Made by a program: the position numbers and the translations under genes
Notes under the pieces: generated by a model
The model's database searches: none
What the model saw: only the letters and a program-made list of their open reading frames with translations
What the model was told of the DNA's origin: nothing
Shown here: positions 1-38,311 of the stretch, piece after piece
How the letters are laid out: every line of letters begins with the position of its first letter
Numbering within the stretch: the first letter of the stretch is position 1
Origin: a virus
Length of the DNA stretch: 38,311 bases
Virus record (IMG/VR): IMGVR_UViG_3300040801_005322
Span: 1-38,311 of that record
Strand: one strand, 5' to 3'

Positions 1-1
1 A

Positions 2-169
2 AAGTTTGTTAATAAGAAAACTTCTGATTTGACTTCAATAGTTGGAATTGGCCCCAAAATAGCCAAAAAAATTCGTGATCATGGTCCTTATAATTCTTTA
101 GAAGAATTGCAGAACAATTTAGGTCAAAAACGCCCATTAAATTGGATAAGGGCTTTTAAACAACTGTAA
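2..169 (+). CDS. 3' end of a helix-hairpin-helix protein (5' part outside window)
   Basis: An open frame enters from the left edge and ends with TAA at 167-169, giving 55 residues. The core SIVGIGPKIAKKIRDHGPY is a helix-hairpin-helix motif: a hairpin of the GIGPK type with flanking helices, the fold that ComEA-like and DNA-repair proteins use for sequence-independent DNA backbone binding. The chain ends soon after this motif, so the motif is C-terminal. The rest of the protein is outside the window and the full identity cannot be given. It is the only gene here that looks like ordinary host or non-structural content on the left flank. Confidence 0.6.
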   Translation, partial: KFVNKKTSDLTSIVGIGPKIAKKIRDHGPYNSLEELQNNLGQKRPLNWIRAFKQL

Positions 170-421
170 AAATCTTTTTGGTTCCAATGCTAGAATGGTA
201 CGTTTATGCGAGGAACCACAATATTTAATATGAATTTGGATTTGAAATGTCAGTTTCTTAGGTGAACAGTTATGCCCCCATTTGTTGGAAGAGGAAAGAC
301 CTCTTCGTATCGGGTATTGGATTAAGCCGCTTTTTATCAGTGGAAAATTTTTATTCCAATTAACGCTCATCATCCGCATGATGAGCAAGCTAAGTATTAG
401 TATCATGTATTTATAGGTTAT
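170..421. other. Unassigned stretch, no convincing gene
   Basis: No frame here has both a good start and a good ribosome-binding site. One plus-strand frame is open from about 244 to 411 and reads like weak coding sequence, but it starts with no ATG. A minus-strand frame of 89 codons overlaps the helix-hairpin-helix gene and looks like chance. A 7-bp inverted repeat (TGGTTCC near 179, GGAACCA near 216) brackets about 30 bases. I see no tRNA. Confidence 0.3.
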
Positions 422-447
422 CTTTTACTGTTGATTAACAGTAAAAG
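422..447. repeat. Perfect 11-bp inverted repeat, 4-nt loop
   Basis: CTTTTACTGTT at 422-432 pairs exactly with AACAGTAAAAG at 437-447 around the loop GATT. No T-run follows on either strand, so a classical intrinsic terminator is unlikely. It lies 17 bases upstream of a small plus-strand open frame and could be an operator or an mRNA leader hairpin. Confidence 0.55.
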
Positions 448-463
448 CACGGATACACGTGCT

Positions 464-616
464 ATGGTGGAGAGCGTGGTACCACGCATAATCTATGGTA
501 GATTACCGCCAATATCACACAAAACACTCTTAACTTGCTTGGAAAGTTCATTAGAAAATAATCAAATGGACAAAAGTGAGAGAGTTGAGCTTTGGAAATT
601 TCTCTTAACCGGTTAA
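464..616 (+). CDS. Small hypothetical protein, 50 aa
   Basis: An ATG at 464 opens 50 codons ending in TAA at 614-616, just before a strong terminator at 622-657. That position is what a short transcription unit would show. The product is mixed polar with a helical, charged C-terminal half (LENNQMDKSERVELWKFL) and no membrane segment. No good Shine-Dalgarno sequence precedes the ATG. A TTG at 431 would extend it by 11 residues but lies inside the hairpin at 422-447. I do not recognise the protein, and it could be a chance frame. Confidence 0.35.
   Translation: MVESVVPRIIYGRLPPISHKTLLTCLESSLENNQMDKSERVELWKFLLTG
474..487. repeat. Perfect 14-bp palindrome
   Basis: GCGTGGTACCACGC reads identically on both strands. 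It shares the core GGTACC with the terminator stem at 622-649, so the two sites could pair in RNA or reflect a common origin. It sits within the small open frame starting at 464. A role as protein-binding site is possible but not shown. Confidence 0.4.
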
Positions 617-621
617 TCACG

Positions 622-657
622 AGGTGGTACCCATCATGGGGTACCACCTTTTTTTTT
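622..657 (+). terminator. Strong intrinsic terminator
   Basis: A perfect 11-bp stem (AGGTGGTACCC at 622-632 with GGGTACCACCT at 639-649), a 6-nt loop and then a run of nine T residues (649-657) form a textbook rho-independent terminator for plus-strand transcription. It begins 5 bases after the stop codon of the 50-codon frame at 464-616. Confidence 0.85.
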
Positions 658-666
658 GCCTACAGT

Positions 667-1016
667 ATGACATTAAGTCATAGCTGGATACCAAATGTGT
701 ATATGCTTTTGGTTAACTATGACAATAAATCATGGTATTTTATGTCAGTTGTTCATAAAAACCAGCATTAAATAAATCGCGATTTAGCCAAAGCTATTGA
801 TTTAAAAGGCTCCACCTTTTTTGGCACCAATCTTGATATAGTTGTATTTTACAAATGAATTTACATTGAAAATCATTTTTATTAGTTTATTTGGCAATAA
901 AAAGAGGGGTCATAGCCCCATCAAAATTCAGCATGGTGCTGGATGAATTTGAGAAGAACGAGGTTCCTAGCTATGAGCTGGGGAAAAGGACAGGTTTCTT
1001 TAAACCAAAACGTTAG
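667..1016 (+). pseudogene. Short coding-like frames, probably decayed gene(s)
   Basis: This stretch between the terminator and the 213-residue gene holds no long frame, but three short ones look coding-like. First is ATG 667 to TAA 769-771, 34 residues with the motif SWIPNVYMLLVNYDNKSW. After that stop the same frame continues for 28 codons (INRDLAKAIDLKGSTFFG and onward) to a TGA. A further frame, open from 870 and with a TTG at 891 and an ATG at 933, ends at TAG 1014-1016 and contains VLDEFEKNEVPSYELGKR. None has a convincing ribosome-binding site. They may be remnants of one or two genes broken by stops and indels, or very small genes. Confidence 0.3.
904..1006 (+). other. Cluster of four consecutive hairpins (possible structured RNA)
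   Basis: Four inverted repeats follow each other. They are GGGG/CCCC at 906-919 with a 6-nt interval, AATTCAGCA with TGC and TGAATT at 925-949 (a 4-nt bulge on one side), TTCCTAGCT with AGCTGGGGAA at 964-985, and GGTTT/AAACC at 993-1006. They lie 90 bases upstream of the ATG at 1096, in the leader of that gene. This could be a structured 5' leader or small RNA, but the same bases also carry a short coding-like frame. I recognise no known riboswitch or ribozyme consensus. Confidence 0.3.
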
Positions 1017-1095
1017 GCAATTTTTATAAAAAAATCAAGTAAATGGATTTGATTGATAATCAAAATCTCTCTAAACCAGGAGAAGGAGATGTTAT

Positions 1096-1737
1096 ATGAA
1101 ACAGAAACACGAAATAAACGAAGTGGTTTACTTTATTCGTAACTCGACCATTTGTCAAGGGGCCATAACAGGGGTCAAGTACAAATACGAAAAGGATGGA
1201 TTCATGTGCGAGCATGATGAGCCACCTACGGAAGTAGGTGCAGGAAAACCAATGCTCATATACAAATTATATGAGCTAGGAGAGCAAGGGGGTCGAGAGT
1301 GGGAATTTTTTATACCTGAATATAAAATATTTGGCTCGAAAGAAGCAGCCCAAACTTTCCTCGAGTTCAGCGTACATCAAGGGTACGCTGAACAAAAACA
1401 ACAGCCGAAATACCCACTAGGCTCCCATGTTTTTGTCATGGATGAAAACCGGATAGTCTGGGGAATCGTATACGCGATTCAGGTGAACTATCTCTTTTTG
1501 ATTTCAAAAAATCATCCCAATACGCAGCCGGGAGTGTCTTACAAAATTATCGTCCCCGCTTACATAGATGAGGGGGAGGACGATTGGAACCTAAAAGAAG
1601 CGTTTCTTGATTTGAAGTATGAGGATGAAGTTCATACCAACTTGGAGGATTTGCTAGATGGTATGGTCCAAAAATTTTTTGATGATAATGTCGACGACAT
1701 AGTCGGTGAAAACCCCGACAACAACATACCCTGGTAA
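1096..1737 (+). CDS. Hypothetical protein, 213 aa, with an internal duplication
   Basis: The start is well supported by AGGAGAAGGAG a few bases upstream of the ATG at 1096. The product is soluble, acidic at the C-terminus (aspartate-rich last 30 residues) and has no membrane segment. Residues 5-30 (EINEVVYFIRNSTICQGAI) and 104-131 (YPLGSHVFVMDENRIVWGIV) follow the same pattern: aromatic or hydrophobic strand, short turn, I/V-x-x-G-x-I/V, second strand ending in a tyrosine. This looks like two copies of a small beta-barrel (SH3/KOW-like) fold. I cannot assign a family. It opens the plus-strand group 1096-3757, whose spacing suggests co-transcription. Confidence 0.7.
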   Translation: MKQKHEINEVVYFIRNSTICQGAITGVKYKYEKDGFMCEHDEPPTEVGAGKPMLIYKLYELGEQGGREWEFFIPEYKIFGSKEAAQTFLEFSVHQGYAEQKQQPKYPLGSHVFVMDENRIVWGIVYAIQVNYLFLISKNHPNTQPGVSYKIIVPAYIDEGEDDWNLKEAFLDLKYEDEVHTNLEDLLDGMVQKFFDDNVDDIVGENPDNNIPW

Positions 1738-1748
1738 TAAAAAAATAG

Positions 1749-1777
1749 CTTACAACTAACAAGTAGTTAGTTGTAAG
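1749..1777. terminator. Perfect 12-bp hairpin between genes
   Basis: CTTACAACTAAC (1749-1760) pairs with GTTAGTTGTAAG (1766-1777) around a 5-nt loop, beginning 12 bases after the stop at 1735-1737. The plus strand continues TCTCTTC rather than a clean T-run, so termination would be partial. The minus strand has a T-rich flank. It may be an attenuator or an RNA-processing site between the two genes. Confidence 0.45.
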
Positions 1778-1816
1778 TCTCTTCACTAACCCTAATCTTA
1801 TAAGGAGATTAAGTCA

Positions 1817-2155
1817 ATGGTTAAAACACCAGCACAAGAGCGCCGCGAAACACAACAGGCTCAAAGACACGGAATATTTTGGCACGCCATTTTAAAGGAG
1901 AAAATGTCCGTTTTAAAAGCCATAAAACCGGAGAAAAAACACCACATAAAAGAATGCCACACGTTCTCCCGGCAAAATCACCTGGAAGAGGTTTGGATTC
2001 GATTGAGCCAAGGAATGACTCAAAAACAGTTTTTGGATTTATTTTACCCAACAACTGTTTTAAATAGTTTTTGGATAAAAAAGTCATTTGAAAATGACAA
2101 ACGGTTTGGCAAACTGCGTCATCAATTGGTTCAACAATCCTTAATAGGAGGTTGA
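1817..2155 (+). CDS. Hypothetical basic protein, 112 aa
   Basis: The ATG at 1817 is preceded by AAGGAG at good distance. The product is rich in lysine, arginine and histidine in its first half (QERRETQQAQRHG, KPEKKHHIKE) and predicted helical in its second half (EEVWIRLSQGMTQKQFLDLF), with no membrane segment. The charge suggests nucleic-acid or phosphate contact, but this is inference only. It ends at TGA 2153-2155, two bases before the next ATG, and the ribosome-binding site of that gene (AGGAGG) lies inside its last codons, so the two are very likely translated in one operon. No family recognised. Confidence 0.6.
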   Translation: MVKTPAQERRETQQAQRHGIFWHAILKEKMSVLKAIKPEKKHHIKECHTFSRQNHLEEVWIRLSQGMTQKQFLDLFYPTTVLNSFWIKKSFENDKRFGKLRHQLVQQSLIGG

Positions 2156-2157
2156 CC

Positions 2158-2430
2158 ATGTTAGAAAAACAACCTGAATTAGAGACAACCCCTCTTGAAC
2201 CTTTAGAATGTATATTTGCGCCAATACCTGACGATTATCAACCGTCAAAAAATTTTTTGGCAATTAACTCTGATGGAGATGTGTTTACTGTGATGGATAA
2301 TACCGTTAAGGCCATGTTGAAAAACAACAATGACCTACACTGGGATATCCACAATCATGGGAAATATTGTTCTATCATATTGATAGATGTGGCGAATGGT
2401 CGTTTGATAGAAAATCTTAATCCTGATTAA
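2158..2430 (+). CDS. Hypothetical protein, 90 aa
   Basis: I chose the ATG at 2158 because AGGAGG at 2146-2151 lies 6 bases upstream; an in-frame TTG at 2152 is too close to it. The 90-residue product is acidic, starts with a disordered-looking proline/glutamate-rich segment (ELETTPLEPLE) and has a compact middle with alternating hydrophobic residues (NFLAINSDGDVFTVMDN). The histidine-rich HWDIHNHGKY at residues 61-70 could bind metal, but no known signature is complete. It follows the 112-residue gene by 2 bases. Function unknown. Confidence 0.6.
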   Translation: MLEKQPELETTPLEPLECIFAPIPDDYQPSKNFLAINSDGDVFTVMDNTVKAMLKNNNDLHWDIHNHGKYCSIILIDVANGRLIENLNPD

Positions 2431-2443
2431 ACAGCACCAAATT

Positions 2444-2466
2444 AACGTCCAGTCATCCTGGACGTT
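2444..2466. repeat. 9-bp inverted repeat in a gene leader
   Basis: AACGTCCAG (2444-2452) pairs with CTGGACGTT (2458-2466) around TCATC. It lies 14 bases after the TAA of the 90-residue gene and 10 bases before the ATG at 2477. No T-run follows, so it is more likely a leader hairpin affecting translation of the membrane protein than a terminator. Confidence 0.45.
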
Positions 2467-2476
2467 GTTAGGGATT

Positions 2477-3757
2477 ATGACCATGATATCTACTACTATT
2501 TTAAATGACGGTGCGCAATCGGTAAAAATACCTCTTTCTGATCGAAAGGGAAAATTTCTTGCTATATTGGTTACAACAGTAGCTATAGCCATTCCAATGT
2601 TATTAAATTTTCGATATGGCACTGAAATGTGGACATCGGAATGGATAATTTGGAATATTTTAGGGGGTATTATTTTTTTATTATTTGATATAACGAAAAT
2701 TTATTTCGCATTAAAATATGCCATCTTTTATTGGATTGTCAAAATATACATATTAGCGTGGGCTAATATCGTTTTATTTTTAGTTTTAACAATACTTAGT
2801 ATTGCTATCACTGCCTCCTTTTGGCATCTCCAAAATAATCAAGCACATATAGCAAATATCGAGAATGAACCAATCATTCAAGAATTAATTCAGCAACGAG
2901 ATGATATTCAAGCTAGAATTGATGGCCTGCTCATTACATCTAATGGTACAAATACTCTTGAAGTTAATGCTGCCAGAGATGCATTTGAGACGTTTAAACT
3001 CAAAAAAACAAAAAACTCACAGGGACAAGAGGTCTTAATTGGGGATTACATTATTGGGGAATGTGAAAACCCAAATAAAGGCTATTATAACAAAAAACAT
3101 TGCGCAGAGTACTTATCTTTAAAAAAAGCAATAAACTTAGCCAAAAGTGGTGCCGCAAAGCAAGCATTAATTGCTAATTTACAAGCAAAAAAGGGTGAAA
3201 TTAACGAAAAAATTATTCAACGTAAACGAGATTTGCTGAATAAAAAACCCTTTTTTCACATGTTTTATATATCATTAGGAATAGCAATTTTATTGGAATT
3301 ATTAGGATTTACATTGAAAATTTCAATGTATGTTTCTGATTCTAAAAACATAGCCATTGCAATTGCAAGATTTGGCACTCAAACTCCTCTTCAACAGGAG
3401 GAGGTAATTTATATCACCCCAAACGGTGCAGTTTTACAAAGTGAACAATCAGACTCGTTCGCTCTCACACAAGATAAGCCTAAAACACAACAAGAAGAAA
3501 AAACAAAATTTTCCTCACCGATGGAACCTGACAATTTCAATAAATTAAAACCGTTAATGGTTGATGCCATCAAAAAAGCTATCGAAAGCGGTGAGTTAAC
3601 CGGTAAATTACCCCAGCATAAAATCCAAGAGTATCTTGTTAACCAAGGTTTTTCATGTGGGCTTGGTGGTGGAAAACTAGGAACAATTGTGGAAAAATTA
3701 AAGGATTTGGGTTTGGTTGTACTCGATGGGAGTCGTAGCGTAAGGGTTGCGACATAA
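2477..3757 (+). CDS. Multi-pass membrane protein with C-terminal winged-helix-like domain, ~426 aa
   Basis: Starts are possible at ATG 2477 or ATG 2483; neither has a strong Shine-Dalgarno sequence, and a hairpin lies just upstream. The N-terminal ~120 residues carry several hydrophobic helices (LAILVTTVAIAIPMLLNF, IIWNILGGIIFLLF, IVLFLVLTILSIAITASF). About 150 mostly polar, helical residues follow, likely coiled coil outside the membrane, and then another hydrophobic helix (FYISLGIAILLELLGF). The last ~75 residues (from about MEPDNFNKLKPLMVDAI) look like a winged helix: three helices, GLGGGKLGTIVEKLKDLG and a beta-hairpin. A membrane anchor joined to a possible DNA-binding tail suggests sensing or tethering, which is inference. 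It converges on the phage structural cluster. Confidence 0.65.
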   Translation: MTMISTTILNDGAQSVKIPLSDRKGKFLAILVTTVAIAIPMLLNFRYGTEMWTSEWIIWNILGGIIFLLFDITKIYFALKYAIFYWIVKIYILAWANIVLFLVLTILSIAITASFWHLQNNQAHIANIENEPIIQELIQQRDDIQARIDGLLITSNGTNTLEVNAARDAFETFKLKKTKNSQGQEVLIGDYIIGECENPNKGYYNKKHCAEYLSLKKAINLAKSGAAKQALIANLQAKKGEINEKIIQRKRDLLNKKPFFHMFYISLGIAILLELLGFTLKISMYVSDSKNIAIAIARFGTQTPLQQEEVIYITPNGAVLQSEQSDSFALTQDKPKTQQEEKTKFSSPMEPDNFNKLKPLMVDAIKKAIESGELTGKLPQHKIQEYLVNQGFSCGLGGGKLGTIVEKLKDLGLVVLDGSRSVRVAT

Positions 3758-3791
3758 ATTACACACTCGCTCGGAGTAAAGTTTGCATTGA

Positions 3792-6158
3792 TTAAGCGGT
3801 TTTTAATTCATCAAGCAATTGCTTTTTCAACTCAGGAGGCAATTTCCATTGTGTTTGTTGAATCATCCGTTCCTTTTGCACGCTCGCTCCGGGTTTATAA
3901 TCAAACCCTGGGGTGATTGCTTTGTTTAATTGCTTCTTTTGACCTGTAACAGGGTCAATAACAATACGATAACCAATATTATTTAGTGTTTTTCTAATTT
4001 CAGTTTGAGGAGTTACTCGAAATCTTTGGCGGGTCATTTGCTCGCCATCAAGGCTGATCACTTTACAACGACACCGATAACCCAATGGTGGGGAATGGAA
4101 ATCCCAAAAAGCATCTTTAACCGGCCTAGTTGTGCCAGATAACATGCGATGATTGGGGCGCACCCTATTATCACCCACTGTCACATAACGCAAATAGGGT
4201 CGGGTTTCCACATTTTCCATAATATGGTCCCAATGACCCGCTGCCCTTGCCGTAGACATTTGGGTGTCAAAAATAACATTGGTACGCCATCCACGTTCTC
4301 CCTTGTACCCCCAGCCATGTTTGGCCACAATCTGATCAAAATTTTTCCGAAAATCTTGGATGGTTTCCCCATTTTTTAGGGCTTTTAAAGTAGCAACGTG
4401 TAAATCATTCAATAATTCTGTTTGGGTAACTCCAGCTACTACAAAAGCCCAACCATGTTGCTGGGCCTGTAAATCATTCCATTTTTGCGTAGGTATCTTA
4501 ATTTTCTGTTGTAAATAATCCACAGCTTCATCAAACGGTAACTCATTCAAGGTAATTTGAGTGTTAAAATTGAAATTATCCACCGGTTGTTTCATTTCCC
4601 AAATTCCAACCAGTCCCCCAATCAATAAGCCTTGTTCAAGTTTTTTAATTAGTTTTTTTTTATCCAATTGCTGATAAAGTTTTGCCAAGTTTCCTTGAAA
4701 CTCTTCTAAATTGGTAACATCATCCAAAACTTCTGCAATTTCACCCAACGGTAATAACGATTCCGCCTCTTGACCACCCTTAAATGCCAATTGCTCTAAG
4801 GAATCAGCCGAAATTAGAAGATTTTTATCAGGGTTTGCACTAAACGATTTTTGCGTTTTTTGCGTGAGAATTTGTTTCTCACCTATTCCATTGACGCCAT
4901 CAGAATTCATAGGTTCGTGATCATTTTTTTTGCCAATGAGTGATTCATTTGTTTCATTTGGAATCCGGTTATCAACCAAAGTGGCTTCCCCTTCTTTCGC
5001 CATTGGTACTCCAGTTTTTTCATGAACAAACGATATGGGTGTGGTCTTGCCAATAAGCGATTTAGTTGTGGTGAAGAAGTCTGCCCATTCCTTATTTGGT
5101 TTATCTTCTAGGATAAAAAGGTTTTGGGGTGCATTTGCACCAGGATAATTTAAAGCAACTATATTTTCCAAAAATATATTCGCATGAGGGTTATGCATTA
5201 ATATTGAATGCAAAATAAATTCTTGACTACTTGTCAAATGACCTTCAACAGCCGCAAAAGAACCTTCTTGGAAATTAGATATTAATGATTCCCGATTTAA
5301 TAACACGGAAATAGCATTATCAAGATAACGAATCTCTTCTAGCGACAATTGCCCATTATTTTTAGCTTCTCTAAATTCTATTTCAGCCCCGTTAGGGATA
5401 ACAGCGATACTATTATCTACCATTTTAGTTAATTCATCTCTCAACTTCTTTTGTAATGTATCGTTAGTACCCTCTCGATATTTAGCAATAACCCATGGTT
5501 TACTAAATGCCTCGACTAGCTTCGCTAAAGCTTTTAATCCATTGTATTTTAATACAATAATCCAATATAAACTGGAAAATATAGAAACGCCATAAGGACG
5601 TAAATTATTACTTAAATGGGTGGTAATAATAAATTTATAGGGATAATCACTTAATAACTCGCCTATTTCAGGCTGTTTTTTAGTTAAAATTCTAGGATTA
5701 AATTGTGTGTCAAAAACAATCCGTTGAGGTGAAATTTCTACTATTTTTGCCGGAATAATATGATTTTTTCCATCCCATTTTACATCTTGATAGACTATTT
5801 CTTGAACTTTACATCCACTGTACTTAGTAGAATAAAAACCCCAAATCAATTCGATAAAATGCATTTTATATTTTTTCAAATATTTAGCAGTGAAATCCGC
5901 TGCTTCTTTATCCATTCCAGATAATTCTGCACTATTATGGTCAGGCAATCTATATTCAATATTACATACTTGGGTATAAGCCACCTCTATCAATGAGAGT
6001 ACCTTGGGTTCCCTAATTATCTTTTCCCAAACCTCATCAAATTTTCCAAGTTTTTTGAATAGGTCATCAACCGGTGGCAATATACTCAAATCTTCATCAC
6101 CATCTGGACCGTTAGCTAATGACCCAATTGTTTCATATAAGAATTTGTCGTAATTCAT
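3792..6158 (-). CDS. Portal protein (Mu gp29/DUF935) fused to Mu F-like minor head protein, 788 aa
   Basis: Residues ~1-430 match the DUF935 portal family: FYSTKYSGCKVQEIVY, then RPYGVSIFSSLYWIIVLKYN, and a typical KPWVIAKYREGTND region followed by AVIPNGAEIEF. The portal is the dodecameric ring through which the terminase packages DNA. A low-complexity linker (~400-490) leads to the Mu F domain (~500-700), shown by PFDEAVDYLQQKIKIPTQKW, FVVAGVTQTEL and the signature HRMLSG...FWDFHSPPLGYRCRC near residue 690. In Mu these are two genes (29 and 30). Here they are one chain, as in some relatives. The start overlaps the preceding 83-residue gene by the 4 bases ATGA. The location downstream of the tape measure is unusual, since portal genes normally follow the terminase. 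Confidence 0.9.
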   Translation of the reverse strand: MNYDKFLYETIGSLANGPDGDEDLSILPPVDDLFKKLGKFDEVWEKIIREPKVLSLIEVAYTQVCNIEYRLPDHNSAELSGMDKEAADFTAKYLKKYKMHFIELIWGFYSTKYSGCKVQEIVYQDVKWDGKNHIIPAKIVEISPQRIVFDTQFNPRILTKKQPEIGELLSDYPYKFIITTHLSNNLRPYGVSIFSSLYWIIVLKYNGLKALAKLVEAFSKPWVIAKYREGTNDTLQKKLRDELTKMVDNSIAVIPNGAEIEFREAKNNGQLSLEEIRYLDNAISVLLNRESLISNFQEGSFAAVEGHLTSSQEFILHSILMHNPHANIFLENIVALNYPGANAPQNLFILEDKPNKEWADFFTTTKSLIGKTTPISFVHEKTGVPMAKEGEATLVDNRIPNETNESLIGKKNDHEPMNSDGVNGIGEKQILTQKTQKSFSANPDKNLLISADSLEQLAFKGGQEAESLLPLGEIAEVLDDVTNLEEFQGNLAKLYQQLDKKKLIKKLEQGLLIGGLVGIWEMKQPVDNFNFNTQITLNELPFDEAVDYLQQKIKIPTQKWNDLQAQQHGWAFVVAGVTQTELLNDLHVATLKALKNGETIQDFRKNFDQIVAKHGWGYKGERGWRTNVIFDTQMSTARAAGHWDHIMENVETRPYLRYVTVGDNRVRPNHRMLSGTTRPVKDAFWDFHSPPLGYRCRCKVISLDGEQMTRQRFRVTPQTEIRKTLNNIGYRIVIDPVTGQKKQLNKAITPGFDYKPGASVQKERMIQQTQWKLPPELKKQLLDELKTA

Positions 6159-6406
6159 TGTTCTTTTTTCACCAACGCAATTTGGTGCTTTTCAAAGGCA
6201 TTTTCAATTGTCTTTATTTTTTCACTACACTCTTTTACAAACTCCAAATGTTTTTTATTTAATTCCTTATACCGGTTTTCCCAGTATATTCCCCTTATTT
6301 CTATTACAACTAACATGATTCCCATCAAAAGCATAACTATAACTATACTAATAGCCATTATATCTATGTTGTTTAATATATTTTTTTTAAAGGTACTGCG
6401 ACTCAT
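6155..6406 (-). CDS. Small single-pass membrane protein, 83 aa
   Basis: One hydrophobic helix at residues ~16-37 (MAISIVIVMLLMGIMLVVI) follows a short basic N-terminus; the rest is a charged, probably coiled-coil helix (KELNKKHLEFVKECSEKIK). The gene starts 2 bases after the tape measure stop and overlaps the portal start by 4 bases, so translation is coupled. The N-terminal anchor plus coiled coil resembles inner-membrane spanins and holin-accessory proteins in layout, but no partner outer-membrane lipoprotein or endolysin is seen nearby. The function remains open. Confidence 0.65.
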   Translation of the reverse strand: MSRSTFKKNILNNIDIMAISIVIVMLLMGIMLVVIEIRGIYWENRYKELNKKHLEFVKECSEKIKTIENAFEKHQIALVKKEQ

Positions 6407-6408
6407 TT

Positions 6409-9400
6409 TTATTTTCTCTTTTGTAAATTTTTGGTGAGTTGATTAACAATAGGTCGAGGGATTTCTTCACTCATTTCAACCATTAATTGTTGTATCTCTT
6501 GTCTTTGTTTCTGGTCCTGTTGTGTTTGTGTTGTTAAAATCTCTAATAATTTAGCCAATAATTCAACAATCTTATCGAGCTTTTCATTGTTAATTTGGTC
6601 ATCTTTTCTCTTATTGGCAGTCTTAACTTCAATACCATATTGACGTAAAATGTCCGCAGCTGGACGGGCAATAATAATTTCGCCTTTATGTACATTAGCA
6701 GACATATCATTTGGAACATAACTTGTTCCTATATCATAGGAAGCACTTGATAATGTATCATTATTTTTTTCTTCATTATCTTCATCCGGTTTATCGTTTG
6801 ATATTTTAATAGTGTTCACCACTATCTGTGGACGAATATTACCCATAATACTAGCCACATTATGAGTAGCCCCAATTAACTCGCTGAGTTTAACACCCAC
6901 TTCATTACGTAAGTTTTCTCCAATAGTCAAAGCTAAATTATCTACATTATAGATTAAAGAAGCAGTTAATGAATTTTCCAACGATGTAGTTTTATCAGCT
7001 AAGATTTGTAGTTGATTAACCGTTTCATTTTCAATAGCCGTAATTTGTTTGGCAAATTCAGTGTCATTAAATTCTTGCTCCAAACCAGTTTGTAATTTTC
7101 CATCAATGGCTAACAATGAGCCTTTTAATTCTAATAAATTTTGCCCAGCCAACTCTCTAGCCGCACTAATTTGTAGGTTAACTAGTTGTTGAATTCTAGT
7201 TTCTTCAACTTGCATTCTGGCGTTTTGCTCTGCCACTAAACGTTCGGTTTCTGCTTGTTGTTGAGCAAGCAACCGGTCAAATTGATCGTCAGGTAATGGA
7301 GTTGCCTCTGGTGCCGCTAAACGCTCATCAACTTGAGACCCTATTTGATTTAAAATCACATCAACTCGTTTTAATTCTGCCATTGCTTGTTCTTGCAAGG
7401 CGCGAATACCATTCACATTATTGGCGGTCAAAGTTTGGTCTAATGGAATTGAATTCAAATTACGTTGTGATTGTTCGGAAACTTTAACTGCTAAACCTGC
7501 TATTTGTTGTTGGACAGTGTCAAAAGTATCCTGATAACCCATTCCCCATTTTTGTGCTTCACTCAAGTAAGTATCTGCAAATTTAGTTAAATTAGCTTGG
7601 GCCTCCTTATCATAAGGTGCTGCCTTTAAAGCCGTTTCATATTGCAAACGTGCCTCGTCCAGGCGTTCCTTGTTAGTATAAGTTGATAAATCAGATAACT
7701 TTAAATTATCCCCCCACTTTGATAGTTCTTTAGCAAATTCCAATGTATTTTTTTGAAATTCAATTTGCTCTTGTTGGTTTTTCTTAACCACATCAAACCG
7801 TTCGTTTTCCCGTGAGATTTGCTCATCTAAATGACTTAAAATTAAATCTTTGTATTGAGTTAATTTGTTAATATTATCTTCAGAGGCAACCAAACTATTA
7901 TCGGAAAACAATGAACGCATTTCGGCTAATTGTTCATTCACACTGGTGCCGGGTAAGTTCATATCCTTAGCTAATTTAGCCATATCAGAACGCAATGTAG
8001 AACTAAAACTGTTAATACTATCCTGTACTTTGGTAATCTCAGCTCTTAAATTTTTAATGGTTTGTTGTTCAGTTTTTAAATTTTCAACTCTGGCATCACC
8101 TAACTTTTTAATCTGTTCAATCCGAGCCTCATTATCAGTTTTTAATGCCTCTATCTGTGTCTTTTGGTCAGCTTCAATCCGAGTGATTGTTTCCTCTAAT
8201 GCACTGTTGACAGTCTGTTTCAACTGTTCAGCCATTTCAATTTGCGCATGCCAATCAGTTGTTTGATAAAATTTATCAGTCAAAACAGTTAGCTGTTCGG
8301 TTGCACTCATAGTTTTTCCAAGTGTTTTATCAATATTAAACACATCACTCTCAATAGATTGGTTGACTGACTCAATAGATTTATGTAGTTCGGTTATCCG
8401 TGTTTTTTCACCATCAAACGCTTGTTTAGCCGCATCTTTTCTTTGATTAATTAAGTCAATTTGATATTTACTTTCCTCAACTAATAACGGTTGTAACTGA
8501 TTAATATTATCAATTACAGTTTGCAAACTGTCTGGACTGTTGATATCAGGTATAACATTAATAGTCTGCTGTAATGAGTTAATGTCAGTTAATCGTCTGT
8601 TAGCAGTTTGTCCTGGTGTTTCAAAGCTATAAATAGCTTCTATCAGTTTTTCACGAGTACTTTCTAAACCTGATTGTAATTTTTCAAAACTGTCAAACAA
8701 ACCATCAATACTGTTTTTAATAGACTCTTCTCGTTCACGAGCAATCTCAGCCATTTTATCTGCATTTTCTTTAGCAATCTGTGCTGTCTTTTCCGCCGCT
8801 TCCTTAGCAGCTTGTTGACTCGCTTTTAATTGCTCACGCTTTTCAGATTCAATTGTTCCAAGTGAATTGATATAACTGGTTGAATAAGTTTTAAGGTCAT
8901 CCATAGATAATCCAAACTGCTCGGACAAACTAATCAGTTTGTCAGGTTTCATTTGAGACATCTTAGCTGCAATACTAGTGCTAGTACTACCCAATCCTTT
9001 TAACTCATTAACTAACCCAGGAAAGTCATCAGTTAAAGATTGAATCTGATACTCAGCTTCCGATAATGGAGAAGCGAATTTATCCATTTCTTTGGTAAAT
9101 CCAATTGCTTGTTCTCGAATCGCTTTAGTTTGTTCTAACTGTTGTTGTTTAACCTCTTTTTCCTCACTCATTAATGAACCTAACAAATCAACTATATGAG
9201 TGGCATCATCAATAACAGTATCAACAGATACATTAGCACTTTTAGCAATTGTTTGTATCTGTTTTTGATCTAACTGACCAATTTGATTGATGACCTTTTC
9301 ATAGTTATTACCACTCTTTTTTAAAGCATCATCTAATACTGAATACTTATCAGTGAATTTACTCAGTTCAAATCCTGTATCAGATAAACTGGTATTCAAT

Positions 9401-12400
9401 TTTGAAATTGAATTAGTTACATGAGTTTGTACACCGATAACTGCTTCTTTTTGTGCTTTATCTTGTTCGGCTAACTCCAGTTGTTTGTTAGCTTGTTCTT
9501 CAGCTAATGAACTTAACAAATCAATTGTTTTGGTAGCATCATCAACAAAAGTATCAATTGAAACATGACTATCCTTAGCAATTGTTCGCATACGCCCTTC
9601 ATCCAAACTGCTAATTTGTTTAATAACTGCCTCATAATTACCACCAGCCTGTTTTAATGCTTCATTTAAAGCTGGATACTTTTTAGTTAACTCACTAAGT
9701 GCTAATTCTGAGTCAGATAAAGTTGTATTGAGTTTTAATACCGATTCAGTCGCGTGGGTTTGTAAGCCTAACATCGCTTGTTTATGTGCTTTTTCTTGTT
9801 CTGCCAGTTCTCCTAACAAACCAATTGCTGATTTAATATCAGTGACAAACTCATTTATCTCAATTCCTCTTACATTGGCCATTTCACGCATTTTTTCATC
9901 GGTCATTTGAGACATTCCCGCAATAATATCTTCATAAGATAATCCCATTTTATTAACGGCTTGAGTTATGTCAGGATATTTAGCAACCAATTGATTGAGA
10001 GCATATTGAGAATCAGATAATCCTGAGTTTAGTTTATTAATTTCAATTCTAAATTCACCGATAATTTGTTTTTCTTCGTTATATCTGGCTCTTTCAGCTT
10101 CTGTTTTTTCACTGAGTAAAGTGAGGCCCTGTTGCATATCAGTAGTAAATTTTTCAATATTAACTCCAAATAAATTAGCAAGTTCACTTAATTGCTCATT
10201 ATTAAGTTGAGAAATTTTAGCAACCAATCCTTCATAAGATACCCCAGATTCTTGAATATAATCAGCAATCAAAGGATATTGTTTAGCCAACTGCGATAAA
10301 GTATATTGCGTTTCGTCAAGCCCAGAATTTAATTGAGCCACTGCTTGTTGGAAATCAACGAGAGCTTGTTTTTCCTCTTCATGGTATTGCTTAATGATTT
10401 GCTGGCGTTTAATACCAAATAATTCTTCTACCTGAGATAATCCAGCCCCGGCTTCGATGGCTCTTTGTTTGGTGTTATCAAATTCTTTTTGCAATTGATA
10501 AAGTTCTAAATCTAATCCAGACAAACTAATCTCATCTATTTGAGTTTGGATTTCAGTATTAAATTCGCGTAGTTTGGTTAACTCCTCCGCATTAAAATCA
10601 TCGATCATTTTTTGCCGGCGCAAATTGTATAACTCCTCAACTTTGGCTAACCCTGCCACGCCAACATGTGATTCAATCGCTGCTTGTTTAGTATTTTCTA
10701 ATTCTTGTTGTAATTTAAATAGTTCGAGATCCAAACCACCCAAATTAAACTCCGTAATTTGACGCGCAATATCCGCATTAAATGCTTCTCTTTGTTTCGC
10801 TTGTTCGGCAAGATTGGCAATTTCCTCTTGTTGGGTTTGAATGAATTGTTGCCGAGCACTATTAACTTCATAAGTGGCTTCCATAGAGGTTTCTAGCGGC
10901 GGTATAGTTTTTTCGACTGATTGCGTTACCTGGTTAACCGGAGAAACAACTTGATTCATGGACTCTGTCATATTATCAGCGGCTTCTGCAACATTTTGTA
11001 CCGTTGGAACCAACGCTTTAACACTAGGTACCACATCTGTACTGGCCAGTGCCGAGTCAGCGATTTTAGTTTCAATAACCGGCTGGGTTAAGGATTTTTG
11101 AAATTGAGCCGCTGGGGTATTTTGGACAGTTTCAAAGGCAATCCCGCCAATATCCATCATTGCCTCTTTAATTCTATCCATCGTCCCTTGTTCTTTCATT
11201 TGATTGAATACTTGGACCATCAATTCCATTTTATCGCTGATTCTTTGGACTAAATCAGATAAAGCCTCTGCTGTGGTAGTCGCTCCAATCACCAAACTAT
11301 TTGAGGCAATTTCCCCACCGGTACCTATGTTAGTGCCAGCCACGGTTCCCCCCTGCACCACATTGGTCGCGCTGGCAATACTTCCCTCGGTCATCATTGT
11401 TGCGCTCACCGTCCCCGCTTGGGTAATATTCATCGCCGTTTGGGCAGACGAAGTTAAAAATGGCGACACAACCCCATCAAAAATCATTTGGGAAACACTA
11501 TTCATCACAGTGCCAATCATTTGCTTATGAAATTCCTCAGCAAACCGATTAGCCATCATTAATCCGGCTTCTTCAGCCGAAGTCGCAGAGAAAATAGCAT
11601 CCATTAAGTTTTGCCCTAGCATCTTGGCATCAATTGAAAAGACGCTTTCCAACGCGGTAAATAAACTATTAACAGCCGGCGCAACTTCGGTCAACGCCAT
11701 CATAAGTTTTTGCCCAGATTCTGTGGTCACATCCAAACCGGTAATTAAGTTGGCAAATTCTGCTCGTGTGGATGGTACAGTCAACCCTAACTGAGCAAAA
11801 GTTTGCCCCACTTCTTGATTGAGAGTTTGGAAAGTTTGCGAGGTACTTTGAGTAAATTTTTCAATTATCTTGTAGTACTGGTCAAAAGCCGGTGCATTTT
11901 CTAACAGCGAGCGAGCGAGCGTGGACCCTGCTGGTCCAGTTTGGGTCATGCTACGGGTAAGATTGGCAAATTCTTCGCGAGTCTTTGGAATTTTTCCTGT
12001 CAATTGAGTAAAAATTTTCCCAACGCCCACTAAGGAATCGTTCAATTTATACGATTGTTTCTCAGCCTCGCTCACAAAATTTTTTCCAAAAAAATCGATA
12101 CTTTCAGAGGCTTTTTCAATCCCACCTGCGGCAGTAATAAAATCTTTAGTTAAAATATCAGTACTTAATGTAGCTTCATGAGTAGTATCTTTTAGCTTGG
12201 TTAAACTACTTACTAATTTAACCAACTCATCTTCGCTACCCTCAAATTCTCGCACCATTTCTCGCAGAGTATTAAAAAAAGTCTTATCTTGAGTTACCGC
12301 AAAAGATGAACTTTGGAGGTCACCGGCAGCAAACTTAACAGCCTCTGATACTCGTTGGGTTAAGACTTGAGCCAACTCACCCGTGATCGAGGGTGGAATA

Positions 12401-15400
12401 GAAACTGCGATGTCGGTAAACGCTTGGCCAATTTCTTGGTTTAATACCCCTTCCAATTGTTCCAGCGGCATATCTTTTATTTGTTCTGCCGAGGCATCCA
12501 CGAAACTTTGCAAGCGTTCGGATAACTTGTTTGCAACCTCGGTAGGCAGCCCTTGAGCATAGGCATTTTGGGTTACAAATTTGGTTAACACCCCATCCCA
12601 AGTTTCTTGGCGGGCCGCTTTCGAAAAAGTACCTGTTAAAACTTGCTCAAACACCCCTTGGAAACGAGTAGCTAGCATTTTTGATGCTTCATCATCGATT
12701 CCTTCAATCGACATGTTTTCAAAATAATATTTGATTGCACTAACATTCATTATCCTTTCTTGTTCTTGCATCCATTCTTTTGATTTTTCCTCCATCGCCG
12801 ATATATACCATTGAAAGCCTAGCATTTGTTTAGACAAACCATCATTTGCCACTCCCAATGCCTCGCCAACTTGATTAATCATATCAAGCGTTTTACTCCA
12901 AGCAGAATTTAATTTTTCAAGAGCTTCTGCATTTAATTCTTCATAACCAACCCGAGACCCACCCCCAAAAAATCCTTTCTTGGTTTCTCGAAATCCTTTT
13001 TTAAATTCCGCTGTCATTCCTCTAATGGATGTAACAACCCACTCGCTCTCTCGCACCCACTTCGCACCTATGCCTGCCATAGATACAAATGTGGAGGCAA
13101 GCATCCCCCCTAGAGGTCCTAATGGCGTGATGGAACCCACGAGTGAAGCAATTCCTTGCACTGCCCCCGCGGTGTCACCAGATAATAGTGACATACCCGC
13201 AGAGAGAGCGCCTAATCCTGCCGAACCACCTAAGCCACCCAATGCACCGGTAAGTCCTTCAACACTAGGAATCATATTACCCAGTGATGAGGTCAACCCT
13301 CCCAATAAATCACCGCTTCCACCTTGGCCTCCAAAAAAACTACCTAACAACGAGGTAATACCACCGCTGCCACTACTAAATAAACCACCAAGAGATGATG
13401 TAATACCACCACCGCCTTTACCTGAAAACATATTCCCAATGCTGCCAAACATCTTGCCAAAATCTAAATTGGTTAACTGTTCTTTGGCCATATCGGACAA
13501 AGTTTTTGCCCATTGAGAACGGATGTCTTTAGTAAAACTAGTAAAGGCATCTTTGGCTGACAAAGTACCCTCTAAGATTTTTTCAAAATAATTGCCGGCA
13601 GTATTGGTGGTATCTTCCCATAGTTTATTTTGCTGTTTTTGTACTTTAATTAATTGATTTTTCTGTAATAATTCCTCTTTTTGTGCTTGAGTTGCATACT
13701 CATACCCAAATTTCTTCAAAATATTGAATTCATTTTGTTGTGCTTTGCTTAATTTTAAAAACGCCAATTCTTTGTCCGCATTACGCAAAATAGTTTCATT
13801 CTTCTTACGTTCTAACTCAGTACGTAAGGCAATGACTTCATTAATTTGCTCTTCATTCGCTCCTTTATGGCGCAAAGCTTCCAATTCTTTTTCATAAGCA
13901 GTTAATTTAACGTAAGCAATTTGTTGGGATAAATCTTTTTTCTTTTCAGCGACTGCAATTCCTATTTGTTGAATTCTAATTTGCTCTAATAGTTCTTCTG
14001 ATACTCCTTGCTCGGCAAGTTGAATCAATTTAATTTGCTCAGGCGTTCTACCAATATTATTTAACTCTTCTTGGGTAGATGCTAAAAATTTATTGGCGTC
14101 AGCTACTGCGTGTAACATACGAATCTCTTTTGCTCGTTCAAGCGTGATTCCTTGTACTAACAATTTATTAGTTTCTAATTGTTCTGTACTCAACAAAGAT
14201 TCACCCACTTTTTTAGTAGCATCAAACAAAGCTTGTTGTAAATTGACCTGGCTCTGCAAAGTACCAATGTATTCTAAAGTGGCTTTGTTTACTCCTTTTT
14301 GGCGTAACTCATAAAGCTTTAAATGTTCACTGGATATACCTATCGTGGCAGATTCTTTTTCCAAAGATTTGATGGTTTCAGCCGCTTGATTAAAAGCATC
14401 CTCCATTGATTTTTTCAACACCGGCTGACCCTTCTTAACTCCCTTAGCCATGGTTAAAACAACTTGCTGGCCACTACGAGTAAGCTCTGAAAAAGGTCCC
14501 TCACGAGCGTCTGAGAAAGGCAAAAGTTGCCGAACGTCATTAAAAACATTAAGCGCTTGTTGTTTTAAAGCTCTGCCTGCGTCGGCAATACCATGTCCAA
14601 TAGTGGCTATCATTTTTCGTCCCGACTCGGATAAATCAAGACTAGAAAAATAGTTAATCACCCCTTGAATTGCACCTTTAGCTGCTGCAATCAATAAACC
14701 AACGGCAGCATTAATACCCATCGCTAAGGTTTGCAATAATGATTTACCGTGAGTGTTCCAATTCAAACCAGCCAAATAAGCATTAGCCCCGTTCATCATG
14801 CCTTTAATTACTGCGATTATTGGCTCACCGGTGAACACACTAATCAATCCTTTTAACAAATCTAAGCCAAGACCACTCCATGACACGCTTGAGATATAGC
14901 TACCCGCGGCTCTAATCCCCACTTGCATAGCATCGACAATGGCGCCACTGCCACCGATCAAGGCAGCAACCAAAGTATCAATTAATCTATTAGCCGCCGC
15001 CGCCCAACTATCAGGCAAAATAGCGCTCACTGCCATCTTCAAAAGGCCATTAACGGCTTTGGTTAAGCTGCTACCGATATTTTGGATTCCTTCAATTAAT
15101 CCATTCACCATAATGGCACCGGCCTCTGCGAATCGTCCTTGGGAAATTGCCCCAATAGCCTCTCCAATCGCAGTACCTAAAGCCTCACGCAAACCATTAA
15201 AAGCGTCAGCGGGAAACACAAAAACATCACCCAAGCCCGACCAAAAATCATTTAAACTTGATCGGATTTGTGGCAAACCTTCCGAGAAAACGTTCATGAT
15301 CGAATTGGTTAATGATTCACCCAACAAAGAAAAGTCAATAGCTGAAACTTTCTCATAAACTTCGCCAATTTCTTCACCAAATTCAACCAATGAGCCAACT

Positions 15401-18400
15401 ACGGTAATTGCAACTTCCTGCACAGCCTCAAATTGATAAAGAAACTTGCCAATCTCCCAACCAATAAACGCAGCCCCTGCAATGGCTACCGTTTTGGATA
15501 AAATCGAAAATAACGTAGTTAGATCAAGAAGCCCCGTTCCTAACACAACAAACGCAACCGTGGTAACAGTAGTCATGTTCTCACTTAAAAAAGCCAATGC
15601 CTGGTTAAATAAATTGAGTTCATCTTTAAAATAACCCGTTTCTTCGTTAAACAATCGGTATTTTAATGAGGTGTTCTCGGTGGCATTACCTAAATTCTCT
15701 ATTTCTAAAGAGGCTGCGTTAGCAGAACTGGAAAACAACATAGTAACACCAGTCACTGCAGTCATTGCTAATCCAATTTTCCCAATCATTCCAGCGCTAA
15801 ATGAAGCTCTTTGGCCTATATTATTAAAAGCAGTGCTGGCTTGTTGAGAAGTAGTTTGTGTAGTTTGACCAAACCGTCTCATCAACTCCTCTTGCTCACG
15901 CAGTGCCCTACTGGTGGCATTATTTAAATTAGTTGTGTTAATTCCATCCGTAGCTGGTTGAGAAGATAGTCGTTGGGATAATTGTTGCCCGGTGCGTGCC
16001 ATAGCTTGTCTGTACTCACTCACTTTTTGCCGTAACGATTGCAAAACAGTTATAGAACGTGAGTGCATTTGTTGCCAAACTTGAGCAGCACTTTGAGACG
16101 CCTGACGAAAAGTGTTTGTCGCACCCGTTCCTAATTTAGCAAATGCATCAAGGACATTAGCAACAATTGAATGTACAATATTTCTAGTTTGCTGAGCTTG
16201 TTTTTTAGCCTCTTGTTTTAATTGTTTAAACTGTTCAGATTGCAATCCTCGATTTCTACCAGGCCCTTCATTATAAATAGGTATTCCTCGTTCTGTAGCT
16301 AATTGTTTTGCTCTATTTATGATAGAGCTGTGTGTTGCATTTAACTTTCTATCGGGATCGGAACCATAAAAACGAACATCAGCAATAAATTTTTTAATTT
16401 GTTGCGCGGCCTTTTGCGAACCTTTCACCATTCCAGACCATAAATTATTAAAAAATCCATGAATTGATGATGTGGTAGCCTTAAACATCCCAACCCAAGA
16501 AATTCTGGTTTGATTATTTGCTCTTTCTAAGTAACCACGCATCTTTTGTAATTCTTGGTTAACTGTTTTAGATTGCTGTTCTAAACCTGTCCGTGTTTGA
16601 TTGGTACTATTTCTTAATTTATCAGTAAAGGAATCAAGACGTTGTGATTGAGCAGTGATGTTTTTTTCTTGATGACCTAAAGTACGGTTTAACAAGTTCA
16701 ACTGATTATCAAGTCGTTTAAAACTACTTTCTATTTTTTTTAAATCACTAGAACAATTACCAATACCACTACAATTTATTCCTTGGGGAGCCAAAGAGGA
16801 CATTCCTTGTTCTATTGTTTTTTTATTATTTGCCCATTGTTTTTTTAACAAATTAGCATTGGGAACAAAGCAAGCAGTCATTGGATTTTTGACACATTTT
16901 TGAGCTAATTTTTCAAGGTTTACTGAAGTAAATGACTTAGCTAAAACACCAATTAGAAGTGCTGATATAGTGACTCCTAAACCAACCATTGCTAAACCAA
17001 TGTAATAAGTAATACCATCAAAAAAACCACCTAAAAAACTTTGAAAAAAATTTTCAAGTGAATTAAATACTTCTCTAAAAAAAGAAAATATTTGTTCACG
17101 CAAACTGCCTAATGCAGTAATACCACCACTGATTGCACCGATAATTAAAGTAGGTATTGAAATCAAACCAGCCTTAAGAGCAATAAGACCAACTGTTAAT
17201 GCAACTAATCCACCTAATGCAACTTTTGCCCACATTGGTGCTTCTTTCCAATAATTAAAAGCACTAGTAAAAGCAAATTCAATTTCTTTACGGAAAACAA
17301 TTACAGTTGTTACTAAACCAGTTATTAAAGCAATTAGAGGGCTGCCACCTGCCACAGCTAACATCAATCCTGATGCAAAACTGGCTATAGTAAATACCAA
17401 AGTTTCTATCCTTTTATTTGAAATATTTACTTTTAAAGTCAAAATATCAAACATACCAATAAGGCTAAACCCAACTCTGTAAAGTCTACCTATTGGCATT
17501 AAATATAAAATTGTCGCTTTTAAAAACAAATTCAAAACAGATATCTTATCAGATACTCGATTTACATAATCTTGCGAAGAGGTTAACAATCCTCTTATAC
17601 TATTTATTAAATAAAAAATACTATCTTTAATAAAATTAAATCCAGTTTGAATTTGTGTTGGGTACTGAGCTGATAAAATAAAAAATTTACCAGTTAATCC
17701 AATCATTAATAAAATTCCCTTACCAAAAAGAGACATAGAGGCAAATGCTTTTCCTAAATCAGAAACAATAGCAACAATCTGATGAGTAGGTAATCTACTT
17801 AAAACCGCAAAAATTGAAGCTAAAGCAATACCTATTGATTTTAAAATATTTTGTAAGTTAACTGGTAAAAGATTCCATTGTTCATTTAACATGAGAAAAA
17901 ATGACTCAATATAAGTCATTATTGAACCAAGAAAAGTGTTTTTAAATATCTCTTTAGCACTAACCCAAGTATTTATCCAATAACCATGTAACTTATCTAA
18001 AATTTGATTAAAACTAATTCCAAATGCATCAAAATCAAGCGCCATTAAACTTGAGGTCATATCAACTAATTCAGTGTGAAACTGATAAATAAATACGGCA
18101 GCAATTCCTAGCAAAGAAAAACTTTTAGCAAATCTCATTAAATTTAAAATCAGTTCAACCAAAACGATAGAGAGATTACTGGCAACAACAGCTAAATTTG
18201 CAAATAGATTAGAAAGGTCAATCAGAAATTTAAAAGAACTGAATAAAAACTTAACTGATTTAGCAATACCATTAAAAACAGAAATAAACGATTGAGCAGC
18301 CTGTTGAGCAATTGGGATGAGTGCAATTGAAAGAGAAGCAAGACCAACAATAAGGCCGCCAAAAATCATGTCTGGGGTGATTAAAGTGGCAAGTTGGGCA

Positions 18401-20559
18401 AAGATATTAACCAATTCTTGATATAAATAACCACTGTATGCCAAAATACCACTAGTAAACGTGGTGATAAAAGACTGACCGCTTTCATACAAACTGTTCA
18501 GGGGACCGTATAAAGCGTTTGAGTGTGGAAGTAAACCAGCAATCCAGCTAAACACATTCAATACTGCATTGTAAACTGATTGAGCTGTCGAAGTGAGACC
18601 AGCAATAAAGGTAGTAAAAAAAGATTGACCAGAGCTAAAATTGTCCGTTGCAAAAGCTTGAGAAAAAGCAAAAAAAGATGAAATAGCCCCACTAACTTGT
18701 ACTGATAAGTTTTGAATAACTGAAGCTAACGATTTAATTGGAGCAATAAGCGTTGGCCAAATAGCAGTAAACCATCGAACAAAATCAATTAGTTTCTCAA
18801 CCATGAATTTTAAAGTGGGGGCTATATCAGTAAAAATAGTGATATATAATTCTTCTGTGGTAGAACGTAATGTCTTCAAAGAACCTAACAGGTTACCAGA
18901 CATTTTTTCTGCCATCTCGCTAGAAATTCCCCTAACTTGGCTCATTTTTTCTCCGACTTTTTCTAAATCAAAGCTTTCTGCCACCAAACTTTGTAAAGCC
19001 TCAGCCCCTTTTTTACCACTATCACCCACTAAAGAAAGATAAGTTGCAAAGGCTTGTTCTTTAGACATATCCTTTGTTATATCCCCAAGTGTAGTAATAA
19101 TTAAAGAAAAGTCTTGAATTTGACTAAAGGGCTTACCAACTTTTTGGCTAATTTGATCAAAAACAGCTTGAGCTTTTTTCCCAGGCATAATCATTTCCTC
19201 AATCATGCCAGTTAATAACTTGGCTGAATCAGAAGTGGATATACCTTGTTTTCCCAACACGGTAAACGCAGCAACTAATTCGTGAGAAGCATTACCTTGG
19301 GATAAAAAAGCTTTTCTTAAGGAGTCCCCAGTGGATATTTGATGGTTTAAAGCAATGTCATACTGATTAACAAAACTCTCTACCTTTTTTAATTCAGTTC
19401 CAGTTTCCCTCATCGCTAAAGCCAACATACGCCCTTCCCTTTGGGCAAGTCTGTTTTCTAAAGCAAACTTTTTGAAGTTGGTTGTGGAAATTGTAACTTT
19501 TTCATCAAGGACTGTAATTTCTTGGACCATTACTTTAGATTGATTGATCAACTCAATCATCCCTGGTAATGGCTCTACTCCAAAGATATTTTTTAGGTCT
19601 TTTATTTTTTTCCCAGCACTGACATTTGTAAAACTTTTATTAAAATCTTGGAAAATATCAGTAATATTTCTTATATTACCTTTTGCATCTAATATTTTTA
19701 TATTGTATTCTTCTAATGCTAATTTCGCCTTTGTTGTAGGGGCTACGAGCCGTAGCATTCCCCCCCTCAAGCTCGTTCCTGCTTGTGAACTTTTGATAGC
19801 TACATTGCTCAAGAGACTCAGTGCTGAGACTGTTGTAGTAACGGTTTGTCCCATAGTGGCCATCACAGGAGAAACGTATTTCAACCCCTCAGACAACTGG
19901 CTCACAGATGTGTTGGCAGAGCTCATTGCATGTCCAAACGCATCTCCTAATCTTGAAGCTTCCGAAGCATGTAAACGAAATGCAGATAACTGATCTGATA
20001 CAACATCAGCCATTTTACCTAAATCTTCACCAGCCGCCGCACTAAGAGACAATAGTCCACTGGTGGATTCTAAAATTTGATTAGTAGAAAAACCGGCGAG
20101 AGCTAAATACTCCATCGCTTTTCCTACCTCAAACCCTGAGTATTTCGTCGTACTGCCTAAGTAACGAGCAAAAGATGTTAATTTGGCTAGTTGTTCAGAC
20201 GTGGATTTAGAAATGACTCCCACTCTGGTCATTTGAGATTCAAACTCGGCCCCAATTGTCACAATACCCTTTAGTTTACTAAGAGGAGCTGCAAGAACTT
20301 GAATGGAATTTTTTAAATGAAAGGCATTCTCCCCAAACTTACGCATGACCAACAGTCCCTTATTAAAGGAATTTGTTAAAGCTTGAGGAATTTTTTTGAT
20401 TTGGTCAGTAAGCGCTTTAAACGGACGAGCTAATCTCTCGTTTTCTTTAGTTAACGCTTTTTGGAAAAGTTGAGTTCTTTGGGCTGCTTGATCAATACCA
20501 CGAATATAGTTTTTACTATCCGCGGTCAACTCAAATCTAACTACAGTATGAAGTGCCAT
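6409..20559 (-). CDS. Giant phage tail tape measure protein, 4716 aa
   Basis: Residues ~90-330 match the TP901 tape-measure core (GAEFESQMTRVGVISK, SGFEVGKAMEYLALAGFST, TGIGTSLRGG-like SSQAGTSLRGGMLRLVAP). Residues ~600-1200 hold many hydrophobic helices. A second hydrophobic block with LPFSDAREGPFSELTRSGQ (~2000) and a glycine-rich, lambda H-like segment (~2330-2480) follow. The last ~2300 residues are coiled coil and tandem repeats, ending with GTSYVPNDMSANVHKGE, the usual tape-measure C-terminal motif. The protein sets tail length, and the hydrophobic parts are thought to help DNA cross the host inner membrane. At about 0.15 nm per residue the tail would be ~700 nm. The mass is roughly 520 kDa. 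The start ATG at 20559 has no clear Shine-Dalgarno sequence. Composition varies inside the gene: 27% GC in 17521-17580 but 50% in 14881-14940. Confidence 0.95.
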   Translation of the reverse strand: MALHTVVRFELTADSKNYIRGIDQAAQRTQLFQKALTKENERLARPFKALTDQIKKIPQALTNSFNKGLLVMRKFGENAFHLKNSIQVLAAPLSKLKGIVTIGAEFESQMTRVGVISKSTSEQLAKLTSFARYLGSTTKYSGFEVGKAMEYLALAGFSTNQILESTSGLLSLSAAAGEDLGKMADVVSDQLSAFRLHASEASRLGDAFGHAMSSANTSVSQLSEGLKYVSPVMATMGQTVTTTVSALSLLSNVAIKSSQAGTSLRGGMLRLVAPTTKAKLALEEYNIKILDAKGNIRNITDIFQDFNKSFTNVSAGKKIKDLKNIFGVEPLPGMIELINQSKVMVQEITVLDEKVTISTTNFKKFALENRLAQREGRMLALAMRETGTELKKVESFVNQYDIALNHQISTGDSLRKAFLSQGNASHELVAAFTVLGKQGISTSDSAKLLTGMIEEMIMPGKKAQAVFDQISQKVGKPFSQIQDFSLIITTLGDITKDMSKEQAFATYLSLVGDSGKKGAEALQSLVAESFDLEKVGEKMSQVRGISSEMAEKMSGNLLGSLKTLRSTTEELYITIFTDIAPTLKFMVEKLIDFVRWFTAIWPTLIAPIKSLASVIQNLSVQVSGAISSFFAFSQAFATDNFSSGQSFFTTFIAGLTSTAQSVYNAVLNVFSWIAGLLPHSNALYGPLNSLYESGQSFITTFTSGILAYSGYLYQELVNIFAQLATLITPDMIFGGLIVGLASLSIALIPIAQQAAQSFISVFNGIAKSVKFLFSSFKFLIDLSNLFANLAVVASNLSIVLVELILNLMRFAKSFSLLGIAAVFIYQFHTELVDMTSSLMALDFDAFGISFNQILDKLHGYWINTWVSAKEIFKNTFLGSIMTYIESFFLMLNEQWNLLPVNLQNILKSIGIALASIFAVLSRLPTHQIVAIVSDLGKAFASMSLFGKGILLMIGLTGKFFILSAQYPTQIQTGFNFIKDSIFYLINSIRGLLTSSQDYVNRVSDKISVLNLFLKATILYLMPIGRLYRVGFSLIGMFDILTLKVNISNKRIETLVFTIASFASGLMLAVAGGSPLIALITGLVTTVIVFRKEIEFAFTSAFNYWKEAPMWAKVALGGLVALTVGLIALKAGLISIPTLIIGAISGGITALGSLREQIFSFFREVFNSLENFFQSFLGGFFDGITYYIGLAMVGLGVTISALLIGVLAKSFTSVNLEKLAQKCVKNPMTACFVPNANLLKKQWANNKKTIEQGMSSLAPQGINCSGIGNCSSDLKKIESSFKRLDNQLNLLNRTLGHQEKNITAQSQRLDSFTDKLRNSTNQTRTGLEQQSKTVNQELQKMRGYLERANNQTRISWVGMFKATTSSIHGFFNNLWSGMVKGSQKAAQQIKKFIADVRFYGSDPDRKLNATHSSIINRAKQLATERGIPIYNEGPGRNRGLQSEQFKQLKQEAKKQAQQTRNIVHSIVANVLDAFAKLGTGATNTFRQASQSAAQVWQQMHSRSITVLQSLRQKVSEYRQAMARTGQQLSQRLSSQPATDGINTTNLNNATSRALREQEELMRRFGQTTQTTSQQASTAFNNIGQRASFSAGMIGKIGLAMTAVTGVTMLFSSSANAASLEIENLGNATENTSLKYRLFNEETGYFKDELNLFNQALAFLSENMTTVTTVAFVVLGTGLLDLTTLFSILSKTVAIAGAAFIGWEIGKFLYQFEAVQEVAITVVGSLVEFGEEIGEVYEKVSAIDFSLLGESLTNSIMNVFSEGLPQIRSSLNDFWSGLGDVFVFPADAFNGLREALGTAIGEAIGAISQGRFAEAGAIMVNGLIEGIQNIGSSLTKAVNGLLKMAVSAILPDSWAAAANRLIDTLVAALIGGSGAIVDAMQVGIRAAGSYISSVSWSGLGLDLLKGLISVFTGEPIIAVIKGMMNGANAYLAGLNWNTHGKSLLQTLAMGINAAVGLLIAAAKGAIQGVINYFSSLDLSESGRKMIATIGHGIADAGRALKQQALNVFNDVRQLLPFSDAREGPFSELTRSGQQVVLTMAKGVKKGQPVLKKSMEDAFNQAAETIKSLEKESATIGISSEHLKLYELRQKGVNKATLEYIGTLQSQVNLQQALFDATKKVGESLLSTEQLETNKLLVQGITLERAKEIRMLHAVADANKFLASTQEELNNIGRTPEQIKLIQLAEQGVSEELLEQIRIQQIGIAVAEKKKDLSQQIAYVKLTAYEKELEALRHKGANEEQINEVIALRTELERKKNETILRNADKELAFLKLSKAQQNEFNILKKFGYEYATQAQKEELLQKNQLIKVQKQQNKLWEDTTNTAGNYFEKILEGTLSAKDAFTSFTKDIRSQWAKTLSDMAKEQLTNLDFGKMFGSIGNMFSGKGGGGITSSLGGLFSSGSGGITSLLGSFFGGQGGSGDLLGGLTSSLGNMIPSVEGLTGALGGLGGSAGLGALSAGMSLLSGDTAGAVQGIASLVGSITPLGPLGGMLASTFVSMAGIGAKWVRESEWVVTSIRGMTAEFKKGFRETKKGFFGGGSRVGYEELNAEALEKLNSAWSKTLDMINQVGEALGVANDGLSKQMLGFQWYISAMEEKSKEWMQEQERIMNVSAIKYYFENMSIEGIDDEASKMLATRFQGVFEQVLTGTFSKAARQETWDGVLTKFVTQNAYAQGLPTEVANKLSERLQSFVDASAEQIKDMPLEQLEGVLNQEIGQAFTDIAVSIPPSITGELAQVLTQRVSEAVKFAAGDLQSSSFAVTQDKTFFNTLREMVREFEGSEDELVKLVSSLTKLKDTTHEATLSTDILTKDFITAAGGIEKASESIDFFGKNFVSEAEKQSYKLNDSLVGVGKIFTQLTGKIPKTREEFANLTRSMTQTGPAGSTLARSLLENAPAFDQYYKIIEKFTQSTSQTFQTLNQEVGQTFAQLGLTVPSTRAEFANLITGLDVTTESGQKLMMALTEVAPAVNSLFTALESVFSIDAKMLGQNLMDAIFSATSAEEAGLMMANRFAEEFHKQMIGTVMNSVSQMIFDGVVSPFLTSSAQTAMNITQAGTVSATMMTEGSIASATNVVQGGTVAGTNIGTGGEIASNSLVIGATTTAEALSDLVQRISDKMELMVQVFNQMKEQGTMDRIKEAMMDIGGIAFETVQNTPAAQFQKSLTQPVIETKIADSALASTDVVPSVKALVPTVQNVAEAADNMTESMNQVVSPVNQVTQSVEKTIPPLETSMEATYEVNSARQQFIQTQQEEIANLAEQAKQREAFNADIARQITEFNLGGLDLELFKLQQELENTKQAAIESHVGVAGLAKVEELYNLRRQKMIDDFNAEELTKLREFNTEIQTQIDEISLSGLDLELYQLQKEFDNTKQRAIEAGAGLSQVEELFGIKRQQIIKQYHEEEKQALVDFQQAVAQLNSGLDETQYTLSQLAKQYPLIADYIQESGVSYEGLVAKISQLNNEQLSELANLFGVNIEKFTTDMQQGLTLLSEKTEAERARYNEEKQIIGEFRIEINKLNSGLSDSQYALNQLVAKYPDITQAVNKMGLSYEDIIAGMSQMTDEKMREMANVRGIEINEFVTDIKSAIGLLGELAEQEKAHKQAMLGLQTHATESVLKLNTTLSDSELALSELTKKYPALNEALKQAGGNYEAVIKQISSLDEGRMRTIAKDSHVSIDTFVDDATKTIDLLSSLAEEQANKQLELAEQDKAQKEAVIGVQTHVTNSISKLNTSLSDTGFELSKFTDKYSVLDDALKKSGNNYEKVINQIGQLDQKQIQTIAKSANVSVDTVIDDATHIVDLLGSLMSEEKEVKQQQLEQTKAIREQAIGFTKEMDKFASPLSEAEYQIQSLTDDFPGLVNELKGLGSTSTSIAAKMSQMKPDKLISLSEQFGLSMDDLKTYSTSYINSLGTIESEKREQLKASQQAAKEAAEKTAQIAKENADKMAEIAREREESIKNSIDGLFDSFEKLQSGLESTREKLIEAIYSFETPGQTANRRLTDINSLQQTINVIPDINSPDSLQTVIDNINQLQPLLVEESKYQIDLINQRKDAAKQAFDGEKTRITELHKSIESVNQSIESDVFNIDKTLGKTMSATEQLTVLTDKFYQTTDWHAQIEMAEQLKQTVNSALEETITRIEADQKTQIEALKTDNEARIEQIKKLGDARVENLKTEQQTIKNLRAEITKVQDSINSFSSTLRSDMAKLAKDMNLPGTSVNEQLAEMRSLFSDNSLVASEDNINKLTQYKDLILSHLDEQISRENERFDVVKKNQQEQIEFQKNTLEFAKELSKWGDNLKLSDLSTYTNKERLDEARLQYETALKAAPYDKEAQANLTKFADTYLSEAQKWGMGYQDTFDTVQQQIAGLAVKVSEQSQRNLNSIPLDQTLTANNVNGIRALQEQAMAELKRVDVILNQIGSQVDERLAAPEATPLPDDQFDRLLAQQQAETERLVAEQNARMQVEETRIQQLVNLQISAARELAGQNLLELKGSLLAIDGKLQTGLEQEFNDTEFAKQITAIENETVNQLQILADKTTSLENSLTASLIYNVDNLALTIGENLRNEVGVKLSELIGATHNVASIMGNIRPQIVVNTIKISNDKPDEDNEEKNNDTLSSASYDIGTSYVPNDMSANVHKGEIIIARPAADILRQYGIEVKTANKRKDDQINNEKLDKIVELLAKLLEILTTQTQQDQKQRQEIQQLMVEMSEEIPRPIVNQLTKNLQKRK
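8800..10350 (-). repeat. Five tandem ~100-110 residue repeats in the tape measure
   Basis: Residues ~3403-3920 contain five diverged copies of one unit, read on the minus strand from 10350 down to 8800. Each has LNxxLSDxxxxLxxLxxKYP near the start, then SYExxIxxxSQLxxxxMxxxA and a final FVxDxxxxIxLLxxL followed by a charged coiled-coil linker. Examples are LNSGLDETQYTLSQLAKQYP (copy 1), LNSGLSDSQYALNQLVAKYP (copy 2) and LNTTLSDSELALSELTKKYP (copy 3). Copies 3 and 4 are the most alike. Copy 5 is the most diverged. Confidence 0.85.
10365..10795 (-). repeat. Two-copy ~75-residue repeat in the tape measure
   Basis: Two adjacent units share FNxxIxxQIxEfxLxGLDLELxxLQ, then NTKQxAIE and LxxVEELxxxxRQxxI: compare GGLDLELFKLQQELENTKQ with SGLDLELYQLQKEFDNTKQ. 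They directly precede the five-copy repeat array in the protein, so this part of the tape measure was lengthened by at least two separate duplications. Confidence 0.75.
11640..12040 (-). repeat. Two-copy P-x-TR-x-EFANL repeat in the tape measure
   Basis: Residues ~2840-2973 contain two similar units: GKIPKTREEFANLTRSM followed by AGSTLARSLLENAPAF, and LTVPSTRAEFANLITGL followed by SGQKLMMALTEVAPAV. Each is preceded by a G-x-x-F-x-Q-L segment. The P-T-R-x-E-F spacing recurs in other long tape measures as I remember them. Confidence 0.65.
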
Positions 20560-20577
20560 TGCAAACTAGCTGATTTT

Positions 20578-20607
20578 ATTATATAATTTCAGTCTCGCTT
20601 GCGGCAA
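20578..20607 (-). promoter_or_regulatory. Possible promoter for the tape measure gene
   Basis: On the minus strand TTGCCG (20607-20602) and a perfect TATAAT (20583-20578) are 18 bases apart, with the ATG at 20559 only about 19 bases downstream of the -10 box. This would allow the 14-kb tape measure gene its own transcription. The -35 box matches 4 of 6 and overlaps an inverted repeat, so a regulator could act here. AT-rich DNA gives many chance matches. Confidence 0.35.
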
Positions 20608-20664
20608 CGAGCGAGGTTAGGTTTCATAGGCAGTTTAGGAAATAACTGCCTTGATTGAGACCTA
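20594..20664. repeat. Two inverted repeats between chaperone extension and tape measure
   Basis: CTCGCT (20594-20599) pairs with AGCGAG (20610-20615). Next to it AGGCAGTT (20628-20635) pairs with AACTGCCT (20644-20651), and this stem is extended by TTAGGTTTC (20617-20625) against GAGACCTAA (20656-20664), 8 of 9 matching. No T-run follows, so these are RNA structures or operators rather than simple terminators. Confidence 0.5.
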
Positions 20665-20697
20665 ATAATTGGAAGGAATAATGATTATGCGAATTGA

Positions 20698-21129
20698 TCA
20701 TTTTTTTTGTGAAGAAAATTTTTTATTTAACAATCGAATTGCTTCACTTTCGATTACTTCTATTCTTTCAAACAAATCTAATGAAACTTTTTTATTGGAT
20801 GCATCCTCCCATAATTTGATTTTTGCTAAAACAGTTGGCCAATCAAGAGAAATAAAAGTGCCACCTAATGGCTCACGATTTAAAATATGTCCAATTAACC
20901 TCCAAAGTTCAAACGCTTCTTCATTCTGTTCTAAAATAATAAAAACTTCGCCATCTTCATGATTAGATTGATTAGTAAAACTTTTTACTAATTGTTCTAT
21001 AACATTTTCTGGATAAATTTTAGCTTTTTCTAAAGATTCCCTATACTCTTGAACAGTTTGAGTGTTTTTAGGTGTTGATGAATTTTGTTGGACCCAAAAA
21101 CTAGCTATCTCTTTGAGGTTTTTATCCTC
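20698..21129 (-). CDS. In-frame, start-less extension of the tail-assembly chaperone (143 codons; G-T-like)
   Basis: Immediately after the TGA at 21132-21130 the same frame stays open for 143 codons to TGA at 20700-20698. There is no ATG, GTG or TTG until LDLF near its end, so independent initiation is unlikely. The sequence is protein-like: EIASFWVQQNSS at the start, then EDGEVFIILEQNEEAFELW and PLGGTFISLDWPTVLAKIKL. The last part has the layout of the small tail proteins found between tube and tape measure (an aromatic segment, then GG-x-x-x-S/G-L-D-Y/W). In lambda the matching T segment (~140 residues) is joined to G by a -1 frameshift. Here both segments share one frame, so UGA readthrough would give a 313-residue product. 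A rare ATT/ATA start is the main alternative. Confidence 0.7.
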   Translation of the reverse strand, partial: EDKNLKEIASFWVQQNSSTPKNTQTVQEYRESLEKAKIYPENVIEQLVKSFTNQSNHEDGEVFIILEQNEEAFELWRLIGHILNREPLGGTFISLDWPTVLAKIKLWEDASNKKVSLDLFERIEVIESEAIRLLNKKFSSQKK

Positions 21130-21639
21130 TCATTTTCTTCTTTTATTTTTCTTTTGGCTGGGGTCTACGATGCGCCCAAGCATGGTAAATAAACCCGAAA
21201 CATGTTCATTGACACTTAAAAGATAATCCATAGATAAAACTGGATCTCTAACAATAGTTACAGTTCCATTATCAATGTCTTCTTGTTTAATCGTGGACTT
21301 AGATTCTTTAATTATTTTTTCATCTGTCATTTCAGGGTGAACATATACCACTATTTGCTTTTCACCTGTTTCAGTGGTTAATATATCCTTTATTCCATCG
21401 CCAGGTGCAAATCCTTGAACATGTTCTTTGATAAAGAAATCTAAATCTTCGTTTCTTCTAGCCAAAGTCGAACCATCATCTGATACTGCATCTAACATAT
21501 TTGTCCATCTTTCTCTATCAGGTTGTCGGACATTTACCATAAAATTAACTATACGATTTGGTTTGTTCAAACCACCATTAAATTCAGATTCTACTAATTC
21601 TGGTAAATAACCTTCGTTTCTATCAACTGTTGCTAACAT
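21130..21639 (-). CDS. Tail assembly chaperone (lambda G-like position), 169 aa
   Basis: This gene sits between the tail tube gene and the tape measure, the conserved place of tail-assembly chaperones, which bind the tape measure and recruit tube subunits. It is 169 residues long, begins with ATG at 21639 after a purine-rich GGAAG, and contains RQPDRERWTNMLDAVSDDG and MDYLLSVNEHVSGLFTMLG. It ends with a lysine-rich tail (SQKKNKRRK) just before TGA. The TGA is followed by GAGG, seven bases and CCTC, a short stem that might pause ribosomes. No classical X-XXY-YYZ slippery heptamer is in register in the A-rich end. Identification rests on position, size and the downstream extension more than on motifs. 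Confidence 0.7.
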   Translation of the reverse strand: MLATVDRNEGYLPELVESEFNGGLNKPNRIVNFMVNVRQPDRERWTNMLDAVSDDGSTLARRNEDLDFFIKEHVQGFAPGDGIKDILTTETGEKQIVVYVHPEMTDEKIIKESKSTIKQEDIDNGTVTIVRDPVLSMDYLLSVNEHVSGLFTMLGRIVDPSQKKNKRRK

Positions 21640-21660
21640 TTTTATGCTTCCAAATTAACT

Positions 21661-23175
21661 TTAAAAAAAAGAAATGACCATTTCAGAGTCAAACGTAGTT
21701 GTTGAAGTACCTTTAGCTGCTAAAGTCATACTGACTGTTTTAACCCCTGCTTCATCACCCGAATCATCAGGATCATCAGAAATTTGTCCATAAGGGACAT
21801 CAAACCTAATCATTTTTCCTATTTCATTACCTATTTGTAGGGTAAAGGGGAGGAAAGTACCGTTTTTCCAGTAAGGCCATACATCCCATTCTTCAATGCG
21901 TTTTTTGACCAAACTTAAACTAACTGTGGTGTCTCTCTTATCTGTTTTTATCAGAAAGGCTGTAATACCACCGTTCATAGCTGGAATCGGTTCAACCGAG
22001 TGTCCTAGTTTAAATTCGGCTTTAAAAATTGTTGTATCTAACAAGTTTGGAAGCAAATCACCTAATGTACCCAACTTGAATTGAGCACTCTCACAATCTA
22101 ATGGTTGCTGAGTAGCATCAAAATCAGCAAAAATAAGGGGTTGAGAAAACGGTAATTCAAGCATCATTCCTTTGAATTCAAAATTGAAAACTACATTGCT
22201 AGTTTTCTCGGTTGAAACGGTAACGGTTCCTCTACAACCAGCTGCTCTTTTAGCCTCTCCATCCTCATTACTTAAAATAGTTAATGAATCATGTGTATCC
22301 CATGCGGATGAAGGAAAAAAAACCTTTCCAAAGTCGTTCACATCGGGACCATAGGTCGCTTTAACGGTTATTTTATCGCCTATACTCCAATCTGTTGAAC
22401 CATCCAGATTAATTTGAAAACTAATATGGGAAGTATTGTAAGAAACCCCCGATGTTGCATCCGCAAGTTGGGTGCTATCGGGTGCTATAACTTGCCAAGT
22501 TTCAGCATCCGGTGTATTATCGGTAACTGTGAGTTCATAATTACCTGGAATGGCATCAACACCAAATGAAATACCTGAAATAGTATCATCACCAGTGTTA
22601 GTAGGCTCAAAGGTAATAATTGCGGATAAAGTATCTCCACCGGTTGCGCTGGCAATATAACCCACTGCACCACTTTTTACCCCAGTAATCGCATTACCAT
22701 CAGAATAGGTTGCAGTATTATGCTTACGACAACTTAACCGTAATTTGTTATCAATAACATCAATACCATAAACCTTACCAATTTCTAATTCAGAAACGGT
22801 TTGCAACAATTCACCTGGTAAAAATGTGCCAGTCACATTTTCCAATGTAATGGTTAAGCGGTCATATTTAACCATTCCACAAGCTTGAAGCAAAACAAAA
22901 ACATCAGGCTCTATAAAATTCCCTAATTCATCAACGCCTTTAGGAATATAATGTGGTTTAATGGTAATATCATATTTGCCATTAACTTTTTTTCCACTTA
23001 ATATTTGAGTGGCTGTTGGCAACATTGGGTTATACTCAATTGAGTCAGCAGATGGTTTCATACTTACTTCTTCAGCAATAATCACCTGATATACACTAGA
23101 TGGAATCTCCCCATAATTTGTTTCTTTAGCCATCACCACTTGAGTTCTATGGTGATTTACAAAATTTTCATTCAT
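21661..23175 (-). CDS. Major tail tube protein, 504 aa, with an inserted beta domain
   Basis: The opening (MAKETNYGEIPSS from residue 15, then PLLPTATQIL-like MLPTATQILSGKK) and the C-terminal half (GTVTVSTEKTSNVVFNFEF, FKLGTLGDLLPNLLDTTIFK, GKMIRFDVPYGQ) fit siphophage tail tube proteins, which stack as rings around the tape measure. It is long for the family. Residues ~165-270 (GVDAIPGNYELTVTD, ADATSGVSYNTSHISFQINL, DWSIGDKITVKATYG) look like an inserted beta-sandwich that would face outward. The start at 23175 lies 2 bases after the preceding stop. The next gene downstream is the chaperone, as expected. Confidence 0.8.
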   Translation of the reverse strand: MNENFVNHHRTQVVMAKETNYGEIPSSVYQVIIAEEVSMKPSADSIEYNPMLPTATQILSGKKVNGKYDITIKPHYIPKGVDELGNFIEPDVFVLLQACGMVKYDRLTITLENVTGTFLPGELLQTVSELEIGKVYGIDVIDNKLRLSCRKHNTATYSDGNAITGVKSGAVGYIASATGGDTLSAIITFEPTNTGDDTISGISFGVDAIPGNYELTVTDNTPDAETWQVIAPDSTQLADATSGVSYNTSHISFQINLDGSTDWSIGDKITVKATYGPDVNDFGKVFFPSSAWDTHDSLTILSNEDGEAKRAAGCRGTVTVSTEKTSNVVFNFEFKGMMLELPFSQPLIFADFDATQQPLDCESAQFKLGTLGDLLPNLLDTTIFKAEFKLGHSVEPIPAMNGGITAFLIKTDKRDTTVSLSLVKKRIEEWDVWPYWKNGTFLPFTLQIGNEIGKMIRFDVPYGQISDDPDDSGDEAGVKTVSMTLAAKGTSTTTFDSEMVISFF

Positions 23176-23177
23176 AA

Positions 23178-23597
23178 TTAACTAGTCATATTTTTGTAAC
23201 ACGAGAAAACGCTTGTCCACAACAAACGTTCATTAACTTCAATTAATTCACCACCTTGGTATTCCATGCCAGAATAGGCTAATGTAGGCCGCCATCCTAA
23301 TAATTTTTTCTTAACTTTTTCTTTTAAAGTAATAACTAATTCCATTGAATCATCACCGCTGATTTGTCGTTTATTGTCAACAATAATATAGATTGCATAA
23401 TGTTCAGTCACATTTTGCAATACTTTATTCATTCCTTTATTAGGATTAGCCTCATCCCTCATTAAAAGCACATAAGCAGAAGGAGTTCTAACTGCTGATT
23501 TTTTAACCGCTTCATGGTCAACTGCTCCACCGACCGTCTGGAAATCTTCAATTAACTTTAATTGAGTAACAATTTCATGTCTTGTTGAAATACTCAT
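23178..23597 (-). CDS. Tail terminator / Mu gp37-like protein, 139 aa
   Basis: Size, position between the morphogenesis protein and the tube gene, and the pattern SAYVLLMRDEA, HYAIYIIVDN, LLGWRPTLAYSGMEYQGG and LLWTSVFSCY fit the small alpha/beta proteins of Mu-like phages that cap the tail tube and end its polymerisation. The final aromatic strand with W-x-x-x-F is characteristic. The start overlaps the preceding gene by the 4 bases ATGA (23594-23597), indicating coupled translation. Confidence 0.7.
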   Translation of the reverse strand: MSISTRHEIVTQLKLIEDFQTVGGAVDHEAVKKSAVRTPSAYVLLMRDEANPNKGMNKVLQNVTEHYAIYIIVDNKRQISGDDSMELVITLKEKVKKKLLGWRPTLAYSGMEYQGGELIEVNERLLWTSVFSCYKNMTS

Positions 23598-24007
23598 AAT
23601 GATTTTTCAATATACTCAACCATTATTCGTTTCACTTTAACTTCATCTTCATCGGTGACACCCAAAAATGGGCGAGCTGGTAAAAGTACACTATGGTTTT
23701 TACCTGTGCGTCCTCCAAATTGATGGATAGCGGCATACTTTAAGTTAGTCCCCAAAGATAAAGTATTTTGAAAAACTTGATAAGTAATGGAATGCCATAA
23801 ATGGCCACGATCTACTAAAGTGTTACCAACCGTCTTTTTTGATTTTGGACGAATTAGGTTTTGCGCAAACCTGAGTTGAGTTTCAGATAATAAATATCCG
23901 CCAACTTGATTTAACGGTTTAGCTAAACTGATTCCAGTTTTGCGTAAATGTGCTAAGGTTTCTTTGGAAATACCAAAACCTGTGAAATATAATCTAACCC
24001 CCGCCAT
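23594..24007 (-). CDS. Phage virion morphogenesis protein (Mu gpG-like), 137 aa
   Basis: The C-terminal half has the family signature: TLVDRGHLWHSITYQ (the L-x-x-T/R-G-x-L-x-x-S-I pattern), LGTNLKYAAIHQFGG and LPARPFLGVTDED. These proteins act in head completion or head-tail joining in Mu-like and related phages. The length matches the family. The gene overlaps both neighbours (23594-23597 and 23994-24007), typical of a tightly coupled morphogenesis operon. Confidence 0.85.
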   Translation of the reverse strand: MAGVRLYFTGFGISKETLAHLRKTGISLAKPLNQVGGYLLSETQLRFAQNLIRPKSKKTVGNTLVDRGHLWHSITYQVFQNTLSLGTNLKYAAIHQFGGRTGKNHSVLLPARPFLGVTDEDEVKVKRIMVEYIEKSL

Positions 24008-24218
24008 TGGTTACTTTTGTTATTTTTTCAGTTTCTTGCATCCTTTCCTTTTCCACATCACAAATCAATTCTTTAAAAATTGGTTTTATATCTAACGGAT
24101 CATAGTTAGTTTCATTCATGTTATTAATGTAATCCCGCATACCTTGAACGATCACAGCTTTTAACAAAAACACTAACCATGATTTAAAATGATTTAAAAT
24201 ATAATTAATTGCGCTCAT
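23994..24218 (-). CDS. Small hypothetical protein with a hydrophobic helix, 74 aa
   Basis: I prefer the ATG at 24218 because it overlaps the preceding stop as ATGA. An in-frame ATG at 24230 would add four residues. The first 30 residues contain a hydrophobic, possibly membrane-associated helix (FKSWLVFLLKAVIVQGM). The rest is charged (IFKELICDVEKERMQETEK). It lies between the DUF1320 and morphogenesis genes and overlaps both, so it is very probably translated, but I do not recognise a family. Confidence 0.6.
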   Translation of the reverse strand: MSAINYILNHFKSWLVFLLKAVIVQGMRDYINNMNETNYDPLDIKPIFKELICDVEKERMQETEKITKVTNGGG

Positions 24219-24706
24219 AACTTTGGCCAACTATTCCAATCAATTTGACTTTCTAAGCTTCCAGTGAAAATATTAGGAAAAAAATTATCTTCAAATAAAC
24301 TAGGCTTAATTAATTCAGCATCTTCATAAACATCATGCAACCAAGACTTTGCTTCGGTAAAGTCAGCTATTATTTTTTCTGTGGGATTATCCTTAGCTAA
24401 ATAATAGCGAACAATACTAGCACAATGCCTTCTAATCGGATTGGCGTCTATCGTTTCCTGAGATAACTGTGCTTTTTTAAGGTAACTATTAATTATCCTT
24501 GTTGCGTCTTCGACAGCTATTTTTATAGTTCTCCATGTAGCATCTGCTGTTTTTATTTCCTCATCACTATATCCTGTTCGATCACCTTCTAAAATAGTTA
24601 GATTTAATAAGTGTGCATTAATCGCTTTTTGTTCCGCAGATGTGGCAAACTGGGATAACTCAGTTAATCCAATAATATCTATTAACTCTTGAAATGTTAA
24701 GTACAT
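24215..24706 (-). CDS. DUF1320 / Mu gp36-like head protein, 163 aa
   Basis: The N-terminus MYLTFQELIDIIGLTELSQ and the segments AVEDATRIINSYLKKAQL and RRHCASIVRYYLAKDNPTE match the DUF1320 family (Mu gp36), all-helical proteins thought to sit at the head-tail connector below the portal. Its place directly after the capsid gene is the family's usual one. It starts 3 bases after the capsid gene stop and overlaps the next gene by 4 bases. Length is slightly above the usual ~140 residues because of a C-terminal extension. Confidence 0.85.
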   Translation of the reverse strand: MYLTFQELIDIIGLTELSQFATSAEQKAINAHLLNLTILEGDRTGYSDEEIKTADATWRTIKIAVEDATRIINSYLKKAQLSQETIDANPIRRHCASIVRYYLAKDNPTEKIIADFTEAKSWLHDVYEDAELIKPSLFEDNFFPNIFTGSLESQIDWNSWPKL

Positions 24707-24709
24707 TGA

Positions 24710-25750
24710 TCAAGTAAAGGTGGCTTCAATACACATTTCAGGGTTATGACACATGAAGAGTGGATCCATCTCCATTAAAATTTCTAATCGTGTTTCGTAT
24801 TTATCCATAGATTCTAAACCGTAAACTCTTTTTCCTTTTTTATTCCCGTCCACTAATCCTTTGAGATATGGGGACGCATTGTAACGCACAAACATATCTG
24901 AAGAGCCTAATGGGAAAAAATGAGCTTTCCCATCTTCTACAAAATTATAGACCTTATCAGTAGCGGCACTTGGGTATGTACCAGTTAACTTTACAAAGTT
25001 AATATTGTTAAATTTAAAACTGATCCAACCTGAAGTTTCACCTCTTTCCCTTTTATAGGCTTCAGGAACCCTTCTGATGAGGTTTGAAAAAAAAGATTCA
25101 GAACACCAAGCTTCTACACCTGTCATGATGTATCTTCTTAATTTTTTTCTCATGTGTTCCAAAACCAAATTGTCCAACCATTCACCAACTTGAACTTCTT
25201 TTATAGCCACACTACCATCACCAGTTATACTATCTAGCGACGAAAACGGCAGCTCAATTTCAGGTTTTTCAAATCCATATAATTCATATAAATCTAAAAT
25301 TTTATTTTCAGCCTCATCCACATTAGCCACAAATCCTTTTATCGCTGATAATTGAAGATGAATTTCACTGATCTCTAAACTTTCCATCAGATTGGCATAA
25401 CTAACACTTTTTTCTTCATCTAATGTATTAATTTTTTTGTTAGTTTTCCAATCACGATATTCTTGAATTCTTGTGGAATCGATAGTATCGCCGGCCAAAA
25501 GATGATGAGCGGTAACAACTCTTAGTATTGCTTTTCCCTTATCGATGTAAAATGGATTGCCTCCCCTAACAGAGAAAGGAATAGCTCCATTTTTTCCTTC
25601 CCTTTCGTATAAAGGAAGCTGTGTACCAATGATTCCTACTGTTTTAAATAGATTCCTTGGTAAGTAATTAATGGCTTCTGTACGATTTAATTCTTCAGTC
25701 ACCTCATAGAATTTAAAAGGGTCAAAAGAATTTTGAGTAAAATATGGCAT
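24710..25750 (-). CDS. Major capsid protein (phage capsid E family), 346 aa
   Basis: The length of 346 residues, the position after a decoration protein and segments such as EELNRTEAINYLPRNLFKTVG, VRGGNPFYIDKGKAILRVVT and the C-terminal YETRLEILMEMDPLFMCHNPE identify the lambda gpE-type capsid family (HK97 fold). The middle VANVDEAENKILDLYELYG and the DFFP-like HFFPLGSSDMFVRYNASPYL are also typical: capsid E proteins carry a buried aromatic-proline motif before the last domain. It forms the icosahedral shell. It begins 6 bases after the decoration gene stop and precedes the DUF1320 gene by 3 bases. Confidence 0.9.
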   Translation of the reverse strand: MPYFTQNSFDPFKFYEVTEELNRTEAINYLPRNLFKTVGIIGTQLPLYEREGKNGAIPFSVRGGNPFYIDKGKAILRVVTAHHLLAGDTIDSTRIQEYRDWKTNKKINTLDEEKSVSYANLMESLEISEIHLQLSAIKGFVANVDEAENKILDLYELYGFEKPEIELPFSSLDSITGDGSVAIKEVQVGEWLDNLVLEHMRKKLRRYIMTGVEAWCSESFFSNLIRRVPEAYKRERGETSGWISFKFNNINFVKLTGTYPSAATDKVYNFVEDGKAHFFPLGSSDMFVRYNASPYLKGLVDGNKKGKRVYGLESMDKYETRLEILMEMDPLFMCHNPEMCIEATFT

Positions 25751-25756
25751 TTTATA

Positions 25757-26143
25757 TTAAATTACTTTAATCATTGGGTTAAAAATTTGTAAATCATTTT
25801 TAGCTTTGAGAATTTGAGTCTCATCTAAAGCGTTTTTCAGTGTTATTTTTTTAAATCGAACGGTTGCTGGCCCCCTTACTAAAGCCATTGCTTTTGCAGT
25901 AGTAGTAGTTGCATCTACTAATGGTGTTGTTAAAATACCAGCAACAACTTCACTGCCATCAGTTGCGGTAGGATTTAAAGGAGTAAATTCACCAGAACTT
26001 GTAATTTTTCCTAGTAGGGTAGTCGCTATTAGAACGGTATCTTGTCCAGCGGCAATGGTAATTTCGTCCCTGTTGTAACCCTTATCCCATTCCATTTTCA
26101 GAACTTCATCTAATTTAACTGTTGATTCAGCTATTTTTGTCAT
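25757..26143 (-). CDS. Head decoration protein (lambda D-like), 128 aa
   Basis: The central motif LLGKITSSGEFTPLNPTATDG followed by EVVAGILTTPLVDATT and AMALVRGPATVRF is the classic pattern of the lambda gpD decoration family, whose trimers clamp onto the capsid surface and stabilise it after expansion. Length fits. The start overlaps the protease stop by 4 bases (26140-26143), and the capsid gene follows 6 bases later, giving the order protease, decoration, capsid seen in Mu-like and lambda-like heads. Confidence 0.9.
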   Translation of the reverse strand: MTKIAESTVKLDEVLKMEWDKGYNRDEITIAAGQDTVLIATTLLGKITSSGEFTPLNPTATDGSEVVAGILTTPLVDATTTTAKAMALVRGPATVRFKKITLKNALDETQILKAKNDLQIFNPMIKVI

Positions 26144-27045
26144 TTTTTATACTTACGCCCACGTTCCAGCATTTCTTTTTCAAAACTAACTGAAAAAGCG
26201 CTTTGGTGTTGTTCAACATTGTTTCTTTCAGGAGGTTCGGTCACCTCATACAAATATGGGTGAGTTGCTTGACTAAAATTTAAATTAATCTTTTTTAAAA
26301 ATTCTTGGAACCATTCAACCGGGTGTTGCTCTGATGTTCCAACAGCAAAATCTAAGGGAAAATCTTGCAACAACATCAGAAAATCAACTATCCCAGCTTG
26401 CTCAATACTCGGCGAAATATTGAGCGATTCCACTTCTGCCTTAAATTTTTGACGATGAAAATCATTTAAAGTTTTTTGAGCACTTTGTTTGAGAGATGCA
26501 ATCTCTTGTTTTAAACGAGTGACCTCATCACTAACGTTTGAAGGTTGATTAAAAACTTTATCATCACGAGATGATGAATAATTTTTTAGTAAGGAGGCTG
26601 CTAATTTGCTTTCTACAAAATCAAAAAAAACAATATCAAAGTGCTCGCTATTCTCATAAGAATTATCAAAAATATTTCCTAATCCAGTTACAGCCGGTGG
26701 AGCCGCACCTAACCAAGCAACATGACGCATATCCCAACTACCATCCGGTTGACGTACCAACCTAATAGAACGTTCTGGCAACATTTTCTTCTTGATGGCC
26801 TCGACAAATTCAGGTACTAGATCTCTGAATTTAGCAACTAGAAAATCACCATCACGTTTTACTTTTTCAACCCAACCGTAAGCCGCCGCCTTACTACTAT
26901 TACCGTGTTCATCACCATGATTTATGACAACCGGCACGTTAACTTCTTTTTTAGAAAAATTTTTGACTATTTTATCGATATCGTCGATTGTCCAATCTCT
27001 ATTTTTCCAACGGCCCACTCGGAAAATTTTTATCCACTCGTCCAT
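26140..27045 (-). CDS. Mu I-like head maturation protease with scaffold tail, 301 aa
   Basis: Residues 36-130 carry the family pattern: VNVPVVINHGDEHGNSSKA, AAYGWVEKVKRDGDFLVAKF, MLPERSIRLVRQ and DMRHVAWLGAAPPAVTGLG, which corresponds to the RHVxxLGAxPPAVxGL signature of Mu-like I proteins. These proteases process the scaffold and capsid during head assembly. The second half (DEVTRLKQEIASLKQSAQK onward) is a coiled coil, expected for the scaffold part that an internal start often makes as a separate protein. It overlaps the upstream methyltransferase by 16 bases and the decoration gene by 4. Confidence 0.85.
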   Translation of the reverse strand: MDEWIKIFRVGRWKNRDWTIDDIDKIVKNFSKKEVNVPVVINHGDEHGNSSKAAAYGWVEKVKRDGDFLVAKFRDLVPEFVEAIKKKMLPERSIRLVRQPDGSWDMRHVAWLGAAPPAVTGLGNIFDNSYENSEHFDIVFFDFVESKLAASLLKNYSSSRDDKVFNQPSNVSDEVTRLKQEIASLKQSAQKTLNDFHRQKFKAEVESLNISPSIEQAGIVDFLMLLQDFPLDFAVGTSEQHPVEWFQEFLKKINLNFSQATHPYLYEVTEPPERNNVEQHQSAFSVSFEKEMLERGRKYKK

Positions 27046-27878
27046 TTTGCCATCCTAGCTATTGCTGTTTTATAATAAATTTCGTTGTTTTCAATACAAA
27101 AATATTGCCGACCTGTTTCTAAACAGGCCAATGCCGTTGAACCACTTCCTGCAAACGGATCTAATACAATACCCTTTTCAGGGGTAAGTAATTCTACGAG
27201 TCTTTTCAATAGTTCAACTGGCTTTTCACAAGGATGATAATAAATTGACTTTGAAGTCCTGCCAGCACTCGCAGTAGGAGGTAAAAAAGACCAAACGTTG
27301 GTGTAATTTGATGTAGTATTCCTTTTGCGACCATTTTTTACCCTTCTAAGACGAGTAGGGCTAAAAATGGGTTGCCCTTTTTGAAAGGAAATAATATCTT
27401 CTTGATTTTTTGTTTTTATTTGGTTAATAAATTCATTAGACCATTTTTGCATACTTACCAAAACATTAACGTCATATAAAATTTTAGGTATCGTTACGTC
27501 GGAATAATTACCCTTCACTTTTTTAAAAGTTTTGTTTTTATGCCGATAAATAAAAATATTTTCAAAACCTTTATTTAAGGATAATTTCCCCGTTGGTGTT
27601 GTTTTTCTTTTTACCCAAGTAATATGCTCTCGATATTTTAATTTGCTTCGACTGGCAGCATTAATCCAGTCAATCATTGTCGGCATTTGCCCAAAAAAGG
27701 CATAAAAATCTTTACCAAGACGGGCGACTTGCTCAGTAAAAGTAAAAATATCAATAGGTTTATCCCAATCTGCAACACCTATACCGTAAGGTGGATCTAT
27801 GATAATAGCATCAAAACTTTTTTTGTTTAGTTTAGGTAAAATGTCAAAACAATTCCCTAATATAAATTGGCTTTCCAT
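27030..27878 (-). CDS. DNA methyltransferase, N6/N4 type, 282 aa
   Basis: Motif IV (IIIDPPYGIGVADWD, about residues 26-40) comes before the S-adenosylmethionine-binding motif I (VLDPFAGSGSTALACLE, about 238-254), the order of the beta class of amino-methyltransferases. HPCEKPVELLKRL just before motif I is typical. It would methylate adenine or cytosine amino groups in phage or host DNA, probably to protect against restriction or to mark phage DNA. No restriction endonuclease is next to it, so it looks like an orphan. It is the first gene of the head cluster, overlaps the protease gene, and starts just downstream of a repeated leader (27883-27936) that also occurs beside a decayed methyltransferase. 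Confidence 0.85.
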   Translation of the reverse strand: MESQFILGNCFDILPKLNKKSFDAIIIDPPYGIGVADWDKPIDIFTFTEQVARLGKDFYAFFGQMPTMIDWINAASRSKLKYREHITWVKRKTTPTGKLSLNKGFENIFIYRHKNKTFKKVKGNYSDVTIPKILYDVNVLVSMQKWSNEFINQIKTKNQEDIISFQKGQPIFSPTRLRRVKNGRKRNTTSNYTNVWSFLPPTASAGRTSKSIYYHPCEKPVELLKRLVELLTPEKGIVLDPFAGSGSTALACLETGRQYFCIENNEIYYKTAIARMAKWTSG

Positions 27879-27882
27879 TATA

Positions 27883-27936
27883 TTAATAATAATACTCGCA
27901 AAGCAGAAGTTTGTAAATGATAATGTTTATCATTTT
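27883..27936. repeat. Direct repeat copy A, containing a 9-bp hairpin
   Basis: This ~54-bp segment is nearly identical to 28731-28784. The shared core is CGCAAAGCAGAAGTTTGTAA followed by ATGATAATNTTTATCATT. Within it AAATGATAA (27915-27923) pairs with TTATCATTT (27927-27935) around TGT, and eight T residues follow on the plus strand. It ends 5 bases upstream of the methyltransferase start at 27878 (minus strand), so it forms that gene's leader. Confidence 0.85.
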
Positions 27937-27945
27937 TTTTACCAA

Positions 27946-27959
27946 AACGGTCGACCGTT
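27946..27959. repeat. Perfect 14-bp palindrome
   Basis: AACGGTCGACCGTT is a perfect palindrome with a GC-rich core in very AT-rich DNA, 10 bases from repeat copy A and 38 bases past the end of the decayed methyltransferase. It may be an operator for the methyltransferase/head transcript. Confidence 0.45.
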
Positions 27960-27997
27960 AAAACCATCCATTTTCATTAATAATGTTTGTTCTTCTA

Positions 27998-28545
27998 TCA
28001 TATAATTTCAAGTCTTTTATTTATTATATCTATATATTCTAAATTTAGTTCACTTCCCATAAAATTTCTATTTAAAATTTTTGAACATTTTGCGGTCGTC
28101 CCACTACCCATAAAAGGATCGTAGATTAAATCGCCTTCATTACTCCATGATTTAATATGGTCTTCAGCCAATTTGTCGGGAAATTTTGATACCTTTTACC
28201 ACTAGAAGGAAGTGGATTATTTTTACAATACATCATCGTATCATGCAATTTGAATCCACATTCCATAGCCCATAGAGCTTGCTTAAATGATGTTCCTGTC
28301 TCGCTACCATCTATTGTAGCATCTCCTACTATCCAAACAACAACACCACCAATTTTCACAACTCTAAACAATTCCGAAATTATAGGCTTCCAAACAAATT
28401 CATTCCATTTTTTATGAATATCATTTCCATAACTTCGAATGTTATCATAGGGAGGAGATGTTAAAACCATGTCAATAAAATTGACATTCATTTTAGACAT
28501 TGTATGCACACAATCCTCGTTATAAATCTTATTAAATTCTAACAT
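27998..28545 (-). pseudogene. DNA methyltransferase, frameshifted (182 codons if repaired)
   Basis: From ATG 28545 the frame encodes an amino-methyltransferase: KIYNEDCVHTMSKM, motif IV VLTSPPYDNIRSYG, and GGVVVWIVGDATIDGSETG. After SSGKRYQNF the listed frame runs into unrelated residues and stops at 28126. In the next frame the true C-terminus continues: FPDKLAEDHIKSWSNEGD, then motif I LIYDPFMGSGTTAKCSKIL and a stop at 27998-28000. Loss of one A in the A4/T3 stretch at 28181-28187 explains the break; adding it restores QKFP and a 182-residue enzyme. The break separates motif IV from motif I, so the product should be inactive unless the frame is recovered by slippage or the base is missing through sequencing error. 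Confidence 0.85.
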
Positions 28546-28692
28546 TTTTTAATCTTTCTATACAAATATTATAATATTCTTTAACCTTTTCAATACCTAT
28601 AAAATTTCTTTTTAAAATATATGATGCTTCTAAAGTTGTCCTGGAACCCAAAAAACAATCTAAAAAAAATCACCATCATTCGATGAATGCTA
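28532..28692 (-). pseudogene. C-terminal remnant of another DNA methyltransferase
   Basis: On the minus strand the frame ending at TAA 28534-28532 encodes FFLDCFLGSRTTLEASYIL and KRNFIGIEKVKEYYNICIE, the motif I region and C-terminal helix of an amino-methyltransferase. The expected glycine in DPFxGSGTT is replaced by arginine (GSRTT), which should damage cofactor binding. The frame is cut at a run of eight A residues (28662-28669, plus strand); one more base would join it to NDGD upstream. Most of the gene is gone. It overlaps the start of the frameshifted methyltransferase by 14 bases, so the two were once adjacent genes in one operon. Confidence 0.7.
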
Positions 28693-28730
28693 ATATTAAA
28701 TCTTTGATGATTGATAATTCTATCATTCAA

Positions 28731-28784
28731 TTAATAATAATAACGCAAAGCAGAAGTTTGTAAATGATAATATTTATCATTTTT
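28731..28784. repeat. Direct repeat copy B, containing a 9-bp hairpin
   Basis: Second copy of the ~54-bp repeat at 27883-27936, in the same orientation. Differences are a 2-base gap near the start (AATACTCGC against AATAACGC), one substitution in the hairpin loop region (ATGTTT against ATATTT) and a shorter T-run. It lies between the methyltransferase remnant and the divergent terminase gene. The two copies bracket both broken methyltransferases. Confidence 0.85.
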
Positions 28785-28846
28785 ATTTATATATTTTAAA
28801 TATATGAATAAAATAAATTAATAAATAGAATGATGATTATAACTAT

Positions 28847-30724
28847 ATGGCTAATAAAAATATTGAAGGAAAGAGTAAAGCAAGAGAGTTGTATGCTAAA
28901 GGTTGGGTAATGCAAGATATAGCCAGGGAATTGCAAGTCACACCTGTGACTATTTCAAATTGGAAAAAGTTGCACCAAGAAAGTGAGTATAATTGGGATA
29001 AGTACAAGGAATACATGGCGGTTGGTTGGGAAGAAGAGGAAAAGAGACGACGAAAACGTCGGCGCATTACTTTAAAAGGTAATTTCGGATTTTTTTGTAA
29101 GTACTATTTTCCTAATTATGTGCCTAAAAAATTTGGAGTAAATCAAGAATTCTTAATTAGACGTTTTCCTAAACTTATTATGCGTGATGGGGAATGTCGA
29201 GAATGGTTTATCTTGCCAAGAGGTGAAGGCAAAACGACTTTGCTTGGCAAACTGGGCACTCTTTGGGTAATTGTTTTGAACTTATTAAAAAGGAAGGAAA
29301 TTAGGAATGAAATAGGTCTGGAGAAATTATCTTTTAATCCAATAAATTATATATTGCTACTTGGCGCAAATGAATCGTTACCGGGTAAAACGTTAGATGT
29401 TATCAAGAGACAATTAACTAGCAATAAAAAACTATTGGCTGATTTTCCTGAGATTTTTGGAGAAGGGGAGATTTGGAATAACAATACGATCATTACCGCT
29501 AATAGGGTTAAAGTTGAAACCTTTGGCATTCAACAAGGATTACGCGGAACGACTTACGATGAATTTAGAGCAGAGCTGATTATCCCTGATGATATTATTA
29601 CTGACGAGGAGGCAAGAAGCGCTACCATCTGTTACAATCGTTGGGATACCTTTTCTAAAAGTGTTGAGTATTTAGGTCCACCGGATGGCTCGGTGAAAAT
29701 TATTTGCGCTGCGACAGTGTTAAGTAATACTGATCCAGTAAGCACTGCGAAAAAAACACTGGGGCATACCGTTCACCATCGACAAGCTATGATTGCTTGG
29801 CCGGTTAATATGGAATTATGGCACAAGCTAAAAGAAATCATGCTAAATCACGATGCGGCATACAAGCAAGAGTTTTCAGAAAAATTTTTTGAATACTGGG
29901 AATTACCTTCTTATCAATTTTATTTGGAAAATAAAAAGGCAATGGATGAAGGAGCAGTTACTTCTTGGCCAGATTATATCCCCTTGTATAAACTCATGTT
30001 TTTATATTTTAAAGATAAATATTCTTTTTATTCAGAAAAGCAAGGTACCCCCGTCAACGAGGCCGATAAAAAATTTACCAACATTCAACATTGGGATAAG
30101 CTTGAGGCTGGCTTGGTATACTATGGTGCTTGTGATCCGAGTTTAGGAAAAACCGAAAAAAGTCACCCTTCGGCGATTATCATTGGGGCCTATAACCCAA
30201 CCACGCAAAAACTTTATTTAGTTGAGGCTAACATCGAGGTACGTACTGCATCAAAATTACTAAATGACTTGATTTTATTACAAAATAAATATCAATGTGA
30301 GGTTATTATTTTTGAAAGCACTAATGCGTATGACTACATGCGAGAACAGTTTCAAAACCAAGCATTTCAAATGGGGTATCACTTACCTCTTATTGGATTC
30401 TCTCCATCAATTCCTAAAATGGTGAGAATTAATGCGCTCGAACCCTATATCTCAGGTGTTAATACCCAGATTTATTTTCATCTTAGATTAGTTAAATTAT
30501 TGAATGAATTAGATACTTGGCCGGTATTACAAAAAGAGCATGATTATGATGGCTTGTCCGCTTTGTATTTGTTATGGTTTGTGGCGTTAAATAATTATAC
30601 TTATTCAAACCAAGTATTATTTGGTAATAGATTAGAATCTAGCAATATTGAATTACCATTTACCTCAAATGAGGTGGATGTTGGCTTTGGACAATTTGAC
30701 GTTGATTCATTGTTTTATTTTTAG
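28847..30724 (+). CDS. Terminase large subunit with fused N-terminal helix-turn-helix, 625 aa
   Basis: Residues 11-42 (ARELYAKGWVMQDIARELQ, then VTPVTISNWKKLH) form a helix-turn-helix like that of small terminase subunits of the P2 gpP type. The ATPase follows: Walker A LPRGEGKTTLLG (residues 123-134), Walker B ELIIPDD (242-248), and a coupling region ICAATVLSNTDP (285-295). The nuclease has D429 in YGACDPSLGKTEKS, E489 in VIIFESTNAYD and D565/D567 in HDYDGLSALYLLW, the three acidic positions of the RNase H-like fold. It packages DNA into the head through the portal and cuts it. It is encoded opposite to all other virion genes. The ATG at 28847 has no clear Shine-Dalgarno sequence and an AT-rich leader. 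Confidence 0.9.
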   Translation: MANKNIEGKSKARELYAKGWVMQDIARELQVTPVTISNWKKLHQESEYNWDKYKEYMAVGWEEEEKRRRKRRRITLKGNFGFFCKYYFPNYVPKKFGVNQEFLIRRFPKLIMRDGECREWFILPRGEGKTTLLGKLGTLWVIVLNLLKRKEIRNEIGLEKLSFNPINYILLLGANESLPGKTLDVIKRQLTSNKKLLADFPEIFGEGEIWNNNTIITANRVKVETFGIQQGLRGTTYDEFRAELIIPDDIITDEEARSATICYNRWDTFSKSVEYLGPPDGSVKIICAATVLSNTDPVSTAKKTLGHTVHHRQAMIAWPVNMELWHKLKEIMLNHDAAYKQEFSEKFFEYWELPSYQFYLENKKAMDEGAVTSWPDYIPLYKLMFLYFKDKYSFYSEKQGTPVNEADKKFTNIQHWDKLEAGLVYYGACDPSLGKTEKSHPSAIIIGAYNPTTQKLYLVEANIEVRTASKLLNDLILLQNKYQCEVIIFESTNAYDYMREQFQNQAFQMGYHLPLIGFSPSIPKMVRINALEPYISGVNTQIYFHLRLVKLLNELDTWPVLQKEHDYDGLSALYLLWFVALNNYTYSNQVLFGNRLESSNIELPFTSNEVDVGFGQFDVDSLFYF

Positions 30725-30750
30725 TTAACGGTAATTAATACCAAGGCGTG

Positions 30751-31023
30751 TTACTCCATGCGAGGAATTTTTATAAGTTTGGGTATTTTTATTCCATTCA
30801 ATTCTAATTCTTGTGAAGCTTGACATTGTATTAACATCTCAATATTAACTTTCATAAAATTTACTGCGTCAGCATTTAACAAAAAGTAATTTGGATTATT
30901 TAATAAGGTTTCATAAAAAATGAGGACGGCTGTTTGATTAACCGATAAATTAAAAATAGCTTTCTTAGCGGCGGGTAATAGTTCTCTTGTTTCGATAATT
31001 TCTTGTTCAAGGTTTTTTATCAT
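30751..31023 (-). CDS. Hypothetical protein, 90 aa
   Basis: The last gene of the tail-tip group, overlapping the preceding gene by 17 bases and converging on the terminase with a 26-base gap. The product is mostly helical (NLEQEIIETRELLPAAKKAI, then TAVLIFYETLLNNPNYFLL) with no signal or clear membrane segment. Position after a putative adhesin suggests a tail-fibre chaperone or accessory protein, but no motif supports this. Confidence 0.6.
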   Translation of the reverse strand: MIKNLEQEIIETRELLPAAKKAIFNLSVNQTAVLIFYETLLNNPNYFLLNADAVNFMKVNIEMLIQCQASQELELNGIKIPKLIKIPRME

Positions 31024-31396
31024 AAGTTATTTCAAGTAATTTTGGTGGTGAATTTTTCGCCTTTTCGATGAGTCCTTGAGCAAGGATAATTTGCTCGTCA
31101 AAATCATCTTTATTTTCCACAGGTATTATTTTTTCCTCTTCAGGGATGTTGACATTAAAAACTGCATCATAATAAGCAGGAATTTTAATGACTAGATTTG
31201 CGGTGTGGTTATTTGATACCCTGATCGTTCCTTTATGTTCAATAACATATTCTTTGCCTGACATCATACCAGGCAATGGTGGATTGTTATCATTGTAAGC
31301 GTCTACTACCAGATATTGAGTTAAATCAAGGGAACTAACCAGCTCGCGTGAAAGTCGTGAATACCTGTTATGTAAAACAATAATATTTTTCTTCAT
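31007..31396 (-). CDS. Hypothetical protein, 129 aa
   Basis: Begins MKKNIIVLHNRYSRLSREL and alternates predicted beta strands and helices; the C-terminal helix (DFDEQIILAQGLIEKAKNS) is charged. There is no membrane segment. It lies 17 bases after the glycine-rich tail protein and overlaps the next gene, so it belongs to the host-recognition end of the tail operon. It could assist folding of the adhesin. This is inferred from position alone. Confidence 0.55.
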   Translation of the reverse strand: MKKNIIVLHNRYSRLSRELVSSLDLTQYLVVDAYNDNNPPLPGMMSGKEYVIEHKGTIRVSNNHTANLVIKIPAYYDAVFNVNIPEEEKIIPVENKDDFDEQIILAQGLIEKAKNSPPKLLEITYDKKP

Positions 31397-31413
31397 AATT
31401 TATCTTTTTAACA

Positions 31414-32445
31414 TTATATAAGTTGAGATATTGAAATATAACCCGCACCACCGCTCCCACCGTGGGCACTATAGTAAGATGAACCCCCTGGTCCACCTGA
31501 TGTATTAATGTTACCATTAAAGTTAAAACTATTTAGGGTCCTTATGGTTACCGAACCACCACCACTACCACCACCACCACCAAGCTGACCACTACCACCT
31601 GCTTTGCCAGTATTTAAAATATTTCCGTTGCCTGTAAAATCTTTGGCAATGATTACTAACATGGCTCCAGTACCAGTTTCTCCAGGTGAATCCCAAGCGG
31701 AATTTTCTAAACTTGTTCCACCTCCTGGATTTCCTGCTCCACCACCTGACCTGTATCCATAACCGTTTCCACCCTTTCCTCCATTAGGTGTTCCTGAACT
31801 TAAGTCATGTCCATCATTATAGGATATAGATGCGTTACCCGCCCCTCCTCCACCGGTTCCTCCTGACGTAGCTGAACCTGATTGACCTTTTCTCGAAATA
31901 CATATAGCATTAGAACTATTATGATCTACTCCACCATCACCACCAGAACCAGTTTCCCCAACTCTTATACCCGCATTTCCATTATTGCCTGATTTACGGT
32001 CCGATGCCGGGTAATAAACTATATGTGGAGACTCAGCACCCTTAGCAGGTATTAATAGATATTTAAAAACATCTGGAAAATTTTTTAATTTTTTTATTGG
32101 TATTTCAATTGTTCCGGTATAACCGTTAATCCCTTTACCTGAAATATCAAGAGTGCCATTAATAGTACACGTACCCTGACAATAAAGCACCCATGCGCAA
32201 CGATTAGCAAACGTAAAGGTGTGTCCAGTATTAATGGTAAAATTAATATTATTAGAAATTAAAAATGCATCAGCTCCATTGGGATTCGTATAGTTTCCTG
32301 ATGAGCTAAAACTACCAAGTTCTCCGTTACCTAGATAGGGTTCCCACAGTGGATTTTGATAATCATTGACTTTTGCGGCATTGGATAATTTGCTCACGCC
32401 ACTTTCGACGTTGCCAGGTAAAACAAGAATTCTATCATCACTCAT
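31414..32445 (-). CDS. Glycine-rich tail protein, putative receptor-binding adhesin, 343 aa
   Basis: I chose the ATG at 32445, which overlaps the preceding stop as ATGAGTGA; a farther ATG at 32484 would overlap that gene by 47 bases. The first ~140 residues include beta-rich sequence (FLISNNINFTINTGHTFTF, TCTINGTLDISGKGINGYTG). From ~165 on, glycine-rich segments alternate with short variable loops: GETGSGGDGG, SGGTGGGGAGN, GGKGGNGYGYRSGGGAGNPG, GGSGQLGGGGGSGGG and GGPGGSSYYSAHGGSGG. This is the layout of polyglycine-helix adhesins such as gp38 of S16-like phages, where loops between glycine stretches bind the bacterial receptor. Its place at the end of the tail-tip cluster fits. Confidence 0.65.
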   Translation of the reverse strand: MSDDRILVLPGNVESGVSKLSNAAKVNDYQNPLWEPYLGNGELGSFSSSGNYTNPNGADAFLISNNINFTINTGHTFTFANRCAWVLYCQGTCTINGTLDISGKGINGYTGTIEIPIKKLKNFPDVFKYLLIPAKGAESPHIVYYPASDRKSGNNGNAGIRVGETGSGGDGGVDHNSSNAICISRKGQSGSATSGGTGGGGAGNASISYNDGHDLSSGTPNGGKGGNGYGYRSGGGAGNPGGGTSLENSAWDSPGETGTGAMLVIIAKDFTGNGNILNTGKAGGSGQLGGGGGSGGGSVTIRTLNSFNFNGNINTSGGPGGSSYYSAHGGSGGAGYISISQLI

Positions 32446-32746
32446 TTGTAATAAGTACTCCATCAATAAAAATAGTTGCCTCACCTATTGTCGTTGAACC
32501 AGAGATAATACTGTTTGGTAACAAAACAACTTTTCCTGGCACATACCATATATCCTTAGCTGGTAATGGTTTTGCTCTTGGAAAATCTTTTCCATTAAAA
32601 GTTAAAGTAAATGAGATATCTGTGTTTCCTGTGTTATGAATTTTAATAGTGGAAAGAAACGTTGTACCAGTAGATGGCGCTGTATATAGTGTTTTTAGTG
32701 TGGTAGTTAGTGTCTCTGATGTTATATTTAATAATTCTTCAGCCAT
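32438..32746 (-). CDS. Small beta-rich tail accessory protein, 102 aa
   Basis: The sequence alternates short strands (TTTLKTLYTAPSTGTTFLST, IKIHNTGNTDISFTLTF, GEATIFIDGVLI) in an immunoglobulin-like or jelly-roll pattern; STIKIHNTGNTDISFTL is typical of small phage tail or head-fibre proteins that describe themselves as structural. It sits between the 111-residue gene (no gap) and the glycine-rich adhesin (8-base overlap). Probably a virion component at the tail tip. No named family assigned. Confidence 0.55.
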   Translation of the reverse strand: MAEELLNITSETLTTTLKTLYTAPSTGTTFLSTIKIHNTGNTDISFTLTFNGKDFPRAKPLPAKDIWYVPGKVVLLPNSIISGSTTIGEATIFIDGVLITNE

Positions 32747-33082
32747 TTAAATTCCTCCAACCCAAAATAATCCACCCTTATTAACATCAAAGGTTTTTCC
32801 GATTACATTACCATCAGCAGTGATAGAGACAAACTGGCCCTCAGTTCCTACTGATAACCAATCACCACAACTGGGGCCACCACATAAAGTAGCCATTGAG
32901 GTTAATTCTTGTTTGGTAGCATAGGTATTTTGTAGGTTTTCCAATAATGTAGGTGAATTTTGTCTGGCTTCTACTGTTTCATCAATAAGATGGTTAATGC
33001 CATTACCATATCCAGCCCATAACTCGTACCAATCTTCTTGACCTTCTATGCCGATATTTACACGTAGTAACGTTCTACTCAT
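32747..33082 (-). CDS. Hypothetical tail-tip protein, 111 aa
   Basis: It starts in a 4-base ATGA overlap with the 287-residue tail protein and ends directly at the next gene. The product has a helical centre (LIDETVEARQNSPTLLENLQ) of the type that trimerises in tail fibres, followed by a beta-rich end with two cysteines (CGGPSCGDWLSVGTEGQFVS). This could be a short collar or fibre-attachment protein. The family is not recognised. Confidence 0.5.
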   Translation of the reverse strand: MSRTLLRVNIGIEGQEDWYELWAGYGNGINHLIDETVEARQNSPTLLENLQNTYATKQELTSMATLCGGPSCGDWLSVGTEGQFVSITADGNVIGKTFDVNKGGLFWVGGI

Positions 33083-33942
33083 ATTGCCTCAGTAAATGTT
33101 AAATTAAATTTACGAAAAGGTGTGTTTCTATCAAACGATGACCAAGATCTTAAAAAAAATAAACCACTATGGTAGATAGCATTAGTTGTTTTATCTAAAG
33201 GAAATACAGTGACTAAAACATTACCTCCGTTATCCACCTGACGAATCATTTCATGCAATTTGTTTTCTTCAATACTGGTTAACCATTTGAAATTAACCGT
33301 AATCTCCCGATATTGCTTATTTTTTTGAGTTCTCAAAACAGCACTATGTTTAATACGGGTTTGTTCTGAGGTAGTTTCCCATTTTAATGAGTAGCTTTCA
33401 GGATCAATATTTATTAATGGAGACCAATAAGACCCACTTGCAATTCTACCGGCTTCGATAAAACCATTTTCATTATTAGCGTCTGATAAAATTATCCTTT
33501 CGTATAAAGCCAACACATTATCATGCCAATAAATTGAAAACGGCATCACAATGTTTTCGGTAGAATAGCCGCCAAGACCCTGTAAACCTAAAAGTCCTTC
33601 ACCCAATCCATAAACCGGTGCATGCGCTTTCCAAGTTTGTTCAAATAAAATTTCATTAAAATTTGGATCGTTAGCAAGTTGTTTAGTAATTGTAGCTCTT
33701 TTGGTGAGATTATAATTGTAGATACAAATAAAACTTGAAAAATTTTTTCGAGTATAAGCAAACTCAAAAATTTGATCCGGTACTTCTCCAATTGGATAAG
33801 TGGCACTACGCCACTTCTTGACTGGCTGTGGGGTGCAAACCCAATAAGCCTTCATATTGCCACTTTCGCTAGTAAAAAAAGTTATTTCAGCATCATCGGT
33901 ATTAAATACCCAAGCTAATCTAATATTAGATGATTTATCCAT
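33079..33942 (-). CDS. Tail-tip structural protein, 287 aa
   Basis: A beta-rich soluble protein with many aromatic residues. Notable segments are GNMKAYWVCTPQPVKKW, GLGEGLLGLQGLGGYSTEN and the C-terminal FLRSWSSFDRNTPFRKFNLTF. The RSWS...P-x-R-x-x-F-x-F ending resembles distal-tail/baseplate proteins of siphophages that describe a surface with a final strand, but the match is loose. It overlaps the 499-residue gene by one base and the 111-residue gene by four, so it belongs to the same assembly group. Confidence 0.5.
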   Translation of the reverse strand: MDKSSNIRLAWVFNTDDAEITFFTSESGNMKAYWVCTPQPVKKWRSATYPIGEVPDQIFEFAYTRKNFSSFICIYNYNLTKRATITKQLANDPNFNEILFEQTWKAHAPVYGLGEGLLGLQGLGGYSTENIVMPFSIYWHDNVLALYERIILSDANNENGFIEAGRIASGSYWSPLINIDPESYSLKWETTSEQTRIKHSAVLRTQKNKQYREITVNFKWLTSIEENKLHEMIRQVDNGGNVLVTVFPLDKTTNAIYHSGLFFLRSWSSFDRNTPFRKFNLTFTEAI

Positions 33943-35441
33943 TAAAAAAAACCTTCGATTTCAGAACGAAATAAGAGTGGATAAATATTAATTTTTAAGA
34001 TTTGCAGTTTTTGCCCCCCATCTAACCCGTAACGATCATAATATACAGTGATTATATCACCAGGCAATAATTGATACAAGAATCCAGTAGCAGTTAAAGT
34101 TACTTTAAATCTTTGTTTTTTTAGTAACTCTAATCGAAAATTGGCTTCGGCTTGTGCGTCAACCAATTGGTCTATTAACGTTGGTTGAGGTTCGGGATCC
34201 GTAACTAAACTATAATCACCATTAGGGACTACTGAGCTATCTTGGGCATAACTGACCCGGTATTCTTTTCTTAACCAATCAACTCTTGCAGGATTTGGAT
34301 AACTAGGGTCAGTGATTGCGCCCGCTAAATCACTGTCTTCTTGTACACAACCATTTTTTTGATAATTTAATCTGACTCTCCATTGTATATCATTAAGGGG
34401 TTCGACTCGTAATTCGTCGATATCATAACTTTCAATAGTGAAAACACTTTCTTCTTGCTCTGGTATTTTGATGTGGTTGACCTGTAACTTACCGTCAAAA
34501 TTTATCAAATAAAATGCACTAACCGACTCAACTAATCTATCTAAAATATCCAACAGATTTTCTCGTTGAGGTAAATAAGTTCCTAACTTATAAGGTTTTT
34601 GAGTGTTTAAGGCGTTAAAACTATCTAAATCCAAGTCATTTAATTCATTAAACCCTCTAGCGACAACCACATTTTTAGCAATATCGGTACAGGTTAACAG
34701 CGGATTTCCATTTACTTGTGAACCAATACCATCCAAAGTAATGGTGCCAAGAGGACGACTGGTCATGGTAAAAGTACCAGTTTGTGTATCTTCAGTATAC
34801 GCTGTTGTTTCAATACCTTTATCGTAAAGTTTTTTAATGCCATTAACTATTCCATTATGCCACATATACTGATGGGTATTTTCGTTAATCAGTATTGGTT
34901 TGATATTGCGTACTTCTCCGTAACAAATTGGTTTTACTTCACCATACGCAGGTCCTTCAGAAAAAATCTCGTTTTGTATGGGTCCATCCAGTTGTCCTAA
35001 TTTATCTTGAATAGTTAGTTCAGTTTTGTCACTACTATGTTCAATAGCAATAATAATTCCCACCATAAGGGGTTTGATTAAAAAATCATCATAGGCCCAT
35101 TGCGGATCTCCATAAAGTATTTTAACCGGATAACGTTTCCATTGAAAAATTTGCCAATAGTCTATGTCGCCAGATGCATTGTTGATAACAATTTTGCCAA
35201 TGTCATCGACACCTTTGGTTTCTAAAAATGGCACTGAACGTGATAATTCAGTGCCATTTTCTAAGATAGGAAAGAATTGAATATCTGGCAAAGAATCTGT
35301 CGGGCGTGTATAAAATTGTCCAGAAGAAATGTAAAAGTTTTTTACGATTTGGTTAAGTGGATCGTAGGCAGTTAATATTACTAACAAGACTCGGTTATTT
35401 TGCGGATTATTAAGCCATTTATAGTATTGTGTTAGTGTCAT
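33942..35441 (-). CDS. Probable central tail-tip/baseplate hub protein, 499 aa
   Basis: First gene of the tail-tip transcript. The protein is long and beta-rich with no signal peptide: NRVLLVILTAYDPLNQIVKN, FLETKGVDDIGKIVINNASG, KTELTIQDKLGQLDGPIQNE, GEVKPICYGEVRNIKPILIN, LLDILDRLVESVSAFYLINF and a C-terminal LLPGDIITVYYDRYGLDGGQ. The combination of an N-terminal half that ends in a D-K-L-x-x-L-D-G strand, a central domain, and a late domain that speaks of a beta-barrel surface is what I expect of the tail-tip proteins in Mu-like siphophages. The identification rests mainly on context. A weak extended -10 promoter lies about 70 bases upstream. Confidence 0.5.
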   Translation of the reverse strand: MTLTQYYKWLNNPQNNRVLLVILTAYDPLNQIVKNFYISSGQFYTRPTDSLPDIQFFPILENGTELSRSVPFLETKGVDDIGKIVINNASGDIDYWQIFQWKRYPVKILYGDPQWAYDDFLIKPLMVGIIIAIEHSSDKTELTIQDKLGQLDGPIQNEIFSEGPAYGEVKPICYGEVRNIKPILINENTHQYMWHNGIVNGIKKLYDKGIETTAYTEDTQTGTFTMTSRPLGTITLDGIGSQVNGNPLLTCTDIAKNVVVARGFNELNDLDLDSFNALNTQKPYKLGTYLPQRENLLDILDRLVESVSAFYLINFDGKLQVNHIKIPEQEESVFTIESYDIDELRVEPLNDIQWRVRLNYQKNGCVQEDSDLAGAITDPSYPNPARVDWLRKEYRVSYAQDSSVVPNGDYSLVTDPEPQPTLIDQLVDAQAEANFRLELLKKQRFKVTLTATGFLYQLLPGDIITVYYDRYGLDGGQKLQILKINIYPLLFRSEIEGFF

Positions 35442-35785
35442 AAATTTTACCTATAAATTCATTTATAAAAATTAGAAAAAAATAATCTAAACATCATATA
35501 ATTTTTTAATTATATAGCATACACATTAAATTAATTTAAGTAAAAATAAATCCAACCGTTGATTAAAATCATCCATGCCCCCCCTCTAAATTCAAATTCT
35601 TTATCTTACTTTCAATTAAATAAACAATACACTTAAAAATAAAAACTAAATCACTGATATTTAATTTATATTATTTATTTTTATACCTAGATACAAAAAT
35701 AAAATTTATTACAACCCATCTTATAGAAAGTTTATGTTATTATGCGGCCCTCGATTATCACTTCAAGAATAAATGGTGGTGGTTT
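35442..35785. promoter_or_regulatory. Divergent intergenic region with possible promoters
   Basis: This 344-base AT-rich gap separates the minus-strand tail-tip group from the plus-strand membrane/integrase pair and contains no convincing gene. On the minus strand TGCTATATAAT (35519-35509) offers an extended -10 for the tail genes. On the plus strand TTACAA (35709-35714) and TATGTT (35733-35738) are 18 bases apart upstream of 35786, a weak match. Opposite transcription units sharing this space suggest a control region. Confidence 0.35.
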
Positions 35786-36094
35786 ATGAACGCCATAGCA
35801 ATGAAAGTAAAAAAAATGAACTATTTATCGGGCTATTTTAGAAAGTTGTATCAAGAAAATGGGAGGCACTGGGATTACTACATACATGAAAAAGAAACCA
35901 GTGAACCGGGAAACAGAATTGAAAGGCTGGAAGATGAAGTCATCGTGATTAAAGAAAAACTAGAAACGACACGCAAAGTAGTTGGATTAGTTATTTTAAT
36001 AATATTTTTTCTTAATTTTATATTATTTTTTTTTAATGCTTATTTCGTAAATAAAAATAAAAGAAAACAACGAATTAAAAAAATCATAGGATAA
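35786..36094 (+). CDS. Small coiled-coil membrane protein, 102 aa
   Basis: A basic N-terminus is followed by a coiled coil (NRIERLEDEVIVIKEKLETT, residues ~43-62), one strongly hydrophobic helix (VVGLVILIIFFLNFILFFF) and a short lysine/arginine-rich tail. The coiled-coil-then-membrane order resembles the phage XhlA-type holin-accessory proteins, but a membrane-attached regulator is equally possible. It ends 6 bases before the integrase start, so the two genes are very likely co-transcribed. The ATG at 35786 has only a weak GGTGGTGG upstream; two further in-frame ATGs follow within 12 codons. Confidence 0.6.
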   Translation: MNAIAMKVKKMNYLSGYFRKLYQENGRHWDYYIHEKETSEPGNRIERLEDEVIVIKEKLETTRKVVGLVILIIFFLNFILFFFNAYFVNKNKRKQRIKKIIG

Positions 36095-36100
36095 TAAACA

Positions 36101-37201
36101 ATGGCAACCACACTCGCAAATCACATAAAAAAATCCGTACCTGTCAACGCACCTCCTCGTGAATACGAGATGCTTATTAAGAGTATTCCCAAAAATACTC
36201 TGAATGTCTATCAGACTGCTTTCAATACATACAAGCGAGTGATGGGCGTTGAGCTTGATTTCGAAAATCCCACTCAAATTACCCCCAAGAATATAGTTGA
36301 CTTCATCGTGAATGTTAACAATAAAAATGGCAAACCACCTGCCTATTCAACCTTAATGGTGCATCTGTCTGGTTTACGAACGTACTGCAAAATCACTGGC
36401 CAAGAAGATGCCACCATAGCACCAGAAGTGGATACGGCGAAAAAACAATATGGTAAATGGCAAGGAAAACGACAAAAAAGAAAAAACCTCCTAACAGAAA
36501 ATGAAATATTCAAAATTATCAAATTTTTTAAGGATCAAAAAACAGTCCTTGCTGAAAGAAACGCTTTAATACTATTAATTGCATGGTATGGCGCCGCACG
36601 CCGTGGAGAGATTGCTAATCTCAAAATAGAAAATATAAAAAGCTACGAAAATGGCATTGTGATATTTTTGGAACGCTGCAAAACAGACCAAACGGGGGAA
36701 AAAAATTATTGTCTGTACCTACCGTTCAGCAATAACGAATATTGCCCAGCCAAACTTCTTGATAAATGGTTAGCACATCTAAAATCATTTGGAATAACAA
36801 GCGGTTATCTTTTTCGTCGCATGGCTAGAAGTGGGTATATCAATTTAAAAAATAATCCGCTATCCGGTGTAACCATCAATAACGTATTTAAAGAAGGCTT
36901 AAAAAGTGTTGGTTTGGACGAAAAAAAGTACAGTATTCATTGCATTAGAGGCTCCGCGGCTAAAACCGCTTACATAAATACCAGAGATTTTTTGCAAATA
37001 CAACGAACCGGAAGATGGGAGAGACCAGAAACCATAACAAAATATTACATCGACTTCGAGAACGATGAATTTTTAAAGGATCATCCCTTACTACCAAAGG
37101 GAGCAAAACCTAAACAAGCAAACATTCGACAAAAACGCTCCAAGCAACCCAAGTCCCTACTACGTCCAGCAACAACAAGCTCAGGCAACAATTCCTTATG
37201 A
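36101..37201 (+). CDS. Tyrosine recombinase / integrase, 366 aa
   Basis: A SAM-like core-binding domain (residues ~20-110: NVYQTAFNTYKRVMG, AYSTLMVHLSGLRTYCKITG) precedes the catalytic domain. Active-site residues are visible in order: R167 (GAARRGEIANL), K194 (ERCKTDQTG), H280 and R283 (HCIRGSAAKTA), W306 in the usual second-histidine position (GRWERPETI) and the nucleophile Y315 or Y316 (TKYYIDFE). It would integrate or excise the element by site-specific recombination. The ~45 residues after the tyrosine are unusual, low-complexity and basic, and an overlapping +1 frame looks more protein-like there (see 37077-37343). Preceded by a weak AGGAT 9 bases upstream of the ATG. Confidence 0.9.
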   Translation: MATTLANHIKKSVPVNAPPREYEMLIKSIPKNTLNVYQTAFNTYKRVMGVELDFENPTQITPKNIVDFIVNVNNKNGKPPAYSTLMVHLSGLRTYCKITGQEDATIAPEVDTAKKQYGKWQGKRQKRKNLLTENEIFKIIKFFKDQKTVLAERNALILLIAWYGAARRGEIANLKIENIKSYENGIVIFLERCKTDQTGEKNYCLYLPFSNNEYCPAKLLDKWLAHLKSFGITSGYLFRRMARSGYINLKNNPLSGVTINNVFKEGLKSVGLDEKKYSIHCIRGSAAKTAYINTRDFLQIQRTGRWERPETITKYYIDFENDEFLKDHPLLPKGAKPKQANIRQKRSKQPKSLLRPATTSSGNNSL

Positions 37202-37343
37202 AGAATGGATAGTTTTACATAAACAATGGATTGAACAACAACTAATGCGAGTCATTGAATCTCGCCTAGCAAAATACTGCCAAGAACATGGGGTTGATTG
37301 CCCATCCATTATTATTTTTGACCACTTTGTAAATACTCAATAA
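37077..37343 (+). other. Overlapping +1 frame, likely true or former C-terminal extension of the integrase
   Basis: In the +1 frame relative to the integrase, 88 codons are open from 37077 to TAA 37341-37343. The first possible ATG lies late (LMRVIESRL). The sequence looks coding: NPSPYYVQQQQAQATIPYEE, then WIVLHKQWIEQQLMRVIESR and CQEHGVDCPSIIIFDHF. Removing one A from the A5 run near 37130-37135 would join the integrase to this frame as RQNAPSNPSPYYV. So the integrase may have lost its natural C-terminus by a one-base insertion, or the base may be a sequencing error, or the frame may be a separate product made by +1 frameshifting. Confidence 0.5.
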
Positions 37344-37851
37344 AATTTAACAAAAAATCACAATACTTATCATTAGGTTCGATACCAACAATTTCTGGAT
37401 TATTTAAAGCGTATCTTATCGATCGTAAGACAGGAGGTTTTTTTAAAATAGTTGTAAGCTTTCTCATTCTTATGTTTTTAAATTTATCTGAGATTGGCTC
37501 ATCATCTATTTTAGGTAAATTTTTCGCGATCAAGTCGGGAAAAATAATATTTTTTAACATACAATACTTCCTAAAATAGACCATTAAATCTAGATTTAAA
37601 TTGGTTGGCTGGCGTTCAATAACCTTAAAGGAAAATTCAGGATAAGTAATTACATAATTTCGAAAAGTTATAAAATACTCCTCAATCTCATCAGAGGGTA
37701 AGGCCGAATTAGATTCGATACTATAAATAGGTATGCAATATGCCTTACCAACAAAACCATTGCCTATTCTTCGCATCAAACCAAACGAAACTATATCATC
37801 CCAATGATAGATACCTTCCTTATTGGTGAGTAGTACGTGAATGTACGTCAT
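37312..37851 (-). CDS. Hypothetical protein, 179 aa
   Basis: A soluble alpha/beta protein beginning MTYIHVLLTNKEGIYHWDD. RIGNGFVGKAYCIPI followed by ITYPEFSFKVIE has a faint likeness to small macro-domain-like phage proteins (glycine-rich loop, then A-x-x-I-P), but the later signature of that group is absent, so I do not assign it. The C-terminal third is helical (ILKKPPVLRSIRYALNNPE). It starts 3 bases after the 104-residue gene stop and its 3' end overlaps the +1 frame of the integrase by 32 bases on the opposite strand. Confidence 0.6.
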   Translation of the reverse strand: MTYIHVLLTNKEGIYHWDDIVSFGLMRRIGNGFVGKAYCIPIYSIESNSALPSDEIEEYFITFRNYVITYPEFSFKVIERQPTNLNLDLMVYFRKYCMLKNIIFPDLIAKNLPKIDDEPISDKFKNIRMRKLTTILKKPPVLRSIRYALNNPEIVGIEPNDKYCDFLLNFIEYLQSGQK

Positions 37852-37854
37852 GCC

Positions 37855-38169
37855 TTACTTACCATCAGGTTTTTGTTGAAATCTTTTCACTTTTAAAAAA
37901 AGTGCTGTTATATCATTAAAAATTTCTTCGTATTGTCTTTTTGTTTTTAATGTATCCTCGTTAGCAATTGCCTCTCGTAAAATTAGATCATCAAACCATG
38001 ATTTTAGTTCACTCAAGTTTCTCAACGCTAACCTACATAATTTCATTTTTTTTAGTTCATTATTATCTGGCCATGTCATTAATTTTTGTAGTTGGATTAA
38101 TATTTGCTCTGTTTCTACAATTTTATTAATAATCAATATAATATTCTTGTCGTTTTGTGGCATAACCAT
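37855..38169 (-). CDS. Hypothetical helical protein, 104 aa
   Basis: The ATG at 38169 is well placed after AAGGAG (8 bases). The product is almost entirely helical, with heptad-like stretches (NKIVETEQILIQLQKLM, KRQYEEIFNDITALFLKVK), and contains no membrane segment or known motif. It probably forms an operon with the following 179-residue gene. Function unknown. Confidence 0.6.
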   Translation of the reverse strand: MVMPQNDKNIILIINKIVETEQILIQLQKLMTWPDNNELKKMKLCRLALRNLSELKSWFDDLILREAIANEDTLKTKRQYEEIFNDITALFLKVKRFQQKPDGK

Positions 38170-38311
38170 TGCACATACTCCTTAATATGTTTTATTAGAA
38201 GATTAAGTTATTTTTTAATAAAATAAATGTTCTTTTTTACTTTCTCAAAATCAACCAAATAATCCCTAAGTAGGTAAATATTTCATTTGAGTACCTTAAT
38301 AATTGGTAACT

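Follow-up and report, generated by a model that had tools for sequence, protein, structure and literature searches.

Candidate UGA readthrough in a phage tail assembly chaperone gene whose T domain lies in frame behind the stop codon

Analysis of a virus record of 38,311 nucleotides (IMG/VR IMGVR_UViG_3300040801_005322, taken over its full length and called the window below) revealed a long-tailed phage that probably makes its gpGT by UGA readthrough at the homologous position, the frameshift mode having been exchanged and both position and purpose kept; this reading is put forward with modest confidence. It is considered the best reading of the locus because T lies in the 0 phase behind G and the TGA stands where the relatives recode. 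In the proposed mechanism, the UGA would end translation for most ribosomes, which yields G; in a few percent of cases a near-cognate tRNA, probably tRNA-Trp, would decode it and translation would run on into T. The resulting 313-residue G-T fusion would link the tape measure (via G) to the tail tube subunit (via T). We infer that the fusion is made and that readthrough is its maker, and likewise the level and the inserted residue. The genes and the codon concerned are the following:

21130 to 21639, minus strand: G-like tail assembly chaperone, short form, an open reading frame of 169 aa with its ATG at 21639 and the C-terminus QKKNKRRK-stop
21130 to 21132, minus strand: TGA stop codon, the proposed readthrough site, in the context AGA AAA TGA GAG and aligned with the presumed shift codon of the closest relatives
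20698 to 21129, minus strand: T domain (DUF1799 / PHROG_680) of 143 codons, with its terminal TGA at 20700-20698
21661 to 23175, minus strand: tail tube protein, upstream of G, with 35% full-length identity to the same-place protein of a Parabeggiatoa-associated phage (L121)
6409 to 20559, minus strand: tape measure protein, downstream of T, of 4716 aa, which matches annotated tape measure proteins over its N-terminal 320 aa

The open reading frames confirmed the arrangement described in the sequence-only reading, that is, a 169-codon frame ending in TGA and a start-less extension of 143 codons in the same frame. Past the TGA at 21132-21130, the G frame stays open for 143 further codons, up to the TGA at 20700-20698, and the joined G-T product counts 313 residues. 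The TGA is the only break separating G and T, both of which are in one frame and have no programmed-frameshift relation. The other forward frames shut at once after the junction (ATG AGA GGA TAA; GAG AGG ATA AAA ACC TCA AAG AGA TAG), and the overlapping ATG at the junction encodes M R G and then a stop. Since both other frames close immediately, the earlier argument that the extension is out of reach of one slip by -1 or +1 was right. A slippery heptamer in a usable phase was not found at the G/T junction, the canonical AAAAAAC or GGGAAAC being absent at the site, and a canonical -1 slip into T is impossible with the frames as given.

The extension has the character of coding sequence that lacks its own start. 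Its first ATG, GTG or TTG is codon 119; about 6.5 start codons would be expected before that point from the window's own codon usage and none was observed (binomial P=0.0013), and start-free stretches of equal length inside real genes amounted to 163 of 8418 (1.9%). The chance of a 143-codon open run was P ~6e-5. The codon-usage score was 0.47 bits/codon for the extension and 0.36 for G, and about 0 or less for the other forward frames of the extension, which is gene-like in this frame only. When the whole window was scanned for ORFs that begin with ATG, span 80 codons or more and are followed by at least 60 open codons in the same frame, five cases were returned: four of the five extensions have a start at codon 0-2 and are ordinary neighbouring genes, and the G/T locus was the sole exception, with an extension that has no nearby start. 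A non-standard ATA is present at codon 8 of the extension. What follows the stop is in-frame, conserved coding sequence with no standard start before codon 119, the two properties looked for in a readthrough candidate.

Comparison with DUF1799-type profiles identified the extension. A profile made from canonical -1 relatives, which left out the window's own clade, matched the extension with E=5.7e-12; the match to PHROG_680 had E=1.2e-4, and that to Pfam DUF1799 was weak (E=0.04, under the Pfam cut-off). Position 1 of the -1-relative profile, the first K of KKL within the slip site, aligned with T residue 3 after the TGA. T shares 36 and 35% identity, respectively, with the loci L113 and L114 described below. 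The AlphaFold2 model of T reached a mean pLDDT of 91.3, and its first predicted helix begins at residue 2 after the TGA, in a block with a mean pLDDT of 95. Most of the named structural neighbours in BFVD were chaperones for the tape measure or for tail assembly (E 0.02 to 0.4, probability 0.80-0.98); solved structures resembling T were not found in the PDB, and tblastn of T against phage records gave no match. Because of the profile match, the start of the alignment, the confident fold and the structural neighbours, the identification of the extension as the T domain of the gpG/gpGT tail assembly chaperones, beginning at the TGA, is strongly supported. Together with the start scan, these results bear out equally strongly the sequence-only reading of the extension as the second, T part of the long form in a gpG/gpGT pair, with no usable start.

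The chaperone gene is located between the tail tube and the tape measure genes, the place at which a gpG/gpGT gene is sought. For G itself, no family match was found by sequence, the comparison with the G proteins of frameshifting relatives gave nothing significant (hhalign probability 0.6%), and the structure model was poor (pLDDT 37). G is accordingly identified by its position and by the in-frame T extension, and homology to known G proteins could not be confirmed. The surrounding genes showed several features of their own. The tape measure protein (4716 aa) takes up 37% of the 38-kb record. The tail tube protein carries, at residues about 192-276, an inserted domain resembling the phage head decoration protein D (Cyanophage Cy-LDV1), and this insert is present in L121 and absent from L122. 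Downstream of the tape measure gene, a single protein combines the Portal (Mu type) and Mu F-like domains, and the terminase is on the opposite strand (3792-6158 (-) and 28847-30724 (+), respectively); the head genes are rearranged compared with MP29. A tyrosine integrase is encoded at 36101-37201, and no transposase was seen among the subset of the window's genes that was searched. A DNA methyltransferase gene, at 28545 to about 27940 (-), has decayed, with the N-terminal and C-terminal motif parts in different frames and the stretch between them apparently lost; the same state is found in L002, a second record described below. The genome therefore carries at least one broken gene.

The recoding of relatives was surveyed by locating DUF1799 domains in the sampled genomes and in Mu-like siphophage relatives and determining the phase from G to T at 74 loci, not all of which are independent (e.g., L190/L204 and L198/L199). 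AAAAAAC or GGGAAAC in the exact -1 phase for T was found at 70 of the 74, T mostly opening with KKL or GKL, and three more loci look like -1 cases (L189, with AAAAAAT; L143, with GGAAAAC; and L177, which is less clear). The phase of L126 was unreadable; the automatic phase call is unreliable for L126 and for L150-L152, and these loci were not counted as evidence. The closest relatives found were four loci of the order of Ca. Parabeggiatoa (L113, L114, L115, and L182), and L121 is the virus record of the L113 phage. The closest terminase found was also in the Ca. Parabeggiatoa order (L055, 48%). In all four loci T is in the +1/-2 phase, and three of them contain UUU_CGU in the G frame (L113, AAT TTT CGT; L114, AAT TTT CGT GGA; L182, TTT TTT CGT GGA), the variant at the site in L115 being AAC TTG CGA. 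UUU_CGU is the +1 shift motif of influenza PA-X (PMC3498833) and is probably the shift site of L113, L114, and L182 as well, as judged from the sequence. In L113, L114, and L182, and in variant form in L115, all of them phages of the Beggiatoaceae order, this PA-X-like UUU_CGU stands in place of the A_AAA_AAC of nearly all other DUF1799 phages. Against the four close and 74 wider loci, the window is the single 0-phase case, and no in-frame stop was found at the junction of any of them. In the relatives found, the TGA is not conserved and the phase is that of a frameshift.

The position of the TGA was compared with the site in the relatives. At the junction, L114 reads AAT TTT C GTG GAC AAA AAT CTA and the window reads AAA TGA GAG GAT AAA AAC CTC. 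The conserved L of NL comes five codons after the site in each of L114 (V D K N L), L115 (E Q T N L) and the window (E D K N L), and the TGA of the window aligns with the presumed shift codon of L114. A random TGA within a 313-codon frame would be unlikely to land on this codon; a phase-changing indel near the junction would likewise expose a nearby stop. UGA readthrough, the mechanism proposed from the letters of the window, finds partial support in this placement and in the shared frame of G and T; a relative with an in-frame stop was not found.

UGA is not reassigned in this phage. It terminates ten other genes of the window, most of them with another in-frame stop close behind, and tryptophan is encoded by TGG (142 codons); the reassignment of UGA (codes 4/25) was ruled out on these grounds. 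A suppressor tRNA was not found within the window, and a paper on UGA-reading tRNAs (PMC13092985) does not mention Beggiatoa or Thiotrichales. Two possible RNA elements lie 3' of the TGA:

21115 to 21129, minus strand: small GAGG/CCTC stem of 4 bp with a 7-nt loop, directly 3' of the TGA, present in the 73-nt fold and absent from the longer fold, of doubtful role
21064 to 21101, minus strand: possible 10-bp hairpin GUUUUUGGGU/ACCUAAAAAC, about 28 nt 3' of the TGA, weak

RNA folding near the junction gave z=-2.06 for 73 nt and z=-0.75 for 151 nt, and strong structure downstream of the TGA was not found in either fold. The A-rich context and the GAGG/CCTC stem, which had been offered as signals, are not convincing, the stem being lost in the longer fold. 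Of the stop codons in E. coli, UGA is the leakiest, and a G after the stop, as in the UGA-G of the window, reduces termination accuracy (PMC11126739); random UGA sites show a mean readthrough of ~0.5% at 37 C, with some at several percent, and Trp is the residue inserted most often (PMC11126739). The long form of lambda is made at a ratio of about 1:30 (PMC5009743), and the Mu frameshift occurs at about 2.2% (PMC3498833). As the leakage of random UGA sites reaches the levels of lambda and Mu, the range would overlap what these phages need, and no special signal would be strictly needed.

Against readthrough, the phase gap to the closest relatives is what one indel in the A-rich linker could cause. 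The weak predicted RNA structure, the lack of a suppressor tRNA in the window, the decayed methyltransferase gene, the unconfirmed homology of G, the single record of the site and the lack of relatives with an in-frame stop there also count against it. Such a one-base event, natural or artefactual, is on the whole possible, though doubtful. In its natural form, which is unlikely, the phage would carry a defect or a mutation of very recent date, either a point mutation or an indel of one base in the A-rich linker, and this copy would no longer make G-T. One indel would suffice for it, given the +1/-2 phase of the closest relatives; every T frame has some upstream in-frame stop, and the methyltransferase has decayed in both the window record and L002. 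However, the 143 codons of T are uninterrupted, their usage is gene-like and the predicted fold is confident; the TGA is at the recoding position and not anywhere in the 313 codons; and the structural genes, the 14.1-kb tape measure gene included, are otherwise unbroken. Its artefactual form, a single wrong base near the junction that arose in sequencing or assembly while the phage truly frameshifts like its relatives, is rated as distinctly less likely than the natural one. The site is present in one record only, the linker is A-rich and of low complexity, and the phase of the relatives is one base away. L002 (IMGVR_UViG_3300040781_000274), which is the same virus assembled twice, is 100% identical over 6126 bp (window 22926-29051) and shows no gap, the site itself lying outside the overlap; the tape measure gene runs for 14.1 kb with no frame break, and canonical AAAAAAC or GGGAAAC is absent at the site, all of which argues against an error. 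A second record across the site was not found, L002 ending at window base 22926. A pattern scan across the site that allowed any codon in place of the TGA gave no hit in viral_contigs or in the 43 genomes of the order, and single-sequence scans of viral_contigs with G, T, capsid, and terminase returned only L002 as a close relative.

Two further explanations are improbable. In the first, T would be made separately, either from a non-standard start (the ATA at codon 8, for example) or through reinitiation once G has stopped, and weak ribosome-binding sites are indeed common in the window; however, a T begun at ATA would lack the conserved NL as well as some of its first helix, no standard start occurs before codon 119, the overlapping ATG gives only M R G before a stop, and T follows G by recoding in the relatives. 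The second and slightly weaker one, an in-frame bypass in which the peptidyl-tRNA would leave AAA and land on the AAA four codons on (AAA UGA GAG GAU AAA) with few residues dropped, has matching take-off and landing codons in frame, a small stem overlapping the stretch and the precedent of hops on synthetic constructs (PMC5009743), but AAA is common in an A-rich stretch, so that such a match is expected by chance, and a natural in-frame stop hop is unknown (PMC5009743).

G-T recoding is among the most conserved in phages, and the described cases use a change of frame (PMC5009743, PMC10885494). The recoding review of Atkins et al. describes it as frameshifting (PMC5009743), and PRFect treats the tail chaperone as frameshifted, a programmed shift by multiples of three being undocumented (PMC10885494); a description of readthrough in a tail chaperone gene was not found in the open-access literature. 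If UGA readthrough is true here, the ratio of short to long protein and the junction would be what is conserved, and not the slip, and the locus would represent a natural swap of recoding mode, as in the gammaretroviruses, which use readthrough where other retroviruses frameshift. For gene finders, it would mean that the T domain of a tail chaperone can hide behind an in-frame stop. The T4-like tail assembly chaperones, which are not a known readthrough case, were reportedly proposed by Vladimirov et al. in 2022 (cited in PMC10885494) to use something besides frameshifting.

The window resembles known systems to different degrees. In the established pair, the major tail protein is the partner of T and the tape measure that of G (PMC5009743), so the statement of the sequence-only reading that the second part of the long form binds the tape measure was wrong. 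The locus is like the gpG/gpGT genes that lambda and most other long-tailed phages express by -1 frameshift in its place between tail tube and tape measure, in having a short and a proposed long form, and in its homologous T (DUF1799/PHROG_680) joined at the same place; it differs in having T behind a UGA in frame 0, with no usable slippery heptamer. Phage Mu gpGT (-2) and the SPP1 and Listeria tail genes (+1) are likewise cases of low-level recoding in tail genes, but they change frame. The L113, L114, L115, and L182 prophages are the closest relatives found in T and tail tube, with an equal distance from the site to NL in L114 and L115, although their T is in the +1/-2 phase and UUU_CGU is present in three of the four. 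Outside the tailed phages, the coat/A1 pair of Q-beta extends a protein by low-level in-frame readthrough of a stop, as is proposed for the window, in an RNA virus and with unrelated proteins. The gag-pol of MuLV uses low-level in-frame readthrough of one stop to yield an extended protein (PMC5009743), again as proposed for the window, but it belongs to an RNA virus with unrelated proteins and uses UAG with a stimulatory pseudoknot.
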